Origin: Burkholderiales bacterium
GTDB taxonomy: Bacteria > Pseudomonadota > Gammaproteobacteria > Burkholderiales > Burkholderiaceae_C
DNA: 64,000 nt
Assembly: GCA_028868855.1 (NCBI GenBank)
Contig: JAGWTR010000002.1
Location: 124,001-188,000 of the forward strand
Direction of reading: 5' to 3'
The position numbers and the translations under genes are program-made. Positions within the stretch are counted from its first letter, which is position 1. Each line of letters starts with the position of its first letter. The notes under the pieces were generated by a model. That model saw only the letters and a program-made list of their open reading frames with translations. It did no database searches and was not told where the DNA came from. This document shows, piece by piece, positions 1 through 64,000 of the stretch.

Positions 1-671
1 ACACCGCTGCCGAGATCGCCGAGGCGGCCAATCGAACCTTGGTGGAGATCGGATTGCCGCGCCGAACTCCGGGCGAGGTCACGCAATTGATTGGCCATGG
101 CACGCGCGAACTCATGAAGGGGCTGCTGCAAAAGGCCCATGATGCCGGTGAAGCCTCGCTGGCCAGCCGTGACACCGAGCTGGTCATGCAGGCCTTTGAG
201 CGCCATTACCATGACACCACCGGCACGGACAGCCGCCTGTATCCGGGCTGCCTGGATGGCTTGGAGATTCTGTACCGTGCGGGTGTTCAACTGGCTTGCG
301 TGACCAACAAGGAGTTGCGTTTTGCCCAGCGTGTGCTGGAGGTGACTGGCCTGGCCAGGTACTTCCCCATCGTCATTGGCGGCGACAGCCTGGTGCAGAA
401 AAAACCCCACCCGCTGGTGATTCAGTATTGCCTGGACGCCTTGAATGTGCATCAATCGAAGGCCGCGCACGTGGGAGATTCGTCGATTGACATTGAAACC
501 GCACGGCGGGCCGGTGTGGCGGCGTGGGCTGTGCCTTATGGCTACAACGGTGGTCAGCCCATTGAACACGCCCGACCGGACGGATTGTTTGCCAACATTG
601 CCCGCATTGCCGACCATGTTCTGTGCGGCGGTGCGCTTCGACCTGGTGCAGCCGCACCCTTGACCATTTGA
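1..671 (+). CDS. gph: Phosphoglycolate phosphatase (HAD family), 5' end missing
   Basis: The frame is open to the left edge, so the N-terminus with HAD motif I (the nucleophilic Asp) lies outside the window. What remains is the cap domain and the C-terminal Rossmann half. Visible are HAD motif II (VTNKE), the motif III lysine in QKKPHP and motif IV (GDSSID), followed by ARRAGV, typical of Gph-type phosphatases. The known family role is hydrolysis of 2-phosphoglycolate, formed by RuBisCO side reactions or DNA repair. A TTG at 39 could be mistaken for a start, but coding continues upstream of it. The next gene begins 10 bases after the stop. A general phosphosugar phosphatase is the alternative. 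Confidence 0.85.
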   Translation, partial: TAAEIAEAANRTLVEIGLPRRTPGEVTQLIGHGTRELMKGLLQKAHDAGEASLASRDTELVMQAFERHYHDTTGTDSRLYPGCLDGLEILYRAGVQLACVTNKELRFAQRVLEVTGLARYFPIVIGGDSLVQKKPHPLVIQYCLDALNVHQSKAAHVGDSSIDIETARRAGVAAWAVPYGYNGGQPIEHARPDGLFANIARIADHVLCGGALRPGAAAPLTI

Positions 672-681
672 GGAGACCCCC

Positions 682-1269
682 ATGGCCGTCACCACCCCCA
701 TCGCCGACATTGGCTGGCATGCTGCCCCGTTCAAGCTCAAGGGTGTCGACGGGCAATGGCACACCCTCAAAGAGTTGGCCGGCCGAAAGGGCACCGTGGT
801 CGTCTTCATCTGTAACCACTGCCCGTACGTCAAGGCCGTGCTGCCGCGCATCATCCGCGATGCCCGCGAACTCCTGCCCCTGGGCGTCAACTTCATTGCC
901 ATCAACGCCAATGACGAATTGACCTACCCGGAAGACAGTTTTGAGAACATGCAGCGCATCGCCCAGGAAATGGACTTTCCCTTCCCCTACCTCGTGGATG
1001 ACACACAAGAGGTGGCGCGTGCCTATGGCGCGGTGTGCACCCCTGACTATTACGGTTTTGATGGCGGTGGTTGCCTGCACTACCGGGGCCGCCTGGACGC
1101 CTCAGGCCGCGAGCCCGCGCCGGAAGATGCGCCGCGCGAGTTATTTGATGCGATGCGCCTGATCGCCCACTATGGCTATGGCCCGGGTGAGCAGTTTTCC
1201 AGCATTGGCTGTTCTATCAAGTGGCGTGAGCCCCAGCAAGAGGCCGCACTGCACCCGGTTCAGGCCTGA
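682..1269 (+). CDS. Thioredoxin-like (AhpC/TSA-fold) protein
   Basis: A 195-residue protein of the thioredoxin/peroxiredoxin fold. The motif CNHCPYVKA (Cys44 and Cys47) sits after a beta strand rich in V, I and F, as in the ResA/TlpA-like 'thioredoxin family protein' group. No signal peptide is visible, so it is probably cytoplasmic. A GAGGAG-type ribosome site lies just before the ATG. It follows gph closely and could be co-transcribed with it. The expected role is thiol redox chemistry; the substrate is unknown. Its stop faces the stop of eda with only 17 bases between. Confidence 0.8.
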   Translation: MAVTTPIADIGWHAAPFKLKGVDGQWHTLKELAGRKGTVVVFICNHCPYVKAVLPRIIRDARELLPLGVNFIAINANDELTYPEDSFENMQRIAQEMDFPFPYLVDDTQEVARAYGAVCTPDYYGFDGGGCLHYRGRLDASGREPAPEDAPRELFDAMRLIAHYGYGPGEQFSSIGCSIKWREPQQEAALHPVQA

Positions 1270-1286
1270 GACGTCGGCCCCGCGCT

Positions 1287-1928
1287 TCAGGTGTGGCCCA
1301 GGCTGACCGCCGCACGGGCCAAGGCCGTGATGGTGGCCCAGTCGCCGCTTTGAACGGCACTGGCTGGCGCCAACCACGATCCGCCCACACAGGCCACATT
1401 GGGCAGTGCCAGGAAGCTGGGCGCGGTGTCCGCCGTGATGCCGCCCGTGGGGCAGAACAGCGCATCAGGGAAGGGGCCGCCGAAGGCCTTGAGCATGGCG
1501 GTGCCGCCTGCTGGCTGCGCCGGGAAGAACTTGAAGCACTCAAACCCGCCGTCCAGTGCCGTCATCAACTCGGACGCCGTGGCCACACCCGGCAGCAAGG
1601 GGATGGGGGCAGAGGGTGCCCGTTCAATGAGGGCCGTGGTCAGGCCCGGCGCGACGGCGAACTGGGCCCCGGCGCGCGCGGCGGCTTCCCACTGCTGCGG
1701 CGTGGTCACCGTGCCAGCGGCAATCATGGCATTGGGCAGATGATTGGCCAGGGTGGCGATCACTTCGAGCGCGTTGGGTGTGCGCAGTGTGATCTCCAGC
1801 ACCTTGAGGCCGCCCTCCAGCAGGGCGCGTGCCAGGGGCAGGGCGTCCGCGGTGCGCTCGATCACCAGAACAGGGATCACCGGGCTCAGGCGCAGCACCT
1901 GGGCCAGCATGGGGTTTTGATTGCGCAT
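1287..1928 (-). CDS. eda: KDPG aldolase (2-dehydro-3-deoxy-phosphogluconate aldolase)
   Basis: 213 residues, the usual length. Glu45 in the segment KVLEITLRT and the Schiff-base Lys133 in FKFFPA match the positions of the catalytic residues known for the Escherichia coli enzyme. It cleaves KDPG to pyruvate and glyceraldehyde 3-phosphate, the second step specific to the Entner-Doudoroff pathway. It lies 16 bases downstream of edd on the same strand, so the two are almost certainly one operon. Many such aldolases also act on 4-hydroxy-2-oxoglutarate. Confidence 0.95.
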   Translation of the reverse strand: MRNQNPMLAQVLRLSPVIPVLVIERTADALPLARALLEGGLKVLEITLRTPNALEVIATLANHLPNAMIAAGTVTTPQQWEAAARAGAQFAVAPGLTTALIERAPSAPIPLLPGVATASELMTALDGGFECFKFFPAQPAGGTAMLKAFGGPFPDALFCPTGGITADTAPSFLALPNVACVGGSWLAPASAVQSGDWATITALARAAVSLGHT

Positions 1929-1944
1929 GATGTTTTCCTCTCAG

Positions 1945-3771
1945 TCAATCGTGCAGACCAAAGGTCATGGCACCTTGTTCTGCGCCGGTCACGGACGCGC
2001 GCATGCTGCCAAACAACTCCCGGCCCATGCCGTGGACATTGCCGGACAGGTCGGCCTGGGCGGGTGACCGTTCGGACCAATCGGAATCAGACACCAGCGC
2101 CAAGAGCGAGCCGCTCACAGCGTCCAGGCGGATCACATCGCCGTCACGCACCTTGGCCAGCGGCCCGCCCGAAAGTGCCTCCGGTGTAACGTGAATGGCC
2201 GCCGGCACCTTGCCCGATGCGCCCGACATGCGCCCATCGGTGACCAGGGCCACTTGAAAGCCCTTGTCCTGCAAATTGGCCAGCGTGGGCGTGAGCGAGT
2301 GCAATTCCGGCATGCCATTGGCACGTGGGCCTTGAAAGCGCACCACCGCCACGAAATCGCGCTCCAGTTCGCCGCGCTGGTAGGCGCCGATCAGCGCCTC
2401 TTGGTGATCAAACACCAAGGCGGGTGCTTCAATGACGCGGTGCTCGGGTTTCACGGCCGAGACCTTGATCACCGCGCGACCCAGATTGCCGTTGAGCACC
2501 TTCAGGCCGCCGTCCGCAGAAAACGGGGTGACCAGCGTGCCCAGCACCGCTTCGTTGCCGCTGTCGGGCGGTACGCTTTGCCAGTGAAGCTGGGCGTTGT
2601 TCAGCAGGGGGGCTTGGGTGTAGGGCTGCAAGCCCTGGCCCATCACCGTCAGTACATCGGGGTGCAGCAGGCCGCCCTCCAGCAACTCGCGGATCAGGAA
2701 GGCCATGCCACCGGCGGCCTGGAATTCATTGACGTCGGCGCTGCCATTGGGGTAAATGCGCGCCAGCAAAGGCACGACCTCGGACAAGGCATCAAAGTCG
2801 TCCCAGTTGATTAGGATGCCGGCGGCGCGAGCGATGGCGACGAGGTGCAGCGTGTGGTTCGTCGAGCCTCCCGTGGCCAGCAGGCCCACGATGCCATTGG
2901 CGATGGCCCGCTCGTCAATCACCTTGCCCACTGGGGTGTGGTGCGCCCCCAGGCGCGTGATGACTGCCACGCGACGTGCCGCTTCGCGGGTCAGTGCCTC
3001 GCGAAGTGGCGTGCCAGGCGGCACGAAGGCAGAGCCAGGTAAATGCAGCCCCATCACCTCCATCAGCATCTGGTTGCTGTTGGCGGTGCCATAAAAGGTG
3101 CAGGTGCCCGCGCTGTGATAGGACTTTTCCTCGGCCTCCAGCAGCGCGGTCTTGTCGATCTCGCCGGCGGCAAAACGCTGGCGCACCTTGGCCTTTTCGT
3201 TGTTGGACAAGCCCGTGCCCATTGGTCCGCCGGGCACGAAGATGGCCGGCAAGTGGCCGAAGCTCAAAGCGCCAATCAACAGGCCCGGTACGATCTTGTC
3301 GCACACGCCCAGGCACAGCACCGCGTCGAACATATTGTGGGACAAGGCCACGGCGGTGGCCATGGCGATCACATCGCGCGAAAACAGCGACAACTCCATG
3401 CCCGGTTGACCTTGGGTCACGCCATCACACATCGCCGGCACGCCGCCGGCAAATTGCGCTGTCGCGCCGACTTCGCGGGCGGCCTCCTTGAGCCATTGCG
3501 GAAAATCGTTCAAGGGCTGGTGTGCCGACAACATGTCGTTGTAGGACGAGACGATGGCGATGTTGGGTTTGCGCTGCTCACGCAACCAGATCTTGTCGCC
3601 GGCCGGGGCGGCGGCGTAGCCGTGCGCGAGATTGGTGCAGCCCAGATGGGCGCGCTCGACCGTGTTGGCGCGGTCCGCGTCGTCGATGCGTTGCAGATAG
3701 CGCGCGCGTGTGGCCAAGCTGCGCTGGCGAATGCGGTCGGTGACGGCTTGAAGTTGGGGATGAATGCTCAC
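1945..3771 (-). CDS. edd: Phosphogluconate dehydratase
   Basis: 608 residues, full length for the IlvD/Edd family. Cysteine-containing segments expected for the iron-sulfur cluster are present: [17 protein letters not shown] and [13 protein letters not shown]. It dehydrates 6-phosphogluconate to KDPG, the first specific Entner-Doudoroff step. [13 protein letters not shown] favours Edd over dihydroxy-acid dehydratase, and the following eda settles it. The ATG at 3771 faces pgl across about 124 bases, so one shared regulatory region probably serves both directions. Confidence 0.96.
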
Positions 3772-3861
3772 GGCGGGATCGACCCTTGTGCGGTTGGTTC
3801 AGCGGCGATGTGGCACAAGCATAAGGCGTTCCGCTGAAAAGTCGCTAAATTCCAAGCACCC

Positions 3862-3880
3862 GCCCTGACCTGTTCAGGGC
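3862..3880. promoter_or_regulatory. Perfect 7-bp inverted repeat between edd and pgl
   Basis: GCCCTGA and TCAGGGC are separated by five bases in the divergent edd/pgl region, ending four bases before the AAGGA ribosome site of pgl. It could be an operator or a hairpin in the pgl leader. It does not resemble the TGTA/TACA-type HexR site known from other proteobacteria. No terminator T-run follows. Confidence 0.4.
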
Positions 3881-3895
3881 ATTCAAGGACTCTTC

Positions 3896-4606
3896 ATGAC
3901 GATTTTTCAATGTCAGGTTCATCAGGCTTGCGACGCAGTCACACTGGGTCGGGATCTGGCCGATTTCGTGGCCGGATGCTTGCGCGATGGGTTGGCGCAA
4001 CGCGATCAAGCCTTGTTGGTGGTGTCCGGCGGCAGTACACCCGTGCCATTTTTCGAAGCCTTGTCCGCCATGGTTCTGGATTGGGCGCGGGTGACAGTGA
4101 CGCTGGCCGACGAGCGCTGGGTGCCGCCCGACCACCTCGACAGCAACGAGCGCCTGGTGCGCCAACACCTGCTGAAAGGCCCGGCGGCCCAGGCCCGCTG
4201 GGTGTCGCTCAAGACCGCTGACGCCACCGCGCAGCAAGGCCAACCCAAGGTGGAATCGGCCTTGGCGGCCCTGCCGTGGCCTGCCGATGTGGTGGTGCTG
4301 GGCATGGGTTCGGATGGCCACACGGCGTCCTTGTTCCCGCACAGTGTGGCTTTGCGGGAGGCCTTGACAGTGCCGGCCGTTGCGCGGTGTCTGGCCGTGG
4401 CGGCACCGGATGTCCCCAATGTGCCCGTGCCGCGCATCAGTCTGAACAAACGAGCCTTGCTGGATGCACGGCAGGTGGTGGTGCACATCACGGGCGCGGC
4501 CAAATGGGCTTTGTTGCAAGAGGCCATCAAACCGGGGGCTGTGGAAGACTTGCCGATTCGCCTGGCCTTGCAAGGCCACCCTTGCCACGTCTATCAAACG
4601 CTGTGA
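3896..4606 (+). CDS. pgl: 6-phosphogluconolactonase
   Basis: 236 residues of the DevB/SOL-type lactonase family. Typical motifs are visible: VSGGSTPVPFF near the N-terminus, DERWVP with SNERL after it, and LGMGSDGHTASLFP. It hydrolyses 6-phosphogluconolactone to 6-phosphogluconate, the substrate of Edd, so it feeds the divergent edd-eda operon. The ATG at 3896 has AAGGA eight bases upstream. No zwf or glk is seen next to it, so the glucose-6-phosphate step is encoded elsewhere. Confidence 0.93.
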   Translation: MTIFQCQVHQACDAVTLGRDLADFVAGCLRDGLAQRDQALLVVSGGSTPVPFFEALSAMVLDWARVTVTLADERWVPPDHLDSNERLVRQHLLKGPAAQARWVSLKTADATAQQGQPKVESALAALPWPADVVVLGMGSDGHTASLFPHSVALREALTVPAVARCLAVAAPDVPNVPVPRISLNKRALLDARQVVVHITGAAKWALLQEAIKPGAVEDLPIRLALQGHPCHVYQTL

Positions 4607-4703
4607 TGGGCGTGCTCGCTCCCCATGCGGGGAAAGTCCCCGTTCCGATGGATGGGCGGCTTTGCGACAATACGACAGCCATTAAATATCAACCCTGCTG
4701 TCT

Positions 4704-5306
4704 ATGAATTTCGATCGCCCACTTCCCTTCGTCAATCCTTACGCATTTGCTTTCTGGGGGGTTTTTGTGTGGGCGTATGCCATGGAAGCCATCAACTACC
4801 GCAAGAAAATCCGCAACGCCGCCGAAGGCGGTGGCGTTGATCGGTATTCCGGCTTGGTTATTTCAGTCGGATCATCCATCTTCCAATGGCTGGCCTTTGG
4901 CATCGCTTTTTACTCAGCCTGGAAGGTCAAGGAAGACTGGCTGCATCCCTTGTTCTGGGTGGGTTTGGCCACGGTGGTGAGCGGCATGCTGCTGAGAATG
5001 CATTGCTGGCGCGTGCTGGGTGAGTTTTTCACGCACACCGTCACCATCGCCGACAACCACCGGGTGGTTGATAACGGGGCGTACCGCTGGATTCGCCACC
5101 CGTCCTATCTGGGCGCCTTGCTGACCTTGATTGGCTTGGGCCTGGCCTTGGGTAATTACGGAAGCATTGCCTTGTTGGTGATTGGATCCATGGCTGTTTA
5201 TATCTATCGGATCGAAACCGAAGAGGCTGCCCTGGAATCCGCGCTGGGCGATTCCTACACTCAATTCAAGAAAACCAGAAAACGCCTGATCCCCTTCGTT
5301 TATTGA
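4704..5306 (+). CDS. Isoprenylcysteine carboxyl methyltransferase-like membrane protein
   Basis: 200 residues with about five hydrophobic segments (roughly 12-29, 51-72, 83-99, 135-152, 153-168). The C-terminal signature of the ICMT/PEMT fold is clear: RHPSYLG at 131-137, then a Glu-rich stretch (ETEEAALE) and a basic end RKRLIPFVY. Family members use S-adenosylmethionine to methylate membrane-bound substrates, though most bacterial members are uncharacterised. The stop lies 15 bases before the BAHD-like gene, so the two are likely co-transcribed. That pairing suggests modification of a lipid or small molecule rather than of a prenylated protein. No strong ribosome site precedes the ATG. Confidence 0.8.
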   Translation: MNFDRPLPFVNPYAFAFWGVFVWAYAMEAINYRKKIRNAAEGGGVDRYSGLVISVGSSIFQWLAFGIAFYSAWKVKEDWLHPLFWVGLATVVSGMLLRMHCWRVLGEFFTHTVTIADNHRVVDNGAYRWIRHPSYLGALLTLIGLGLALGNYGSIALLVIGSMAVYIYRIETEEAALESALGDSYTQFKKTRKRLIPFVY

Positions 5307-5321
5307 GGCGGGAACAGCAGC

Positions 5322-6632
5322 ATGTCACGGCTGAAGTCCAGGCTGGTATCTGGCAAGCGCTTGCATTGCGGCGTCAAGGCTGCGCCACAATATTTGACGG
5401 GCCTGGACATCGTCAACGGCCACATCGGGGTGCCCATTGTGTTGGTGTACCCCAATGGGTTCGACATGGCGGTGTTTGAGCAGTCCCTGCTTGAAACCCT
5501 CAAGAAATACCCGATCATTGCTGGCAGGGTCAAGAAAGATCCACAAGGTCACCAGTACATTGACAGCAATGACGCAGGCATTGATTTTCGAGTGCATCGT
5601 TGCGATGGCGTGTTGCCTGCCTATGGCCACCAACAGCCCTTTGGCGACGGTATTGAAAAGTATTTCAAACGCATCTTTCCCTGGCAGGTGGTGAATAAAG
5701 ACCTGGCCTTGTTTCAAGTTGATGTGTATCAGTTTGACGGCAAAGGCATCATCCTGTGTTGCCATGGCGTGCACACCTTGATGGATGGCACCGCCTACTG
5801 GCAATTCATGCTGGACTGGTCCAAGGCATGCCGGGGCCTTGCCAGCCCAGCACCTGATTTTGGCCGGGATGCCGTGATCAACGCGGGCAAAAACAATACC
5901 GAGCTGGACATGTCAGGCCAGGTGTACGAGCCGACATGGCCCAAAAGAATCGCGCTGTTTTGCCGACTTGGCATGCTCGCCCCGACCTGGAAAAAAGGGG
6001 TCTATCGCATCCCTGCCAGCATGGTGGCGCAGTGGAAACAACAAGCCAAAAACGAACTACCGGACACCGTTGGCGTCAGCACCGTGGAGTTGGTGACGGC
6101 GCATTGCCTCAAAACGCTCTCACCCGTGATGGCCTCGCCCAAAGATCGGAGCGTTGGCATTGTGCTGGACCTGCGTCACAAGCGACGGCTCAAGATCCCA
6201 CGCGATTATTTTGGCAATGCGCTGGGCTACGCTGAAGCCAAGTACACACGCCGCGAATTGGAAAACGAAAGCCTGCCGGTGCTGGCTCAAAAATGCCGGC
6301 CCGATTCAGCGAGCGTGAGCACGGAAAGCCTGTTCAACTTTCTGACCTTGATGGAACGCTTCCGCCAGAAAAAGGCCATCTGGAGGTTGTTCTGGAAAGC
6401 TGCTGGCGAAACTGCAGATGCGGGCATGGTGCTGAATAACTGCATCCACTTTCCCATCTATGAAATCGATTTTGGCCGCGGTGCGCCCAGTTGGTACGAC
6501 CTCTGTGGCGTGGCATTTCGGATGTTGATGGTGGTTCAAACCCCGGACATGGACGGCGGCGTCGACCTGCATTTGACGGCTCAACGCAAAGAATTGCAGG
6601 CCATGGCAAAGAGTTGTCAGCCAATGAGCTGA
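5322..6632 (+). CDS. BAHD/transferase-family acyltransferase (plant-type HxxxD and DFGxG motifs)
   Basis: 436 residues, the normal length for BAHD acyltransferases. Four family hallmarks occur in the right order: HTLMDG (His151 to Asp155, the catalytic HxxxD) near the middle, STVELVTAHCLK at about 253-264, YFGNALGYA at about 297-305, and IDFGRGAP at about 382-389, matching the structural DFGWG motif except Trp to Arg. Such enzymes pass an acyl group from acyl-CoA to a hydroxyl or amine. The family is best known from plants and fungi; bacterial members are less studied. It follows the methyltransferase-like gene by 15 bases and converges on the hydrolase gene. The acyl donor and acceptor cannot be told from the sequence. 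Confidence 0.8.
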   Translation: MSRLKSRLVSGKRLHCGVKAAPQYLTGLDIVNGHIGVPIVLVYPNGFDMAVFEQSLLETLKKYPIIAGRVKKDPQGHQYIDSNDAGIDFRVHRCDGVLPAYGHQQPFGDGIEKYFKRIFPWQVVNKDLALFQVDVYQFDGKGIILCCHGVHTLMDGTAYWQFMLDWSKACRGLASPAPDFGRDAVINAGKNNTELDMSGQVYEPTWPKRIALFCRLGMLAPTWKKGVYRIPASMVAQWKQQAKNELPDTVGVSTVELVTAHCLKTLSPVMASPKDRSVGIVLDLRHKRRLKIPRDYFGNALGYAEAKYTRRELENESLPVLAQKCRPDSASVSTESLFNFLTLMERFRQKKAIWRLFWKAAGETADAGMVLNNCIHFPIYEIDFGRGAPSWYDLCGVAFRMLMVVQTPDMDGGVDLHLTAQRKELQAMAKSCQPMS

Positions 6633-6642
6633 CCGGGTGGCG

Positions 6643-8094
6643 CTATTCGGGAATGTTGGCGAGTTGCGCCCGTGTCAACGCAATGGCATGGTCTGCTGGG
6701 CGCAAGAAACCGGCGGCCAGTGCTGCATCGGCGGCGATTCTGTATTGCTGGACATAGGCCTCGTGTGTGGGGTAGAGCTTGCGCAGATCGACGCTGTCAA
6801 AGGGTTGAGTGCTGCCGCCAGCGACGCAGGAATAAACATCTTTGAACAGGAGTGACCACTTGCTGAAATTGGCATACATGCCATAGCTGGCTGTGGGCAC
6901 GGTCAGTTCTGGCAGGCGCAGGCCGCCTAAGGCGTTGCCGTGTTCGTCGTGTTTGACAAACCCCAGCGCATTGCGCCGCATCCGTTCGGCTTTGGGCGGC
7001 GGCTTGTTTTCGGTGACCCACACGCGCAGCGCGTTCAAGGCAGCGTTGTCCACTTGCTGCAGTGGCAGTGTGTTCACGGGCTTGAAGCAGGATGCCGGTG
7101 CCGGGTTGAGTTCAGCGGCAGGAAGCGGGCGAAGCTCATCTTGCAGGTATTTGCCAAAGTGGGAGGCCCCCGCGACCTCCCAGTAGCGCACCTTGTCGGT
7201 ATCCACCGTCTTGGACAACGGCCAGCTCACGGCCACCTCCATTTCGGTCTGGATTTGCAGCACGGGGGCACTCAGATCGGCCCGGATGCGAGGGTTGAAG
7301 GTCGACCACTGCGTAGAGTTCAGCGGCTTGGCAATCGGTGCCCGCCCATGCAGGAAAAAACCATCAAACAGCTTTTCTCGGGGCTGAATGGCATTGATGT
7401 AGGTGTTGAGAAAAACCGCGGATTCCGAGTAGCCACTGGCCAGCAGCGCTTTGACGGCCGGGGCCGGGCCCAGCAACTCCTGCGCATGCTGGCGAACGGC
7501 CACGCCCGCGTGAGAAAAGATGTCAAACCCCAGGTCATCGTTGTCAATCTGGGCGGCGGCATAGCGTGTGGGGCTACTGCGCTTCAATCCTTCGATGCCT
7601 GCGACTTGGGTGGTCACACCGACCCAAGCGTACCCTTCTCGGATGAGTTCATCCCGCGTCAGTATCCAGCCGGCGTCAATGTCATTGCCCAGGGCGGTGT
7701 TCAGCCACTCCATCACCACGACGCCGTTGAATCTGGCTGGGTTCGCAGGGCGTCGCACCAGCAAACGGGTGGTGTAAGGCTGGCCGATGGATGCGGGCGT
7801 GGCGGTCCATTGGCCATCCTTCTCCCACGGGCCGGTTGGGGTGTAGATGCGGGCCTGACCGCGGAGGAAAAATTCCTCTTCGGTATAGCCCATCGCCGCC
7901 AACGCGGAGGCTCTGGACAGGGCGGGTGTGCCAAGGGGGCGTGCCGCCGATAAACCGGCGGGAAGAAGGCTGCTGCTGGATGGTGGATCAGCCAGCGCGG
8001 CACGAGCGGCGCAGCCCCATACCAGGGCGCTGACGGCGAGGATCAGCGTAGCGCGCAAGATGCCGCACTGAACATCCCCCCCCAAAAAGGACAT
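6643..8094 (-). CDS. Secreted alpha/beta hydrolase domain protein (Abhydrolase_10-like)
   Basis: 483 residues from the ATG at 8094, the start preferred because a signal peptide follows: a hydrophobic core at about 12-29 and a likely cleavage site after ALA near 35. The body carries WLNTALGNDIDAGW, REGYAWVGVTTQ and a GYSES nucleophile elbow followed by FLNTYINA, typical of the large 'alpha/beta hydrolase domain-containing' family. The reaction is unknown; an esterase or amidase acting in the periplasm is the natural guess. It is the last gene of the minus-strand operon headed by the glycosyltransferase, 38 bases after the permease. A T5G8 run sits in the first codons. The frame also continues upstream to 8250 without a plausible start. 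Confidence 0.75.
   Translation of the reverse strand: MSFLGGDVQCGILRATLILAVSALVWGCAARAALADPPSSSSLLPAGLSAARPLGTPALSRASALAAMGYTEEEFFLRGQARIYTPTGPWEKDGQWTATPASIGQPYTTRLLVRRPANPARFNGVVVMEWLNTALGNDIDAGWILTRDELIREGYAWVGVTTQVAGIEGLKRSSPTRYAAAQIDNDDLGFDIFSHAGVAVRQHAQELLGPAPAVKALLASGYSESAVFLNTYINAIQPREKLFDGFFLHGRAPIAKPLNSTQWSTFNPRIRADLSAPVLQIQTEMEVAVSWPLSKTVDTDKVRYWEVAGASHFGKYLQDELRPLPAAELNPAPASCFKPVNTLPLQQVDNAALNALRVWVTENKPPPKAERMRRNALGFVKHDEHGNALGGLRLPELTVPTASYGMYANFSKWSLLFKDVYSCVAGGSTQPFDSVDLRKLYPTHEAYVQQYRIAADAALAAGFLRPADHAIALTRAQLANIPE
8076..8088 (-). repeat. T5G8 homopolymer tract in the first codons of the hydrolase gene
   Basis: Eight C followed by five A on the plus strand, read as TTTTTGGGGGGGG directly after ATG TCC. 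A one-base slip would shift the frame within the signal peptide. It may be a contingency tract or simply a chance run. Confidence 0.7.
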
Positions 8095-8132
8095 CCGTTC
8101 CTTGGTGGCGTCTGGGCGCGGGTGTCCGGTCT

Positions 8133-9302
8133 TCACGCTTCGCGAAGGCAGTCGATGATGTTGAGTTTGGCGGCGCGCCAAGCCGGGATGAAACCGCCCA
8201 GCACGCCCATGATCAAGGAAAACACCATCGTCTGCACGACCACCAGCCACGTCAAGCGGAAGCGGAAGGCGATTTCCGAGAAGGTGCTGAAGTTGACGGT
8301 GGAGATGTCGACCGTCTGCATCACCGATGCGCCCGCCAAACCCACCAGGCCGCCAACCAGGGCCAAGCCCAAGGATTCGCCCAGGAAGGCGATCAGCACG
8401 GCTTCACGCCGAAAGCCCAGTGCCCGCAAGGTGCCGATCTCACCGATTCGGGAGGCCACGGCGGCGAACATGGTGATCATGGCGCCAATGACCGCGCCGA
8501 TCGAAAAAATCACCGACAGGGACAAGCCCAGCAAGCGGATGAACCTTGAAAGGGATTCGGATTGCTCGGCATAGAACTGTTGCTCCGGCTTGATGTCCAG
8601 CAACATCCGGGGGTCGCTGTCAATGACGCTGCGCACCTGTGAGAGCGAGCCAATATTGGCCAGCTTGAACACGACGCTGGAATAGGTGGTCCGATGGTAG
8701 GCCTGCATCACCTGGTCAATGTCAGCCCAGATTTCGGAGTCAAAGCCACTGCGCTCGGCATCGAAGAGGCCCACGACTTGCCAGTCGCGCCCGGCAAAAT
8801 GCAGGGACTCACCCAGCTCTACGTTGGCGAAACCTCGCGCAATGGCTCGGCCCGCGATGATTTCGGAGGTGCCGGGGCGGAACATTCGGCCTTCGACCAG
8901 CTTGATCTGGGGGCGCAGAGCCAGACCCGTCGTCGAGGTGCCGCGCACCGTGACGTTGCTTAGGTCCTCCGAGTTGCGTTTGGCGAGGTTGTTCAGCACT
9001 GCGGCTTCGCGGGACACCATTTTTCCGCCCAGGCTGTCAGTGGCGACGCCCTGGATGTTGTCAATGGCGCTGGCCTGTTCTCGGGAGATGGTCGAGTTGA
9101 TTTCAGCGGTCGAGCCCTTGCGCATCGCCACGACGTTGTCGGGTTGCCCCGTGGCGACCATGGTTTCGTTGATGCCCGCGCTCATCATCAGCACGGTGGC
9201 GAACACGAACACCACCAAGGCCATGCCGCCAGCGGTCAGCACCGTTGTGACGCGGCGCACCCACAGGTTGCGCAAGACGTAGGACAAAGGGATGGCACGC
9301 AT
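8133..9302 (-). CDS. ABC transporter permease, FtsX/MacB type (second of pair)
   Basis: 389 residues from the ATG at 9302. It has one N-terminal membrane helix, a large periplasmic domain of about 220 residues (MacB-PCD-like), then three C-terminal helices. IGEIGTLRALGFRR is the cytoplasmic coupling segment usual in FtsX-fold permeases. The C-terminus resembles MacB/LolE-like mechanotransmission permeases rather than channel-forming importers. It starts 11 bases after the other permease and precedes the hydrolase. With the partner permease, the ATPase and the adaptor it should form one exporter working across the envelope. Confidence 0.88.
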   Translation of the reverse strand: MRAIPLSYVLRNLWVRRVTTVLTAGGMALVVFVFATVLMMSAGINETMVATGQPDNVVAMRKGSTAEINSTISREQASAIDNIQGVATDSLGGKMVSREAAVLNNLAKRNSEDLSNVTVRGTSTTGLALRPQIKLVEGRMFRPGTSEIIAGRAIARGFANVELGESLHFAGRDWQVVGLFDAERSGFDSEIWADIDQVMQAYHRTTYSSVVFKLANIGSLSQVRSVIDSDPRMLLDIKPEQQFYAEQSESLSRFIRLLGLSLSVIFSIGAVIGAMITMFAAVASRIGEIGTLRALGFRREAVLIAFLGESLGLALVGGLVGLAGASVMQTVDISTVNFSTFSEIAFRFRLTWLVVVQTMVFSLIMGVLGGFIPAWRAAKLNIIDCLREA

Positions 9303-9313
9303 CAAACAATTCC

Positions 9314-10474
9314 TCAGGCGACGTGCCGCAGGCCTTGAACGATGTCGATTCGCGACATCTTCCAGGCAGGCCAGGCGGCGGCCACCAGTCCAACACACAG
9401 CGAGGCCAGAACCTGATAAATCAAGGTGTCATGCGACACTTGAAACGTCTTGAACAGCGACCCAGTTTGTTGAGCGAACGCGCTGGCGAAGGGGAAGGTC
9501 AGGGCAATGCCAAGGGCGCCGCCTATGGCTGCGATCATCAGGCTTTCGCCAAACAGGAGCTTGACGACGAAGGCTGGCGAAAAGCCCAGGGCCTTGAGGG
9601 TGGCGTATTCAGCCAGGCGCTCGCGCGCGGTCATCGTCATGGTGTTGGCCATCACGGCCATGATGATCAGGATCACGACGAAGCTCACGGCGCGGATCGC
9701 CAGCAGGATGGTCTGGCTCATCGAGACAAAACCCAACTGGAAGGCTTTTTCGGTTTCCGTTCGCGTCTCGGCTGCGGAGTTCTTGAACAGGGCGTCGATT
9801 TCGTGAGAGATCGATGCGGCACGGCCCGGGTCCTTGATGTTGACAATATAGACGCCGACCTGATTGGCGATGGTGGAGCTGACGTGCTTTCTCAGGCTTT
9901 CCGAGAGCAGCTTCCAGTGCATCAGCATCATGGTCTCGTCGGTCTTGGCGTCGTTGGCGGTGTAGATGCCTCGGATGGTGAAATTCCAGTTGCCGGGGTA
10001 GAGCGTGCCTCTGAGCGGAATGCTGTCGCCAATCTTCCAGCCATATCGTTCCGCCAATTTGCGCCCCACCACCGCGCCCTGGCGATCGGCAAGGAAGGCC
10101 TTCTTTTCGTCCTCGCTGAGGATGTATTCCGGGTACATCGCAAAGTAACTCGGCCCATCGACGGCAAAGCGCGCAAAGAAGTTGCGTCGGTCAATGTAGA
10201 TGCCACCAAACCAGTTGGCCCAGGTGACGCCGGAGACGCCTTCGACGCGTTTGATGCGCTCGGCGTAATACAGCGGCAGCGGGTAGCCCACCGAGATGGA
10301 GCTGCGGGTGATCATGCGCGTGTTCGAGGTGGCATCCACGCCGGCATACCAAGCGTCGACAATGGTGCGCAGCAAGCCAAATGCGCTGATCGCCACCACC
10401 AGCCCGACCATGGTCAGAATGGTGCGCAGGCGATGCCTAAAGGCATTCTTGAGCAATAACTTGAGAATGAACAT
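9314..10474 (-). CDS. ABC transporter permease, FtsX/MacB type (first of pair)
   Basis: 386 residues with the same architecture as its neighbour: an N-terminal helix after LLLKNAFRHRLRTIL, a large periplasmic domain, and C-terminal helices with ARERLAEYATLKALGF. The two differ in their periplasmic domains, which suggests a heterodimer rather than a recent duplication. It lies 16 bases after the ATPase gene. The known precedent is the MacAB/LolCDE superfamily, where paired permeases extract or push substrates at the inner-membrane surface. Confidence 0.88.
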   Translation of the reverse strand: MFILKLLLKNAFRHRLRTILTMVGLVVAISAFGLLRTIVDAWYAGVDATSNTRMITRSSISVGYPLPLYYAERIKRVEGVSGVTWANWFGGIYIDRRNFFARFAVDGPSYFAMYPEYILSEDEKKAFLADRQGAVVGRKLAERYGWKIGDSIPLRGTLYPGNWNFTIRGIYTANDAKTDETMMLMHWKLLSESLRKHVSSTIANQVGVYIVNIKDPGRAASISHEIDALFKNSAAETRTETEKAFQLGFVSMSQTILLAIRAVSFVVILIIMAVMANTMTMTARERLAEYATLKALGFSPAFVVKLLFGESLMIAAIGGALGIALTFPFASAFAQQTGSLFKTFQVSHDTLIYQVLASLCVGLVAAAWPAWKMSRIDIVQGLRHVA

Positions 10475-10490
10475 CTACGGCCAGATCCGG

Positions 10491-11198
10491 TCAGTGACCA
10501 TCTTTCACGTCATCGACCAGGACGCCTTTTTCCAGGTGGATCATCCGGCCCGCGCGTGATGCCGCTTTGGGGTCGTGGGTGACCATGACGATGGTCTTGC
10601 CCAGATCGCGGTGCAGCTCATCCATTAGCAGCAGGACTTCTTCGCCGGTGGCGCGGTCCAGGTCACCGGTGGGTTCGTCGGCCACGATCAAGGTGGGGTC
10701 GGTGACCAGGGCCCGCGCAATGGCGACACGCTGCTGCTGGCCGCCCGACAGTTCATTGGGGTAGTGGTCCATGCGGTCACTGAGCCGGACCATCTCCAGC
10801 GTGGCCTCGACATGGGCCTTGCGTTCGCGGCGGCTCAGATTCGTCAGCAACAAGGGCAGCTCGACGTTTTCAAAGGCCGTCAGTACCGGCATGAGGTTGT
10901 AGAACTGAAAAATGAAGCCGACATTGGCGGCACGCCAGTCCGCCAGCGCGCTTTCGTTGAGCGTGGCAATGTTCACGCCGTCGATTGCGATGGTGCCCGA
11001 GGTCGGTTGGTCGATGCCGGCGATCAGGTTGAGCAGCGTGCTTTTGCCCGATCCGCTGGGCCCCATCAGTGAGACAAACTCGGCACGCCGTACTTCAAGA
11101 TTGATGTCGGTGAGCACCTGGATGACCTGGTCACCGCGGCGGTATGTTTTGGTGAGGTGGTCAATGCGGATCAGCGCGTCCGCTACCGTTGCTTTCAT
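10491..11198 (-). CDS. ABC transporter ATP-binding protein (MacB/LolD type)
   Basis: 235 residues from the ATG at 11198. The Walker A motif GPSGSGKST (about 46-54), the signature [15 protein letters not shown], Walker [13 protein letters not shown] and the His switch VTHDP are all intact. LSGGQQQR followed by DEPTGDLD is typical of the LolD/MacB/FtsE subfamily that powers FtsX-type permeases. A TTG at 11216 overlaps the adaptor stop and is a less likely start. Translation is probably coupled to the adaptor gene. Confidence 0.92.
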
Positions 11199-11212
11199 GG
11201 TGATTTCGCCGC

Positions 11213-12499
11213 TCAAGAAGTGGCGGTGCTGACATGCGAGCCGGCCTTCAGGCGAGCCGGCGGGTCCATCACCAATTTGTCTCCGGATTTGACGTTACCG
11301 GTGATTTCTCGCAAATCGCCCAGCTTGCGGCCAGGCTTGACGGTGACTTCCTCAACCACATCGTGGCCATCCACCGCCGTGATCTTGTAGACCAGGCTTT
11401 GGCTGTCGCGCGTGACGATGGCATTACCGGCCACCGCCAGCACGGCTTGCTGGTCGTCCGCGGTGATCGCGTGCGACAGGAAGCTGACCTTGGCGCTCAT
11501 CTCGGGCAGGATGCGCGGGTCAAGTTCATCAAAGCGGATTTTGGTCATGACTGTGGCCTTGGCGCGGTCCACCGTTGGCACGATGCCGGACACGTGACCG
11601 CGAAAGCGCATGGTGGGCAAGGCATCCAGCGTGATCTCGACGGGCTGGTTGGTCTGGGTCTTGGACAGATTGCCTTCGGACACGTCGGCCTCCACCTCCA
11701 GGGTGGTCATGTCGGCCATCGTGACCACAGCACCTTGCGAGCCGGCGGCGCTGGAGAAGGGGGTGATGATGTCGCCCACATTGGCGTTCTTGACCAGCAC
11801 CACACCATCAAACGGCGCGCGAATTTCGGTGTATTGCTGGTTGACCTTCTGCGCCTTGTACTGAGCCTGAGCCTGGGCCAGGCCGGCATCGGCACCGGCC
11901 GCAGCGGCAAATGCCGCCTTGTTCTTGGCCAGGGCCGCTTCGACCAGTTGAGGCGAGACAAAGCCTTGTGCTTCGAGGCCTCGGGTGCGAGCCAGTTCGG
12001 CGCGAGCGTTGATGAGTTGCACCTGGGCCTGCTTGATGTTGGCTTCGGCCTGGTGCACGGCTGCTTCGGCACCCAGCAAGGCGGCGTTGATGTCGCTGTC
12101 ATCGAGTCGGGCGATGAGCTCGTCTTTCTTGACGTGCGAGCCCTCGCGGACATTCAATTCGAGCAGTCGGCCCGAACCCTTGGACGCCACCGCTGCGCGG
12201 CGTTGGGCCACCACGTAGCCCGAGGCCGTCAATTGAACGTATTGCTGTGAGGCCGTGCTGAACACCACCGAGGTGGTCTTGACCTCTAGGGTGCGGGGAT
12301 AGAAATAATAAGCGCCCGTCCCGACAGCGACCCCAACGGCCAGGATCCAGGGCAGCACGCTTGACTTCTTTTTGACGGGGGCCTGGGCACCTCGATCAAT
12401 CTTGAGTTGAGACAAGGCCGAGGGAGCGGTTACATCATTCATGGCGGTACTGGAAAGAGGTGCCCAATTGTGCATGGAGGCACGGCCCTTATTGATCAT
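11213..12499 (-). CDS. Periplasmic adaptor subunit (HlyD/MacA-type membrane fusion protein)
   Basis: 428 residues with one membrane anchor at about 49-66 (SSVLPWILAVGVAVGTGAYY). A biotinyl-lipoyl-like half follows (GSGRLLELNVREGSHVKKDE), then a long coiled coil rich in A, Q and E (roughly residues 130-205) and the second lipoyl half with the beta barrel. It would link the ABC permease pair to an outer-membrane channel; no TolC-like gene is in the window. The ATG at 12499 is supported by GGAAGG seven bases upstream, although that site lies inside a hairpin. An ATG at 12442 is possible but has no ribosome site. Confidence 0.88.
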   Translation of the reverse strand: MINKGRASMHNWAPLSSTAMNDVTAPSALSQLKIDRGAQAPVKKKSSVLPWILAVGVAVGTGAYYFYPRTLEVKTTSVVFSTASQQYVQLTASGYVVAQRRAAVASKGSGRLLELNVREGSHVKKDELIARLDDSDINAALLGAEAAVHQAEANIKQAQVQLINARAELARTRGLEAQGFVSPQLVEAALAKNKAAFAAAAGADAGLAQAQAQYKAQKVNQQYTEIRAPFDGVVLVKNANVGDIITPFSSAAGSQGAVVTMADMTTLEVEADVSEGNLSKTQTNQPVEITLDALPTMRFRGHVSGIVPTVDRAKATVMTKIRFDELDPRILPEMSAKVSFLSHAITADDQQAVLAVAGNAIVTRDSQSLVYKITAVDGHDVVEEVTVKPGRKLGDLREITGNVKSGDKLVMDPPARLKAGSHVSTATS

Positions 12500-12507
12500 C
12501 GTTAGGC

Positions 12508-12528
12508 CTTCCCTTGAATAAAGGGAAG
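12508..12528 (-). promoter_or_regulatory. Hairpin covering the ribosome site of the adaptor gene
   Basis: On the coding strand CTTCCCTT and AAGGGAAG form a perfect 8-bp stem with a five-base loop. The right arm carries the AAGGGAAGG that serves as ribosome binding site for the ATG at 12499. There is no U-run, so it is not an intrinsic terminator. It could limit adaptor translation or act as an RNA processing site between the glycosyltransferase and exporter genes. Confidence 0.5.
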
Positions 12529-12568
12529 AGCGGGGTTTAACGGATGGACAGTGGAATTGGCTGGTGTA

Positions 12569-13897
12569 TTAGGCGGGTAGGAGCTTGCGCAACTCTTCGT
12601 CCAGCAGGCGTGCCGCTGTCACCGTGCCGCAGGTCTGGTTGATCTCGGTGCGCAGCTTGCGTGCGTTGTCGTGCAAGGTGGTGTCATTGATCAAACGCTC
12701 GAGCGTGCTCTCGAACGTGCGGCTTTGCAGCTTGGACGGCGGCACGGTGAGCGCGGCCCCCATGCGAACAATGCGGGCGGTGTTGTCGGGCTGGTCCATG
12801 CCGAAAGGAATCAGCAGCTGGGGAATGCCGGCCTTCATCGCCTGCGAGGTGATGCCACACCCGGCGGTGTTCACCACGGCTTTGCAGCGCGGAAAAAGTT
12901 CGCCCACCGAGGCCCACGCCACCGACATTTGTGTGGGGGGCAGTTGGCCCTGCAAGGCCTTGTCGCCCGCCAGAAAAATGGCGCGCACGCCCAGCTTCGA
13001 GCACAGTTTCGACCACCCCGGATAGAGGCGATCGGCGTGGAACCACAGCGAAGACCCCAGGCTGAACACGATGGGGGGATCGCCCTTGTCCAGAAACTCT
13101 TTCAAGTCGTCAGACAGCGGCGCCGCGTTGCCGTCGAAGAAGTTGAAGCCGGCGAAGTCGACGTGGCCGGGCAGGTCGGTCGGCATCGGGGTGCGCATCA
13201 TTTGCGGGACGAACAAGGCGATGCTGCCCAATGGCGAGATGGTGCCTTCGATCAGCGGATTGATCGCCTTGTCAAAAAGGCCATATTCCTTGGCCTTGAC
13301 GTCCAGCGGGCCAATGAAGGCGCGGCCGGAGTCGCGCATGATTTTGAACAGGCGCCGATACCGTTCTTCGCCGATCCAGCCGGGCAGCTTGCGCATCGAC
13401 AGGAAGTTGGTCATGACCGGAGGGTCCTGGGCCGACTGCAAACTCAGGGTGATGGCCTGCACGATCACCGATTTCCAGGGCATTTTTCGCTTGAACGCCA
13501 CCATGTGCGCCCAGGGCGTGGTGGGTGGGGCCACCAGCAAGTCCGCGCCTTCGCAGGCGGCGTCCAGTTCCGAGCAGATCTGATCCATGTAGGGATAGAT
13601 CATTTTCTCCATCATGAACTTGCCGCCCACGACCGGCTGGAAGACGCGCCGCAAGCGCTCGCCCTGATCCATGCCCAGGTCCTTGTCCAGCTGGCTGTGG
13701 TGCGGCGCGGCGGGCGCAAACTCGATGCCATGCTCACGCGCCAGCGGCTCGAAGTAGCTGGACGTGGCCAGGACAGGATGGTGGCCCAAGGCCTTCAAGG
13801 CCTTGCCCAGGCCGATGAACGGAACGATGTCGCCGTGCGTGCCAAAGGTGGTCAAAACAATGCGTTTTGACGCTGACGGGGAGTGGGAGTACTTCAT
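12569..13897 (-). CDS. GT1-family glycosyltransferase (UGT/sterol-glucosyltransferase or RhlB-like)
   Basis: 442 residues of the GT-B fold. The N-terminal acceptor domain begins KRIVLTTFGTHGDIVPFIGL, and the C-terminal donor domain has FSLGSSLWFHADRLYPGW and the UGT-like NTAGCG...QLLIPFGMDQPDN. Related enzymes glycosylate lipids (RhlB on hydroxyalkanoyl-alkanoates, sterol glucosyltransferases) or antibiotics. No signal peptide or membrane helix is evident, so it is cytoplasmic or peripheral. It heads the minus-strand operon that continues into the ABC exporter and the secreted hydrolase, 69 bases before the adaptor start. The sugar donor and acceptor are unknown. Confidence 0.85.
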   Translation of the reverse strand: MKYSHSPSASKRIVLTTFGTHGDIVPFIGLGKALKALGHHPVLATSSYFEPLAREHGIEFAPAAPHHSQLDKDLGMDQGERLRRVFQPVVGGKFMMEKMIYPYMDQICSELDAACEGADLLVAPPTTPWAHMVAFKRKMPWKSVIVQAITLSLQSAQDPPVMTNFLSMRKLPGWIGEERYRRLFKIMRDSGRAFIGPLDVKAKEYGLFDKAINPLIEGTISPLGSIALFVPQMMRTPMPTDLPGHVDFAGFNFFDGNAAPLSDDLKEFLDKGDPPIVFSLGSSLWFHADRLYPGWSKLCSKLGVRAIFLAGDKALQGQLPPTQMSVAWASVGELFPRCKAVVNTAGCGITSQAMKAGIPQLLIPFGMDQPDNTARIVRMGAALTVPPSKLQSRTFESTLERLINDTTLHDNARKLRTEINQTCGTVTAARLLDEELRKLLPA

Positions 13898-14370
13898 TTG
13901 CCGGGCATGTTAGCCCTGACTTGCTTTGGCACAAGCAGGGGACATCAGCTTGCCTTTATGGCTCGAAACGGTTAGCGCGGGACTTTCAGTGTGCCCGCAC
14001 GGCCATCGGTGATGGTTGCGCAGTGCCCACGCCATGGAGTTCAAAAACCACGCCGTTGGTTGCAGGGCGGCGAGGGTGGCGTTTCCTCGTTCCGCCCATG
14101 GCCGCGACTTTGAGGACGTCACACCGTTGCGCGGGGTCATTCGAGGTGGTGCGGGACACACTTTGTTGGTGCATGTGACGACTCGCCTATTGAGTGATGC
14201 GCAGCGCACCTGGAGCGAATGCCCAAAAATGGGCTGATGCCGCACGGCTGGGTGGCGTCGCGCCCGAAAGTTGTGCCGAGTTCGCTGGGGCCATCGAACA
14301 GGTTGGCACGCTCTGTGCATTGATTCCATCGACCGCTGTTTTCAAGGGAATCCCTGACGGGACAAAGTCG
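13898..14370. other. 473-base divergent intergenic region
   Basis: This lies between the starts of the glycosyltransferase (minus) and the ATP-grasp gene (plus) and should hold both promoters. I see no convincing -35/-10 pair, terminator hairpin or RNA gene. Open frames here lack ribosome sites and look non-coding. The plus-strand frame of the ATP-grasp gene is open back to 14194, but the family-like start is 14371. Confidence 0.6.
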
Positions 14371-15804
14371 ATGCGATTCTTTGACGAAATGCACATCAGC
14401 AGCACCGAGGTGCGCGATCACTACAAGGCTTACGACCGCTGGTTGGCCAAGCAGACCAGCGACTTGATGCGGTCGCGCGGCGAAGAAGCCGAGATGATTT
14501 TTCGGCGTGTGGGCATCACGTTCGCGGTGTATGGCGACAAAGATGAAACCGGTGCTGGCAATGAGCGGCTGATTCCTTTTGACCTGATCCCGCGCATCAT
14601 CCCCGCCAAGGAGTGGATCGAGTTGGAGGCGGGGCTGCGCCAACGCGTGAATGCGCTCAATCGCTTCCTGCACGACGTCTATCACGATCGGGAAATACTC
14701 AAAGCCGGCATCGTCCCGTCTGAGCCGGTGCTCAACAACGCGCAGTTTCGGCCCGAGATGATGGGTGTGACGGTGCCCGGCGATGTCTACTCGATCATCT
14801 CCGGCATTGACATCGTGCGCGCCGCCAACCCCGATGGCACCGGCACTTACTACGTGCTCGAAGACAACCTGCGTGTGCCCAGCGGTGTGAGTTACATGCT
14901 GGAAAACCGCAAGATGACGATGCGGCTGTTCCCTGATCTGTTTGCGCAGCATCGCATTGCGCCGGTGACGCGTTACCCCGACTTGCTGCTCGATACCTTG
15001 CGCGCCGTGGCGCCTCCATCGATCAACGATCCGACCGCCGTGGTGCTGACCCCGGGGATGCACAACTCGGCCTATTTCGAGCACGCTTTCCTGGCTCAGC
15101 AAATGGGCGTCGAGTTGCTTGAGGGAAAGGACCTGTTCGTCCAGGACGATTTCGTCTACATGCGCACCACGCGCGGTCCACAGCGAGTGGACGTCATTTA
15201 CCGTCGCGTCGACGACGATTACCTGGACCCGCAGGCATTCCGCAAGGACTCGACCCTGGGCTGTGCTGGCCTGCTGCGCGCCTATCGGGCGGGCAACGTC
15301 AGCCTGGCCAATGCCATCGGCACCGGCATTGCCGATGACAAGTCGATCTACCCCTATGTGCCCCGGATGATCGAGTTCTACCTCGGCGAAAAACCAATTC
15401 TGCAGAACGTGCCGACCTTTTTGGGTCGCGACAAGAATGACCTGAAGTACGTGCTGGACCACCTGCCCGAGTTGGTGGTCAAAGAAGTGCATGGCGCAGG
15501 CGGCTACGGCATGCTGATCGGTCCGGCGGCGACCAAGGCGGAAATTGAGGCCTTCAAGGCGCAGCTGCTGGCCCGGCCTGACAACTACATCGCCCAGCCG
15601 ACGCTGTCTTTGTCCACCTGCCCGACGTTCGTGGAGTCGGGCATCGCCCCTCGCCACATCGACTTGCGGCCGTTTGTGCTCTCGGGCAAGACGGTGCAGA
15701 TGGTGCCCGGTGGCCTGACCCGTGTGGCCTTGAAAGAAGGCTCGTTGGTGGTCAACAGCTCGCAAGGCGGTGGCACCAAGGACACCTGGGTGTTGGAAAA
15801 CTGA
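14371..15804 (+). CDS. Circularly permuted type 2 ATP-grasp protein
   Basis: 477 residues. The start at 14371 (MRFFDEMHI) is chosen because family members begin this way and GGGA lies just upstream. The protein shows segments typical of the DUF404/DUF407 circularly permuted ATP-grasp group: DVYSIISGIDIVRA, YYVLEDNLRVPSGVSYM, FVQDDFVYMRT, VVKEVHGAGGYGM and YIAQPTLSLSTCP. ATP-grasp enzymes join a carboxylate to an amine, and members of this group are predicted to make peptide or amide bonds on unknown substrates. The alpha-E gene follows 17 bases later, a pairing found widely in bacteria. The transglutaminase-like and Anbu-type genes that often accompany it are absent here. Confidence 0.9.
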   Translation: MRFFDEMHISSTEVRDHYKAYDRWLAKQTSDLMRSRGEEAEMIFRRVGITFAVYGDKDETGAGNERLIPFDLIPRIIPAKEWIELEAGLRQRVNALNRFLHDVYHDREILKAGIVPSEPVLNNAQFRPEMMGVTVPGDVYSIISGIDIVRAANPDGTGTYYVLEDNLRVPSGVSYMLENRKMTMRLFPDLFAQHRIAPVTRYPDLLLDTLRAVAPPSINDPTAVVLTPGMHNSAYFEHAFLAQQMGVELLEGKDLFVQDDFVYMRTTRGPQRVDVIYRRVDDDYLDPQAFRKDSTLGCAGLLRAYRAGNVSLANAIGTGIADDKSIYPYVPRMIEFYLGEKPILQNVPTFLGRDKNDLKYVLDHLPELVVKEVHGAGGYGMLIGPAATKAEIEAFKAQLLARPDNYIAQPTLSLSTCPTFVESGIAPRHIDLRPFVLSGKTVQMVPGGLTRVALKEGSLVVNSSQGGGTKDTWVLEN

Positions 15805-15821
15805 ACTGCACGGAGCCCCAT

Positions 15822-16778
15822 ATGCTGTCACGCACTGCTGACCACCTGTTCTGGATGGCTCGCTACATGGAGCGGGCAGAAAACACCGCACGCCTGCTGG
15901 ACGTCAACTATCAGACTTCGCTGCTGGCGCAGTCCAGCGATGCAGCGCTACAGGGCTGGACCGGCCTGCTGGGGATCTGCGAGTTGTCCGAGGCCTTTGC
16001 CAGCCGCTACGACACGATCAATGCGCGGGACGTGATGACCTTCATGGTCAGTGACCCTCGCAATGGCTCCAGCATCTTCAATTGCCTGCGCGCCGCGCGC
16101 GAGAACGCCCGAGCCGTGCGTGGCGTGCTGACCACAGAGGTGTGGGAAACCACCAATCAGACCTGGCTGGAGTTCAATCGCCTGCTGAGCGATGGCGCCT
16201 TGAAGAAGGACCCTGCCGAATTGTTTGAATGGGTCAAGTTCAGGTCGCACCTGTCACGTGGGGTGACGGTGGGCACCATGCTGCAAGACGAGTCATTGCA
16301 CTTCCAGCGCATCGGCACGTTTCTGGAGCGGGCCGACAACACTGCGCGCCTGCTGGATGTGAAGTTCCACGGGGTGGAGACCGAGTTCTTCGGGTCGGGC
16401 GCGGGCAATGAGACCAAGGAGGTCGACTTCTATCACTGGTCAGCCGTGTTGCGCAGCGTTTCGGCGTTCGAGGTCTACCGCAAGGTGTACCGCGACGTGA
16501 TCCGCCCGGAAAAAGTGGCCGAACTGTTGATGCTGCGCGCTGACATGCCGCGCTCCTTACTGGCCAGCATGAACGAGGTGGTGGCCAATCTGAATGCCGT
16601 GACCAATGAGCACAGTGGCAACACCTTGCGGCGCGCGGGTCGATTGCGGGCTGATCTGCAGTACGGCCGCATCGACGAGATCCTCGCCACTGGCTTGCAC
16701 GCCTACCTCACCCAGTTTCTGGACCGAGTGAGTGACCTGGGCTATGGTCTTAGCAAGGACTTTTTGATCCCGGTGTGA
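15822..16778 (+). CDS. Alpha-E domain protein (DUF403)
   Basis: 318 residues, mostly predicted helix. It begins LSRTADHLFWMARYMERAEN, the hallmark of the alpha-E family, with a second related repeat RIGTFLERADNTARLLDVK near residues 164-182. No catalytic motif is recognised. It is almost always encoded beside a circularly permuted ATP-grasp gene, as here, and is assumed to act with it, perhaps as substrate carrier or partner subunit. The function is unproven. Confidence 0.9.
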   Translation: MLSRTADHLFWMARYMERAENTARLLDVNYQTSLLAQSSDAALQGWTGLLGICELSEAFASRYDTINARDVMTFMVSDPRNGSSIFNCLRAARENARAVRGVLTTEVWETTNQTWLEFNRLLSDGALKKDPAELFEWVKFRSHLSRGVTVGTMLQDESLHFQRIGTFLERADNTARLLDVKFHGVETEFFGSGAGNETKEVDFYHWSAVLRSVSAFEVYRKVYRDVIRPEKVAELLMLRADMPRSLLASMNEVVANLNAVTNEHSGNTLRRAGRLRADLQYGRIDEILATGLHAYLTQFLDRVSDLGYGLSKDFLIPV

Positions 16779-16785
16779 GGAAGGC

Positions 16786-17067
16786 TCAGGCCGTGGGCGC
16801 AGTGGGGGGCACGTAGCCTTGCACCTGCTCGGCGCCACTGCCAAAGAAGAACTGCTCCATCTGGCGGGCCAGGTACTGGCGGGCGCGGGCATCGGCCAGG
16901 TTTAGGCGGTTTTCATTGACCAGCATGGTTTGGTGCTTGAGCCACATCTGCCAAGCTTCCTTGCTGACTTCGTTGTAGATGCGTTTGCCCAACTCGCCTG
17001 GGTAGGGGGCGAAGTCCAGGCCGTCGGCCTCTTTCTTTAGGTGGATGCATTGAACGGTGCGTGCCAT
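16786..17067 (-). CDS. yggX: Fe(2+)-trafficking / oxidative damage protection protein YggX
   Basis: 93 residues, matching the small YggX family (about 90). It starts [19 protein letters not shown] and keeps the conserved [11 protein letters not shown], the single Cys near position 7, and [15 protein letters not shown]. The family is linked to protection of iron-sulfur clusters and iron movement. The ATG at 17067 fits the family start; the frame upstream of it is not conserved. It lies 22 bases downstream of argA on the same strand, and its stop faces the alpha-E gene stop. Confidence 0.93.
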
Positions 17068-17089
17068 GAAAATCAACTTCCGTGAAAAA

Positions 17090-18469
17090 TTACTTGAGGT
17101 GTTTGACCAGCACCTGCGAGCGCCGGTCAAGTTTGTAATGGCGTTTGCGCGCCTCGGGCAGCCATGAGGCATCGACCGGCGCAAACCCACGTTTGATGAA
17201 CCAGTGCATGGTACGCGTGGTTAATACAAACAGGGTGGACAGGCCCATTGCCTTGGCGCGCTGTTCAATGCGCTTGAGGATGCGCTCACCGTCGCCCTGG
17301 CTCTGCACCGTGGGTGACACCGTGAGGGCTGCCATTTCGGCGGTGCCTGCTTCCGGATAGGGGTATAGCGCGGCGCAGCCAAAAATCACACCGTCATGTT
17401 CGAGCACGGTGTACTGCTCGACATCGCGTTCGATCTCGGTGCGGTCGCGCTTGACCAGGGTGCCGTCCTTTTCAAACGGTTCGATCAACTGCAAGATACC
17501 GCCGACATCGACGTGTGTGGCCTCGCGCAGGCTTTCCAGCTTTTCGTCGACGATCATGGTGCCCAGGCCGTCATGCGTGAACACCTCCATCAGCAGCGCA
17601 CCATCGACCCGGAAGGGGATGATGTGCACCCGCTCCACGCCACCTTCGCTGGCCTTGACCGCGTGCTGCAGGTAGAAAGCGGTGTCGGTGGGTTGCAAGG
17701 GGTTGGGCAGCGTCGCGACCAGGCGCTTGGCATCCCGCAGGGCCAGTTCCTGGTCGATCTCACCGTCGTTGTTTTGCGTGGCTTCGAGCTCAGGTGCCTT
17801 GTCGGGCGCCTGAACCACGCTTTGCAGGATGCCGCGCACTTCGGTCACGAAGATCAGCTTGTCGGCCTGCAAGGCGATGGCGGCGCTGGTGGCCACATCT
17901 TCCATGCTCAGGTTGAAAGCCTCGCCAGTGTGCGAAAAACCAAACGGAGAGAGCATGACCATGGCACCTGTGTCGATGGCGCGGCGCACCGACATGGCGT
18001 CGATCTTGCGCACCAGGCCGGTGTGCATGAAATCCACACCATCAACGATGCCGACGGGACGCGCGGTCACAAAATTGCCCGAGATGACGCTGACCAAGGC
18101 CCCCGACATGGGCGTGTTGGGCAGCCCCAAAGAGAAGGCCGCTTCGATTTCATAGCGCAACTGGCCGGCCGCTTCCTGAGCGCAGTCCAGCGCCACCGAG
18201 TCGGTGATGCGCATGCCGTGACTGAACTTGGACGTCTGCCCCTTGGCCCGCAGCTGTTCTTCCAGCTGAGGCCGGAAACCATGGGCCAGCACGATCTTGA
18301 TCCCCATGGCATGCATGAGGGCCAGATCCTGCACAAAGCTCTCCAATTTTCCGGCGGCGATCAGTTCGCCGGACAGGCCAACGACAAAGGTCTTGCCTCG
18401 GTGAGCGTGGATGTGCGGCGCCACAGAGCGAAACCAAGGCACGAAGGTGTGGGGGAATACCAGGTCCAT
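17090..18469 (-). CDS. argA: Amino-acid N-acetyltransferase (N-acetylglutamate synthase)
   Basis: 459 residues. An N-terminal amino-acid-kinase-like domain ([48 protein letters not shown]) is joined to a C-terminal GNAT domain ([19 protein letters not shown]). This is the ArgA form that makes N-acetylglutamate, the first step of arginine synthesis; the kinase-like domain usually binds arginine for feedback inhibition. The start at 18469 (MDLVFPHTF) leaves a 77-base gap to the upstream acyl-CoA synthetase gene. The frame is open to 18565, but that would overlap the neighbour. yggX follows and may be co-transcribed. Confidence 0.92.
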
Positions 18470-18545
18470 TGACGCGTCGAGGCCAGCAAATGATGAACAG
18501 GGCTCAATGGTACGGGCTTTGCCCGGCTCGGATCGCCGATCCGAT

Positions 18546-20381
18546 TCAAAGGCGATATTTACCACCGTGAATATTTTCGAAAACTTCCGTGGTCAGGGGC
18601 GCGTACCCGCTGGTGCCGGGCAGCAGCACGTACAGGGCTTCGCCGGCCATCAGGGCAGGGTCAAATCCTTCTCGTCTCAGATGGTTCTTTTGGTATTTGA
18701 AGGTGCCGGTGGTTTCAATGGCCTTGCGTATGCGCAAAAACACGGGCACCGCATAGTGGGGCAGTGCGGCTGTCAGGTGCGCATGCAGGCCGAGCAGGTC
18801 CACGCTGGTGTCGCCAACGCCTTCGTGCGCTGTGATGGACGCCATGCCGGCGCGACCATTGGTGTGGGGGACTTCCACGCCGTAGACCACGGCATCTTGC
18901 AAGGTGGGGTGGCCGCACATGGTGTTTTCGACTTGGGTGGTGGACACGTTTTCACCCTTCCAGCGAAAGGTGTCGCCGGTGCGGTCGACGAACTGGGCGT
19001 GGCGAAAACCAATGCTGCGCACCAGATCGCCCGTGTTGAAATAACGGTCGCCTTTCTTGAACACGTCATGCAGGATGCAAGCCTTGTTCTTGGTCTGGTC
19101 GGTGTAGCCATCAAACGGCGTCTTGTCGGTGATTTCACCGATCAGCAAGCCGGTTTGTCCTTTGCGGACCTTCTTCATGAACCCCTTCTTATGGCGCACC
19201 GGGCAAGTATTTTCCGGGTCGTACTCGACAATGGCGAAGGGCAGCGGACAAAAACCGATGGTGTCGTTGAAGTTGAAAACATTGGTGAAACCGATATTGC
19301 CTTCTGAAGAGGCGTAGAGCTCCATCACTTCAGTCACGCCAAATCGGTCCTTGAACGACTTCCAGAGCGTCGGGCGCAGGCCATTGCCAATCATCTTGCG
19401 CACCTGGTGCTCGCGGTCATCGGCCTTGGCCGGACGCTCGGCAAGGTAACGGCAGAGTTCGCCCACATAGCCAATGCAGGTGACACCGTATTTGCGGCAG
19501 TCATCCCAGAATTCCGAGGCCGAGAATTTGCGTCGCATGGCAATGCCCGCACCGCCGGCCATGGCCGATCCCCAGCACACACACATGGCGGTGGCGTGAT
19601 AGAAGGGCATCGTGATGTACAGCACGTCGGCACGGCCCAGGTTGAGCGTGTAGCCGAATCCGCCATAGGCTTTCATCCAGCGACCGTGGGAGAAAATCGC
19701 GGCCTTGGGCAGGCCGGTGGTGCCCGAGGTGTAGATGTAGAACAGGCCGTCGTTGTGAAAAATCCGGTCGGTCGTGGGCGGGTTGGCTGCGGGCTGATCG
19801 GCAATGTCGAGGGACAGGTTGCGATACCCTTTGGGGGCCTGGCCTGGATGTGCGAGCGTGTCGGCATCGGCAAGCCAAAAGCGGTTCGCCGGGGGGAGCT
19901 CCAGATCGTCGGTCACTGCATTGAACTGGCCCAGCAGCTCCTCGCCCACGATGGCGAATTTCGGTTTGACAAGATTGATGCTGTGGCTCAGTACCTTGCC
20001 GGTTTGCGAGGTGTTGAGCAGGGCCGACACGACGCCGATCTTGCCCAGGCCTGCCACCAGCGCCAGCAGCTCTGGACGGTTTTCGACAAACACCCCAACC
20101 ACATCGCCTTTTTGTAGTCCCTGACTCAGGAAAAAATGGGCCATGCGGTTGGCCCATTGATTCAGCTGCGTGTAGGTCAAACGGGTGTCTCTGTAGAGAA
20201 TCGCCGTTCCTTGCGGGTTTTGACGAGCGGCTTTTTCCAGGCACCAACCCAAGCCGACGGGTTTGCCGGCGGCTTGGTTGGCGCCCAGCCTGAGGCCCAT
20301 GAACATCTTGGGCAGTTTGAGCAAGAACCTGGGGAGTGCGCGTGCGAACGCAATGGGCGAAATGAGGTCGTGCTGGCTCAT
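18546..20381 (-). CDS. Long-chain acyl-CoA synthetase (FadD6/FATP-like)
   Basis: 611 residues of the adenylate-forming superfamily. The P-loop-like YTSGTTGLPKAA, LYASSEGNIGFTN and the A8-type DRTGDTFRWKGENVSTTQVE are visible. The last two, together with a segment near the N-terminus (LGWCLEKAARQNPQG), resemble the fatty-acid transport protein/very-long-chain acyl-CoA synthetase branch. It would activate fatty acids to acyl-CoA at the inner membrane. The upstream amidase gene ends 42 bases before it on the same strand. Acyl-CoA made here could feed beta-oxidation or the BAHD-type acyltransferase; the second idea is inference only. Confidence 0.88.
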   Translation of the reverse strand: MSQHDLISPIAFARALPRFLLKLPKMFMGLRLGANQAAGKPVGLGWCLEKAARQNPQGTAILYRDTRLTYTQLNQWANRMAHFFLSQGLQKGDVVGVFVENRPELLALVAGLGKIGVVSALLNTSQTGKVLSHSINLVKPKFAIVGEELLGQFNAVTDDLELPPANRFWLADADTLAHPGQAPKGYRNLSLDIADQPAANPPTTDRIFHNDGLFYIYTSGTTGLPKAAIFSHGRWMKAYGGFGYTLNLGRADVLYITMPFYHATAMCVCWGSAMAGGAGIAMRRKFSASEFWDDCRKYGVTCIGYVGELCRYLAERPAKADDREHQVRKMIGNGLRPTLWKSFKDRFGVTEVMELYASSEGNIGFTNVFNFNDTIGFCPLPFAIVEYDPENTCPVRHKKGFMKKVRKGQTGLLIGEITDKTPFDGYTDQTKNKACILHDVFKKGDRYFNTGDLVRSIGFRHAQFVDRTGDTFRWKGENVSTTQVENTMCGHPTLQDAVVYGVEVPHTNGRAGMASITAHEGVGDTSVDLLGLHAHLTAALPHYAVPVFLRIRKAIETTGTFKYQKNHLRREGFDPALMAGEALYVLLPGTSGYAPLTTEVFENIHGGKYRL

Positions 20382-20423
20382 GGTCGTGGTGACGGTGCTC
20401 TGTTGGTTGTGCCGTGACCGCGG

Positions 20424-21908
20424 TCACAAACTGGGGCGTCGAGCAAACCAGGGCTGGGCCTGCTCCAATTGGGCGGCGAGCTTTAGCAGCATGGCTTCGC
20501 CATTGAGGCCGGCCACGAACTGCACGCCCATGGGCAGGCCGTCGGGTGTCCAGTGCAGGGGCACGGACATGGCCGGGCGCCCGGTCAGGTTTGCCAGCTG
20601 CGTGTATGGCGTCCAGGCCAGGTTCTTCAAGGCGGTGGACTGGAAAGCGCTGGAGCGGCGCAGCCAGCCGGACAGACCCAGTGAGGTCACCACATCGCCA
20701 AGGATGGTGAGTAATTTGGGCGTGGTCAGCTCGCCAATCCTCAAAGGGGGCGCGCTGGTGGTGGGCGACAGCCACGCGTCGTGCTGATGGTGGAATTGGC
20801 TCAAGGCTCGGTTGTGCTCGTTCCAGCGGCCTTGGCCGATCAGGTATTCACGGGCGGACACGCTGCGCCCGACTCTGGCCATCATGCGTGTGTCAGGCTC
20901 GAAATCTGACAGGCGTGCGCCGGTTATCTGGCAAATCATGTCGACGATCATGGCCTGGGTCGAGAACCACGCCAGGAAAAAATCCTGTGCCACGGCCTGG
21001 CCGTCAACCGGCGGGCTGGCTTCTTCGACATGGTGTCCCAATGACTCAAGCAACTTGGCGGCGGAGTGAACCGCTGCCACGGCCTGCGGGTCTACCGGCG
21101 TGCCGATGGGAGAGGCGGTGCTGAAGCCGATCCTGAGTCGACCGGGTGACTGCCGGATCACCTCGAGATAGGGCTGTTGTGGCGCGGGCATGTAGTAGGG
21201 CGCGTGGGGCTCGGGCCCTTGCAGCACGTCCATCATGGCGGCGGTATCTCTCACACTGCGAGACACCACACCATGTACGGCAGCGCCATGCATGGCTTCT
21301 GCGATGGCCGGACCCATGGAGATGCGGCCCCGCCCGGCCTTGAAGCCAAACAAGCCGCAGGCTGATGCCGGAATGCGGGTGGACCCGCCACCGTCATTGG
21401 CGCCGGCCACCGGCACCACGCCGGCAGCCACCGCCGCAGCTGAACCGCCCGAGGATCCGCCGGGGGTGCGCGTCAAGTCCCAGGGGTTGCGCGCCGGACC
21501 AAACAACAGGGACTCGGTGATGTTCTTGGCGCCGAATTCCGGGCAGTTGGTTTTGCCGAAAATCACCAGCCCCGCCGCCTGCCAACGACGAACCACATCA
21601 CTGGTGTCGGGCACGGGGGTGCGTGCCAAGGCCCTGCTGCCACACGAAGTGGGCTGACCTTGAATGTCTTGAAACAGGTCCTTGAGCAGAAACGGCACAC
21701 CCGAAAAGGGTGCTTGCGACTCAAAGGGTTCGGTGCAACGTTGCCGGGCCTGGGCGTCCAGCCGGGTCACCACGGCATTGAGCTGGGGGTGGGTCTGGTC
21801 GGCACGTGCTGTGGCCAGGTCCAGCAATTCTGTGGGGAGTACCTCACCGCGGCGCACAAGGTCAGCCAGGCTCAGGGCATCGTGCTGAATGTATTCGTCA
21901 AATCGCAT
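20424..21908 (-). CDS. Amidase (amidase signature family)
   Basis: 494 residues from the ATG at 21908 (MRFDEYIQ). The Ser-cisSer-Lys triad region is intact: FLLKDLFQDIQGQPTSCGS holds the lysine and GGSSGGSAAAVAAG the serines. The sequence resembles 6-aminohexanoate cyclic dimer hydrolase and other broad amidases (PEFGAKN, then GPARNPWDL). The substrate cannot be named. A second ATG at 21941 is in frame but would overlap the hrpA leader more. It is divergent from hrpA with about 55 bases between the preferred starts. Confidence 0.88.
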   Translation of the reverse strand: MRFDEYIQHDALSLADLVRRGEVLPTELLDLATARADQTHPQLNAVVTRLDAQARQRCTEPFESQAPFSGVPFLLKDLFQDIQGQPTSCGSRALARTPVPDTSDVVRRWQAAGLVIFGKTNCPEFGAKNITESLLFGPARNPWDLTRTPGGSSGGSAAAVAAGVVPVAGANDGGGSTRIPASACGLFGFKAGRGRISMGPAIAEAMHGAAVHGVVSRSVRDTAAMMDVLQGPEPHAPYYMPAPQQPYLEVIRQSPGRLRIGFSTASPIGTPVDPQAVAAVHSAAKLLESLGHHVEEASPPVDGQAVAQDFFLAWFSTQAMIVDMICQITGARLSDFEPDTRMMARVGRSVSAREYLIGQGRWNEHNRALSQFHHQHDAWLSPTTSAPPLRIGELTTPKLLTILGDVVTSLGLSGWLRRSSAFQSTALKNLAWTPYTQLANLTGRPAMSVPLHWTPDGLPMGVQFVAGLNGEAMLLKLAAQLEQAQPWFARRPSL

Positions 21909-21963
21909 GGGTGGCGTGCGGTGTGAGGTGAGGGCGATCAATCATAGGGGGCAGCCTTGGATA

Positions 21964-24900
21964 ATGCGAGGTTTTCGCCAATTTTCCAAATCCGTGTCCT
22001 TTCCTGTCATCACCTTCCCTGAGTCGCTGCCGGTCAGTGCCAAACGCGCTGACATTGAAGCAGCACTGCGCGAGCATCAGGTCATCATCGTCTGTGGTGA
22101 AACCGGCTCGGGCAAGACCACGCAACTGCCCAAAATCGCCTTAGCCATGGGGCGGGGTGGATGGGGGCAGCCGCGCCAACCGGGTAAACGCGCCCAGCAG
22201 ATCGGCCACACCCAGCCGCGCCGCATCGCGGCATCGAGTGTGGCCAAGCGCATTGCCGAAGAGCTGAACACGCCGCTGGGCGAGGTCGTGGGCTACAAGG
22301 TGCGTTTTCAGGACCGGCTGCAACCCGGTGCTTGCGTCAAGCTGATGACGGATGGCATCTTGCTGGCCGAAACCCAGTCCGACCCGGACCTGCGCGCCTA
22401 CGACACCATCATCATTGACGAGGCGCATGAACGCAGCCTCAACATCGACTTCCTGCTGGGCTATCTGCGTCAGTTGTTGCCGCGTCGGCCAGACCTGAAA
22501 GTCATCGTCACCTCGGCCACCATTGATGCCGATCGGTTCGCGCAGCATTTTGCGTCCCGTAAAGGCCCCGCGCCGGTCATCATGGTGTCGGGCCGGCTGT
22601 TCCCGGTGGAGCAACGCTACCGCCCCTTTGAAGACAGCCGCGACTACGGCCTGAACGAGTCCATCGCCGATGCCGTGGACGAGTTGTGGCGCGAGGGCGG
22701 TGGCAGTGGCGATGTGCTGGTGTTTCTGCCCGGCGAGCGCGAGATCCGCGAAGCTGCCGACCACCTGCGCAAGCACATGGCCAATCAGCGTGTGGTGGCC
22801 AACATCCTGCCGCTCTTCGCGCGCCTGAGTCAGCAAGAACAGGATGAAGTTTTTCGCACCGGCGGGGCGCGGCGCATCGTGCTGGCCACCAACGTGGCCG
22901 AAACCTCGCTGACGGTGCCGGGCATCCGCTACGTGGTCGATGCCGGCTTGGCGCGTGTCAAGCGCTACAGCTTTCGCAACAAGGTCGAGCAGTTGCAGAT
23001 CGAGCCGATCAGCCAGGCCGCCGCAAACCAACGCGCTGGTCGATGCGGGCGTGTCGCCAACGGCATCTGCATCCGTCTGTACGACGAAAAAGATTTCAAT
23101 GGCCGCCCGCGCTTCACCGACCCGGAAATCCTGAGGTCGTCGCTGGCCGGGGTGATCCTGCGCATGAAGTCGCTGCACCTGGGGCTGGTCGATGACTTTC
23201 CGTTCATCGAGCCCCCGCTGCGCAAGGCCATTGCCGACGGCTACCAACTGCTCAACGAGCTGGGCGCGGTGGACGATGCCAATGAGATCACGCCGTTGGG
23301 TCAGAACCTGGCCCGCTTGCCGCTGGACCCGCGTGTGGGCCGCATGATTCTGGAGGCGCGTGATCGTCAGGCCCTGGCTGAGGTGCTGGTGATCGCCGCA
23401 TCTTTGAGCGTGCAGGATGTGCGCGACCGGCCCGTTGAGCACCAGCAGGCGGCCGATGAAAAACACAAGAAGTTCGACGATGAGAAGTCCGAATTCATGG
23501 GCACCATCAAGCTGTGGAAGTGGCTGGACGAGAGCCGGGGCGGGCACACGCACCATCCCGCTGGCGCGCCCGAGCAGCACAAGCTCAGCCACCGCAAGTA
23601 CGAACAGCTGCTGCGCGAACACTTCATCAACCCGCGCCGCGTGCGCGAGTGGCGGGATGTGCACAGCCAGCTGCTGACCGTGGTGACCGAGCACCAATGG
23701 CGCATCAACGCCAGCCCCGCCACCTACGAGCAAGTGCACTGCTCGCTGCTGGCCGGCCTGCTGGGCAACATCGGTTGCAAGAGCGAAGACGAAGACTGGT
23801 ACCTGGGCGCGCGCGGCATCAAGTTTTACAAGCACCCTGGTGCCAACCTGTCCAAGAAGCCAGGCCGTTGGATACTGGCGGCGGAGCTGGTCGAAACCAC
23901 GCGCCTGTATGGCCGGGGCATCGCCCACATTGAGCTGCCCTGGGTGACCCAGCTGGGGGCGCACCTGCTGAGCAAGCAATTGCTCGAACCCCATTGGGAA
24001 AAGAAGGCCGGTGAGGTTGTCGCGCTGGAGCGCGCCACCCTGTACGGCCTGGTCATCTACAACAACAAGCGCGTCAACTTTGGCCTGGTCAATCCGGCGC
24101 AGGCCCGCGAGATTTTCATCCGCGAAGCCCTGGTCAATGGTGAGTGGGAAACGCGCCTGCCCTTCCTGGCGCACAACCGCAAGCTCATCGCCCAGGTCGA
24201 GGCGCTGGAACACAAGTCGCGGCGCCAGGACGTGCTGGTGGACGACGAGTTGATCGCGGCCTTCTATGACGCGCAGATCCCGCCAGAGGTGGTCTCTGGC
24301 GCGACGTTCGAGCGCTGGTACCGACATGCCAGCCGCGAGCATGCGCAACTCCTGCACCTGACACGCGAGGAGCTCATGCGGCATGAGGCTGCTGGCATCA
24401 CCAGCAGTGCCTTTCCCAAAACCATCCGGTTGGGCGGCATTGACTGCGGCACCACCTACCTGCACGAGTTGGGCGATCCGCGCGACGGCGTGACCGTCAC
24501 CGTGCCCATTTTTGCCCTCAATCAAGTGGGCGAGGAGCGTGGCGAATGGCTGGTGGCAGGCATGCTCAAGGACAAGGTGCTGGCGCTGGTCAAGAGCCTG
24601 CACCAAAAGCCCCGAGCGCGCCTGGTGCCGCTGCCTGACTACGTGGAGTCTTTTGTCGTGGCCACGCCGTTTGGGCAGGGTAGTTTGATGGAGGTTCTGC
24701 TCAAAGCGGTGCGAGACAAAACGCAGTTGGACATCAAACGCGCGGACTTCAAGCTGGAGACCTTGCCTGCGCACCTGTTCATGAATTACCGCGTGGTCGA
24801 TGAACATGGGCGCCAGTTGGGCATGGGGCGCAACCTGGCCGCGCTCAAGGCCGATTTGGGCCATGAGGCACGCGGCGCTTTCCAAGCCCTGGCGGCGCTG

Positions 24901-25914
24901 AAGGCGCAGTCCGTGGTGTCCGCGAACGTGTCGGATGCAGCCTCAATCGGGGGTGAGGCGCCCCTGGATCTGCCCGCTGATGATGTCCGTTCGCACGGCG
25001 CGGTTCGCAAGGGTGCGTCGCCTGGAGGCAGTCAGCGCCTGGCCGCCAGTGCTCCGGTCAAAGTGCCCCAACCTTTGACCGATTGGTCCTTCGGCGAGCT
25101 ACCCGAGTTGATGGAGATTCAGCGCGGAGGCCACACCCTGATTGGCTTTCCGGCCCTGATCGACAAAGGCGCTCACGTTGAAATCGAGGTGTTCGACGAG
25201 CCTGATGTGGCCGCGTCCAGGCACCGTGCGGGCCTGCGTCGCCTGGTGGCCTTGCAGATCAAGGAGCCCCTGAAATACCTGGAAAAAAACATCCCCGATT
25301 TGCAGAAGATGTCCATGGCCTACATGAGTCTGGGCACGTCTGACGAATTGCGGGAACAGATCATTGACGTGGCGCTAGACCGCGCCTTTTTGCTCACCCC
25401 CTTGCCAACCAATGCGGCCAGTTTCAAGGCGCGTGTTGAAGAGGGCCGAACCCGCCTGAACCTGATCGCGCAAGAGGTGGCGCGTCTGGCTGGCACGGTG
25501 TTGGTGGAATACGCCGCCGCGATCCGCAAGCTCAAGGACGCCAAACCGCCCAAAGAGGTGGCGGACGATATTGCGGGGCAGTTGCAACGCCTGATGCCCA
25601 AGCGCTTTGTGGCGGTCACCCCGTACCTGCAATTGCAACACTTCGCACGTTATCTCAAGGCCATCACATTGCGGCTGGACAAATTTCGCGGTGATCCTTC
25701 ACGAGATATGCAGCGCTTGGCGGAGTTGCGTCCGATCGAGCAGCGTTATGTGCGTCGCATGGCAGAACTCAAGGGCGTGACGGATTCACGAACCGACGAG
25801 TTTCGATGGTTGCTGGAAGAGTTGCGTGTGAGTTTGTTTGCACAAGAACTGCGCACGCCGCAGCCCGTCAGTGTTAAGAGGCTCGAAAAAACATGGTCAC
25901 AGATGATGGGTTGA
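21964..25914 (+). CDS. hrpA: ATP-dependent RNA helicase HrpA
   Basis: About 1316 residues, full length for HrpA. Domains in order are: DEAH helicase core with Walker A GETGSGKTT (about 45-53) and DEAH at 152-155 (IDEAHERSLN), the conserved VLATNVAETSLTVPGI and NQRAGRCGR motifs of RecA2, then HA2/OB-fold regions and the long DUF3418 C-terminal part. A hydrophilic linker around residues 1000-1035 separates core and tail. It unwinds RNA and is implicated in mRNA processing and rescue of stalled ribosomes. The ATG at 21964 is preferred; a GTG near 21992 is possible. Long open frames on the opposite strand are codon-bias shadows. Confidence 0.95.
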   Translation: MRGFRQFSKSVSFPVITFPESLPVSAKRADIEAALREHQVIIVCGETGSGKTTQLPKIALAMGRGGWGQPRQPGKRAQQIGHTQPRRIAASSVAKRIAEELNTPLGEVVGYKVRFQDRLQPGACVKLMTDGILLAETQSDPDLRAYDTIIIDEAHERSLNIDFLLGYLRQLLPRRPDLKVIVTSATIDADRFAQHFASRKGPAPVIMVSGRLFPVEQRYRPFEDSRDYGLNESIADAVDELWREGGGSGDVLVFLPGEREIREAADHLRKHMANQRVVANILPLFARLSQQEQDEVFRTGGARRIVLATNVAETSLTVPGIRYVVDAGLARVKRYSFRNKVEQLQIEPISQAAANQRAGRCGRVANGICIRLYDEKDFNGRPRFTDPEILRSSLAGVILRMKSLHLGLVDDFPFIEPPLRKAIADGYQLLNELGAVDDANEITPLGQNLARLPLDPRVGRMILEARDRQALAEVLVIAASLSVQDVRDRPVEHQQAADEKHKKFDDEKSEFMGTIKLWKWLDESRGGHTHHPAGAPEQHKLSHRKYEQLLREHFINPRRVREWRDVHSQLLTVVTEHQWRINASPATYEQVHCSLLAGLLGNIGCKSEDEDWYLGARGIKFYKHPGANLSKKPGRWILAAELVETTRLYGRGIAHIELPWVTQLGAHLLSKQLLEPHWEKKAGEVVALERATLYGLVIYNNKRVNFGLVNPAQAREIFIREALVNGEWETRLPFLAHNRKLIAQVEALEHKSRRQDVLVDDELIAAFYDAQIPPEVVSGATFERWYRHASREHAQLLHLTREELMRHEAAGITSSAFPKTIRLGGIDCGTTYLHELGDPRDGVTVTVPIFALNQVGEERGEWLVAGMLKDKVLALVKSLHQKPRARLVPLPDYVESFVVATPFGQGSLMEVLLKAVRDKTQLDIKRADFKLETLPAHLFMNYRVVDEHGRQLGMGRNLAALKADLGHEARGAFQALAALKAQSVVSANVSDAASIGGEAPLDLPADDVRSHGAVRKGASPGGSQRLAASAPVKVPQPLTDWSFGELPELMEIQRGGHTLIGFPALIDKGAHVEIEVFDEPDVAASRHRAGLRRLVALQIKEPLKYLEKNIPDLQKMSMAYMSLGTSDELREQIIDVALDRAFLLTPLPTNAASFKARVEEGRTRLNLIAQEVARLAGTVLVEYAAAIRKLKDAKPPKEVADDIAGQLQRLMPKRFVAVTPYLQLQHFARYLKAITLRLDKFRGDPSRDMQRLAELRPIEQRYVRRMAELKGVTDSRTDEFRWLLEELRVSLFAQELRTPQPVSVKRLEKTWSQMMG

Positions 25915-26037
25915 CTCTGCTGTAACCCGCATCAATACGACGCTTACGAGTTGTAACCAGGCGGTGAGCAGAGGGTTTTGATATCGGCAAAATCGGCGGG
26001 TCGGGTGTGAGAACCCATTACTTGTTTGGAGTTTGAT

Positions 26038-26634
26038 GTGATCAGAAGTTTGAATGTGCGTGGTTTGGTGGGTGTCGTGGGTGGCGCTGTTTTGATGGTT
26101 TGTGCTTCGGCGCAGGCGGCAACAGTGCTGAATCCAGGTCTGTGGAAATCTGAATATCGGGTGTTGGTCAACGGCGCGGACTCGACGGTATTGCTCAGTC
26201 AAGCGCAGGCTCAGTTGGCCGTAGCACTGCCTTCGCAGTTCAAGCAAGGTCAGACCTTGTCCTTGAATGCCGCTGGCACTCGGGGTACTGCCTCGTTCTG
26301 CCTGTCGCCGGCCTCCGCTACGTCGATCAACTCGCCGACCGCGCTGTTCACCAGCCTGTCCAAGATGAATCCGGGTTGTCGCCTGGTCCCGTCCTTGAAC
26401 AAGGCGACGGCAACATCGCTGCCGTTCACGGGCCGCTGTGACGATCCGACGAGTTTCACGGGCAACGTGCGCGGAACGGTCAAGGTCAGCAGCGCGTCGA
26501 CCTGGACCGCTGATTTCTCCGGGGTGGGCCGCATCCCTGATGCCGCGTTGACGGCCATGAAGATGCCTACAGGCATCAACGTGCAGGTGCAATCGCTGTC
26601 GACAAGCACTTTTGCGTCGGCGACTTGCCCATAA
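26038..26634 (+). CDS. DUF3617-type secreted protein
   Basis: 198 residues from a GTG start. GGAG at 26028-26031, six bases upstream, favours 26038 over an earlier in-frame TTG. A signal peptide is clear: hydrophobic VGVVGGAVLMVCASAQA with cleavage after AQA. The mature part begins ATVLNPGLWKSEY, like the 'PGLWE' opening of DUF3617 proteins, and holds four cysteines likely to form disulfides. The function is unknown; it is expected in the periplasm. It stands alone between hrpA and tRNA-Pro. Confidence 0.75.
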   Translation: MIRSLNVRGLVGVVGGAVLMVCASAQAATVLNPGLWKSEYRVLVNGADSTVLLSQAQAQLAVALPSQFKQGQTLSLNAAGTRGTASFCLSPASATSINSPTALFTSLSKMNPGCRLVPSLNKATATSLPFTGRCDDPTSFTGNVRGTVKVSSASTWTADFSGVGRIPDAALTAMKMPTGINVQVQSLSTSTFASATCP

Positions 26635-26670
26635 GTTGCGACCGACGGCGCCGCGACGCTCTGGATGCCG

Positions 26671-26676
26671 TACAAT
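26671..26676 (+). promoter_or_regulatory. -10 box (TACAAT) of tRNA-Pro
   Basis: TACAAT lies 11 bases before the mature tRNA start. No good -35 box is seen 16-18 bases upstream, so only the -10 element is claimed. Confidence 0.45.
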
Positions 26677-26687
26677 AGCGGTCTAGT

Positions 26688-26764
26688 CGGGGCGTAGCGC
26701 AGCCTGGTAGCGCATCTGCTTTGGGAGCAGAGGGTCGTGAGTTCGAATCCCACCGCCCCGACCA
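26688..26764 (+). tRNA. tRNA-Pro (anticodon TGG)
   Basis: A 77-base cloverleaf with encoded CCA. The acceptor CGGGGCG pairs with CGCCCCG, the D arm is GCGC/GCGC, and the anticodon arm TCTGC-TTTGGGA-GCAGA has TGG in the loop. The T loop is TTCGAAT; its stem has one A-C mismatch. A terminator follows directly. Confidence 0.97.
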
Positions 26765-26771
26765 TCCGTTA

Positions 26772-26808
26772 AAAAAAGCCAGCAGGTCTTTGATCTGCTG
26801 GCTTTTTT
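26772..26808 (+). terminator. Intrinsic terminator after tRNA-Pro
   Basis: GCCAGCAG and CTGCTGGC form a perfect 8-bp stem with a nine-base loop, followed by six T and preceded by seven A. Being A/T-flanked on both sides, it could also serve the convergent hydrolase gene ending at 26838. Confidence 0.92.
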
Positions 26809-26837
26809 CATGGGCGTGTCTTTGTGGCTTATTCGAC

Positions 26838-27707
26838 TCAACCGGCGGCGGCCATGGGTGCCCTGGCCAGTTGCTGCATCAGAAAGGGAACCACCAAGTC
26901 GGCCACGGCCTCGGGGTTGTCCGCGAAAGGAAAGTGGCCACTGTCGGGCAGCACGGCCACCTGCGCCTGCACAAAGGTATCGCGTTGCTGCTCGGCATAG
27001 TGCACGGGCAGGTAGGGGTCGGCCGCGCCCCAGACGACCAGCGTTGGCCGGCTGATGGGTTTGAATGCGGTGGCCATGGCTGCACTGCGTTCGGCCAGGT
27101 CGCCCGTGGCTCGGTACAGCTTCAAGATGGCCCGCTTGGTGTTTTGGTCGAGGTCGTCATACATGCGGTTGACGAAATCGTCAGGCAGGCCACGCGGGCA
27201 TCCATGTCGGATGGCCTTGTGAAATCCCCAGCGGGTCGTCAGTAATTGTTGTAATTCGCCCAAGATCGGGGTGCGCCAGATGCGGGCCATGTAATGCCAT
27301 CGGTAATTTTTGAGCACACCGGTGTTGATCAACACCAGGCTGGCGTAGCAATCCGGGTTATTGAGCGCCCAGGTCATGCCCCAGGGGCCACCAAAATCGT
27401 GCAGAACCAGATGCGCGCGGCGAACGCCCAATTGCGTCAAGGCGTCGGTCAGAAAAGAGGCCCCCGCCTCGACCGAGTAGGGGTAGTCGGCCGGTTTGTC
27501 GGCCTGGCCAAAACCAGGCATGTCCAGGGCGATCCCGCGAGCGTAGGGGGCGGTCGCTTCCATCAAGGCGGCCCAATCTTGGCCAGAGCCAGGATTGCCG
27601 TGAACAAAAACAACGGCTTCGTCCGCGTACAAATCGCGACCACCCTGTCGCAATTGGGTGCGCAAGCCATTGACGGTGATGGTGTGCTGGGTCAGGGCGG
27701 TGGTCAT
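26838..27707 (-). CDS. Alpha/beta hydrolase with Asp nucleophile (epoxide hydrolase/dehalogenase-like)
   Basis: 289 residues. The oxyanion motif HGNPG is at 36-40, the nucleophile elbow VLHDFGG places Asp104 as nucleophile, Asp230 in WGAADPYLP is the likely acid, and His258 in DSGHFP the base. An Asp nucleophile points to epoxide hydrolases or haloalkane/haloacetate dehalogenases rather than esterases. The usual halide-binding Trp after the nucleophile is Phe here, and the lid has a Tyr pair (YRWHYM) that could suit an epoxide hydrolase. The reaction is therefore open. It lies 26 bases downstream of the copper-chaperone-like gene. Confidence 0.8.
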   Translation of the reverse strand: MTTALTQHTITVNGLRTQLRQGGRDLYADEAVVFVHGNPGSGQDWAALMEATAPYARGIALDMPGFGQADKPADYPYSVEAGASFLTDALTQLGVRRAHLVLHDFGGPWGMTWALNNPDCYASLVLINTGVLKNYRWHYMARIWRTPILGELQQLLTTRWGFHKAIRHGCPRGLPDDFVNRMYDDLDQNTKRAILKLYRATGDLAERSAAMATAFKPISRPTLVVWGAADPYLPVHYAEQQRDTFVQAQVAVLPDSGHFPFADNPEAVADLVVPFLMQQLARAPMAAAG

Positions 27708-27733
27708 GGTGGAGTCCTGGTGAATTTGGGGCG

Positions 27734-27946
27734 CTATGGCTGAGTTACATAGCCTTCTTCGTTGATGGCCTTGACCACGGCGGCGCGCTCCAAGGTGGCC
27801 GAGGTCACCGAGACCTGACCGCCAGGAAGGTCAACGGTCACGGTGGCGCGAGGATCAATGGACTGCACCGCCTGGGTCACGGCCTTGACGCAATGCTGGC
27901 AACTCATGCCTTTGACCGAGAGGGTGTAGGTTTGCGCCTGTGTCAT
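27734..27946 (-). CDS. Heavy-metal-associated (CopZ-like) chaperone
   Basis: A 70-residue single HMA domain with VKGMSCQHC (Cys16 and Cys19), the expected ferredoxin-like pattern and no signal peptide. Such proteins bind Cu(I) or similar ions and pass them to P-type ATPases. No metal transporter is adjacent; the P-type ATPase at 37931-39868 lacks its own HMA domain and is a possible, unproven partner. Confidence 0.9.
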   Translation of the reverse strand: MTQAQTYTLSVKGMSCQHCVKAVTQAVQSIDPRATVTVDLPGGQVSVTSATLERAAVVKAINEEGYVTQP

Positions 27947-28047
27947 GGGGATCCTTCAAAAACAAGGTCAATACTGCCATGAGCGCAATCTTGTTGCTTC
28001 GCGCGCACAAGTGCAAGTCCCGCGCAGCCCTTAAACTGGCGCCCTGG

Positions 28048-28124
28048 CTGCCAATAGCTCAGTTGGATAGAGCACTCGCCTTCTAAGCGAGCGGTCGGGG
28101 GTTCGAATCCCTCTTGGCAGGCCA
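28048..28124 (+). tRNA. tRNA-Arg (anticodon TCT)
   Basis: 77 bases with encoded CCA. The acceptor CTGCCAA pairs with TTGGCAG, the D arm is GCTC/GAGC, the anticodon arm CTCGC-CTTCTAA-GCGAG carries TCT, and the T loop is TTCGAAT. TTAAAC at 28031-28036 may be the -10 box. Confidence 0.97.
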
Positions 28125-28194
28125 TTGATCCCTGCGTCGCTCTGGCACACGCTCGGCCATCAAGTGGGTCGGCGTCATCAATTCATCAGCACAC

Positions 28195-29502
28195 ATGACC
28201 ACGCTCACCCGTCTTGGATTGCGCGCCTTGAGTCGCCTGGCAGCATCAACACCGTTGGATAAATTGCGTTTGCGCAAGCCGATCGAAAAAGTGCTTTACC
28301 AGGGCACCAAGGCTGGATTCAAGACGGTCATGGCCGCCAGTCGAGCCTTCAAAGCCGTCAAGAATCTGGGTGAGCCGCAGCGTTTGCCTAAGCGCGGCGG
28401 CAGCGAGTTGTTCGATCTGACGCCCACCGATGAGCAGCGCCTCATGCAAGAGGCCGTGCACAGTTTCGCCCTGGAGCAGCTCAGGCCCGCCGCGGAGGCG
28501 GCCGACATGGCCTACGCGGCGCCGGCCACGCTGCTGTCGCAATGCGCCGAGTTGGGCGTGGCGGCCATGGGCATCCCCGAGGAGCTGGGCGGCATGGGCG
28601 GCGAGCGATCCAGCCTCACCAACGTCCTGATCGCCGAGGCATTGGCGCAGGGCGACATGGGCTTGGCGTTTGCTGCCCTGGCGCCGTCTGCGGTGAGCAC
28701 AGCCCTGGTCTTGTGGGGAACGGCCGACCAGCAGGCGACCTACCTGGGCGACTTCGCCAGCGACAAGCCACCGGCCGCCGCGTTGGCGGTGCAGGAACCC
28801 CAGGCCTTGTTTGATCCCTTTGCCTTGCAGACCCGGGCCCGTCGGGTGGGGCCGGGCTATGTGATCGATGGCCTCAAGGCCATGGTGCCCTTGGCCGCCG
28901 TGGCCGAATTGTTCGTGGTGGCTGCGGATCTGGAGGGTTCGGGGCCTGCACTGTTCCTGGTGGAGTCGTCCTGCAAGGGGCTGGCCATTGAACAAGACAA
29001 GAGCATGGGCTTGCGCGCGGCATCGTCGGCGCGGTTGCGCTTGAGCTCGGTCGCGCTCCCTGGCGCGGCCTTGCTGGGCAACGGTAGCGCGGCGGTTTAC
29101 GCCGAATGCATCCATCTGTCGCGCCTGGCCTGGTGCGCCTTGGGCACCGGCTGCGCGCAAGCGGTGCTGGACTACCTGGTGCCCTATGTCAACGATCGCA
29201 CGGCCTTTGGCGAGCCCATCAGCCATCGCCAGTCGGTCGCCTTCACCGTGGCCGATATGGCGGTCGAATTGCAAGGCATGCGCTTGCTGAACTGGCGCGC
29301 GGCCAGCCTGGTCGATGCCGACCAGCCTTTCTTCGAGGCGGCAGCGCTGTCTCATCGCCTGTGCGCCGACAAGGCCATGCAGATAGGCAACCAGGGGGTG
29401 CAATTACTGGGTGGACATGGTTTCGTCAAGGAGCATCCGGTGGAGCGCTGGTACCGCGATCTACGCGCCGTGGGCCTCATGGAGGGTGGCTTGCTGATCT
29501 GA
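28195..29502 (+). CDS. Acyl-CoA dehydrogenase family protein (first of pair)
   Basis: 435 residues. After about 70 unusual basic residues the ACAD fold begins (FDLTPTDEQRLMQEAV). Visible are MGIPEELGGMGG, the FAD-related ALAVQEPQ region, and FGEPISHRQSVAFTVADMA. The C-terminus ends abruptly at GLMEGGLLI: the glutamate expected as catalytic base is just present, but the tail of 20 or more residues seen in most ACADs is missing. It is followed 66 bases later by another ACAD gene, so the two may form one heteromeric enzyme. The substrate is unknown. Confidence 0.85.
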   Translation: MTTLTRLGLRALSRLAASTPLDKLRLRKPIEKVLYQGTKAGFKTVMAASRAFKAVKNLGEPQRLPKRGGSELFDLTPTDEQRLMQEAVHSFALEQLRPAAEAADMAYAAPATLLSQCAELGVAAMGIPEELGGMGGERSSLTNVLIAEALAQGDMGLAFAALAPSAVSTALVLWGTADQQATYLGDFASDKPPAAALAVQEPQALFDPFALQTRARRVGPGYVIDGLKAMVPLAAVAELFVVAADLEGSGPALFLVESSCKGLAIEQDKSMGLRAASSARLRLSSVALPGAALLGNGSAAVYAECIHLSRLAWCALGTGCAQAVLDYLVPYVNDRTAFGEPISHRQSVAFTVADMAVELQGMRLLNWRAASLVDADQPFFEAAALSHRLCADKAMQIGNQGVQLLGGHGFVKEHPVERWYRDLRAVGLMEGGLLI

Positions 29503-29568
29503 GCCAACACTGTCCACTCGCTGTTCATGACCGTGCCCCATGGAGGGCGTCAATATCTGAGGTCCACC

Positions 29569-30786
29569 ATGATTCATCTGGAAATCCCTCGCAAATTCAA
29601 GCCCTTGGTGCGTCAGGCTCACGCTGTGGCCCTTGAGGTGCTGCGCCCGATCTCTCGCAAGTACGACCTGGCCGAACACGAGCGCCCCGTGGAGCTGGAC
29701 ATGCTCGCCGCCGTGATCGATGGCATGAATGAGGGCAATACCGACGGGGGTGGCGCTGGTGCCGCTGGCGTGCGTCGTGATGCTGGTGCCCGCCAGGACG
29801 GCATCAATCGCAACGGCGCCAATCTCTCAACCTGCCTGAGCATCATGGAGCTGTGCTGGGGCGATGTGGGCATGCTGTTGTCGATGCCCAGGCAAGGACT
29901 GGGCAACGCGGCGATCGCATCGGTGGCCAATGACGAGCAACTCGCGCGATTCAAGGGGCGCTGGGCCGCGATGGCCATCACCGAACCTGGTTGTGGCTCC
30001 GATTCGGCGGCCATTCGCACCACGGCCCGCCTGGAGGGCGACCACTATGTGCTCAACGGTGAAAAGATCTTCGTGACGGCCGGTGATCGGGCTGAGCTGG
30101 TCGTGGTTTGGGCGACCTTGGATCGCCAGCTGGGCCGGTCCGCGATCAAGTCCTTCGTGGTCGAGAAGAACACCCCTGGCTTTGAGTTGGTGCGCCTGGA
30201 ACACAAGCTGGGCATCCGGGCCTCCGACACGGCCGCTTTCGTCTTGCGAGACTGCCGGGTGCCCAAGGCCAATCTGCTGGGCGATCCCACAGTCAGCCCT
30301 GAGAGGGGTTTTGCGGGCGTCATGCAAACGTTTGACAACACGCGCCCGATGGTCGCGGCGATGGCCGTTGGCCTGACGCGTGCCTGCCTTGAGGAGATGC
30401 GCGCCATCATCACGGCCTGCGGCATTGAGGTCGATTACAACCGGCCCCTGCCTCGCCAGCCGTCGGTCGTCGCGGACTTTGTGCGGATGCAAGCTGACTA
30501 CGAGGCCGCTCGTCTGCTGACCATGCAGGCCGCCTGGATGGCCGACAATGCGCGCCCCAATTCCTTGCAGGCCTCGATGGCCAAGGCCAAGGCCGGGCGC
30601 ACCTGTGTTGAGGTGGCGCTCAAGTGCGTGGAGTTGGCCGGTGGCATGGGCTACACCGAAACGACCTTGCTTGAGAAATGGGCGCGCGATGCCAAGATTC
30701 TGGATATCTTCGAAGGCACACAGCAAATACAGCTGCTGATCATTGCGCGGCGTCTGCTCGGCAAGAATTCGGCCGAACTGAAATAG
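29569..30786 (+). CDS. Acyl-CoA dehydrogenase (second of pair)
   Basis: 405 residues from the ATG at 29569, which has GAGG six bases upstream; an in-frame ATG at 29527 lacks a site. The core is complete: MAITEPGCGSDSAAI for FAD/substrate binding, YVLNGEKIFVTAGDRA, FDNTRPMVAAMAVG, and the C-terminal KILDIFEGTQQIQ with the catalytic Glu. It would oxidise acyl-CoA thioesters and pass electrons to ETF. The neighbouring first ACAD is only distantly similar, so this is not a simple tandem duplication. Confidence 0.93.
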   Translation: MIHLEIPRKFKPLVRQAHAVALEVLRPISRKYDLAEHERPVELDMLAAVIDGMNEGNTDGGGAGAAGVRRDAGARQDGINRNGANLSTCLSIMELCWGDVGMLLSMPRQGLGNAAIASVANDEQLARFKGRWAAMAITEPGCGSDSAAIRTTARLEGDHYVLNGEKIFVTAGDRAELVVVWATLDRQLGRSAIKSFVVEKNTPGFELVRLEHKLGIRASDTAAFVLRDCRVPKANLLGDPTVSPERGFAGVMQTFDNTRPMVAAMAVGLTRACLEEMRAIITACGIEVDYNRPLPRQPSVVADFVRMQADYEAARLLTMQAAWMADNARPNSLQASMAKAKAGRTCVEVALKCVELAGGMGYTETTLLEKWARDAKILDIFEGTQQIQLLIIARRLLGKNSAELK

Positions 30787-30798
30787 TTTCGCTGGCCG

Positions 30799-31734
30799 TC
30801 AGGCGTTCTCGTCGGGGCTTTGCTGAGCTTGCTCGACCACTGCGCGGGTCAAGGAGGGCGCGAAGGTTTCGATGAAGCTGTACACATAGCCTCGCAGGAA
30901 GTGGCCTTTGCGAAACGCCAGTCGGGTCAGATTGACGGCAAACAGGTGTCCGGCATCAATGGCGCGCAGGTTGCGGTCGCGCTCTTCATCAAATGCGATC
31001 GAGGCCACGATGCCGACGCCCAGTTCGAGTTCGGCGTAGGTCTTGATCACGTCCGCGTCCATGGCCGTCAGCACGATCTGCGGGTGAATGGCTTGCTGCG
31101 CGAAGGCCTCGTCAATGTGGGTGCGACCGGTGTAGCCCGCGTCATAGGTGACGATGGGGAAGCGGCTAAGTCGCTCCAGGGTCAGAGGCGCACCATCCAG
31201 CAGGGGGTGGTTGGGTGGCACCACGACGCTGTGTGTCCAGCGGTAGCAGGGCAGGGTGGTCAGCTGCTCGTACTGCGTCAACGCTTCGGTGGCGATGCCG
31301 ATGTCGGCTTCACCGGCCAGGAGCATGGCAGCCACTTGTTGCGGTGAGCCCTGGTGCAGGCTGAGTGTGACGCGGGGAAACAAGGCCCTGAAGTCTTTCA
31401 CGGCGGATGGCAAGGCATAGCGTGCCTGACTGTGGGTGGCGGCAATGGACAAGGTGCCGCTGTCTTGGCTGGCGTAGTCCTGGGCGGCATTGCGCAGGTT
31501 GTCGACGTCGCACAGCAGTCGCTCGACAATGGGCAGCAGTTGATCACCGGGGGGTGTCAGGCCCGTGAGGCGCTTGCCCGCGCGCACGAACAGCTCGACA
31601 CCCAGCTCATCTTCGAGTTCGCGGATCTGGCGGCTCACCCCCGGCTGGGAGGTGTGCAGCGCATGGGCCACTTCAGTCAAGTTGAAGCCGCGCCGGACGG
31701 CTTCACGCACAGAACGCAGTTGTTGGAAGTTCAT
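30799..31734 (-). CDS. CysB-family LysR regulator (copy 1)
   Basis: 311 residues. The N-terminal winged helix-turn-helix (NLTEVAHALHTSQPGVSRQI) is followed by a linker helix and a periplasmic-binding-like effector domain. SIAATHSQARYALPSAV and CYRWTHSVVVPPNHPL match the CysB/Cbl branch, whose members sense O- or N-acetylserine, sulfate or related sulfur compounds. A similar CysB-type gene lies at 50748-51716. This copy is not next to sulfur genes; the nearest is the lone sulfate-binding protein 2.7 kb away. CATAAGCAT occurs about 70 bases upstream and recurs in the sulfate operon leader. The ATG at 31734 is the start; the TTG before it is not. Confidence 0.88.
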   Translation of the reverse strand: MNFQQLRSVREAVRRGFNLTEVAHALHTSQPGVSRQIRELEDELGVELFVRAGKRLTGLTPPGDQLLPIVERLLCDVDNLRNAAQDYASQDSGTLSIAATHSQARYALPSAVKDFRALFPRVTLSLHQGSPQQVAAMLLAGEADIGIATEALTQYEQLTTLPCYRWTHSVVVPPNHPLLDGAPLTLERLSRFPIVTYDAGYTGRTHIDEAFAQQAIHPQIVLTAMDADVIKTYAELELGVGIVASIAFDEERDRNLRAIDAGHLFAVNLTRLAFRKGHFLRGYVYSFIETFAPSLTRAVVEQAQQSPDENA

Positions 31735-31931
31735 CAAAAGCCTTGATCCTTATTACCGGAACGGATTTTGATGACCTTTCCCTATTCTGAGAAGGCTTCT
31801 AAAGTCATAAGCATGTTCGCAAACCGAACAAGGTGCTCACAAGGGTTGCGAGTGAGTAGGTCACCCATAAACGATGTTGTCACCCGCTTCGGCGATGGTC
31901 TGGATGGCATAGTCCAGCGCGACCACCAAGG

Positions 31932-33074
31932 CTAAGTGGCGTCGCCAACCACCTGGTTGCGACCTTGCAACTTGGCCTGGTAGAGCGCCTGATCGGCCCT
32001 TTTGATGAGGTCGTCTGGGCTCATGTTTGGTGCTGGCATGATGCTGCAAACGCCGATGCTGCAGGTCATCGGGACGACCATTCCATCGTGTTCTGCGACA
32101 ACGGAGTGAACGCTTTCCAGCAGGCGTTGTGCCACTGACATGGCCCCTTCCAAACTGGCCTGGGGCAGCAAAACCGCGAACTCCTCACCGCCGTAGCGGG
32201 CGACTTCATCGTTGGTGCGCATCAGCACCGTCTGAAAGGCCTCCGCCGCCAGTTTCAGGCATTGGTCACCGAACGGGTGGCCATGGTTATCGTTGATGCT
32301 CTTGAAGTGATCCAGATCGATGATGGCGACGGCCAGCGGCAAGTTGGCGCGCCGCGCCGTAGCCCACTCCATGGCCAGGCGTTGTTCAAAAAACAGGCGA
32401 TTGGGGATTTGGGTCAGGGGGTCGGTGAGACTGAGCACCTCCAGCTGGCGAGCGCGCTGTTCGAGCAAGACGCGTGAGCGTTGTCCCAGCCAATAGTCGT
32501 CATGCATGGCGCGCGACACCAGAATGCAATAAACGCTGAACACCGTGGCCAGCAGCCCCAGGACGCCGTTGCTGGGCGTGTAATGCGTCAACAAACCCAC
32601 AATCACGGGACCCATGAGCGCGATGGGGTAGGCCAGCGCCAGGAAGGGATCAATCGCGACAATCATCGTGCCGCCAATCGTCATGGTCGCGGCGATCAGT
32701 GTCACGAAGCTCGACATGGTCGCGGCTTCAGGCCACAGCAGGCTGATGATGGTCAACACGCCAAAATAAAAAGCATGTCCGGCGGTCGCGATCCTGAATG
32801 CCGCCCGCGCCGACTTTAGCGTCTGGGGGGTGACGCGTGGCAGGTAGTGGTTCAGGCTGAAGCGGGCCACGCCCAGGGCCAGCAGGCCGATCGCGTTCCA
32901 CACCACAAACGCACTGTGGCGTGAATGAAAATCACCGGACTGGCAGGCGATCACCCACAGAACAACATAAATGAATGCACCGTTCTTGACTCGCTTCGAG
33001 GCATCAATCAGGCCCCGGCGCTGCAACTCGAATTCTGCCTGCGCAGGCATGACGGTGGAGGGGGACTGCTTCAT
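31932..33074 (-). CDS. Membrane-bound diguanylate cyclase (GGDEF)
   Basis: 380 residues. About six membrane helices occupy residues 33-190 with no recognised extracellular sensor. The GGDEF domain follows (SLTDPLTQIPNRLFFEQRL). The active site is GGEEF at 295-299, and the inhibitory site RTND lies at 286-289, exactly five residues before it. It should make cyclic di-GMP and be product-inhibited. It stands alone, on the same strand as the LysR gene 198 bases downstream. Confidence 0.93.
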   Translation of the reverse strand: MKQSPSTVMPAQAEFELQRRGLIDASKRVKNGAFIYVVLWVIACQSGDFHSRHSAFVVWNAIGLLALGVARFSLNHYLPRVTPQTLKSARAAFRIATAGHAFYFGVLTIISLLWPEAATMSSFVTLIAATMTIGGTMIVAIDPFLALAYPIALMGPVIVGLLTHYTPSNGVLGLLATVFSVYCILVSRAMHDDYWLGQRSRVLLEQRARQLEVLSLTDPLTQIPNRLFFEQRLAMEWATARRANLPLAVAIIDLDHFKSINDNHGHPFGDQCLKLAAEAFQTVLMRTNDEVARYGGEEFAVLLPQASLEGAMSVAQRLLESVHSVVAEHDGMVVPMTCSIGVCSIMPAPNMSPDDLIKRADQALYQAKLQGRNQVVGDAT

Positions 33075-33241
33075 GGGTCAACACCATAGCTGAATCCGTG
33101 GCGAACATCGGACCCATCACCTGTGGGGTGTGCACTTTCGAACGCTAACGCGCGCTATGTGTCAGGGTATACCCGCGTTTTGCGACCAAATGTCGTGAAG
33201 TGGAATTCTCATTCACCCGTGCCGCTGTGGTGGGGTTGGTG

Positions 33242-34291
33242 TCACGGTGCGGGATTGGGGTAACGTTCGTGGATGGCCTCAATGCCCTGTCGCACCTCGT
33301 TGGACAAGTGCACGTCGATGCTGGCGATGTTGCTGCGCAGTTGCTCCAGGCTGGTGGCGCCGATGATGTTGCTGGTGACGAAGTCGCGGCTGTTAACAAA
33401 CGCCAGGGCACCCTGTGCCGGATCGATGCCGTGTTCGCGGAACAAGCTCACGTAGTCCTGAACGGCCCGTTCGGTGTTCTCGTTTTGGTAGCGGGTGAAG
33501 CGATCGAACAAGGTCAGGCGTGCGCCGGCGGGTCGCCGACCGGCCAGATACTTGCCGCTCAGCACGCCAAAAGCCAGTGGGGAGTAAGCCAGCAGGCCGA
33601 CGTCTTCGCGCAGCGAGATTTCAGACAGGCCGGTTTCGAAGCTGCGGTTGACCAAACTATAGGCGTTCTGAATGCTGACCACACGCGGCAAATCGCACGT
33701 TTCCGACAGGTGAGTGAAGCGGCTCAAGCCCCAGGGGGTTTCGTTGGACACGCCGGCGTGACGAATCTTGCCGGCCTTGATCAGGTCCTGCAAAGCGGCG
33801 AGCGTTTCCTCGATGGGCACCGTCACAGCATCCTTGTGATGGACATAGTTGCGCTGCCCAAAGATGTTGGTGGGGCGGTCGGGCCAATGCAATTGGTACA
33901 GATCAATGTGGTCCGTTTGCAGGCGCTTGAGGCTCTCGTTGACGGCTTCGAACAGATTCTCGCGCGTGAAATTCAAGCGCCCGCCACGCACATGTGATGG
34001 GCGCGCGGTCTGATGCGAGGGGCCCGTGGCCTTGGTGGCCAACACCACCTCATCGCGCCGTCCGCTCTTCTTTAACCAACTGCCGATGTAGTGCTCGGTG
34101 CGCCCTTGGGTGTCTGGCTTGGGCGGCACGGGGTACATCTCGGCCGTGTCGATCAGGTTGATGCCGGCATCCAGCGCCACATCGAGTTGTTCGTGGGCCT
34201 GGGCCTGGGTGTTTTGCTCGCCCCAGGTCATGGTGCCCAACGCAATGACGCTGACTTTCAAGCCGGTGCGGCCTAGTTCACGATAGTTCAT
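33242..34291 (-). CDS. tas: NADP(H)-dependent aldo-keto reductase (Tas-like)
   Basis: 349 residues of the TIM-barrel AKR superfamily. The catalytic tetrad is complete: Asp48, Tyr53 (IDTAEMYPVPP), Lys87 (ATKATG) and His135 (YQLHWPDRP). GTMTWGEQN and AEMYPVPPKP are close to those of the E. coli Tas protein. A good GAGG site precedes the ATG. The physiological substrate is unknown. It is divergent from the solitary sulfate-binding protein gene with 113 bases between them. Confidence 0.9.
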   Translation of the reverse strand: MNYRELGRTGLKVSVIALGTMTWGEQNTQAQAHEQLDVALDAGINLIDTAEMYPVPPKPDTQGRTEHYIGSWLKKSGRRDEVVLATKATGPSHQTARPSHVRGGRLNFTRENLFEAVNESLKRLQTDHIDLYQLHWPDRPTNIFGQRNYVHHKDAVTVPIEETLAALQDLIKAGKIRHAGVSNETPWGLSRFTHLSETCDLPRVVSIQNAYSLVNRSFETGLSEISLREDVGLLAYSPLAFGVLSGKYLAGRRPAGARLTLFDRFTRYQNENTERAVQDYVSLFREHGIDPAQGALAFVNSRDFVTSNIIGATSLEQLRSNIASIDVHLSNEVRQGIEAIHERYPNPAP

Positions 34292-34404
34292 GGCTTCCTC
34301 ATGAGGACTTCAACTATTCACAGCTGGTTTTATTCGTTCTCGCGTGGTGAGTGAACTTCTACGATTCAGTCATCACTCTTTCACATTGATTGCGAATAAT
34401 CACC

Positions 34405-35448
34405 ATGCAAGACAAACAACTCACTCGCCGCTCACTCAATGTTTTGGCCACTGCGGTTCTGGCTGTTGTGGTTGGTGTGACGTCTCTGGCTCCTGTGGTC
34501 GCCCAAGCCAAAGAAATCACACTGCTGAACGTCTCCTACGACCCGACCCGCGAGCTCTACCAAGAATACAACGCCGCCTTTGCCAAGTACTGGAAGGCCA
34601 AGACCGGCGACGATGTGTCCATCAAGGCCTCGCACGGCGGTTCGGGCAAGCAGGCCCGCTCGGTCATCGATGGGTTGGAGGCCGACGTGGTCACCCTGGC
34701 CCTGGCGTACGACATCGATGCCATCAGCGAGAAAGCCCGGCTGCTTGCGCCCGACTGGCAAAAGCGCTTCGTGCACAACAGCACGCCTTATTCGTCAACC
34801 ATTGTCTTCTTGGTGCGCAAGGGCAATCCCAAGGCCATCAAGAATTGGAACGACTTGATCAAACCAGGAGTGGCCGTGATCACCGCCAACCCCAAGACCT
34901 CTGGCGGCGCGCGCTGGGCTTATCTGGCCGCATATGGCTATGCGCTCAAGCAAGCTGGCGGCAATGACACCAAGGCCAAGGAATACATCCAGAAGGTGTT
35001 CGCCAATGTGCCGGTGCTGGACTCGGGTGCGCGCGGATCCACCGTGACCTTCGCCGAACGTGGTCAAGGCGACGTGCTGCTGGCCTGGGAAAATGAAGCC
35101 TACCTGTCGCTGAAGGAGTTTGGTGCCGATAAATTCGACGTGGTCTATCCGCCCGTCAGCGTTCTGGCCGAGCCGCCCGTGGCCGTGGTCGATAAGGTGG
35201 TGGACAAGCGCGGTACCCGTGATGTGGCGCAGGCTTATCTGCTGTACTTGTACTCTGCTGAAGGTCAGGACATCGTTGGCAAGAATTTCTACCGTCCGAT
35301 CGACCCCAAGGCCCAGGCCAAGTATGCCAAGCAGTTTCCCAAGCTGAACCTTTTCACCATTGATGACACCTTTGGCGGCTGGGCCAAGGCCCAGAAAACG
35401 CATTTCTCGGATGGCGGCGTCTTCGACCAGATCTACACCACGAGGTAA
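34405..35448 (+). CDS. sbp: Sulfate ABC transporter substrate-binding protein (solitary copy)
   Basis: 347 residues with a signal peptide cut after AQA. The mature protein opens [19 protein letters not shown] and carries [16 protein letters not shown] and [15 protein letters not shown], the sulfate-contacting segments of Sbp. It is clearly related to the Sbp at 43123-44151 but has no permease or ATPase beside it, so it presumably delivers sulfate or thiosulfate to CysTWA encoded 9 kb away. An inverted pair TTATTCG/CGAATAA lies in the leader, spaced 56 bases. It is followed by the PBP gene. Confidence 0.93.
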
Positions 35449-35541
35449 TTCGCCAGCACAGTTGTTCTGATCCGGCAGGGGGCCTAGGGTTGCCCCACGT
35501 CGGCCGCCATCGACCGGCCTTCGACGTATGATTGCCGTGTG

Positions 35542-37887
35542 ATGAAACTGGCCCTGACGCAGATCAGTCCCGTCGTTGCCGGCATGCTTGCCCGCCTGCG
35601 GCACCCCACCCGCCGTGACGTGGCATGGTCGCTGGCCGCCATCCCGGTCTTGTTGCTGCTGTATACGCTGGTCCTGATCCCGTTCACCCCGAGCATCCGC
35701 GACATTCGCAAGGCCAAGCTGGAGCAGCCCGCTCAGGTGCTCTCGGCCGATGGCAAGTTGCTGGCCGAGTTCAAGCGATCCAACCGCGATTGGGTCAATC
35801 TGGCGGACATTTCGCCGCATGTGGTGGACGCGCTGATCGCCACGGAGGACCACCGCTTCTATCAGCATCATGGGCTCGATTGGCGGCGCACGGCCTCGGC
35901 GGCGCTGCATACTTTTTCTGGAGAGCGTCAGGGCGGCTCGACCATCACGCAACAGCTGGCCCGCAACCTCTACCCGGAAGAAATTGGCCGCGCGCCGACC
36001 CTCACGCGCAAGATCAAGGAAGCCATCACGGCCCTGAAGATTGAGGCCCTCTATACCAAGAGCGAGATTCTGGAGACCTACCTCAACACGGTGCCCTTTC
36101 TCTACAACGCCTACGGCATCGAGATGGCTGCGCGCACCTATTTCAACTCATCGGCTGACGAACTGGATGTGCTGCAAAGCGCCACGCTCATCGGCATGCT
36201 CAAAGGCAATAGTTACTACAACCCGGTGCTCAACCCCGAACGATCCCTGCAGCGCCGCAACACGGTGCTCGCGCAGATGGTCAAGCGGCAGCAGCTGGCG
36301 CCTGCGATGTTCGAGGCGCTGAAGAAGAAACCGCTGGGCATCGATTTTGAAGAGCAGACCGAGCCGCCGGGACCGGCCCCCCACTTTGCTCAGCAGTTGC
36401 GCAAATGGCTGATTGACTGGGCCGACCGCAGCGACTACAACATCTACGCCGACGGGCTGGTGGTGCGCACCACGATCGATTCGCGCCTGCAGGCCCTGGC
36501 CAACCAGGCGGTGGCGCGTCAGGGGCGGCAACTGCAAACGATTGCAGACGGGGCATGGAGGGCGCGTTCCGGGTGGGGCGCCAGCCCTGAACTCGTCGTC
36601 GACTTCGTCCATGAGACAGCCGCGTACCGCGCGGCACTGGCCGCCGGGCTCACCCCTGAACTGGCCGTGAAGAAGTTGCAGGCCGATCACGCCTTCATGC
36701 GGGCGCTGCGCGAGCAAAAGACGCGGGTGCAGGCCGGCTTTCTGGCGCTGGACCCGCGCAACGGGCAGATCAAGGCCTGGGTGGGCAGCCGCGATTTCAG
36801 CGAGGATGCGTTCGACCACGTGCAGCAGGCACGGCGCCAGCCGGGCTCGACCTTCAAGCCCTTTGTGTATGGCGCAGCGTTTGAGCAGGGCGCCCGCCCC
36901 ACCGACACCCTCATGGACCAGGCGGTAGAGATCCCGCTCGGCGGGGGCGAGGTCTGGCGGCCCAGCGATGACACTCCGCCTAGCGGTAAAGCCATGAGCT
37001 TGCGCGACGGCCTGGTGTATTCCAAGAACACGATCACGGCCCAATTGATGCAGACGGTGGGCCCGGCCAAAGTGATCAAGCTGGCGCGTGCCATGGGCGT
37101 GCGGCAAAGCAAGCTCGACGCCGTCCCTTCGCTCGCCCTGGGCACCAGCCCGGTGACCCTGAAAGAAATGGTCACAGCCTACGGCACCATTGCCAACGGT
37201 GGCGGCTACCTTGAGCCAATGATGGTCACCCGCATTGAGGACAGCAAGGGAGCGGTACTCGCCGAGTTTGCACCCGAGTCACCCGAACCCGCGCTGTCTG
37301 CGGCCGTGGCGCAAACGCTGCTGGATGTCATGCGCGGCGTGGTCGATCGGGGTACGGGTGCGGCGATTCGAACCCGCTTTGGCATTCGCGCCGACGTGGC
37401 CGGTAAGACCGGCACCACGCAGGACAACACCGATGGCTGGTTCATTCTGATGCACCCGCAGTTGGTGGCCGGAGCCTGGGTCGGTTTCAACGACAACCGG
37501 GTGACGTTGCGCAGCGACTACTGGGGGCAGGGAGCGCACAGTGCGTTGCCCATCGTGGGTGACTTTTTCCAGCAATCCCTGAGGTCCCGCCTGATTGAGT
37601 CGCGAGCCCGTTTTGTGGTGCATGAGGAGGTCGGTCTGCTGGCGCGCCTGCGCGCTTGGTATCAAGGCGTTTTCGCGCCGATGACGGCGCCTGAACGCGC
37701 CCCTGAACCCCGGCGTGTCCAACGGCCGGCTCCGGCCCCAATCCCGCTACCGCCGTCCGCAGCGTCCGCGCCTGATACCGCGGTGCTGCCGCCGGTCAGC
37801 GTTCCGGCCTCAGAACCCCTGGAGGCCGCTTCCGCCGCCAGCGAGCCTGCATCTGCGCCGAGTGTCAGCCGACCTGGCGAATCGTGA
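35542..37887 (+). CDS. Class A penicillin-binding protein (transglycosylase/transpeptidase)
   Basis: About 781 residues with one N-terminal membrane anchor (about 30-48). The glycosyltransferase-51 domain has the catalytic glutamate in IATEDHRFYQHHG (about 102) and GGSTITQQLARNLY. The transpeptidase domain has all three motifs: STFK at about 436, SKN at about 494 and KTG at about 622. A Pro/Ala-rich tail of about 80 residues ends the protein. It polymerises and cross-links peptidoglycan. It looks like an additional PBP1-type enzyme (similar in size to PBP1C/2D-like proteins) rather than the main PBP1A. GTG at 35539 and ATG at 35542 are both possible starts. Confidence 0.92.
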   Translation: MKLALTQISPVVAGMLARLRHPTRRDVAWSLAAIPVLLLLYTLVLIPFTPSIRDIRKAKLEQPAQVLSADGKLLAEFKRSNRDWVNLADISPHVVDALIATEDHRFYQHHGLDWRRTASAALHTFSGERQGGSTITQQLARNLYPEEIGRAPTLTRKIKEAITALKIEALYTKSEILETYLNTVPFLYNAYGIEMAARTYFNSSADELDVLQSATLIGMLKGNSYYNPVLNPERSLQRRNTVLAQMVKRQQLAPAMFEALKKKPLGIDFEEQTEPPGPAPHFAQQLRKWLIDWADRSDYNIYADGLVVRTTIDSRLQALANQAVARQGRQLQTIADGAWRARSGWGASPELVVDFVHETAAYRAALAAGLTPELAVKKLQADHAFMRALREQKTRVQAGFLALDPRNGQIKAWVGSRDFSEDAFDHVQQARRQPGSTFKPFVYGAAFEQGARPTDTLMDQAVEIPLGGGEVWRPSDDTPPSGKAMSLRDGLVYSKNTITAQLMQTVGPAKVIKLARAMGVRQSKLDAVPSLALGTSPVTLKEMVTAYGTIANGGGYLEPMMVTRIEDSKGAVLAEFAPESPEPALSAAVAQTLLDVMRGVVDRGTGAAIRTRFGIRADVAGKTGTTQDNTDGWFILMHPQLVAGAWVGFNDNRVTLRSDYWGQGAHSALPIVGDFFQQSLRSRLIESRARFVVHEEVGLLARLRAWYQGVFAPMTAPERAPEPRRVQRPAPAPIPLPPSAASAPDTAVLPPVSVPASEPLEAASAASEPASAPSVSRPGES

Positions 37888-37930
37888 AGTTGATGCGCTG
37901 CTCGCCCAGCCCAAGGCGCCGCATCGCGCC

Positions 37931-39868
37931 TCACCCCTCGATGCGGGCGCGCAGCAGGCGCAAACCGTTGGCCACGACGATCAGGCTGGCCCCCATGTCG
38001 GCGAACACGGCCATCCACATGGTGGCCTCGCCCAGCATGGCCAGGATCAGAAACGCTGCCTTGATACCCAGCGCCAGCACGATGTTCTGCCACAGCACGG
38101 TGTGTGTGCGGTGGGATAGCCGAATGAGCTCAGGCAGGCGGCGCAGGTCGTCATTCATGATCACCACGTCGGCCGCCTCCATGGCGGTGTCCGTGCCAGC
38201 CGCACCCATGGCCACGCCCATGTCGGCCTTGGCCAGGGCGGGCGCGTCGTTGATGCCATCGCCCACCATGGCAGTAGGTCCCAGGCGTTGCAAGGCTTCG
38301 ATGGCGGCCAGCTTGTCCTCGGGCAAAAGGTTGCCGCGGTGGTCGTCGATGCCGACCTGCCTCGCGATGTGCTGGGCTGTGGCCTGGTTGTCGCCCGTCA
38401 GCATCACCGGCTTCACGCCCAGCGCCTTGAGTTCGGCCAGCGCTTGGTGTGCGGACTCCTTGACGGTGTCGGCCACGGCAAACAGCGCCAACACGGCCTG
38501 CTCACTGGCCAGCAGGGTCACGGTGCGACCTTGCGCTTCGTGATCATGCAGTTGCGCTTCGAGGGCGGGGCTGCATTGCCCGCGTTCTTCGATCAAGCGG
38601 TGGTTGCAAAGCACGTAGGCGGTGTCGCCCACTGTGGCCGTCACACCGCGACCGTTCAGTACCCCGAACTCAGTCGCGTCCTGCGCGTCAATGGTGGCGG
38701 CGTGCTCGTGCAGGCCCTGGGCAATCGCCTGGGAGACCGGGTGGTCCGATCGCCCCGCCAGCGCGGTCGCGATGGCCGCGATGTGGCTGCGCGCCAGTCC
38801 TGACTCGATCAGCACCGACTCGACCAGGGTGGGCTTGCCTTCGGTGAGCGTGCCGGTCTTGTCCAGTGCGATCACCTTCAACAAGCGAGCCTCCTCAAGG
38901 TAGGTGCCGCCCTTGACAAGGATGCCGCGCCGCGCCGCTGTCGCTAGCGCGCTGACCACGGTCACTGGCGTGGCAATCACCAGGGCGCAGGGGCAGGCGA
39001 TCACCATCAGCACCAATGCCTTGTATGCCGCAGCGTTCCAGGGCCAGCCCAGCAGCAGCGGGGTGAGTGTGAGCACGGCCACGGCCAGGGAGAATACGAC
39101 CGGTGTGTAAACGGCCGCGAAGCGGTCGACAAAACGTTGCGTGGGCGCTCGGCTGCCCTGCGCCCGTTCCACCGCGTGAATGATCCGTGCCAGCAGGGTG
39201 TTGTTGGCCAGGGCCGTGACACGCAGGGTCATCTCGCCCGTCTGGTTGATGGTGCCTGCAAAGACGACATCACCCACCGTTTTGTCGATCGGCAGGCTCT
39301 CGCCCGTCACTGGCGATTGATCAATGGCGCTCTGTCCGGCCGTGATCACGCCGTCCATCGGCACGCGTTGGCCCGGACGCACACGCACGAGCTTACCCAG
39401 CGTGACGCTGCTGGCCGTTCGCACCGCCCAGCTGCCATCGGCTTGCTGAACCTCGGCCTCTTGCGGCGCCAACGCCATCAGACCTTGAATGGCATTGCGC
39501 GCCCGGTCCACCGAGCGTGTCTCGATCAACTCGGCCAGTGCGTACAGCGCCATCACCATTGCGGCCTCCGGCCACTGGCCGATGGCAAAGGCGCCTGTGA
39601 CGGCCACCGCCATCAACGCGTTGATGTTCAGGTGGCCCTGGCGCAGCGCCGCAAAGCCTTTCAGATAGACGTCCAGGCCCGCCAGCCAGATGGCGCCGCC
39701 AGCCAGGGCCATGCCCAGCGTCTGCCACCAGCCGCCGCTTTGGCCAAAGTAGGCGAGGGCCTCGGCCATAGCGGCCAAGGTGAGGGCCAGAATCAGGCGC
39801 AGCACACCGCCGGGAGCTGCGTCGTCTTGGCTGTGATCATGGTCGTTGTTGTGGTCGTCCTCACACAT
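37931..39868 (-). CDS. Heavy-metal P1B-type ATPase (ZntA/CadA-like), no HMA domain
   Basis: 645 residues. The N-terminus is a short Asp/His-rich stretch (CEDDHNNDHDHSQDD) in place of an HMA domain. About eight membrane helices follow, with the metal site CPC at 292-294, phosphorylation motif DKTGT at 336-340, the HP motif in RSDHPVSQA and the hinge GDGINDAPAL. CPC with a His/Asp-rich N-terminus suits export of Zn, Cd or Pb; Cu is less likely without an HMA domain. The stop faces the PBP stop 43 bases away. No MerR-type regulator is adjacent. Confidence 0.92.
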   Translation of the reverse strand: MCEDDHNNDHDHSQDDAAPGGVLRLILALTLAAMAEALAYFGQSGGWWQTLGMALAGGAIWLAGLDVYLKGFAALRQGHLNINALMAVAVTGAFAIGQWPEAAMVMALYALAELIETRSVDRARNAIQGLMALAPQEAEVQQADGSWAVRTASSVTLGKLVRVRPGQRVPMDGVITAGQSAIDQSPVTGESLPIDKTVGDVVFAGTINQTGEMTLRVTALANNTLLARIIHAVERAQGSRAPTQRFVDRFAAVYTPVVFSLAVAVLTLTPLLLGWPWNAAAYKALVLMVIACPCALVIATPVTVVSALATAARRGILVKGGTYLEEARLLKVIALDKTGTLTEGKPTLVESVLIESGLARSHIAAIATALAGRSDHPVSQAIAQGLHEHAATIDAQDATEFGVLNGRGVTATVGDTAYVLCNHRLIEERGQCSPALEAQLHDHEAQGRTVTLLASEQAVLALFAVADTVKESAHQALAELKALGVKPVMLTGDNQATAQHIARQVGIDDHRGNLLPEDKLAAIEALQRLGPTAMVGDGINDAPALAKADMGVAMGAAGTDTAMEAADVVIMNDDLRRLPELIRLSHRTHTVLWQNIVLALGIKAAFLILAMLGEATMWMAVFADMGASLIVVANGLRLLRARIEG

Positions 39869-39928
39869 CGGTGATGCAAGTGCGTCTTGAGGATTTGAAA
39901 TGATCCATGAGTGATTGGGCGTGGGCGG

Positions 39929-40579
39929 TCATTGAACAAGTTTGGGGTACCCGACTGTCTGAGACAGCAAGACCTGCTGATCATGGGGCAGCCCCAACGC
40001 ATCGGCGATGGCCTTGCGGTCAATCCACGCGCGGATCACGGTGGCCAGGCCATGGCTGGCCGCAAACAGGTACACGTTCTGAGTGATTGCGCCCGCCGCC
40101 ACGTAAGCGTATGCCACTCGTTGCTCCACGGGCACCACGCTCATGCGGGTGTGGTCTGCCACGTACACAAGGTCCAGCGGTGCTTCGTCCACGAAGTCTT
40201 GGTAACCCGTCACACGCCTGATGTCGCTCCCTGCCACCAAAGTCAATTGGTGGGCGGCTGCGTCGTAACGGTAAGCGCCCGTCGGCAGGGCAACGTAAAC
40301 GTCAACCTCCTGGGCATTCATCGCGGAAGGCGCTGTGCGGGTTCCGTCCGGGCGGTTCACCCCATTGGCCGCCCAAAGCAGTTGGGACAGCAGCGGCAAA
40401 GGCACGGCCTCCGGTGCGAAATCGCGAGAGGAGTGACGGTGTGCCAGCACCTGCATCAATGGCAGGCCGCCTGTCTTGTCGGGAGGGGGCAACGCAATGG
40501 ACTGGGATGCGTTGCCAAGCGCGGGCTTGGGACGCAACTGCCCCATCGCGCCGAGTACCAGCTTGCTTAGCGTCGTCAT
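39929..40579 (-). CDS. Nitroreductase-fold oxidoreductase (SagB/ThcOx-like)
   Basis: 216 residues from the ATG at 40579, which has GGAGG six bases upstream; an earlier in-frame ATG at 40600 lacks one. The FMN-binding nitroreductase fold is shown by MQVLAHRHSSRDF (phosphate-contacting Arg/Ser), LLWAANGVNR and the C-terminal VGYPK. Similarity is to the SagB/ThcOx-like group, which includes azoline-peptide dehydrogenases. No precursor peptide or cyclodehydratase gene is present, so a peptide-modifying role is not supported. Its real substrate is unknown. Confidence 0.85.
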   Translation of the reverse strand: MTTLSKLVLGAMGQLRPKPALGNASQSIALPPPDKTGGLPLMQVLAHRHSSRDFAPEAVPLPLLSQLLWAANGVNRPDGTRTAPSAMNAQEVDVYVALPTGAYRYDAAAHQLTLVAGSDIRRVTGYQDFVDEAPLDLVYVADHTRMSVVPVEQRVAYAYVAAGAITQNVYLFAASHGLATVIRAWIDRKAIADALGLPHDQQVLLSQTVGYPKLVQ

Positions 40580-40694
40580 GACAGGCCTCCGTTCGATCAT
40601 GGGTGAGGCCTGACTTTAGGGCCAAACCATCCAAGCCGAGCAGCAACGTTCATGAGGAAGCGGGTATCCCCAGCGGGTACGGGTTTTGACCGCG

Positions 40695-41147
40695 TCAGCC
40701 GTTCAGCGAGACGGCTGGCCGTCGCGAACGCAAGGGGTGTCGCGTCTGCCAGCGCTGCAGGGCTCCGCCCGCCAGCATGGCCGGCACAAACAACCAGGCT
40801 TCCGGGTTGTTTGAGAACAAGGTTGCCAACGCAGGACCGGGGCAGTAGCCGGTCAGGCCCCAGCCCACACCGAACAAGGCGGCGCCTGTCACCAGACGTG
40901 CATCCACCTTGGTCACGGTCGCCAGATGAAAGCGATCTGCCCACAGTGGGGCGGGGCGTTTCAGCAGCCAGCGGAACGCCACCAGCGTCACCAACACGGC
41001 CCCCCCCATCACAAAGGCGAGACTCGGATCCCAGTCTCCCGCGACATCCAGAAAACCCTGCACCTTCAAGGGGTTGGTCATCTGGGCGATGGCCAGACCC
41101 AGGCCAAACACAAGGCCTGATATCAGGCTGATCAACAAGCGAATCAT
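40695..41147 (-). CDS. YeeE/YedE family protein, second half (DUF6691-like)
   Basis: 150 residues with about four membrane helices. The signatures GLGLAIAQMTNP near the N-terminus and GVGWGLTGYCPGPAL in the middle are those of the second part of YeeE/YedE transporters, with a conserved Cys. This family includes a thiosulfate importer (TsuA/YeeE) and sulfur-trafficking proteins. It starts 14 bases after the partner gene, so the two are translated as a pair. Its neighbourhood of sulfate genes supports a sulfur role. Confidence 0.88.
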   Translation of the reverse strand: MIRLLISLISGLVFGLGLAIAQMTNPLKVQGFLDVAGDWDPSLAFVMGGAVLVTLVAFRWLLKRPAPLWADRFHLATVTKVDARLVTGAALFGVGWGLTGYCPGPALATLFSNNPEAWLFVPAMLAGGALQRWQTRHPLRSRRPAVSLNG

Positions 41148-41161
41148 GGGAGAGTCCTTCT

Positions 41162-41599
41162 TCAGAGGTGGGCCAGGTGCCGCACGGCAAACACCGCCAG
41201 CGCGCCTGTGGCCATGAACACCAGAGTGGCCACCAGCGAACGCGGCGCCAGCCGGCCCAGGCCACATACCCCATGACCACTCGTGCAGCCATTGCCCAAT
41301 GAAGTGCCATAGCCCACCAACAAGCCCCCCACGATCAGCAAAGCGGGCGAATAGTGCTGGCGCGGATTGGCAACCTTGCCAGTGATGGTGAAGTAGGCCC
41401 AGGCACCACCCATCAACCCGACCAGGAACACCAATCGCCACAACCATTCATCACCACGGTGTTTGCGCAGGCTGTCGAGCGCGCCGTGCGCGATGTTGCT
41501 GATGCCCGCCAGGCGACCAATGCCGCCCAGCAGTAGGGCGGCCGAGACTCCAATCAGGATCCCGCCGACCAGACCGGCTGCGGGTGTGAACTCACTCAT
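41162..41599 (-). CDS. YeeE/YedE family protein, first half
   Basis: 145 residues with about four helices. GIGRLAGISNI and GYGTSLGNGCTSGHGVCGL are the classic YeeE motifs, with Cys residues placed to carry sulfur along the pore. Together with the 150-residue partner it makes up the length of one full YeeE transporter, a split arrangement common in proteobacteria. It lies 53 bases downstream of the FadL-type gene. Confidence 0.9.
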   Translation of the reverse strand: MSEFTPAAGLVGGILIGVSAALLLGGIGRLAGISNIAHGALDSLRKHRGDEWLWRLVFLVGLMGGAWAYFTITGKVANPRQHYSPALLIVGGLLVGYGTSLGNGCTSGHGVCGLGRLAPRSLVATLVFMATGALAVFAVRHLAHL

Positions 41600-41652
41600 G
41601 AAAGGTACTCCAAAAAACAAGACGCGGGCTGAGTGCAGAGGCGGCCTGGAGG

Positions 41653-42924
41653 TCAGAACTTCCAGCCGTAAGCCATTCCCACGATATTTTCCTTCAAATG
41701 CACGTTGGCGTCGCCGTAGCCGAAACTGCCCGGGACAGAGCCATGACCATTCACTGTTTTGGAGAAACCGTGGCTGTAATGGGCGCTCCATTCGCTGTGC
41801 TGATCAGCCTTCCAGGTGAAACCGGCGGTCAGGTGGTTCTGTACCACACCAGGGGCCAGGATGTTGAAGAAGGTCTCGCTGGAGGGGATGGGTTGTGTTG
41901 CGTGGCTGACGCCAGCGCGCAGGGTCCATGCCGAGTTCAGTTCGTGGATCACGCCCAATTTGTAGACGGTCACGTCCTTCCAGCCGAACCCTCCACCATC
42001 TGGCGAACCCAGCAGGTTTCCTTCCACGGTCAGCTTGCTGACAGGGTTGCCCACGGCTTTGACATCACTGAGCTGGATAAGCTGGTAGTCCAAGCCAATG
42101 GTCCAGGCTTTGGACGGCTGCCAGGCCACGCCCAGGCCGTAGTTGGCCGGGATGTCAAAGCCTCCTTGCTCGGCAAACAGCCCCTTGTACTTGTCGAACT
42201 TGCCGTCGATCTTGGACGACCAGGTGGCGCCGAGGCGCCATTCAGGCAAGATCTGGCCGATCCAGCCCAGGCGCACACCGACGTTGGTGCTGCTGTCCGT
42301 GCCTCGGTTGCTGACATCATTCGGAGAGGACGACGCGCCTTGGAAGGGCTCAATGCCGCGGATGGAAAAGCGCTGATGGGCGATGTTCAGTGCCGCGCCG
42401 ACCACGTGGTCCGGCGTGACCTTCCAGGCCGCCGATGGCGAGATGAAGAGTTGCTCCAAGTTCATGACGGTCTTGCCCTGAACACCGAAAGCACTGAAGG
42501 GGCTCTTGTCATAGGTGGTGTTCATGCCACCGTTGCCAAAAACCGCAATGCCCACGCTGAGTTGCTCGTTCAGTTGGCGGGTGTAGCCGAACTCGGGGAT
42601 CAGGAACAGGTCTCGGCCGTCACCGCTGTAGTTGCCATCCAGTCCAGCTTGGTTGCCCTTGATTTCGGCGCCACGACTGGGGTTGAACAGGTTCACCCCC
42701 ACATCCAGGCGGTTGCCTGTGAAGGCGGTGCCGGCCGGGTTCGTGGCGGCGGTTAAGCCATCTTGTGGCAACGCGATGCCCACGCCAGCGGCGGCTTGCG
42801 ACTTCACCCCATAGCCATGAGAAAAATAGCCGTTGGTGGCGTGTGACAGCTGGGGGAGGGCCATCAGGGACAGCAGGGTCAGGGCGGCCAGGCGAACCGG
42901 AGAGGCGTTGAATTGCTGAGACAT
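41653..42924 (-). CDS. FadL/TodX-type outer-membrane transport protein
   Basis: 423 residues with a signal peptide cut after SHA. The mature N-terminus TNGYFSHGYGVKSQAAAG and AATNPAGTAF form the hatch domain typical of OmpP1/FadL/TodX channels. Alternating beta strands fill the rest, ending in the aromatic KF usual for outer-membrane barrels. The family imports hydrophobic compounds (fatty acids, aromatics). It is divergent from the sulfate operon across 198 bases and precedes the YeeE pair on its own strand. Confidence 0.92.
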   Translation of the reverse strand: MSQQFNASPVRLAALTLLSLMALPQLSHATNGYFSHGYGVKSQAAAGVGIALPQDGLTAATNPAGTAFTGNRLDVGVNLFNPSRGAEIKGNQAGLDGNYSGDGRDLFLIPEFGYTRQLNEQLSVGIAVFGNGGMNTTYDKSPFSAFGVQGKTVMNLEQLFISPSAAWKVTPDHVVGAALNIAHQRFSIRGIEPFQGASSSPNDVSNRGTDSSTNVGVRLGWIGQILPEWRLGATWSSKIDGKFDKYKGLFAEQGGFDIPANYGLGVAWQPSKAWTIGLDYQLIQLSDVKAVGNPVSKLTVEGNLLGSPDGGGFGWKDVTVYKLGVIHELNSAWTLRAGVSHATQPIPSSETFFNILAPGVVQNHLTAGFTWKADQHSEWSAHYSHGFSKTVNGHGSVPGSFGYGDANVHLKENIVGMAYGWKF

Positions 42925-43008
42925 GGAAAACCTTCCGGTACTGCTAAAAATGAGGAGGTTCCTACTTTAGAGGGTGTAAGTGCCCACACCAAAGACTGCT
43001 TTCGCATG

Positions 43009-43049
43009 TGCTTATGCAATCAAGTCCACACTCGGTTTGCGCATAAGCA
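43009..43049. promoter_or_regulatory. 9-bp inverted repeat upstream of the sulfate operon (candidate CysB operator)
   Basis: TGCTTATGC (43009-43017) and GCATAAGCA (43041-43049) form a perfect dyad with a 23-base spacer, 74 bases before the sbp start. The half-sites contain TTAT/ATAA, as CysB-type sites often do. Part of one arm (CATAAGCAT) recurs at 31806-31814 upstream of a CysB-like gene. It may equally be a long RNA stem. Confidence 0.5.
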
Positions 43050-43122
43050 TCTGAGGAATGCTCGCATGAGCCAGACTCTGGCCGCCGTAGCATTCGATCT
43101 GCGCATCAGAAAAGGCTTCGTC

Positions 43123-44151
43123 ATGCAATTTTCTTTGAAGAAATTCCCCCTCCGCTCCCTCCACTTGGCCGTTGGGGTGTTGAGCCTCGCGGTCCTGGCC
43201 GGTGCTGCCCGGGCGGATGCCACGCTGCTCAACGTCAGCTACGACGTCACGCGTGAGTTCTACAAGGACTACAACGCCGCCTTTGCCAAGCACTGGAAAG
43301 CCACCACGGGCGAGACCCTGACGCTGAACCAATCGCACGGCGGCTCCAGTAAGCAGGCTCGCAGCGTGGTCGAAGGTCTTGCAGCCGACGTCGTTACCAT
43401 GAACCAGGCCAACGACATCGACATACTGGCCGAGCGTGGCCAACTCATCCCTGCCAACTGGGCGCAGCGCCTGCCCAACAACAGTTCGCCCACCACCTCG
43501 GTCACCGTCATCTTGGTGCGCAAGGGCAACCCCAAGGGCATCAAGGACTGGGCCGACTTGGCCAAGCCGGGCGTGTCGGTGGTGATCCCCAACCCCAAGA
43601 CCTCGGGCAATGGTCGCTACACCTACCTGGCTGCTTGGGGCTCGGTGATCAAGCAGGGCGGTGATGCCACCAAGGCACGCGACCTCGTCAAGAGGATTTT
43701 TGCGAACGTGCCGGTGTTTGATGGCGGCGGCCGTGCTGCCACCACCACCTTTGCCCAACGCGGCATTGGCGACGCCCTGGCCACCTTTGAAAGCGAAATT
43801 CCCTTGATCCAGAACGAGTTCGGTGGCGACTTTGACGTGGTCTACCCACGCGCCACGGTGCTGGCCGAGAACCCCGTCAGTGTGGTCGACAAGGTGGTTG
43901 ATAAAAAAGGCACCCGAAAGCAGGCCGAAGCCTATTTGAAGTACCTGTGGTCCGACGAAGGCCAGACGATTGCCGCCAAGCACCACATGCGCCCGCGCTC
44001 CGGCAAGGCGCAGGCCGAATTTGCCAAGGACTTTCCCAAGGTGAATACCTTCACGGTGAGCGAGTTGTTCGGTGGCTGGAGCAAAGCTCAGAAGGATCAC
44101 TTCAATGACGGCGGCATCTACGACCAGATCCTGGGCGTTGGCAAGAAATGA
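43123..44151 (+). CDS. sbp: Sulfate ABC transporter substrate-binding protein (operon copy)
   Basis: 342 residues with a signal peptide cut after ARA. Mature [35 protein letters not shown] and NPKTSGNGRYTYLAA are diagnostic for Sbp. It binds sulfate in the periplasm for CysTWA. The ATG at 43123 is chosen for the signal peptide; the frame extends far upstream. The last four bases overlap the cysT start (ATGA), so translation is coupled. It is closely related to the solitary copy at 34405-35448. Confidence 0.95.
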   Translation: MQFSLKKFPLRSLHLAVGVLSLAVLAGAARADATLLNVSYDVTREFYKDYNAAFAKHWKATTGETLTLNQSHGGSSKQARSVVEGLAADVVTMNQANDIDILAERGQLIPANWAQRLPNNSSPTTSVTVILVRKGNPKGIKDWADLAKPGVSVVIPNPKTSGNGRYTYLAAWGSVIKQGGDATKARDLVKRIFANVPVFDGGGRAATTTFAQRGIGDALATFESEIPLIQNEFGGDFDVVYPRATVLAENPVSVVDKVVDKKGTRKQAEAYLKYLWSDEGQTIAAKHHMRPRSGKAQAEFAKDFPKVNTFTVSELFGGWSKAQKDHFNDGGIYDQILGVGKK

Positions 44152-44990
44152 TTCTTTCCAGAGCACTGCTGAAGCGGCCCAGCGTGCTGCCGGGTTTCGA
44201 CGTGGCGCTGGGCCTGACGCTGCTCTACCTCAGCCTGATCGTGCTGGTGCCGCTGTCGGCCACCTTCCTCAAGACCGCGACCATGACCTGGCCGGCCTTC
44301 TGGGAAGCCGTCGCCTCACCCCGCGTGGTCGCGTCTTACAAGCTGACGTTTTCCGCGTCGCTGGCGGCTGCGTTGCTCAATGTCGTGTTCGGCCTGTTGG
44401 TGGCCTGGGTGCTGGTGCGTTATGACTTCTTTGGTCGTCGCCTGGTGGATGCCCTGGTGGACCTGCCGTTTGCCTTGCCTACGGCCGTCGCGGGCATCAC
44501 GCTGACGGGGATGTATGCCTCAAACGGCTGGCTGGGTCAATGGCTGGAGCCTTTGGGCATCAAGGTGGCCTTCACGCCCCTGGGCGTGTTTGTGGCCATG
44601 ACCTTCATTGGCCTGCCGTTCGTGGTGCGCACTGTTCAGCCCATTTTGGAAGACCTGGCCAGCGAGCTGGAAGAAGCTGCGGTCACCCTGGGGGCCACGC
44701 GTTTGCAAACCTTCACCAAGGTGATCCTGCCAATCCTGACGCCAGCCTTGCTGACCGGCTTTGCACTGGCCTTTGCGCGCGCCCTGGGCGAGTATGGCTC
44801 CATCATTTTCATCGCGGGCAACATGCCCATGGTGTCCGAGATCACGCCCTTGCTGATCATCACCAAGCTCGAACAATACGACTATCAAGGCGCCACCGCC
44901 ATCGCCGTGGTCATGCTGGTGATGTCCTTTGTGCTGCTGCTGGCCATCAATGGTCTGCAGGCCTGGTCTCGCAAACGTCAAGGTAAGTAG
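44148..44990 (+). CDS. cysT: Sulfate ABC transporter permease CysT
   Basis: 280 residues with six membrane helices and the EAA loop LEEAAVTLGATRLQTF near residues 178-193. The order sbp-cysT-cysW-cysA and the N-terminal VLPGFDVALGLTLLYLSLIVL match CysT (CysU). It forms the sulfate channel with CysW. It overlaps sbp by four bases and is followed three bases later by cysW. Confidence 0.95.
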   Translation: MILSRALLKRPSVLPGFDVALGLTLLYLSLIVLVPLSATFLKTATMTWPAFWEAVASPRVVASYKLTFSASLAAALLNVVFGLLVAWVLVRYDFFGRRLVDALVDLPFALPTAVAGITLTGMYASNGWLGQWLEPLGIKVAFTPLGVFVAMTFIGLPFVVRTVQPILEDLASELEEAAVTLGATRLQTFTKVILPILTPALLTGFALAFARALGEYGSIIFIAGNMPMVSEITPLLIITKLEQYDYQGATAIAVVMLVMSFVLLLAINGLQAWSRKRQGK

Positions 44991-44993
44991 ACG

Positions 44994-45866
44994 ATGTCTC
45001 AGTTACCACCCAACTTGCTGGACAGCCGCGCCGAACCCGCCTGGGTGCGTCGCCTGTTGATCGGCGTGGCGCTGGTCTTTCTCGCATTGTTCTTGTTCCT
45101 GCCGCTGGTGTCCGTGTTCTTTGAGGCCTTCAAAAAAGGCTGGCACGTCTATGTGGCCGCCATCACGGAGCCCGATGCCTGGTCGGCCATCGTGCTCACG
45201 CTGACGGCCGCCGTCATTGCTGTGCCGCTGAACCTGGTGTTTGGTGTTTCGGCGGCGTGGGCGATCGCCAAGTTCGACTTTCGCGGCAAGAGCGTGCTGC
45301 TTACCTTGATCGACCTGCCGTTTTCGGTTTCGCCCGTCATTGCCGGCCTGATCTACGTGCTGGTGTTTGGGCTGCAAGGCTGGTGCGGTGAGTGGCTGCG
45401 CGACCATGACGTGAAGGTCATCTTTGCCGTGCCGGGCATCGTGCTGGCCACCATCTTCGTGACCTTTCCCTTTGTGGCGCGCGAGCTGATCCCGCTCATG
45501 CAGGCGCAAGGCCAGGAGCAGGAAGAAGCGGCCCGTGTTCTGGGCGCTTCGGGCTGGCAGACGTTCTGGAAGGTGACCCTGCCCAATGTGAAGTGGGCCC
45601 TGCTGTATGGCGTGATCCTGTGCAACGCCCGCGCCATGGGCGAGTTCGGCGCCGTCTCGGTGGTGTCGGGCCACATTCGCGGTCAAACCAACACCTTGCC
45701 CCTTCACATTGAAATCCTTTACAACGAATACCAGTTCGCAGCCTCCTTTGCCGTCGCCTCGCTGCTGGCCAGCCTGGCCTTGGTCAGCCTGGTCCTCAAA
45801 TTCATCGTCGAGCGCCAGGTGCGCAAACAGGTCGCACTGGCCCAGGAGGTCGGAGTTTCGTCATGA
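44994..45866 (+). CDS. cysW: Sulfate ABC transporter permease CysW
   Basis: 290 residues with six helices and the EAA loop [35 protein letters not shown] and [19 protein letters not shown] are characteristic of CysW. It pairs with CysT as the inner-membrane pore. Its end overlaps cysA by four bases (ATGA). Confidence 0.95.
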
Positions 45867-46966
45867 GCATTGAAATCAAAAACCTCGTCAAGCGTTTTGG
45901 CTCGGTCACCGTGTGTGACCACCTGAACATCAACATTCCCTCCGGTGAATTGGTGGCCCTGCTGGGCCCTTCGGGGTCGGGCAAAACGTCGCTGTTGCGC
46001 ATCATCGCGGGTCTGGAGCAGCCCGACAGCGGTTCGGTGATATTCCATGGTGAAGAGGCCACCCATGTGCCCGTGCGCGATCGCAACGTCGGCTTCGTGT
46101 TCCAGCACTACGCCTTGTTCGGCCACATGACGATTTTCGAGAACGTGGCGTTCGGCCTGCGCGTGCGCCCCAAGGCCACCCGTCCCTCTGACTCCCAGAT
46201 TCGCGAGAAAGTCACCGAGCTGCTCAAACTGGTGCAGCTGGACTGGATCGCCGACCGCTATCCGCACCAACTCTCTGGCGGTCAGCGACAGCGCATTGCC
46301 CTGGCCCGTGCGCTCGCCGTTGAGCCCAAAGTGCTGCTGCTGGACGAGCCCTTTGGCGCCCTGGACGCCAAGGTGCGCAAAGAGCTGCGCCGCTGGCTGC
46401 GTCGTCTGCACGACACCGTGCATGTCACCAGCGTCTTCGTGACCCACGACCAGGAAGAGGCCATGGAAGTGGCCGACCGCATCATCGTGATGAACCAGGG
46501 CCGCATTGAACAGGACGGTGCGCCCGACGAGGTCTATGACCACCCGGCCACGCCGTTTGTGTTGGAGTTTCTGGGTGACGTCAACCTGTTCCACGGCCGC
46601 GATCACGCTCCCGGTGCGGTGGCTGCGTCCACCAGCACGGGCGACCCGCAGGATGTCAGTTACGTGCGCCCGCACGAGATCCAGATCCTGGCCCACCCCG
46701 AAGAAGGCAGCCTGCCCGTGACCCTGGTCCATACCCTGACCGTTGGCCCCAACACCCGCCTGGAATTTCGCCGCACGGACGGGTTGGGCGAGGTTGATGT
46801 GGAGTTGCCCCGCGACGAATATGCGTCATTGCGTGACAGTGGCCTGCTGCAAGCAGGGGCGCCGGTGCACCTCAAACCGCGCCGCGTGCGGCGCTTCAAG
46901 GTGGTCAATGGCGGGCAGGGCGGCAGACCTGAATTCATCGAAACCGATCCGGCGACACAAATTTAG
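45863..46966 (+). CDS. cysA: Sulfate/thiosulfate import ATP-binding protein CysA
   Basis: 367 residues. The ATPase domain has Walker [10 protein letters not shown] (about 36-44), signature [15 protein letters not shown], Walker [14 protein letters not shown] and switch [13 protein letters not shown]-type regulatory C-terminus follows (VRPHEIQIL). It powers CysTW. No terminator hairpin is visible in the 118 bases after it, so transcription may read into the next gene. Confidence 0.95.
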
Positions 46967-47084
46967 GCCGTCCCGCCGGGGTGGTGTAAACATGGTCAGA
47001 ACCGCGGTGCGATTCCATGCAAAATGAGGGCTAATCACCGGGCATAGCCTCATCCCTCACTCCTCCGGGGTCTCACTCAAAAGC

Positions 47085-47750
47085 ATGTTTGCATCCATCA
47101 AACGCCTGATCGGGCCAGGATCCGCCAAGGGAAACGAGGGCGAGGTGCTGGCTGCCTGGGCCAAATCCGAGGGATATTCCTTCAAAACCGTACGCGAGAA
47201 GGTCAGCGGCGGCTACGTCGTTGACGCCCAGGACAAAGGCTGGCGCGTCGAGTGGGGAACGTCGCAACGCTCTTACATCAAGGGCAAGGAGTTGCGATTC
47301 CGCTGCGAAAGCAAGCTTCCGCCCGATGTGCAGATCCTGCTGCTGACCCGCGTGCTGGCCCACACACTCGAAACCGAGGTGTTCAGCAGTTTCACGAACG
47401 CCATGCAGACCCAGGTGGACAACACCTTGCCCGACGAGATGCGGTGGCTGGCCATGCATTCGCGCGTTGTGTTGTCCGAGCCCCCGGTGCTCGCAAGACG
47501 CTTTGTGATTTTGTCCAATGCCGATGAGGTTGCTCGCAAATGGCTGGACGACGAGTTGCTGGCGGTCCTGGAGGACGCGGCGAGCAGCTGGTGGACCGAT
47601 ACCTTGACACTGGTGCTGACAGTTAATCGGGGTCGTTTGACCATTCGCATGCCGGGGCAACCCCTGGAGGATGCGCAGCTCAGAGCCATCGGCAAGTTAT
47701 TTGCCCAGGCCGCCAGCAGCCTGCGCGCCACCGCGCTTCGCATCAGCTGA
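47085..47750 (+). CDS. Conserved hypothetical protein
   Basis: 221 residues, not recognised. It has no signal peptide or membrane helix. It opens MFASIKRLIGPGSAKGNEGE, then has WRVEWGTSQRSYIKGKELRFR and a helical, Trp-containing C-terminal half (SSWWTDTLTLVLTVNRGRL). GC-rich third positions and composition match its neighbours, so it is a real gene. It follows cysA by 118 bases. Its last 54 bases overlap the tail of the enoyl-CoA hydratase gene on the other strand. Confidence 0.75.
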   Translation: MFASIKRLIGPGSAKGNEGEVLAAWAKSEGYSFKTVREKVSGGYVVDAQDKGWRVEWGTSQRSYIKGKELRFRCESKLPPDVQILLLTRVLAHTLETEVFSSFTNAMQTQVDNTLPDEMRWLAMHSRVVLSEPPVLARRFVILSNADEVARKWLDDELLAVLEDAASSWWTDTLTLVLTVNRGRLTIRMPGQPLEDAQLRAIGKLFAQAASSLRATALRIS

Positions 47751-48497
47751 GTCGTCGATGGTCTGTCCGGCCTCGGCCCGGCTCAGGTTCACGATGAAAT
47801 GTTGCTTTTCAGCGTCTAGCTGATGGCGCAAGGTGTGCACGGGCGCTTCGTTGACCAACTCTTTAATGCTGCTCAACACGCCGGCCGGGGTTTGCGCCAG
47901 CTGCTCAACCAAGGCCAGCGCGCTTTGCAGCACCATTCCCTCAGGCACCACTTGATGCACCAGGCCCCACTGGGCCATTTGCTGGGCCGAGCTGGGGTTG
48001 TTCTGCCACAACAGTTGCAGGGCACGCCCTCGGCCCAAGGCGCGCGTCAGATGCCAGCTGGCGCCGCCCTCGGGTGATAAGCCGACCTGGTTGTGCCTCA
48101 TCAGAAATCGGGCGTTTTCTGCCGCGACGACCAGATCGCAGGCGAGCATCAATGATGCCCCGGCCCCTGCAGCAATGCCCTCAACGGCGGCAATGATGGG
48201 TTTGGGGAAACTGCGCAAAGCCTCGATCCATTGATGAAAGGCATCCAGATTTTCTGCTTGCGTTGGCAAATCGTGCGGGCGGTTATGCGCCAGACCTTGC
48301 AACTCACCGCCACCACAAAAATGCCCACCGGCTCCGGTGAGAATCACGGCACGGACATCGTCATTGGATTCTGCGACATTCAGGGTTTCGATGCCCGCGG
48401 CATATACCTGGGGTGATAAGGCATTGCGCGCTCCAGGCCCGACCAGGGTCATGATTTGAGTGGCGCCGATTCGTTCAGTTTGCAGTTCAGTGGACAT
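47697..48497 (-). CDS. Enoyl-CoA hydratase/isomerase family protein
   Basis: 266 residues of the crotonase fold. The oxyanion-hole segments GGHFCGGGELQGL and AAVEGIAAGAGASLMLACD are present, and QVGLSPEGGASWHLTRALG holds one candidate catalytic Glu. It resembles the 'oxepin-CoA hydrolase, alternative type' and related beta-oxidation enzymes, but the exact reaction is open. The C-terminal 18 codons overlap the hypothetical gene on the opposite strand. Confidence 0.87.
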   Translation of the reverse strand: MSTELQTERIGATQIMTLVGPGARNALSPQVYAAGIETLNVAESNDDVRAVILTGAGGHFCGGGELQGLAHNRPHDLPTQAENLDAFHQWIEALRSFPKPIIAAVEGIAAGAGASLMLACDLVVAAENARFLMRHNQVGLSPEGGASWHLTRALGRGRALQLLWQNNPSSAQQMAQWGLVHQVVPEGMVLQSALALVEQLAQTPAGVLSSIKELVNEAPVHTLRHQLDAEKQHFIVNLSRAEAGQTIDDSADAKRGGAQAAGGLGK

Positions 48498-48607
48498 TCA
48501 AACAGAGGTGATTGATCACGATTTAACGGGTCGTTACAGGACTTTCCGCTAGCTGGAAGCGCGAGGCTTCATGCTAGAGTGAAAACTTGGGCCTAGCATG
48601 TACCGAT

Positions 48608-50746
48608 ATGAATAAATTGAACAGAATATCGGCCGCCGTTCTGGCCGGTATGGCACTTCTGGCAGCGTCTGGGGCGTCCCACGGTCTGGGTTACGGTCGG
48701 CCTACCAGTCGCGCTGTTTTGGGCGAACGGCTAAGCATGTCCGTGCCCATTCGCCTCGATGCGGGTGACGACGTCGCCAACGAATGCTTGGCCGCTGACG
48801 TCTATTTTGGCGATGACAAATTACCCAAGGAGGATGCCCAGGTTGTGCTGATGCCGGGGTGGGGCGAAGAAAGAACCATTCGATTGATGACCACCAAGGT
48901 CATTGATGAGCCGGTCGTCACCGTGTATTTGGTGGCGGGCTGCAGTGCCAAGATCACCCGCAAATTCATCGCGTTTGCAGATCCTCCAGGGGCCGTGCCC
49001 TCGGTGGCCGTGGACGCCGGTAATGTCGTCCCCCCCACCGCCAGTTATTCAGGCGGCCCTGCCAAAGTGTCGGTGGGCGGCTTGAGCATTGACACCGGGA
49101 GCGCTGCGCAAGAGCCACCCGTCGGTGGAGCGCCCAAGCTCGCGACGAACCACCGTGGCAAAAAAGTGCCCAAAGCCATGGCGTCGGTCGCCACACATAC
49201 CGGGGGTTCCTCGGCGGCGCCGCTGGCGGGCGCTCCCAGCATGCTGCTGTCTCCAAAAGATCACGCCCGCGCCTCCGAATCCAAGGCGCCGGCTGGTGAG
49301 CGCCTGGTGCTTGACACCGCTGACCTTGATGCCACCAATCTGCCCAATTTGCGGATGAGCTCGGCCATGCTGAGCGCGGCGGCTGGCGACAATGCCTCTC
49401 CCGAGGTTCAGGCGCAACGCGCGGCGGCCGCAGCCCTGTGGCGCGCCGTCAACGCATCGCCCGAGCAGTTCGAGCGCGATCGTCAGCGCATGCAGGAGCT
49501 TGAGCAGCGCCTGGTGCAGTTGCAACAGGAATCCACTAAAAATCGCGCAACGACCGCAGCACTTGAAGCGCGTCTCCAACAAGCCGAAGCTGGCGCAAGC
49601 AACCCGACCGTGACCTATACCCTGGCAGGTTTGGTGGCTGTGTTGGCGGGCGGCTTATTGTTCTTCTTCATCAAGGGTCGACGCAGTCAGGCGGGACGTG
49701 ACTGGTGGAAATCCGAGGCCGCGAACGCAGAGGCACCCGAGTCTGCGGTTCCACCGGCTGAGCCCGCGTTGGAGCGCACGTCGGCCACCTTTGCGAGCGT
49801 CAAACCGACCGACGACGTGCATGCCGTGTTGCGTTCAGCGCCCGTCACAGACGTGGCTGGCAAGACATCCCAGCTTGCTGCGCCGGCCGCACCGGACAAC
49901 CGGGCGCCCGCGCCGACGTTCAGCGTGAGCTTGCCCGAGGCCTCAGCGGCTGCCGAGAAAGCCCGACCGGTCAGGCCGCCACTCAGCGATTCTGCGCGCG
50001 AGGTGTCGGTGGAGGAGCTGATTGATCTGGAGCAGCAAGCCGAGTTTTTCATTGTGCTGGGCCAGGACGATGCCGCAATAGACCTGCTAGAGAGCCATGT
50101 TCACAGTACCACCGGTGCCAGTCCGCTGCCCTATTTAAAGCTGCTTGAGATCTATCAGCGCCTGGGGAATCGTCCGGACTACGAGCGTGTACAGGTGGCG
50201 TTCAACCAGCGCTTCAATGCCTATGCCCCGGCCTGGGAATCGGACCTGCAGCAGGGCCACAGCCTGACGGATTACCCTGGCATCATTGAGCGCTTGCAGG
50301 CCTTGTGGTCCGAGCCGGCCAAGGCCATGGACGTCTTGGAGCGTTCATTGACACGTCCGGATGATGGCGTTGAGACCTTTGACCTGCCCGCGTACCGTGA
50401 ATTGCTGTTCCTCTACGCAGTGGCCCGCGACCGGGCAGAGCGTGAATCTGAAGAGCGTCTGGCCGTGGATCTGGGCGTCGCCTCGTTCAGCGATGTCGAG
50501 CGCCCGGCCGCCTTGACTGAAACGGCCCCCATCATCGAGCCCTTGATGGCCACCCGGCCCATGAAGGCGCAACCGCATGCCAAGCCCAGCCTGGCTGTGG
50601 ACGTTTCGCTGGATGATCTGGAGCCGGTGGAAGTCGAAGCGAAGTCGACCGACTACGTGCCGACCGAAATCGACAATACCATTGAGTTCGAGCACATTCA
50701 CACCGACTTCGGGGCCCACACCCCGCCGGGCGCCAAACGAGGCTGA
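48608..50746 (+). CDS. FimV-like polar/pilus-assembly protein
   Basis: 712 residues from the ATG at 48608. Order: a signal peptide (about 1-26), a FimV-type N-terminal domain (LGYGRPTSRAVLGERL), a disordered Ala/Pro-rich periplasmic part with a coiled coil (about 285-330), one membrane helix at about 336-356, and an acidic cytoplasmic tail with a TPR-like block (VEELIDLEQQAEFFIVLGQ, then LPYLKLLEIYQRLG). This is the FimV layout, linked to type IV pili, polar localisation and twitching. I do not find a clear LysM peptidoglycan-binding domain. Its stop is one base from the convergent LysR gene. Confidence 0.82.
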   Translation: MNKLNRISAAVLAGMALLAASGASHGLGYGRPTSRAVLGERLSMSVPIRLDAGDDVANECLAADVYFGDDKLPKEDAQVVLMPGWGEERTIRLMTTKVIDEPVVTVYLVAGCSAKITRKFIAFADPPGAVPSVAVDAGNVVPPTASYSGGPAKVSVGGLSIDTGSAAQEPPVGGAPKLATNHRGKKVPKAMASVATHTGGSSAAPLAGAPSMLLSPKDHARASESKAPAGERLVLDTADLDATNLPNLRMSSAMLSAAAGDNASPEVQAQRAAAAALWRAVNASPEQFERDRQRMQELEQRLVQLQQESTKNRATTAALEARLQQAEAGASNPTVTYTLAGLVAVLAGGLLFFFIKGRRSQAGRDWWKSEAANAEAPESAVPPAEPALERTSATFASVKPTDDVHAVLRSAPVTDVAGKTSQLAAPAAPDNRAPAPTFSVSLPEASAAAEKARPVRPPLSDSAREVSVEELIDLEQQAEFFIVLGQDDAAIDLLESHVHSTTGASPLPYLKLLEIYQRLGNRPDYERVQVAFNQRFNAYAPAWESDLQQGHSLTDYPGIIERLQALWSEPAKAMDVLERSLTRPDDGVETFDLPAYRELLFLYAVARDRAERESEERLAVDLGVASFSDVERPAALTETAPIIEPLMATRPMKAQPHAKPSLAVDVSLDDLEPVEVEAKSTDYVPTEIDNTIEFEHIHTDFGAHTPPGAKRG

Positions 50747-50747
50747 C

Positions 50748-51716
50748 TCACAACCCGTAGTCTGTGCCTAGAACCGACCCGGCGGGGGCTTGCAGTGCTT
50801 GCAGGATCAACTCACGGCTCAGGCGGTCAGAGATCAATTCCGCAAATGCCAGCACGAATTGACGCAGGTACGCCCCCCGCTTGAAGGCCAGCCGGGCCAG
50901 ATTGGGCCCGAACAGGTGCCCCACCGGGCGCCACACCAGATCCCCTTGGGCTGACATGCTGGGGTCGTCCTTGACCGCCATTTCTGCCACCAGGCCGATG
51001 CCCAGACCGAGTCGCGTGTAGGTCTTGATGACGTCGGCATCGATGGCTTCGAGCACCACGTTAGGGTGGAGTCCGCGCTGTGCAAATGCGTGGTCGATGC
51101 GTTTGCGGCCGGTGAACGAGGGGTGGTAGGAAATCAATGGCTCGGCGGCCAGCTGCTCCAGCGTCAAACGCGTCGCCTGAGCCAAGGGGTGGTTGGCGGG
51201 CATCACCACCACATGCTGCCACTCGTAGCAGGGCAGGGTCACCAGATCCGGAAAGTCGCTCAGTGATTCGGTCGCCAGGCCAATGTCGGCGGTTTCATCG
51301 AGCACCATCTGTGCGACCTGCTCGGGCGTCCCCTGATGCAGGCTGATGGCCACTTTTGGATATTTTTTTCGCAAGGCGGCCACGGGCTCAGGAAGGACAT
51401 AGCGCGCCTGCGTGTGGGTGGTGGCAATCGACAGGGTGCCTGCGTCCTGCAAAGCGTATTCATCGCCAATGCGCTTGAGGTTGCCCACCTCGCGCAGGAT
51501 CAGGTCGATCGATTTGAGCACCTGCAAGCCGGGCTCAGTGACGCGCTTGAGTCGTTTGCCATGGCGCACGAAGATGTCGACGCCCAACTCTTCTTCCAAC
51601 TCCAGGATGGCCTTTGAAATGCCCGGCTGCGAGGTGTGCAGGGCTTTGGCGGTTTCTGTCAGGTTGAGGTTGCGGCGAGCCGCTTCGTGAACAAATCGGA
51701 ACTGGTGCAGGTTCAT
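50748..51716 (-). CDS. cysB: CysB-family LysR regulator (copy 2), next to cbiX
   Basis: 322 residues. HTH NLTETAKALHTSQPGISKAI, then the effector domain with SIATTHTQARYVLPEPV and CYEWQHVVVMPANHPL. It is the better CysB candidate because it follows the sirohydrochlorin chelatase gene by eight bases on the same strand, tying it to sulfite reduction. By family knowledge it would activate the cys genes when sulfur is scarce. The start at 51716 (MNLHQFRFV) matches family starts; the frame stays open upstream through cbiX out of frame. Confidence 0.88.
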   Translation of the reverse strand: MNLHQFRFVHEAARRNLNLTETAKALHTSQPGISKAILELEEELGVDIFVRHGKRLKRVTEPGLQVLKSIDLILREVGNLKRIGDEYALQDAGTLSIATTHTQARYVLPEPVAALRKKYPKVAISLHQGTPEQVAQMVLDETADIGLATESLSDFPDLVTLPCYEWQHVVVMPANHPLAQATRLTLEQLAAEPLISYHPSFTGRKRIDHAFAQRGLHPNVVLEAIDADVIKTYTRLGLGIGLVAEMAVKDDPSMSAQGDLVWRPVGHLFGPNLARLAFKRGAYLRQFVLAFAELISDRLSRELILQALQAPAGSVLGTDYGL

Positions 51717-51724
51717 GGGGTGGC

Positions 51725-52114
51725 TCAGGCGTTGGGGTGAGCCAGGGCCCAGGCGCTGTCGGCCAGGGCCTGTATCACGCCCTCGGTTTCGCCCACGGCA
51801 GGGCTCAATGCCCATTGCACGGCGGGGTATTGCTGGGCCAACTCGCTCAGCAACTGCGGCAAGTCCTTGCGCACATGGCCGCCTGCACCCAGAAACAGGG
51901 GCACCACCGTGACGTGGGTGCACCCCCCCGCAGCCAGCGCTGCGCCAGCCTGTGGGAGCGTGGGCGACATGAACTCCAGAAAGGCCAGGCTGACTTGCGT
52001 ATCACCTTGGGCGGCGACACGCTGGCGCAGTCGCTCGGCGGTGGCCAAAAAGGGTTGGGCCCAGGCCGGGTCGCGGGCGCCATGGGCGAACAGGAGGATG
52101 CCGTGTGTGGTCAT
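51725..52114 (-). CDS. cbiX: Sirohydrochlorin chelatase (CbiX/SirB small type)
   Basis: 129 residues, the single-domain CbiX(S)-like length. The two metal-contacting histidines are His11 (FAHGARDPAW) and His80 (LGAGGHVRKDLP), with FLEFMSPTL between. It inserts Fe (siroheme) or Co (cobalamin) into sirohydrochlorin. Being co-transcribed with a CysB-type regulator favours siroheme for assimilatory sulfite reductase. It starts 17 bases after the lptG stop, on the same strand. Confidence 0.9.
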   Translation of the reverse strand: MTTHGILLFAHGARDPAWAQPFLATAERLRQRVAAQGDTQVSLAFLEFMSPTLPQAGAALAAGGCTHVTVVPLFLGAGGHVRKDLPQLLSELAQQYPAVQWALSPAVGETEGVIQALADSAWALAHPNA

Positions 52115-52131
52115 GAGTGTTAGCGCAGGGG

Positions 52132-53292
52132 TTAACGGTTGCGCACCAGCCAGACAAAGGTGCTCAGGGACAGCAGCAGGTAAACCAGGCTGGGCATGGC
52201 CGCGGCCACCCAGGGCTGCCATTGATGCAGCAAGCCCAAGTGGCTTGAGATGTGATTGACCAGCACGAAGCTGATGCCCAGCATGATGCCGCCAAAGATT
52301 TTCAGACTCATGCCGCCGCCCCTGGTGTGCAGGTAGGCAAAGGGCAGGGCCAGCGCCAGCATCACCAGACATACCAGTGGTGAGGTGGCACGCTTCCAGA
52401 ACTGAATTTCGTAGCGTTGGGCGGCCTGGGCATTGTGCGCCAAGTGCTGGGTATAGCGCCACAGTGACACGGTCGACATCGTGTCGGGCGGCAGCACGGA
52501 GGCCGCCACCACCAACGGCGTCAGACTACTGCGCCAATCCAGGCGGGCCACCTGTTGCTCGTTCACGCCAGGGACGTCCAGCGAGGCTGCTTCGTTGGGC
52601 AGGGCGGGGCGTGCCAGCCATTGGGTGTCCGTCACCCCTTGCAGTTGCCAGACGGATCCGGTCGCACCGTCGCCAATGGCCTCGATGCGGGCTTGCTGGG
52701 CGACCACGCGCCGCACCAGCTGGCCTTGCGCGTCAAACTCGAACACGCGCACCTGACGGAAGCGGTCTTGGCCCTCGGCGGCCCCGACATTGACCGTGAC
52801 CGTGTGGATCGAGCCGTCGGTCTGGGTATTGCGCTCACGCAGCCAAGCGCCGCCTCGCCCCAATTTAAGCCCCTGTCCCTGGCTGAAACCGGCCCGGTGC
52901 AGGGAGGCTTGTTGCTCGGCCAGCGGCATGAGCCAGTCGCCCACGCCGAACATCAGCAGTGCCGCCGCAATGCCCAGTCCGCCCAGCAAATTGAGTGCAC
53001 GTGCAGGGCCCAGGCCTGCGGTGCGCAAGATGGTGAATTCGGAGCTTTGCGCCAGGCGCGCCAAGGCGAGCGTGGCACCGATCAGCAAGGCGATGGGGAA
53101 CATGTCGTAGAGGTGGCTGGGTTGGGCCAGCACGCAAGTCCAGGCTGCATTCGCCAGCGTATAGCCGTGGCGTCCGACATCCTGCAAGGCGTCCACGAAG
53201 TCGATGAAGAAAAACAAGGCCATGAAGGACAAGGCCACAAACCCAACCGTCGTGATGATCTGGCCGTAAAGGAAGCGCCGCACGGTTTTCAT
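52132..53292 (-). CDS. lptG: LPS export ABC transporter permease LptG
   Basis: 386 residues from the ATG at 53292. It has three membrane helices, a periplasmic beta-jellyroll domain (about 140-290) and three more helices. MKTVRRFLYGQIITTVGFV and SSEFTILRTAGLGP are typical of LptG. With LptF and the LptB ATPase (not in this window) it extracts LPS from the inner membrane. Its start overlaps the lptF stop by four bases, so the pair is coupled. Confidence 0.95.
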   Translation of the reverse strand: MKTVRRFLYGQIITTVGFVALSFMALFFFIDFVDALQDVGRHGYTLANAAWTCVLAQPSHLYDMFPIALLIGATLALARLAQSSEFTILRTAGLGPARALNLLGGLGIAAALLMFGVGDWLMPLAEQQASLHRAGFSQGQGLKLGRGGAWLRERNTQTDGSIHTVTVNVGAAEGQDRFRQVRVFEFDAQGQLVRRVVAQQARIEAIGDGATGSVWQLQGVTDTQWLARPALPNEAASLDVPGVNEQQVARLDWRSSLTPLVVAASVLPPDTMSTVSLWRYTQHLAHNAQAAQRYEIQFWKRATSPLVCLVMLALALPFAYLHTRGGGMSLKIFGGIMLGISFVLVNHISSHLGLLHQWQPWVAAAMPSLVYLLLSLSTFVWLVRNR

Positions 53293-54371
53293 CGGCGGCC
53301 CTCCGTCAGCATGACCCAGCCGCCGTCGCGCCACCAGATGCGCGTCAGTGCCGCCAAGGTCAAGGCGCCATGCACACCCAGCAGGGCGGTCCAGGTGCCC
53401 AGTTTTCCGGTGGACACCCAGTTTTGTGTCAGCGACAGCAGGTTGAAATAGATCACGAACACCAGCAAAGCAAAGACCAGGCTCCAGTTGCTAGAACGGC
53501 GTGCATTGCCAGCGGCCAGGCCCAGTCCGATCAACATCATGTTGAGGGTAGCCCAGACCAGGCCCAATCGCCAGACCAGTTCACCACGGGCGGCTGGCAC
53601 CGTTGACGCCAGCAAGTCGAGCGTGGGCATGGCGCGCACTTCGGGCTGGGCGTCCGCATCACGGTCGACCTCACCAATCAGGATGCGCGCGGTGGCGAAC
53701 CGCGACATGACCTTGTTGCCATTGGTCAGGTCGGTTTGCGTGCGCTCGCCACGTTCCAGATTCAGGTAACGCTGCCCGGCCTGCGTTTCAATCTGGCCTT
53801 CCTGTGCGGTGATGACGGTTTCCTGGCCGTCTTTTGTCAGGACAATGAAGATGTTCTTGCCTGTGCGCTGTCCGTCGCTGTGGGCGTCAATGAAGAACAC
53901 TCGGCTACCGTCTGACGATGCCTGGAACAGGCCGGGTTGCACGCGGGCGATGTCCGAGCGCTTCTCATAGCGGGACTTCAAAATCTGCGTCTGTGACTGG
54001 GCCCAGGGGCGCGCCACCAGCGACAGCAGGGCCACGCCCAGCAGCACCGCGATGCCCATTTGCCAAAGGGGGCGTAGAAAACTCAGCTGCTGGGCGCCGC
54101 TGACCTGCCAGACCACCATCTCGCTTTCGCGCCACAAACGGCTCAGGACTGCCACCACGGACACGAACAGCGCCAGACTCAGCAGCAAGGGCATCTGACC
54201 GAGCAGGGTGTAGCCCAGCATCAGGCTGACATCGCTGGGCGCGAAAGCACCCATCGTGGCCTGGGCCAGGATGCGGATCAACACCATGGTCAGCACCACG
54301 GTCAGCAGCACCACCAGTGTCCCGACAAAGCTGCGCCAGAGTTCTCGGCGCACGGAGGAATCGAATAACAT
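53289..54371 (-). CDS. lptF: LPS export ABC transporter permease LptF
   Basis: 360 residues with the same 3+jellyroll+3 helix design as LptG. MLFDSSVRRELWRSFVGTL and WRESEMVVWQVSGAQQL are LptF hallmarks. It is divergent from pepA with only 27 bases between the start codons, the conserved lptFG/pepA arrangement of many proteobacteria, so the two promoters must overlap. Confidence 0.95.
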   Translation of the reverse strand: MLFDSSVRRELWRSFVGTLVVLLTVVLTMVLIRILAQATMGAFAPSDVSLMLGYTLLGQMPLLLSLALFVSVVAVLSRLWRESEMVVWQVSGAQQLSFLRPLWQMGIAVLLGVALLSLVARPWAQSQTQILKSRYEKRSDIARVQPGLFQASSDGSRVFFIDAHSDGQRTGKNIFIVLTKDGQETVITAQEGQIETQAGQRYLNLERGERTQTDLTNGNKVMSRFATARILIGEVDRDADAQPEVRAMPTLDLLASTVPAARGELVWRLGLVWATLNMMLIGLGLAAGNARRSSNWSLVFALLVFVIYFNLLSLTQNWVSTGKLGTWTALLGVHGALTLAALTRIWWRDGGWVMLTEGRR

Positions 54372-54398
54372 TGCTCAGATCAAATCAATTCACCCATT

Positions 54399-55979
54399 AT
54401 GGACTTGCACCGCATGGACTACCGCTACACCGTGGCTCAAGGGCCCGCCCTGTCGCAAATCAATGCCGACGCCTTGTTGGTGATTCTGTGCAGCGATCAC
54501 GCCACCACGGGAGACCCGGCGGTAGACGCCCTGGCCCAAGAGGCCCTGGCGTCACGCGACTGGGATCTGAAGGCGGGCAAGGTGCTCTATCTGCACCGTC
54601 CAGTGGGTGTGAAGGCGCCACGCCTGGTGCTGTCCGCCGCTGCCGACTCGTCCGCCAAGGCCTTCAAAGCCGCGGTGGTCAAGGCCTTGGCCGCCATCAA
54701 GGAACGCGACGTGGCCCATCTGGCCGTGATCGCAGGGGCTGGATTGACGCTGGACGCCGCTCACGCGCAAGCCCTGGTGCTGGCCGTGGCCGATGTCGGC
54801 TATGTCTACCGCCATACCAAGCCCAGTGCGCCCAAGGCCTCTGGTCTGCACAAGGTAACCCTGGTCGGCACGACCGATCAGGCGGCGGGCGCCAAGGCCG
54901 GTCTGTCGCAAGGGCAGGCTGTGGCCCACGGCGTCACACTGGCGCGCGAACTGGGCAACCGCCCGGCCAACTACTGCACGCCCACCTTCCTGGCTCACGA
55001 AGCCAAGCGCCTGGGCAAGGAGTTCAAGCACCTCAAGGTCGACGTACTGGAGCGTGCCGCACTTGAAAAGCTCGGCATGGGCTCCTTCCTGTCGGTCACC
55101 AATGGCTCGGCCGAACCCCCCAAATTCATCATCCTGCGCTATGAAGGTGGCGCCAAGTCGCAAGCGCCCATCGTGCTGGTGGGCAAGGGAATCACCTTTG
55201 ACTCGGGTGGCATTTCGATCAAGCCTGGTGCCGGCATGGACGAAATGAAGTTCGACATGGGCGGCGCGGCCAGTGTGCTGGGCACCTTCCGTGCCGTGGC
55301 CGAACTCAAACCCAAGGTCAACCTGATTGGCCTGATCCCCACCTGCGAGAACATGCCCAGCGGCACCGCCACCAAGCCCGGCGATGTGGTTACCAGCATG
55401 TCGGGTCAGACCATTGAGGTGCTCAACACCGACGCCGAAGGCCGCCTGATCTTGTGCGATGCCTTGACCTACGCCGAACGCTTCAAACCCGCTGCCGTGG
55501 TTGACATTGCCACCTTGACCGGTGCTTGTGTAGTCGCCCTGGGCCATGTGCACAGCGGCTTGTTCTCGACCGACGATGAGCTGGCGCAAGCCCTGCTGGC
55601 CGCTGGTCAGCAAGCGCAAGACACCGCCTGGCGCCTGCCGGTCGACGATGAGTATGGCGAATCACTCAAGAGCAACTTTGCCGACTTGGGCAATGTGGGT
55701 GGTCGCGAAGGCGGCGCCATCACGGCGGCGGTGTTCCTGAGTAAGTTCACCAAGTCTTACCGCTGGGCCCACCTGGACATCGCCGGTTCGGCCTGGAAGT
55801 CGGGCGGTGCCAAGGGCGGTACGGGGCGTCCCGTAGGCTTGTTGACGCAGTTCGTGCTGACACAAGCCGAGGCCGGCAATGCGGCCATCCAGGCCCGCCC
55901 CTCCGAAACGAGCAAGCGTGCCAAGCTGGCCGCCAAGGTGGCCAAGCCAGCGGCGCGTGTGCCACGCAAGACAGCCTGA
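54399..55979 (+). CDS. pepA: Leucyl aminopeptidase (PepA, M17 family)
   Basis: 526 residues. The two-metal site is complete: Lys263, Asp268, Lys275, Asp286, Asp345, Glu347 and Arg349 keep the spacing known for E. coli PepA, and NTDAEGRL is the M17 signature. It removes N-terminal residues from peptides and in some bacteria also binds DNA. The C-terminus has an extra basic Ala/Lys tail of about 25 residues. ATGs at 54399 and 54414 are both possible; neither has a clear ribosome site, perhaps a leaderless or weak start. Confidence 0.95.
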   Translation: MDLHRMDYRYTVAQGPALSQINADALLVILCSDHATTGDPAVDALAQEALASRDWDLKAGKVLYLHRPVGVKAPRLVLSAAADSSAKAFKAAVVKALAAIKERDVAHLAVIAGAGLTLDAAHAQALVLAVADVGYVYRHTKPSAPKASGLHKVTLVGTTDQAAGAKAGLSQGQAVAHGVTLARELGNRPANYCTPTFLAHEAKRLGKEFKHLKVDVLERAALEKLGMGSFLSVTNGSAEPPKFIILRYEGGAKSQAPIVLVGKGITFDSGGISIKPGAGMDEMKFDMGGAASVLGTFRAVAELKPKVNLIGLIPTCENMPSGTATKPGDVVTSMSGQTIEVLNTDAEGRLILCDALTYAERFKPAAVVDIATLTGACVVALGHVHSGLFSTDDELAQALLAAGQQAQDTAWRLPVDDEYGESLKSNFADLGNVGGREGGAITAAVFLSKFTKSYRWAHLDIAGSAWKSGGAKGGTGRPVGLLTQFVLTQAEAGNAAIQARPSETSKRAKLAAKVAKPAARVPRKTA

Positions 55980-55989
55980 ATCGTGATTG

Positions 55990-56433
55990 ATGAACACTGT
56001 TGAGTTTCACCACGGCACGAGCGACAAGTTGGCCTACGCCTGTCGGTTGCTGCGCAAGGCCTATCGCACTGGCGCGCGTCTGGTGGTGACCGGCGATGCG
56101 GCCACCCTCAAAGCGCTGGACCGCCAGCTCTGGGTCTTTGACGACCAGGAGTTCGTGCCCCATGTGCTGGCCACCCCAGGCCAGGACGTGCCCACGCGTC
56201 TGCACGACACCCCCGTGTGGCTCGCGCCACATGGTGCGGACGCACCGCCCGCGCCGGGCGAGCGCAGCATCCTCGTCAACCTGGGGCCGGAGATGCCCGA
56301 CCACCCCGAGCGCTACCAGCGTTTGTTTGAAATCGTCTCGTCGGCACCGCATGATCGCCAATTGGGTCGCCAACGCTGGAAGCGCTACGAGGCCCTGGGC
56401 CTGCACATTCAGCCGCATGAGGTGAAGACATGA
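55990..56433 (+). CDS. holC: DNA polymerase III subunit chi
   Basis: 147 residues. MNTVEFHHGTSDKLAYACRL, LRKAY and LWVFDDQEFVPHVLA match HolC. It links the clamp loader to single-strand binding protein during replication. The ATG at 55990 lies 10 bases after pepA, the usual pepA-holC order. Its end overlaps the next gene by four bases. Confidence 0.93.
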   Translation: MNTVEFHHGTSDKLAYACRLLRKAYRTGARLVVTGDAATLKALDRQLWVFDDQEFVPHVLATPGQDVPTRLHDTPVWLAPHGADAPPAPGERSILVNLGPEMPDHPERYQRLFEIVSSAPHDRQLGRQRWKRYEALGLHIQPHEVKT

Positions 56434-56804
56434 GTCAGGCACCCCGCCCCTACCCAGACCATGTGCCCACGCTGACCGAAGTCATCGAGTTGGGGCCAGT
56501 GCCTCTCGCTGTGCCGGCGGTCATTTTGCCGGAGGCCCCGCCGCCGCCGTTGCCGCTGCCCTCGCCGTTGTCGTCAGCGGATTCGGACGTATCCGAGGCG
56601 CAGTTGACCCATCGCGTGCTGGTCGATGTTCAGCGTCAGATTGATTCCATGCTGGAGTTTCGCCTGCGCGAATCCATGCAGCCCCTCCTGGCTCAATTCA
56701 TCGAAACATTGATGCAGGATCTGCGTGATGAACTTTCCCGAACCATGCGCGATGTGGTGACGCGAGCCGTGGCCCAGGAGATGGCCAAGCTGCGAAACCG
56801 TTGA
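56430..56804 (+). CDS. Hypothetical protein downstream of holC
   Basis: 124 residues, not recognised. A Pro-rich N-terminal half (PEAPPPPLPLPSPL) is followed by an amphipathic helical C-terminus (LVDVQRQIDSMLEFRLRESM and MQDLRDELSRTMRDVV) that looks like a coiled coil. It has no signal peptide. The ATGA overlap with holC implies coupled translation and perhaps a link to replication, which is inference. Similar small proteins accompany holC in related genomes as far as I recall. Confidence 0.7.
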   Translation: MSQAPRPYPDHVPTLTEVIELGPVPLAVPAVILPEAPPPPLPLPSPLSSADSDVSEAQLTHRVLVDVQRQIDSMLEFRLRESMQPLLAQFIETLMQDLRDELSRTMRDVVTRAVAQEMAKLRNR

Positions 56805-56846
56805 CGGACATGAGTGATATTTTCGATCGACTATTTTGAGGTGGAC

Positions 56847-57992
56847 ATGATTCAACGCTTTACTGTGTTCCGCGTGGCTTTTGCTGCCGCGATGCTGACA
56901 ACCCTGTGCGGACCCTTGATGGCCCAGGCTCAAACCGTCGTCAGGATTGGTCATGTCGGGCCCGTGTCTGGGCCGCAGGCGCACTATGGGCGTGACAACG
57001 AAAACGGCGCGCGCATGGCCGTGGACGAACTCAACGCGCAAGGCGTGGTGATTGGCGGCAAGAAGCTGACGTTTGAATTGCTGGCCGAAGACGATGCTGC
57101 CGACCCTAAACAAGGCACGGCTGCGGCCCAGAAGCTGTGTGACGCCAAGGTCAATGGCGTGGTGGGGCATCTCAACTCCGGCACCACCATCCCGGCGTCC
57201 AAGATCTACAACCAGTGCGGTCTGCCCATGATCTCGCCATCGGCCACCAACCCCGATTTGACGACCTTCGGCTACAAAAACGTGTTTCGTCTGCTGGCCA
57301 ACGACAAGGCCCTGGGTGCAGGCCTGGCCCAGTACGCGGCCCAGACGCTCAAACTGAAAAAAGTGGCCATCATTGATGACCGCACCGCCTATGGCAAGGG
57401 TGTGGCTGAAGTCTTTCGCAAGACCGCCACCGAGCTGGGTCTGGAAGTGGTGAGCGACCAGTTCACCAATGACAAGGCGGTTGATTTCATGTCCATTCTC
57501 ACCTCCATCAAGAGCAAGAAGCCCGATGGCATCTTCTTTGGTGGCATGGACCCGCAGGCCGGGCCCATGTTGCGCCAGATGCAGCAACTGGGCCTGACCA
57601 AGACCTATCTGTTTGGCGGTGATGGCATTTGCACCGACAAGCTGATGGATCTGTCCAGCGGCGCAAGGACACTGGCCAATGTGGTCTGCGCGGTGGGCGG
57701 TGCCTCGATCGATAAGCTGCCCAGTGGCGCGGCGTGGCGCGCCAAATACGAGGCCAAGTTTCCGGGGCAGTTCCAGGTCTATTCGCCCTACACCTATGAC
57801 GCCACCATGGTGCTGGTGGATGCCATGAAACGGGCCGGGTCTACCGACCCCAAGGTCTACGGGCCCAAACTGAGAGAAACCAACTACCAAGGCGTGACCG
57901 CCAAAGTGCAGTTCGAAGCCAATGGCGAACTCAAGAACCCGGCCATGACGCTCTATGCCTATAAGAATGGCAAGAAGGTGGCCCTGAACTGA
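56847..57992 (+). CDS. Branched-chain amino-acid ABC transporter substrate-binding protein
   Basis: 381 residues of the LivJ/LivK type. The ATG at 56847 has GAGGTGG just upstream and a signal peptide cut after AQAQ. The mature part starts VVRIGHVGPVSGPQAHYG, with NGARMAVDELNAQG and GHLNSGTTIPASKIY as in the Leu/Ile/Val-binding group. No liv permease or ATPase genes are adjacent, so it must use a transporter encoded elsewhere. The true ligand may be another amino acid or amide. Confidence 0.9.
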   Translation: MIQRFTVFRVAFAAAMLTTLCGPLMAQAQTVVRIGHVGPVSGPQAHYGRDNENGARMAVDELNAQGVVIGGKKLTFELLAEDDAADPKQGTAAAQKLCDAKVNGVVGHLNSGTTIPASKIYNQCGLPMISPSATNPDLTTFGYKNVFRLLANDKALGAGLAQYAAQTLKLKKVAIIDDRTAYGKGVAEVFRKTATELGLEVVSDQFTNDKAVDFMSILTSIKSKKPDGIFFGGMDPQAGPMLRQMQQLGLTKTYLFGGDGICTDKLMDLSSGARTLANVVCAVGGASIDKLPSGAAWRAKYEAKFPGQFQVYSPYTYDATMVLVDAMKRAGSTDPKVYGPKLRETNYQGVTAKVQFEANGELKNPAMTLYAYKNGKKVALN

Positions 57993-58005
57993 GTCAAAGC
58001 CTTGC

Positions 58006-58011
58006 TACAAT
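58006..58011 (+). promoter_or_regulatory. -10 box (TACAAT) of tRNA-Ser
   Basis: TACAAT ends 10 bases before the tRNA, the same hexamer and spacing as at tRNA-Pro. No clear -35 element. Confidence 0.45.
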
Positions 58012-58021
58012 GGCGGGCTTC

Positions 58022-58113
<92 letters not shown>

Positions 58114-58118
58114 ACATG

Positions 58119-58150
58119 AGCCTAAGTGATTGATTCACTTAGGCTTTTTT
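58119..58150 (+). terminator. Intrinsic terminator after tRNA-Ser
   Basis: AGCCTAAGTGA and TCACTTAGGCT form a perfect 11-bp stem with a five-base loop, followed by a T-run. Confidence 0.92.
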
Positions 58151-58263
58151 GTTTTTGATGATGGATGATCTACCATTGTCTACCATTAAATTTCGTATTG
58201 ATTTGGCGGGCATTGGACGTCTTTGAACGTGAATCTGGCCGCCGATGACGGTGCCATCCGGAA

Positions 58264-58464
58264 TTACATGCTTCGGACCTGCTGCATCCCCCAGGTGTCG
58301 GCGCCTGGGCTCAGACCTGAGCTGCCCAGAAAAATCGTTCGTTTGCCGAACCGGTCGTTGACCTGATCCAGCGCAAGCATCAGCTTGGCACGGTCTCGCT
58401 GCTCGGTCGCCTGCCGCTCCCAGGCATAGATGCTCCGCAGTCCTTTCGCTGCCGCGTTGGCCAA
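58264..58464 (-). pseudogene. Remnant of an UmuC/ImpB-type DNA polymerase V C-terminus
   Basis: About 60 residues read RAKLMLALDQVNDRFGKRT, FLGSSGL and TWGMQQVRSM, the pattern of the DUF4113-type C-terminal end of UmuC/MucB proteins. A stop codon precedes the first codon in frame, and the final YTTR-like segment is missing, so only a fragment survives. Catalytic domains are absent. It lies between tRNA-Ser and the reductase gene and suggests decay of a former plasmid- or phage-type error-prone polymerase gene. Confidence 0.6.
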
Positions 58465-58502
58465 CCTTTACGGCAAGCTTCGCGTCCGCCGTGAACTGCC
58501 AG

Positions 58503-59165
58503 TTAGGCGTCCGCGCGACCTTGGCGCCGTAGAACCACGTGCGTGGCCTTCTCCGATGCGACGAATTCGACGCATTCGTATCCCAGGGCCCGCAAGTCCA
58601 CCCCTTCGAACAACCGCTCTCCACGGCCGAGCAGGACGGGTGCGATCGCAATGTGCAGTTCATCAATGAGGCTCTCGCGAAGATACTGCTGGATGGTGTT
58701 CGACCCACCGCCGACGCGCACGTCCATACTGCCGGCCGCCTCGCGTGCCCTTTCAAGTGCGTCGCGAACGCCGCCCGTGACGAAATGGAAGGTCGTACCG
58801 CCCTCCATTTCGATGGGTGGACGTGGATGATGCGTCAAGACGAAGACCGGCACGTGATACGGTGGATTGTCTCCCCACCAGCCTTTCCAGGCCATGTCCA
58901 GCCAGGGTCCACGAAGGGGGCTGAACATGTTCCTCCCGAGAATCCAAGCCCCCACATTCTCAAAGCCACGAGCGGCGAAGTCATCGTCAACCCCGGTCGT
59001 GCCGCCGTCCTTGCCGAACAAGGCCCGCTGGAAGGTGCGTGTTGGCCGTAACCACTGGTGCAGATCCGTCCCGCCCATGCCGAGCGGATGGTTGATGTCT
59101 TGATTGGGGCCTGCACCGTATCCGTCGAGCGAGATGGTGAAGCTATCAACGCGAACTTGTGTCAT
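58503..59165 (-). CDS. Dihydrofolate reductase-like (RibD C-terminal) family protein
   Basis: 220 residues. VDSFTISLDGYGAGPNQD opens as in the RibD_C/DHFR-like family, with WILGRNMF, VPVFVLTHHPRPPIEM, VRVGGGSNTIQQYL and IDELHIAIAPVLLGRGERLF following the NADPH-binding and substrate segments. Such stand-alone members are common in accessory regions and their substrates are unknown; they rarely act as true DHFR. The gene is complete and lies next to the UmuC remnant. Confidence 0.88.
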   Translation of the reverse strand: MTQVRVDSFTISLDGYGAGPNQDINHPLGMGGTDLHQWLRPTRTFQRALFGKDGGTTGVDDDFAARGFENVGAWILGRNMFSPLRGPWLDMAWKGWWGDNPPYHVPVFVLTHHPRPPIEMEGGTTFHFVTGGVRDALERAREAAGSMDVRVGGGSNTIQQYLRESLIDELHIAIAPVLLGRGERLFEGVDLRALGYECVEFVASEKATHVVLRRQGRADA

Positions 59166-59323
59166 CTTTTGCCTCCGCCTGGTTGCTGAACACCCCGTCA
59201 GGCTCGCTGAGTCCTCGCCGTACCTGAGTTCGCCTGCGCGCTCGTAGACGTGCAGGACAGCACCGCTCGTCGACTGCCGAAGGCCGTCGTGTCGAATGAA
59301 ATGTGAGGCGACACATGGGGATG

Positions 59324-59758
59324 CTACCGACGTGATTGATTCAGCGACACAGCCGCCGTCACCAGCGCCACAAGCGATGGTTCGTCGACCTCAACACCTT
59401 CTGTGAAGTCGATCGCACGGCGCACGTTGCCTTCCAGGCTTGAGTTGAACAACTGCGCGCCATCTTCTAGCGCGGCCCCTCTGGCAAACGTGAGCTTGAC
59501 GGCCTTCCTATAGGTCTCGCCTGTGCACACGATACCGGCGCAGGACCAGACCGGCACGTTCCACTTCCACTCTTCAACAATTGTGGGGTCGGCGCCTCGA
59601 ATCACGGCTCTGAGGCGAGCCAGCAGTGCGCCCCGCCAGTCATTGAGTTCTGCTATTCGGGCGTCAATCAGCTCTGCGGGTGATTTGCCGAGATCGGCCG
59701 CAGGGGTCGCTTTCGGTTGGCGGCTCGCTGAAGGCTGATTGCTTTGGCGGCTTGGCAC
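59324..59758 (-). CDS. DUF1801 domain protein
   Basis: 144 residues from a GTG at 59758, chosen because AAGGAG lies six bases upstream; earlier in-frame starts lack a site. It has LIDARIAELNDWRGALLARL, VEEWKWNVPVW and the cluster CTGETYRKAVKLTFARGA, typical of DUF1801 (YdhG-like). The function is unknown. The N-terminal 30 residues are low-complexity. It is on the same strand as the reductase gene, 158 bases upstream of it. Confidence 0.83.
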   Translation of the reverse strand: MPSRQSNQPSASRQPKATPAADLGKSPAELIDARIAELNDWRGALLARLRAVIRGADPTIVEEWKWNVPVWSCAGIVCTGETYRKAVKLTFARGAALEDGAQLFNSSLEGNVRRAIDFTEGVEVDEPSLVALVTAAVSLNQSRR

Positions 59759-60115
59759 TGAAATCTCCTTCTGTGGCGCCAACTCTGTGGTGCTGTCGAC
59801 TAATGGGTTGCGCTCCTGCGCATTTTTGCGGCATCCATGTGCCAGCCGACTTTCATGTGGTGTGAGGGACGGCAACCAACACGAAGGAGTCCGAAATGAA
59901 TGCTACAGCCGGTATTCAAAAGATTCAATCCAGCAGCGGTTGACCCGCCTGCCAACTTAGGGACAGGCTCGCCGCAAGCTCGGCGTGTGACATGCCCGGC
60001 ATTGGTGATGCCGCGCGCCTCCCCGATGCCTTGTTTTTGGAAGCTCCTTGACAGTCGTGCCGTACAGGTAGACAAGGCGGGTGTTGTACCTATCCGCATC
60101 TATATGGAGAACGAC
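59759..60115. other. 357-base intergenic region before the bacterioferritin-like gene
   Basis: This is the divergent space between the DUF1801 gene and the bacterioferritin-like gene. It contains a short frame with a strong ribosome site (59896-59943) and a TTGACA at 60048-60053 without a matching -10 box at normal spacing. Nothing else is recognised. Confidence 0.55.
59896..59943 (+). CDS. Possible 15-residue small ORF or truncated gene start
   Basis: ATG with AAGGAG six bases upstream, encoding MNATAGIQKIQSSSG and a stop. The ribosome site is better than most in the window, yet the frame is tiny. It could be a leader peptide for the gene at 60116 or the 5' stump of a lost gene. Confidence 0.3.
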   Translation: MNATAGIQKIQSSSG

Positions 60116-60571
60116 ATGGACGAGGCGAACAAGCAAGTGGCGATTGATGCCCTCAATCACATCATGGAGTTGGAGCTTGCTGGGGTCGTGCGTTACACGC
60201 ATTACTCTCTGATGGTCTACGGCTACAACCGCATCCCCATCGTTTCTTGGCTCAAGGCCAATGCACAGGAGGGACTTGCCCATGCCCACAAGGCCGGTGA
60301 GTTCGTGACCTTGCTGGGTGGTCACCCATCATTGAAGATCGGCGCCTTGCTCGAAACGGCCAAGCACGACATCGGTGACATTCTTCGTGAAAGCCTTGAG
60401 GTTGAGAAAACAGCGCTGGCTGCCTACTACCGATTGCTGTTGATCGCAGAAGGGCAGTCGGTGATGCTTGAAGAATATGCGCGCGAAATGATCGTGCTGG
60501 AAGAGTTGCACCTTGACGAGGTGAACAAGATGCTGCGCAAGCCCGGAGACATCGCACCCTTCACGAACTGA
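60116..60571 (+). CDS. Bacterioferritin-like / ferritin-like protein
   Basis: 151 residues from the ATG at 60116, with GGAG six bases upstream. It is a four-helix ferritin-like bundle: IMELELAGVVRYTHYSLMV on helix A, NAQEGLAHAHKAGEFVTLLG on helix B, and IVLEELHLDEVNKML at the C-terminus, giving several Glu/His residues suited to a di-iron site. The family stores iron or detoxifies peroxide. It converges on the HPF-like gene 16 bases away. A heme-binding Met as in true bacterioferritin is not certain. Confidence 0.87.
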   Translation: MDEANKQVAIDALNHIMELELAGVVRYTHYSLMVYGYNRIPIVSWLKANAQEGLAHAHKAGEFVTLLGGHPSLKIGALLETAKHDIGDILRESLEVEKTALAAYYRLLLIAEGQSVMLEEYAREMIVLEELHLDEVNKMLRKPGDIAPFTN

Positions 60572-60587
60572 CTCAACGATTTTTCGA

Positions 60588-60959
60588 TTATTCCAGGTCG
60601 CCTGCATCCTCGGGCGGTGTGAGTTTGACCGAGGCAGCGTCGCGCCGGGTGTCGTGTTTATCGATGGCGGTGGCCACGGCGCGCTGGAGCTTGCCCAGAG
60701 CACTCTGGATGGCTTGATGGGCCGACGGGGCGTGGCCCTTGACGACCACGGGTTCCAACCCCACCAAGCGGGCCTCTAATGTGCAGAGGATGTCGTCCGG
60801 GTTGGTCTTTGCATGGCTGACCGCATCGGTCACGTGGGCCTCGACGCGCGTGACGTACTCGCCAAAGCGATGCAGCGATTCCTTCACCACGGTCTCTAGG
60901 TATTCGGCCATGCCTTGGCGGCCATCGACATGGGTATCAGTGTTCAGCAAAACTTGCAT
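60588..60959 (-). CDS. HPF/RaiA-like ribosome-associated protein
   Basis: 123 residues. The core (MQVLLNTDTHVDGRQGMAEY, then VKESLHRFGEYVTRVEAHV) follows the beta-alpha-beta-beta-beta-alpha pattern of HPF/YfiA proteins, and NPDDILCTLEARL and AIQSALGKLQRAVATAIDKH fit the second half. It would bind the 30S decoding region and quiet ribosomes in stress or stationary phase. It may instead be a distant paralogue with another RNA target. Confidence 0.82.
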   Translation of the reverse strand: MQVLLNTDTHVDGRQGMAEYLETVVKESLHRFGEYVTRVEAHVTDAVSHAKTNPDDILCTLEARLVGLEPVVVKGHAPSAHQAIQSALGKLQRAVATAIDKHDTRRDAASVKLTPPEDAGDLE

Positions 60960-61075
60960 AGGGCGCTCGCTTTCAAAGTTGTCTGGCCAAGTGTAGACCG
61001 CCTTTGGGGCTGACGGACTGCCCAGCTGGCGTGTTCCACAGTGCCATGCGCTCGATTTGAGCGCCGCAGGTGCCG

Positions 61076-61927
61076 CTATGACGACGCCATCTGCCTGCGC
61101 AACTGCCGAGCGGCATCTTCGTCGCGGGCGTCATCAATTTCGCGCAGCACGCTGTGCAGGTCCACGGCCTTTTCGGGGCGTTTGAAATGGCCGCTCAACG
61201 CGGTATCGGGGTGCAGGGCGCCGGCCTCGTACAGCGACCAGATCTCCTGCCCATAGTTGGTGTTCAACAACTCCGGCGCAAAACGGCCAAAGTAGTGGCG
61301 CAGATTGGCCACATCGCGCTCCAGCATATTGGCTGCGTGGTTGTTGCCGGCGGCATCGACCGCCTGCGGCAGGTCGATGATGACCGGGCCGTCGCTGCTG
61401 ATCAGGATGTTGAACTCCGATAAGTCGCCATGGACCACACCCGCGCACAGCATGCGCACCACTTCCATCACCAGCGCCTGGTGATGGATGCGTGCCAGCT
61501 CTGGGGTGAAGGCCAGGTCATTGAGCCGTGGCGCCGCATCGCCGTCGTCGCCCGTCACCAACTCCATCAGGAGCACGCCCTCGAAGAAGTTGTATGGCTT
61601 GGGCACGCGCACGCCCGCAGCGGCCAGTCGGTATAGGGCATCCACTTCGGCGTTCTGCCAGGCTTCTTCCTGTGCCTGTCGCCCGAAGCGGGTACCTTTG
61701 GCCATGGCTCGGGCCTGGCGGCTGTTTTTGGTTTTGCGGTTTTCGGTGTAATCCACGGCCTGGCGAAAGCTGCGCTTATTGGCCTCTTTGTAAACTTTGG
61801 CACAGCGGATTTCGTCGCCGCAACGAACCACGAAGACCATGGCCTCCTTGCCACTCATCAACTGCCGCACGACGCCATCAATCAAGCCGTCTTCAATCAG
61901 TGGCTCAAGTCTTTTCGGGATTTTCAT
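61076..61927 (-). CDS. RIO1-family protein kinase (PA4780-like)
   Basis: 283 residues from the ATG at 61927 (MKIPKRLEPL). The nucleotide Lys lies in IRCAKVYKEANKRSF, the catalytic loop is HGDLSEFNIL, and the metal-binding IIDLPQAVD replaces DFG, as in RIO kinases. Bacterial members are poorly characterised; archaeal and eukaryotic RIO1 act in ribosome maturation. It lies near the HPF-like gene on the same strand, 116 bases apart. It is divergent from the transporter gene with 79 bases between the starts. Confidence 0.9.
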   Translation of the reverse strand: MKIPKRLEPLIEDGLIDGVVRQLMSGKEAMVFVVRCGDEIRCAKVYKEANKRSFRQAVDYTENRKTKNSRQARAMAKGTRFGRQAQEEAWQNAEVDALYRLAAAGVRVPKPYNFFEGVLLMELVTGDDGDAAPRLNDLAFTPELARIHHQALVMEVVRMLCAGVVHGDLSEFNILISSDGPVIIDLPQAVDAAGNNHAANMLERDVANLRHYFGRFAPELLNTNYGQEIWSLYEAGALHPDTALSGHFKRPEKAVDLHSVLREIDDARDEDAARQLRRQMASS

Positions 61928-62006
61928 GCCGCTATTGTGCGCGGGAAGGCGAAGGTGCGTGTCAAGGCGTGTATAAGCCCGATACCCATCAATAAGGACA
62001 GTCACG

Positions 62007-63308
62007 ATGCGCAACCATCACGTCAATGCAGTGAAGGGGAATTCACCCGCCACGGTGTTGTTTGCAAGTTTGATCGGCACGACGATCGAGTTTTTTGATT
62101 TCTACATCTACGCCACTGCGGCCGTTCTGGTTTTTCCAAAACTGTTTTTCCCGTCGTCCGATCCGGCGGCGGCGGTGCTGCAGTCGCTGGCGACGTTTGC
62201 CATCGCATTTTTTGCGCGGCCCGTGGGGTCCGCCGTGTTTGGCCACTTCGGTGATCGCATCGGGCGCAAAGCCACCTTGGTGGCGGCGCTCATGACCATG
62301 GGGATGTCGACCGTGCTCATTGGCTTGTTGCCAACCTATGCCGCGATCGGAACGCTCGCGCCCTTGTTGCTGGCTTTGTGTCGATTCGGGCAGGGCTTTG
62401 GCTTGGGCGGGGAATGGGGCGGTGCCGTTCTACTGGCCACCGAGAACGCACCACCTGGGAAGCGGGCCTGGTATGGGATGTTCCCGCAGCTGGGGGCTCC
62501 GATCGGGTTCTTCTTTTCTGGCGGCATTTTTCTGCTGTTGAGCGCGACGCTCACCGACGAACAGTTCTTCAGCTTTGGCTGGCGCATTCCATTTCTGGCC
62601 AGCGCTTTGCTGGTCCTGGTGGGTTTGTATGTTCGCTTGAAGATCACAGAGACGCCGGCATTCCAGAACGTTCTGGACAAGGAGGAGCGAGTCAAGATGC
62701 CGCTCATCAACGTGTTTCGCGACCATGGTCGCGTGCTGGTGCTGGGCACCTTCAGTGCCTTGGCAACCTTTGTGTTGTTTTACCTGATGACGGTGTTTGC
62801 CTTGAGTTGGGGCACGACGGCGCTGGGCTATTCGCGGCGCGAGTTTTTGCTGCTTCAATTGTTTGCCGTGCTGTTTTTCGCGCTGGCCATTCCCGTTTCG
62901 GCTGTGCTGGCCGACCGCTTTGGCCGCCGTCTGGTGCTGAGTCTCGTGTCGGCGGCCATTGCGCTGTTTGGCCTGCTCTGGGCGCCCATGTTCAGTGCGC
63001 ACAGCCTCACGCAGGTGGCCGTGTTCCTCGCGCTTGGCCTGGCCTTGATGGGGATGACCTATGGCCCCTTGGGTACGATGCTGTCGGAGCTATTTCCGAC
63101 CGAGGTGCGGTACACGGGCGCGTCGATGACGTTCAATCTGGCCGGTATATTGGGCGCATCACTGGCCCCCTATGCCGCCACTTGGCTGGCGACCAAATAT
63201 GGCCTCAGCCATGTTGGCTACTATCTGTCGCTCGCAGCCGTGCTGACCCTGGTGGCCTTGCTGCTGACCCGCACCAAGAAAGACTATTTCACCCAGTCCG
63301 AAGGCTGA
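62007..63308 (+). CDS. MFS transporter of the MHS (metabolite:H+ symporter) family
   Basis: 433 residues with 12 membrane helices. GTTIEFFDFYIYATAAVLVF opens helix 1 and FGHFGDRIGRKATLV is the loop 2-3 signature, typical of the ProP/KgtP/ShiA group. AAGGAC precedes the ATG. The substrate, probably an organic acid or osmolyte, cannot be read from the sequence. Its last 20 bases overlap the ParB-like gene on the other strand. Confidence 0.9.
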   Translation: MRNHHVNAVKGNSPATVLFASLIGTTIEFFDFYIYATAAVLVFPKLFFPSSDPAAAVLQSLATFAIAFFARPVGSAVFGHFGDRIGRKATLVAALMTMGMSTVLIGLLPTYAAIGTLAPLLLALCRFGQGFGLGGEWGGAVLLATENAPPGKRAWYGMFPQLGAPIGFFFSGGIFLLLSATLTDEQFFSFGWRIPFLASALLVLVGLYVRLKITETPAFQNVLDKEERVKMPLINVFRDHGRVLVLGTFSALATFVLFYLMTVFALSWGTTALGYSRREFLLLQLFAVLFFALAIPVSAVLADRFGRRLVLSLVSAAIALFGLLWAPMFSAHSLTQVAVFLALGLALMGMTYGPLGTMLSELFPTEVRYTGASMTFNLAGILGASLAPYAATWLATKYGLSHVGYYLSLAAVLTLVALLLTRTKKDYFTQSEG

Positions 63309-64000
63309 GTGTCTGGGCGGTCAGCCTGGCCACTTGCGCAGTCAGTTCGGCGTTCTCGGCGGTCAGATCCTTGATGGTCTGCTTCATGCGGACCACCTGG
63401 GTTGCCAGGTCGTCGTCCCAGGGCGCGTCCGTTGCGGGTCCGTTCTCCGGGGCCTGCCTTGCGTCAGGGGCAACCACGGAGGTGCGCTTCGTGGCCTTGG
63501 CCTCGCGCACCTGCCTGGCCGCCTGCTGCAACTCCTTGCGCCCCCCGGCGACGGCGGCGATTTGCGCATCCTGAGGCAGTGAGGCCACGGCGGCTGCGGC
63601 GTTGATCGAGATCTCGCCTGACTTCACGGCGGCCACCAGTTCAGGCACCGCCGCCTTCTGGATCTTCTCGATCTGGCTGACGGTGTTGCTACTGATGCGC
63701 GCTGCCTTGGCCAGGGCCTCGCGGGTGGTCAGCGGCTCGGCGGGTTTGATCGCAGCGTGCTCCGCCGCCTCGGTCGCATCCGCAGTCGACAGGGCTGGCG
63801 ATGCCTGGTTCTGTGCCGCGAGAATGTCCTTCTTGCGCAAGGCCAGCACGCCACGCTGAAAGTCAGACACGCTGCGACGCCCCAGGTGCTGGTCGATCAT
63901 CCACAGGTGCACGTCGTCCATCGACTTGAACCGGGTGTTCTGCACCGTCTGGAACGCTAGGCCATGCTTTTGGCAGATGCCATGGCGGTTGTGCCCATCC
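63289..64000 (-). CDS. ParB-like plasmid/partition-type protein, 5' end cut by window
   Basis: At least 237 residues; the frame is open to the right edge, where it reads DGHNRHGICQKHGLAFQTVQ, resembling the end of a ParB-type nuclease domain. Then come LWMIDQHLGRRSVSDFQRG, an HTH-like block (TTREALAKAARISSNTVSQI, then AVKSGEISINAAAAVASL) and a C-terminal coiled coil (IKDLTAENAELTAQVARL). Such proteins belong to plasmids and integrative elements. A GTG at 63945 is internal, not the start. It may mark the edge of an integrated element beyond the window. Confidence 0.8.
   Translation of the reverse strand, partial: DGHNRHGICQKHGLAFQTVQNTRFKSMDDVHLWMIDQHLGRRSVSDFQRGVLALRKKDILAAQNQASPALSTADATEAAEHAAIKPAEPLTTREALAKAARISSNTVSQIEKIQKAAVPELVAAVKSGEISINAAAAVASLPQDAQIAAVAGGRKELQQAARQVREAKATKRTSVVAPDARQAPENGPATDAPWDDDLATQVVRMKQTIKDLTAENAELTAQVARLTAQTLSLRTG

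Follow-up and report, generated by a model that had tools for sequence, protein, structure and literature searches.

Eight genes for a methyltransferase, a BAHD acyltransferase, a hydrolase, an exporter and a glycosyltransferase lie side by side in the window, the 64,000-nucleotide stretch of Burkholderiales DNA analyzed here, which raises the question of whether they act together and on what kind of product. A sequence-only reading had named the eight genes and described two of them as convergent on a six-gene run. This description agrees with the ORF list of the window, in which all eight ORFs are present at 4704..13897, with the Pfam assignments, all eight proteins passing the curated cut-off, and with the short gaps between the genes:

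4704..5306, + strand: ICMT/PEMT-like membrane methyltransferase, 200 aa (PF04140, 68.7 bits; PF04191, 52.7 bits)
5322..6632, + strand: BAHD acyltransferase, 436 aa (PF02458, 114.9 bits against a curated cut-off of 22.7; HTLMD catalytic motif and DFGRG motif)
6643..8094, - strand: Abhydrolase_10 alpha/beta hydrolase, 483 aa, probably secreted (PF20091, 444.3 bits against a cut-off of 23)
8133..9302, - strand: FtsX/MacB-type permease 2, 389 aa (MacB_PCD and FtsX; four hydrophobic segments)
9314..10474, - strand: FtsX/MacB-type permease 1, 386 aa (MacB_PCD and FtsX)
10491..11198, - strand: LolD/MacB-type ABC ATPase, 235 aa (ABC_tran, 126.8 bits)
11213..12442, - strand: HlyD/MacA-type periplasmic adaptor, 409 aa from a homologue-matched start (HlyD_D23, 74.0 bits)
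12569..13897, - strand: GT1 glycosyltransferase resembling EryCIII and sterol glucosyltransferases, at the head of the exporter run (PF06722, EryCIII-like_C, 64.1 bits against a curated cut-off of 31.7)

The ICMT-like and BAHD genes are separated by 15 bp, and the BAHD and hydrolase genes are convergent, with a stop-to-stop distance of 10 bp. Within the exporter the gaps are 11 bp (FtsX2-FtsX1), 16 bp (FtsX1-ABC) and 14 bp (ABC-HlyD). With starts picked to match homologues, the hydrolase (start 8094) lies 38 bp from FtsX2, and the HlyD gene (start 12442) lies 126 bp from the GT1 gene. Promoter-like and terminator-like sites occur at about the level of shuffled sequence (3 versus a shuffle mean of 2.6 and 13 versus 10.4, respectively). 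Entner-Doudoroff genes adjoin the locus in the window.

Among 42 genomes of one GTDB genus, mostly titled Aquabacterium, seven of the eight genes form a conserved unit. The locus-type BAHD gene adjoins the hydrolase-FtsX-FtsX-ABC-HlyD block in 18 of the 20 genomes that have this BAHD (15 complete and three interrupted at contig ends), and its position relative to the hydrolase gene is kept in these 18, with 3' ends that overlap by at most 47 bp. The ICMT-like gene is found in 19/42 genomes, all of which carry the locus-type BAHD; it is thus present in 19/20 genomes with that BAHD versus 0/22 of the remainder. The GT1 gene is accessory and lies outside this conserved core. All eight genes are contiguous in just two of the 42 genomes, that of the window and G626, and in G597 and G616 the BAHD-ICMT pair, the GT1-exporter genes and the hydrolase gene occupy separate sites. 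The natural variants of the locus include forms with a tandem BAHD, with the GT1, with a GT-C-like protein, or with neither of these glycosyltransferases. The neighborhood search that the sequence-only reading had suggested for all eight genes therefore recovers the core widely and the full set rarely, and its joining of the methyltransferase-BAHD pair to a GT1-exporter operon stands for ICMT, BAHD, hydrolase and exporter, which co-occur genus-wide, but not for the GT1. It had also stated that the two gene groups would be unrelated neighbors if rarely found together. Such a reading of all eight genes draws on the lack of GT1 in most loci, yet is highly improbable given the block in 18 genomes, the distribution of the ICMT-like gene and the position of GT1, where present, at the head of the exporter run; for the ICMT, BAHD, hydrolase and exporter genes it is rejected on their conservation and co-occurrence, in counts that leave ancestry aside. 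We propose instead, with about as much doubt as confidence, that the locus makes and exports, as a genus-specific system, a lipid or metabolite that is acylated, methylated and often glycosylated and that the hydrolase finishes outside the cytoplasm.

The available portions of two papers (PMC10585174, PMC9950517) present the BAHD acyltransferases as a family of plants, and among the open-licence PMC papers listed in a literature search, no title concerned a bacterial BAHD and none on Aquabacterium was relevant. The family is very rare outside the genus in our phylum sample: PF02458 occurs in 1/398 sampled Pseudomonadota genomes, this one being the window's own, versus 25/42 genomes of its genus. 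A plant-described family that is nearly absent from the sampled Pseudomonadota has been kept, duplicated and diversified in one genus, where one BAHD lineage is tied to its own exporter. The HxxxD histidine and aspartic acid, H151 and D155, are invariant in 31/31 aligned rows, and the window's DFGRG motif belongs to a pattern, [DN][FLM]GxG, that is likewise present in all 31. A strict DFGWG motif is absent, with tryptophan at that position in 0/31 rows; according to the accessible part of a review (PMC10585174), this motif is not fully conserved in BAHD enzymes. The AF2 model (pLDDT 90.8) predicts the two-domain BAHD fold, with TM-scores of 0.80/0.82 to the plant HCT 5kjv, its top Foldseek match (E 6.2e-31), and of 0.82/0.85 to 4g0b_A. 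In a viral fold search with this protein, a single match, V5LQH1, fell below E 0.001.

The closest solved relatives of the BAHD protein are plant hydroxycinnamoyl transferases, with which it shares HxxxD, DFGxG and the predicted fold. This kinship favors a reading in which the same locus unit makes a soluble small molecule rather than an envelope lipid, namely an ester or amide of aromatic or polyol type, at times glycosylated, that would be exported to serve as an antibiotic, signal or metallophore; we regard this as unlikely, though it deserves to be weighed. The locus BAHD differs from the HCT group in being bacterial, in lying beside a dedicated exporter and in its sequence, which is about 20% identical to HCT in the structural alignment. 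In addition, the HCT arginine handle, which holds the shikimate carboxylate (PMC6203249, as far as its available text goes), is not conserved: the position is Gln in 11 rows, His in nine, including the window, Asn in four, Leu in four, Arg in just two and Met in one. An HCT-like acceptor is thus not to be assumed, which counts against the soluble product. So do the membrane methyltransferase and the GT-C-like alternative described below, both of which favor a membrane-bound product.

The methyltransferase scores above the Pfam ICMT cut-off but reaches only 75.8 bits against the NCBIfam ICMT equivalog, well below the cut-off of 160. A crude hydropathy scan, which is not a topology, marks only two segments in this protein and none in the HlyD adaptor.

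GT1 orthologues are present in 4/42 genomes, all with the core; the three outside the window's genome are 68-71% identical to its GT1, and the gene is the first of the exporter run in 4/4. A pattern search of genome contigs for GT1 returned no matches and another search recovered the three orthologues, which marks a limit of the pattern search. In its EryCIII-like C-terminal domain and in the solved structures closest to it, the protein agrees with GT1 enzymes of the EryCIII-like, sterol glucosyltransferase and rhamnosyltransferase types (best PDB match, a sterol 3-beta-glucosyltransferase, E 1.4e-16), but the remaining GT1 matches of the family sample are only 24-35% identical to it. Macrolide-type glycosyltransferases are among its top NCBIfam matches, none of which reaches the cut-off. 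The resemblance to macrolide and sterol glycosyltransferases, together with a MacA-like adaptor, would suit the soluble product. The macrolide-type matches and the adaptor would also suit a detoxification system, in which xenobiotics acylated by BAHD and glycosylated by GT1 lose their activity and leave through the pump. This we consider improbable, because GT1 occurs in so few genomes while the methyltransferase and hydrolase stay, because the window locus adjoins Entner-Doudoroff genes, and because BAHD matches number 0 in 72,556 plasmid records.

In place of GT1, 11 further loci encode a membrane protein, c1, whose structural matches are GT-C-like and come from a low-confidence model (mean pLDDT 55.3); c1 matched nothing in Pfam, one NCBIfam model below cut-off and, in the PDB, a single entry at E 1.1. 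GT1 and the GT-C-like protein occur together in no genome, and five core genomes have neither. This exclusion is statistically weak: in a Fisher test, which ignores ancestry, its p value is 0.026 among the 20 genomes and 0.28 over all 42.

The exporter had been likened to MacAB-type machines. It shares their MacB-type periplasmic domains and may share a MacA-type adaptor; the architecture differs, since the pump is split into a separate LolD-like ATPase and two FtsX subunits rather than a fused MacB, and a TolC-type gene or other outer-membrane channel was not seen among the eight genes. The adaptor scores 166 bits against RND_mfp, above its cut-off of 94.9, but 103.1 against the MacA equivalog (cut-off 342). 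A LolD-like ATPase with two FtsX permeases also recalls LolCDE, from which the locus differs in its added HlyD adaptor and in missing the equivalog cut-offs, the ATPase scoring 247.7 bits against LolD, its best NCBIfam match (cut-off 307.75), and the permeases 34.1 and 41.0 bits against lolCE (cut-off 362.45). The exporter at the locus is a distinct paralogue, and a family-wide paralogue occurs without BAHD. Permease 1 clusters in the tree with the remaining BAHD-linked copies, in a group with an ultrafast bootstrap value of 88, not starred. BAHD linkage maps on this tree as two changes, with a single change in 0/200 bootstrap trees. The exporter has relatives in other genera, and the 23 stretches that cover these, a few of them lying on short contigs, showed no BAHD or hydrolase label, which suggests that the ancestral pump had a different or wider job. 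One copy-B exporter, in G159, has phospholipid-type genes between its permeases; it is a lone case among the copy-B stretches read and was dropped as a substrate clue.

The LolD-like ATPase and the BAHD-free paralogue would fit an exporter and hydrolase that form a lipoprotein or envelope-stress machine, with BAHD and ICMT as long-standing neighbors. A same-group exporter in G609 (75% complete), where BAHD was not found, and the dispersed genes of G597 and G616 point the same way. Nevertheless, this alternative has little probability, because the ICMT, BAHD, hydrolase and exporter genes co-occur and because 18 genomes keep the BAHD-hydrolase arrangement, with overlaps of the 3' ends that reach 47 bp.

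The Abhydrolase_10 protein is probably secreted, judging from its sequence, with a hydrophobic segment at residues 8-26. In its GYSxS motif, G-Y-S and the second serine are invariant in 15/15 rows, and the candidate nucleophile is Ser222 in A3 numbering (Ser223 from the ATG at 8094). By sequence, the PDB offered nothing convincing (one match at E 0.43, and none in another search), and no paper on Abhydrolase_10 names was found in open-licence PMC literature. A topological parallel exists in mycobacteria, where PapA3 acts in the acyltrehalose pathway and Chp2 has an alpha/beta-hydrolase fold. In that system (DAT/PAT), acylation is cytosolic and is followed by export and periplasmic finishing involving MmpL10 and Chp2 (PMC4183827, within the text available). 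The division among acyltransferase, exporter and extracytoplasmic hydrolase-fold enzyme is shared, as analogy rather than homology, with MmpL replaced by the ABC/FtsX/HlyD pump, PapA by BAHD and Chp by Abhydrolase_10; PapA, MmpL and Chp are not named among the Pfam matches (E 0.01) of the eight proteins.

The data establish the gene identities, the motifs and predicted fold of BAHD, the linkage and co-occurrence of the genes and the distinct exporter paralogue; for the exported acylated product that we favor, we infer the substrate, the lipid nature of the product and every chemical step. In the cytoplasm, BAHD would transfer an acyl group from acyl-CoA to a hydrophobic acceptor, at a hydroxyl or else an amine, and the ICMT/PEMT-like membrane enzyme would methylate the same product at a carboxylate or head group. 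Sugar would be added by the cytoplasmic GT1 in the window's genome and three others, and perhaps, if the GT-C-like model holds, by that enzyme on the outer side of the membrane in eleven. The split pump and its adaptor would then extract the product from the inner membrane, and the hydrolase may act on it in the periplasm as an esterase or transacylase; the trimming or recycling that the sequence-only reading gave to the hydrolase is likewise conjectural. Several observations count against this scheme: the five core genomes with neither glycosyltransferase, the weak GT1/GT-C exclusion, the low confidence of the GT-C-like model, the dispersed genes of G597 and G616, the unstarred permease group with its two changes in BAHD linkage, the lack of an outer-membrane channel at the locus, and the exporter relatives whose surroundings bear no BAHD or hydrolase label. 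More tentatively, and with doubt prevailing, the locus might define a new class of envelope glycolipid made by BAHD, with a switch between GT1 and an outer-face GT-C, a genus-specific pump and a secreted Abhydrolase_10 transacylase that completes the molecule once exported, as an independent Gram-negative counterpart of the mycobacterial acyltrehalose pathway. With its natural variants, the locus offers a way toward a new metabolite or lipid of acylated type and toward the roles of BAHD enzymes in bacteria.

The ICMT-BAHD pair has a GC content of 0.54-0.55, versus 0.63 for the other genes of the window. Recent horizontal transfer of the pair, prompted by the low GC, would be compatible with the ICMT values, which are lower in several loci, but is not upheld for BAHD: counting all copies, BAHD GC departs from the local mean by no more than 0.03 in 10/15 other loci and is 0.04-0.06 under it in 5/15. 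A plasmid origin was rejected, the BAHD being without matches in the 72,556 plasmid records and GT1 having only relatives below 60% identity in 110 records.

All eight ORFs were found in the window at the positions given by the sequence-only reading, and all eight locus proteins pass curated Pfam cut-offs. Two genes converge on a run of six, and five of the seven intergenic gaps are 10-16 bp:

Plus strand, converging on the minus-strand run: ICMT/PEMT-like methyltransferase, then BAHD acyltransferase
Minus-strand run, in this order: GT1, HlyD adaptor, ABC ATPase, two FtsX permeases, Abhydrolase_10 hydrolase
6643-8094, minus strand: hydrolase, start matched to homologues; 38-bp gap
11213-12442, minus strand: HlyD, start matched to homologues; 126-bp gap

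A crude hydropathy scan of the locus proteins gave four hydrophobic segments in each FtsX permease, a single N-terminal one in the hydrolase, and none in BAHD or GT1. The Entner-Doudoroff genes eda, edd, and pgl lie on one flank.

The window's genome falls in a GTDB genus from which 42 genomes were searched. BAHD is present in 25 of these, and its neighborhoods were read as stretches of up to 20 kb. Genomes with BAHD beside the exporter or ICMT (n = 20) were termed locus-type, leaving out five BAHD genomes (G589, G591, G595, G624, and G596). In 18 of the 20, BAHD is convergent with and adjoins hydrolase-FtsX2-FtsX1-ABC-HlyD; 15 blocks are complete and three (G593, G599, and G605) are cut off at contig ends. 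The BAHD and hydrolase 3' ends overlap by at most 47 bp, and five block genomes carry a tandem BAHD pair. ICMT falls within the same stretch in 14 of 18; it lies on the same contig about 18 and 15 kb off in G159 and G606, respectively, is on a different contig in G605, and was not found in G599. By genome, ICMT occurs in 19/20 locus-type versus 0/22 other genus genomes (Fisher p 4.5e-11, ancestry ignored). In G597 and G616, the other two locus-type genomes, BAHD-ICMT sits next to a thiolase. The GT1-exporter set and the hydrolase occupy two further places there, the former some 16 kb off in G616. The gene linkage put forward in the earlier proposal of an eight-gene acylation-glycosylation-export locus holds within the genus for ICMT, BAHD, hydrolase, and exporter; GT1 is an accessory and perhaps interchangeable part. 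The locus is probably a biosynthesis-export locus, a known kind, whose unusual feature is its bacterial BAHD lineage.

By motif and predicted fold, the window enzyme is a BAHD protein. The HxxxD residues H151 and D155 are invariant in 31/31 aligned rows, and the second motif fits [DN][FLM]GxG in all 31. The best structural match of its model (pLDDT 90.8) is plant HCT (5kjv; E 6.2e-31, TM 0.80/0.82), which is also the best sequence-profile match (E 2.1e-31). HCT is described as having an arginine handle (PMC6203249). At that position the rows carry Gln (11), His (9), Asn (4), Leu (4), Arg (2), and Met (1), and the window enzyme has His; it is thus not an HCT, and the acceptor cannot be read off. 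The predicted structure of a viral protein, V5LQH1, also matches the model moderately (E 3.6e-11, TM 0.48/0.60).

BAHD was found in 2/200 genomes of the family sample, both from the window's genus, and in 2/399 of the order sample, namely the window's own genome and G575 (a 26% relative). PF02458 was found in 1/398 sampled phylum genomes, the window's own, and in 0/14 control genomes. Searching genome contigs with an alignment of BAHD proteins gave 22 loci, of which 17 are titled Aquabacterium, two come from one "Leptothrix" MAG, and three from "Burkholderiales" MAGs; the search patterns were tuned to the genus, so the result is no proof of absence outside it.

Exporter-less BAHD genes in G589, G591, G595, and G624 lie a few genes or fewer from a KASIII-cluster gene, and distant BAHDs in G623, G618, G602, and G596 adjoin genes of KASIII, ligase, SDR, and Zn-ADH clusters (one member of each scanned by Pfam). 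These neighbors hint at fatty-acyl chemistry. Four stretches (L104, L105, L106, and L108; about 3400-10700) hold distant BAHD paralogues at 31-37% by KASIII, SDR, Zn-ADH, and acyl-CoA-ligase cluster genes, possibly a separate biosynthetic cluster.

Permease matches occur in 37/42 genus genomes (E 1e-60) and 34/200 family genomes (E 1e-30). A tree built from 51 permease sequences of retrieved loci places all 16 usable BAHD-linked sequences (of 18; two truncated) inside one genus-only group of 19 rows (support 88/97, not starred). The remaining three rows are G597, G616, and G609, the last a 75% complete genome with the exporter and no BAHD found. The second genus copy clusters with the rest of the family (support 95/94). 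BAHD linkage takes two changes on the tree, with a single change in 0/200 bootstrap trees, and no BAHD or hydrolase was labelled in 23 other-genus exporter stretches (L113-L135, some on short contigs). The BAHD-linked pump is likeliest a genus-specialized copy of a family-wide pump. In G053, from another genus, a GT1 relative (29%) and relatives of these permeases (58-59%) converge on each other (L113:5166-10814), so a GT1-exporter neighborhood may have arisen more than once. Seven genes split the two FtsX permeases of the second G159 copy (L111:9435-18439), including a CDP-alcohol phosphatidyltransferase, a hydrolase-methyltransferase fusion, an acyltransferase, and a CTP transferase; this insert is a phospholipid-type cluster. 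In G033, genes between HlyD and FtsX1 (L110:2603-9605) resemble a restriction-modification set, judged from first residues.

For the chemistry, all of which we infer, the most likely course is acylation by BAHD in the cytosol, methylation at the membrane, glycosylation, where an enzyme for it is present, by GT1 on the inside or by a GT-C-like enzyme on the outside, export through the split ABC-FtsX-HlyD pump, and a last step in which the probably secreted hydrolase would act as an esterase or transacylase. This proposed layout is like that of mycobacterial DAT/PAT synthesis, by analogy and not membership: PMC4183827 reports that DAT synthesis is cytosolic, that transport depends on MmpL10, and that Chp2 mediates transesterification on the periplasmic face.

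In several Aquabacterium genomes, a family of ~600-aa membrane proteins (L138:6760-8574, minus strand, and relatives in alignment A4) is encoded between the ICMT and BAHD genes in antisense orientation; it has no Pfam match, and a poor model gave GT-C-like structural matches. In several genomes (stretches L089-L092, L144, L145, and L149), the locus lies beyond genes that, judged from their residues, resemble a RuBisCO (cbb) cluster.
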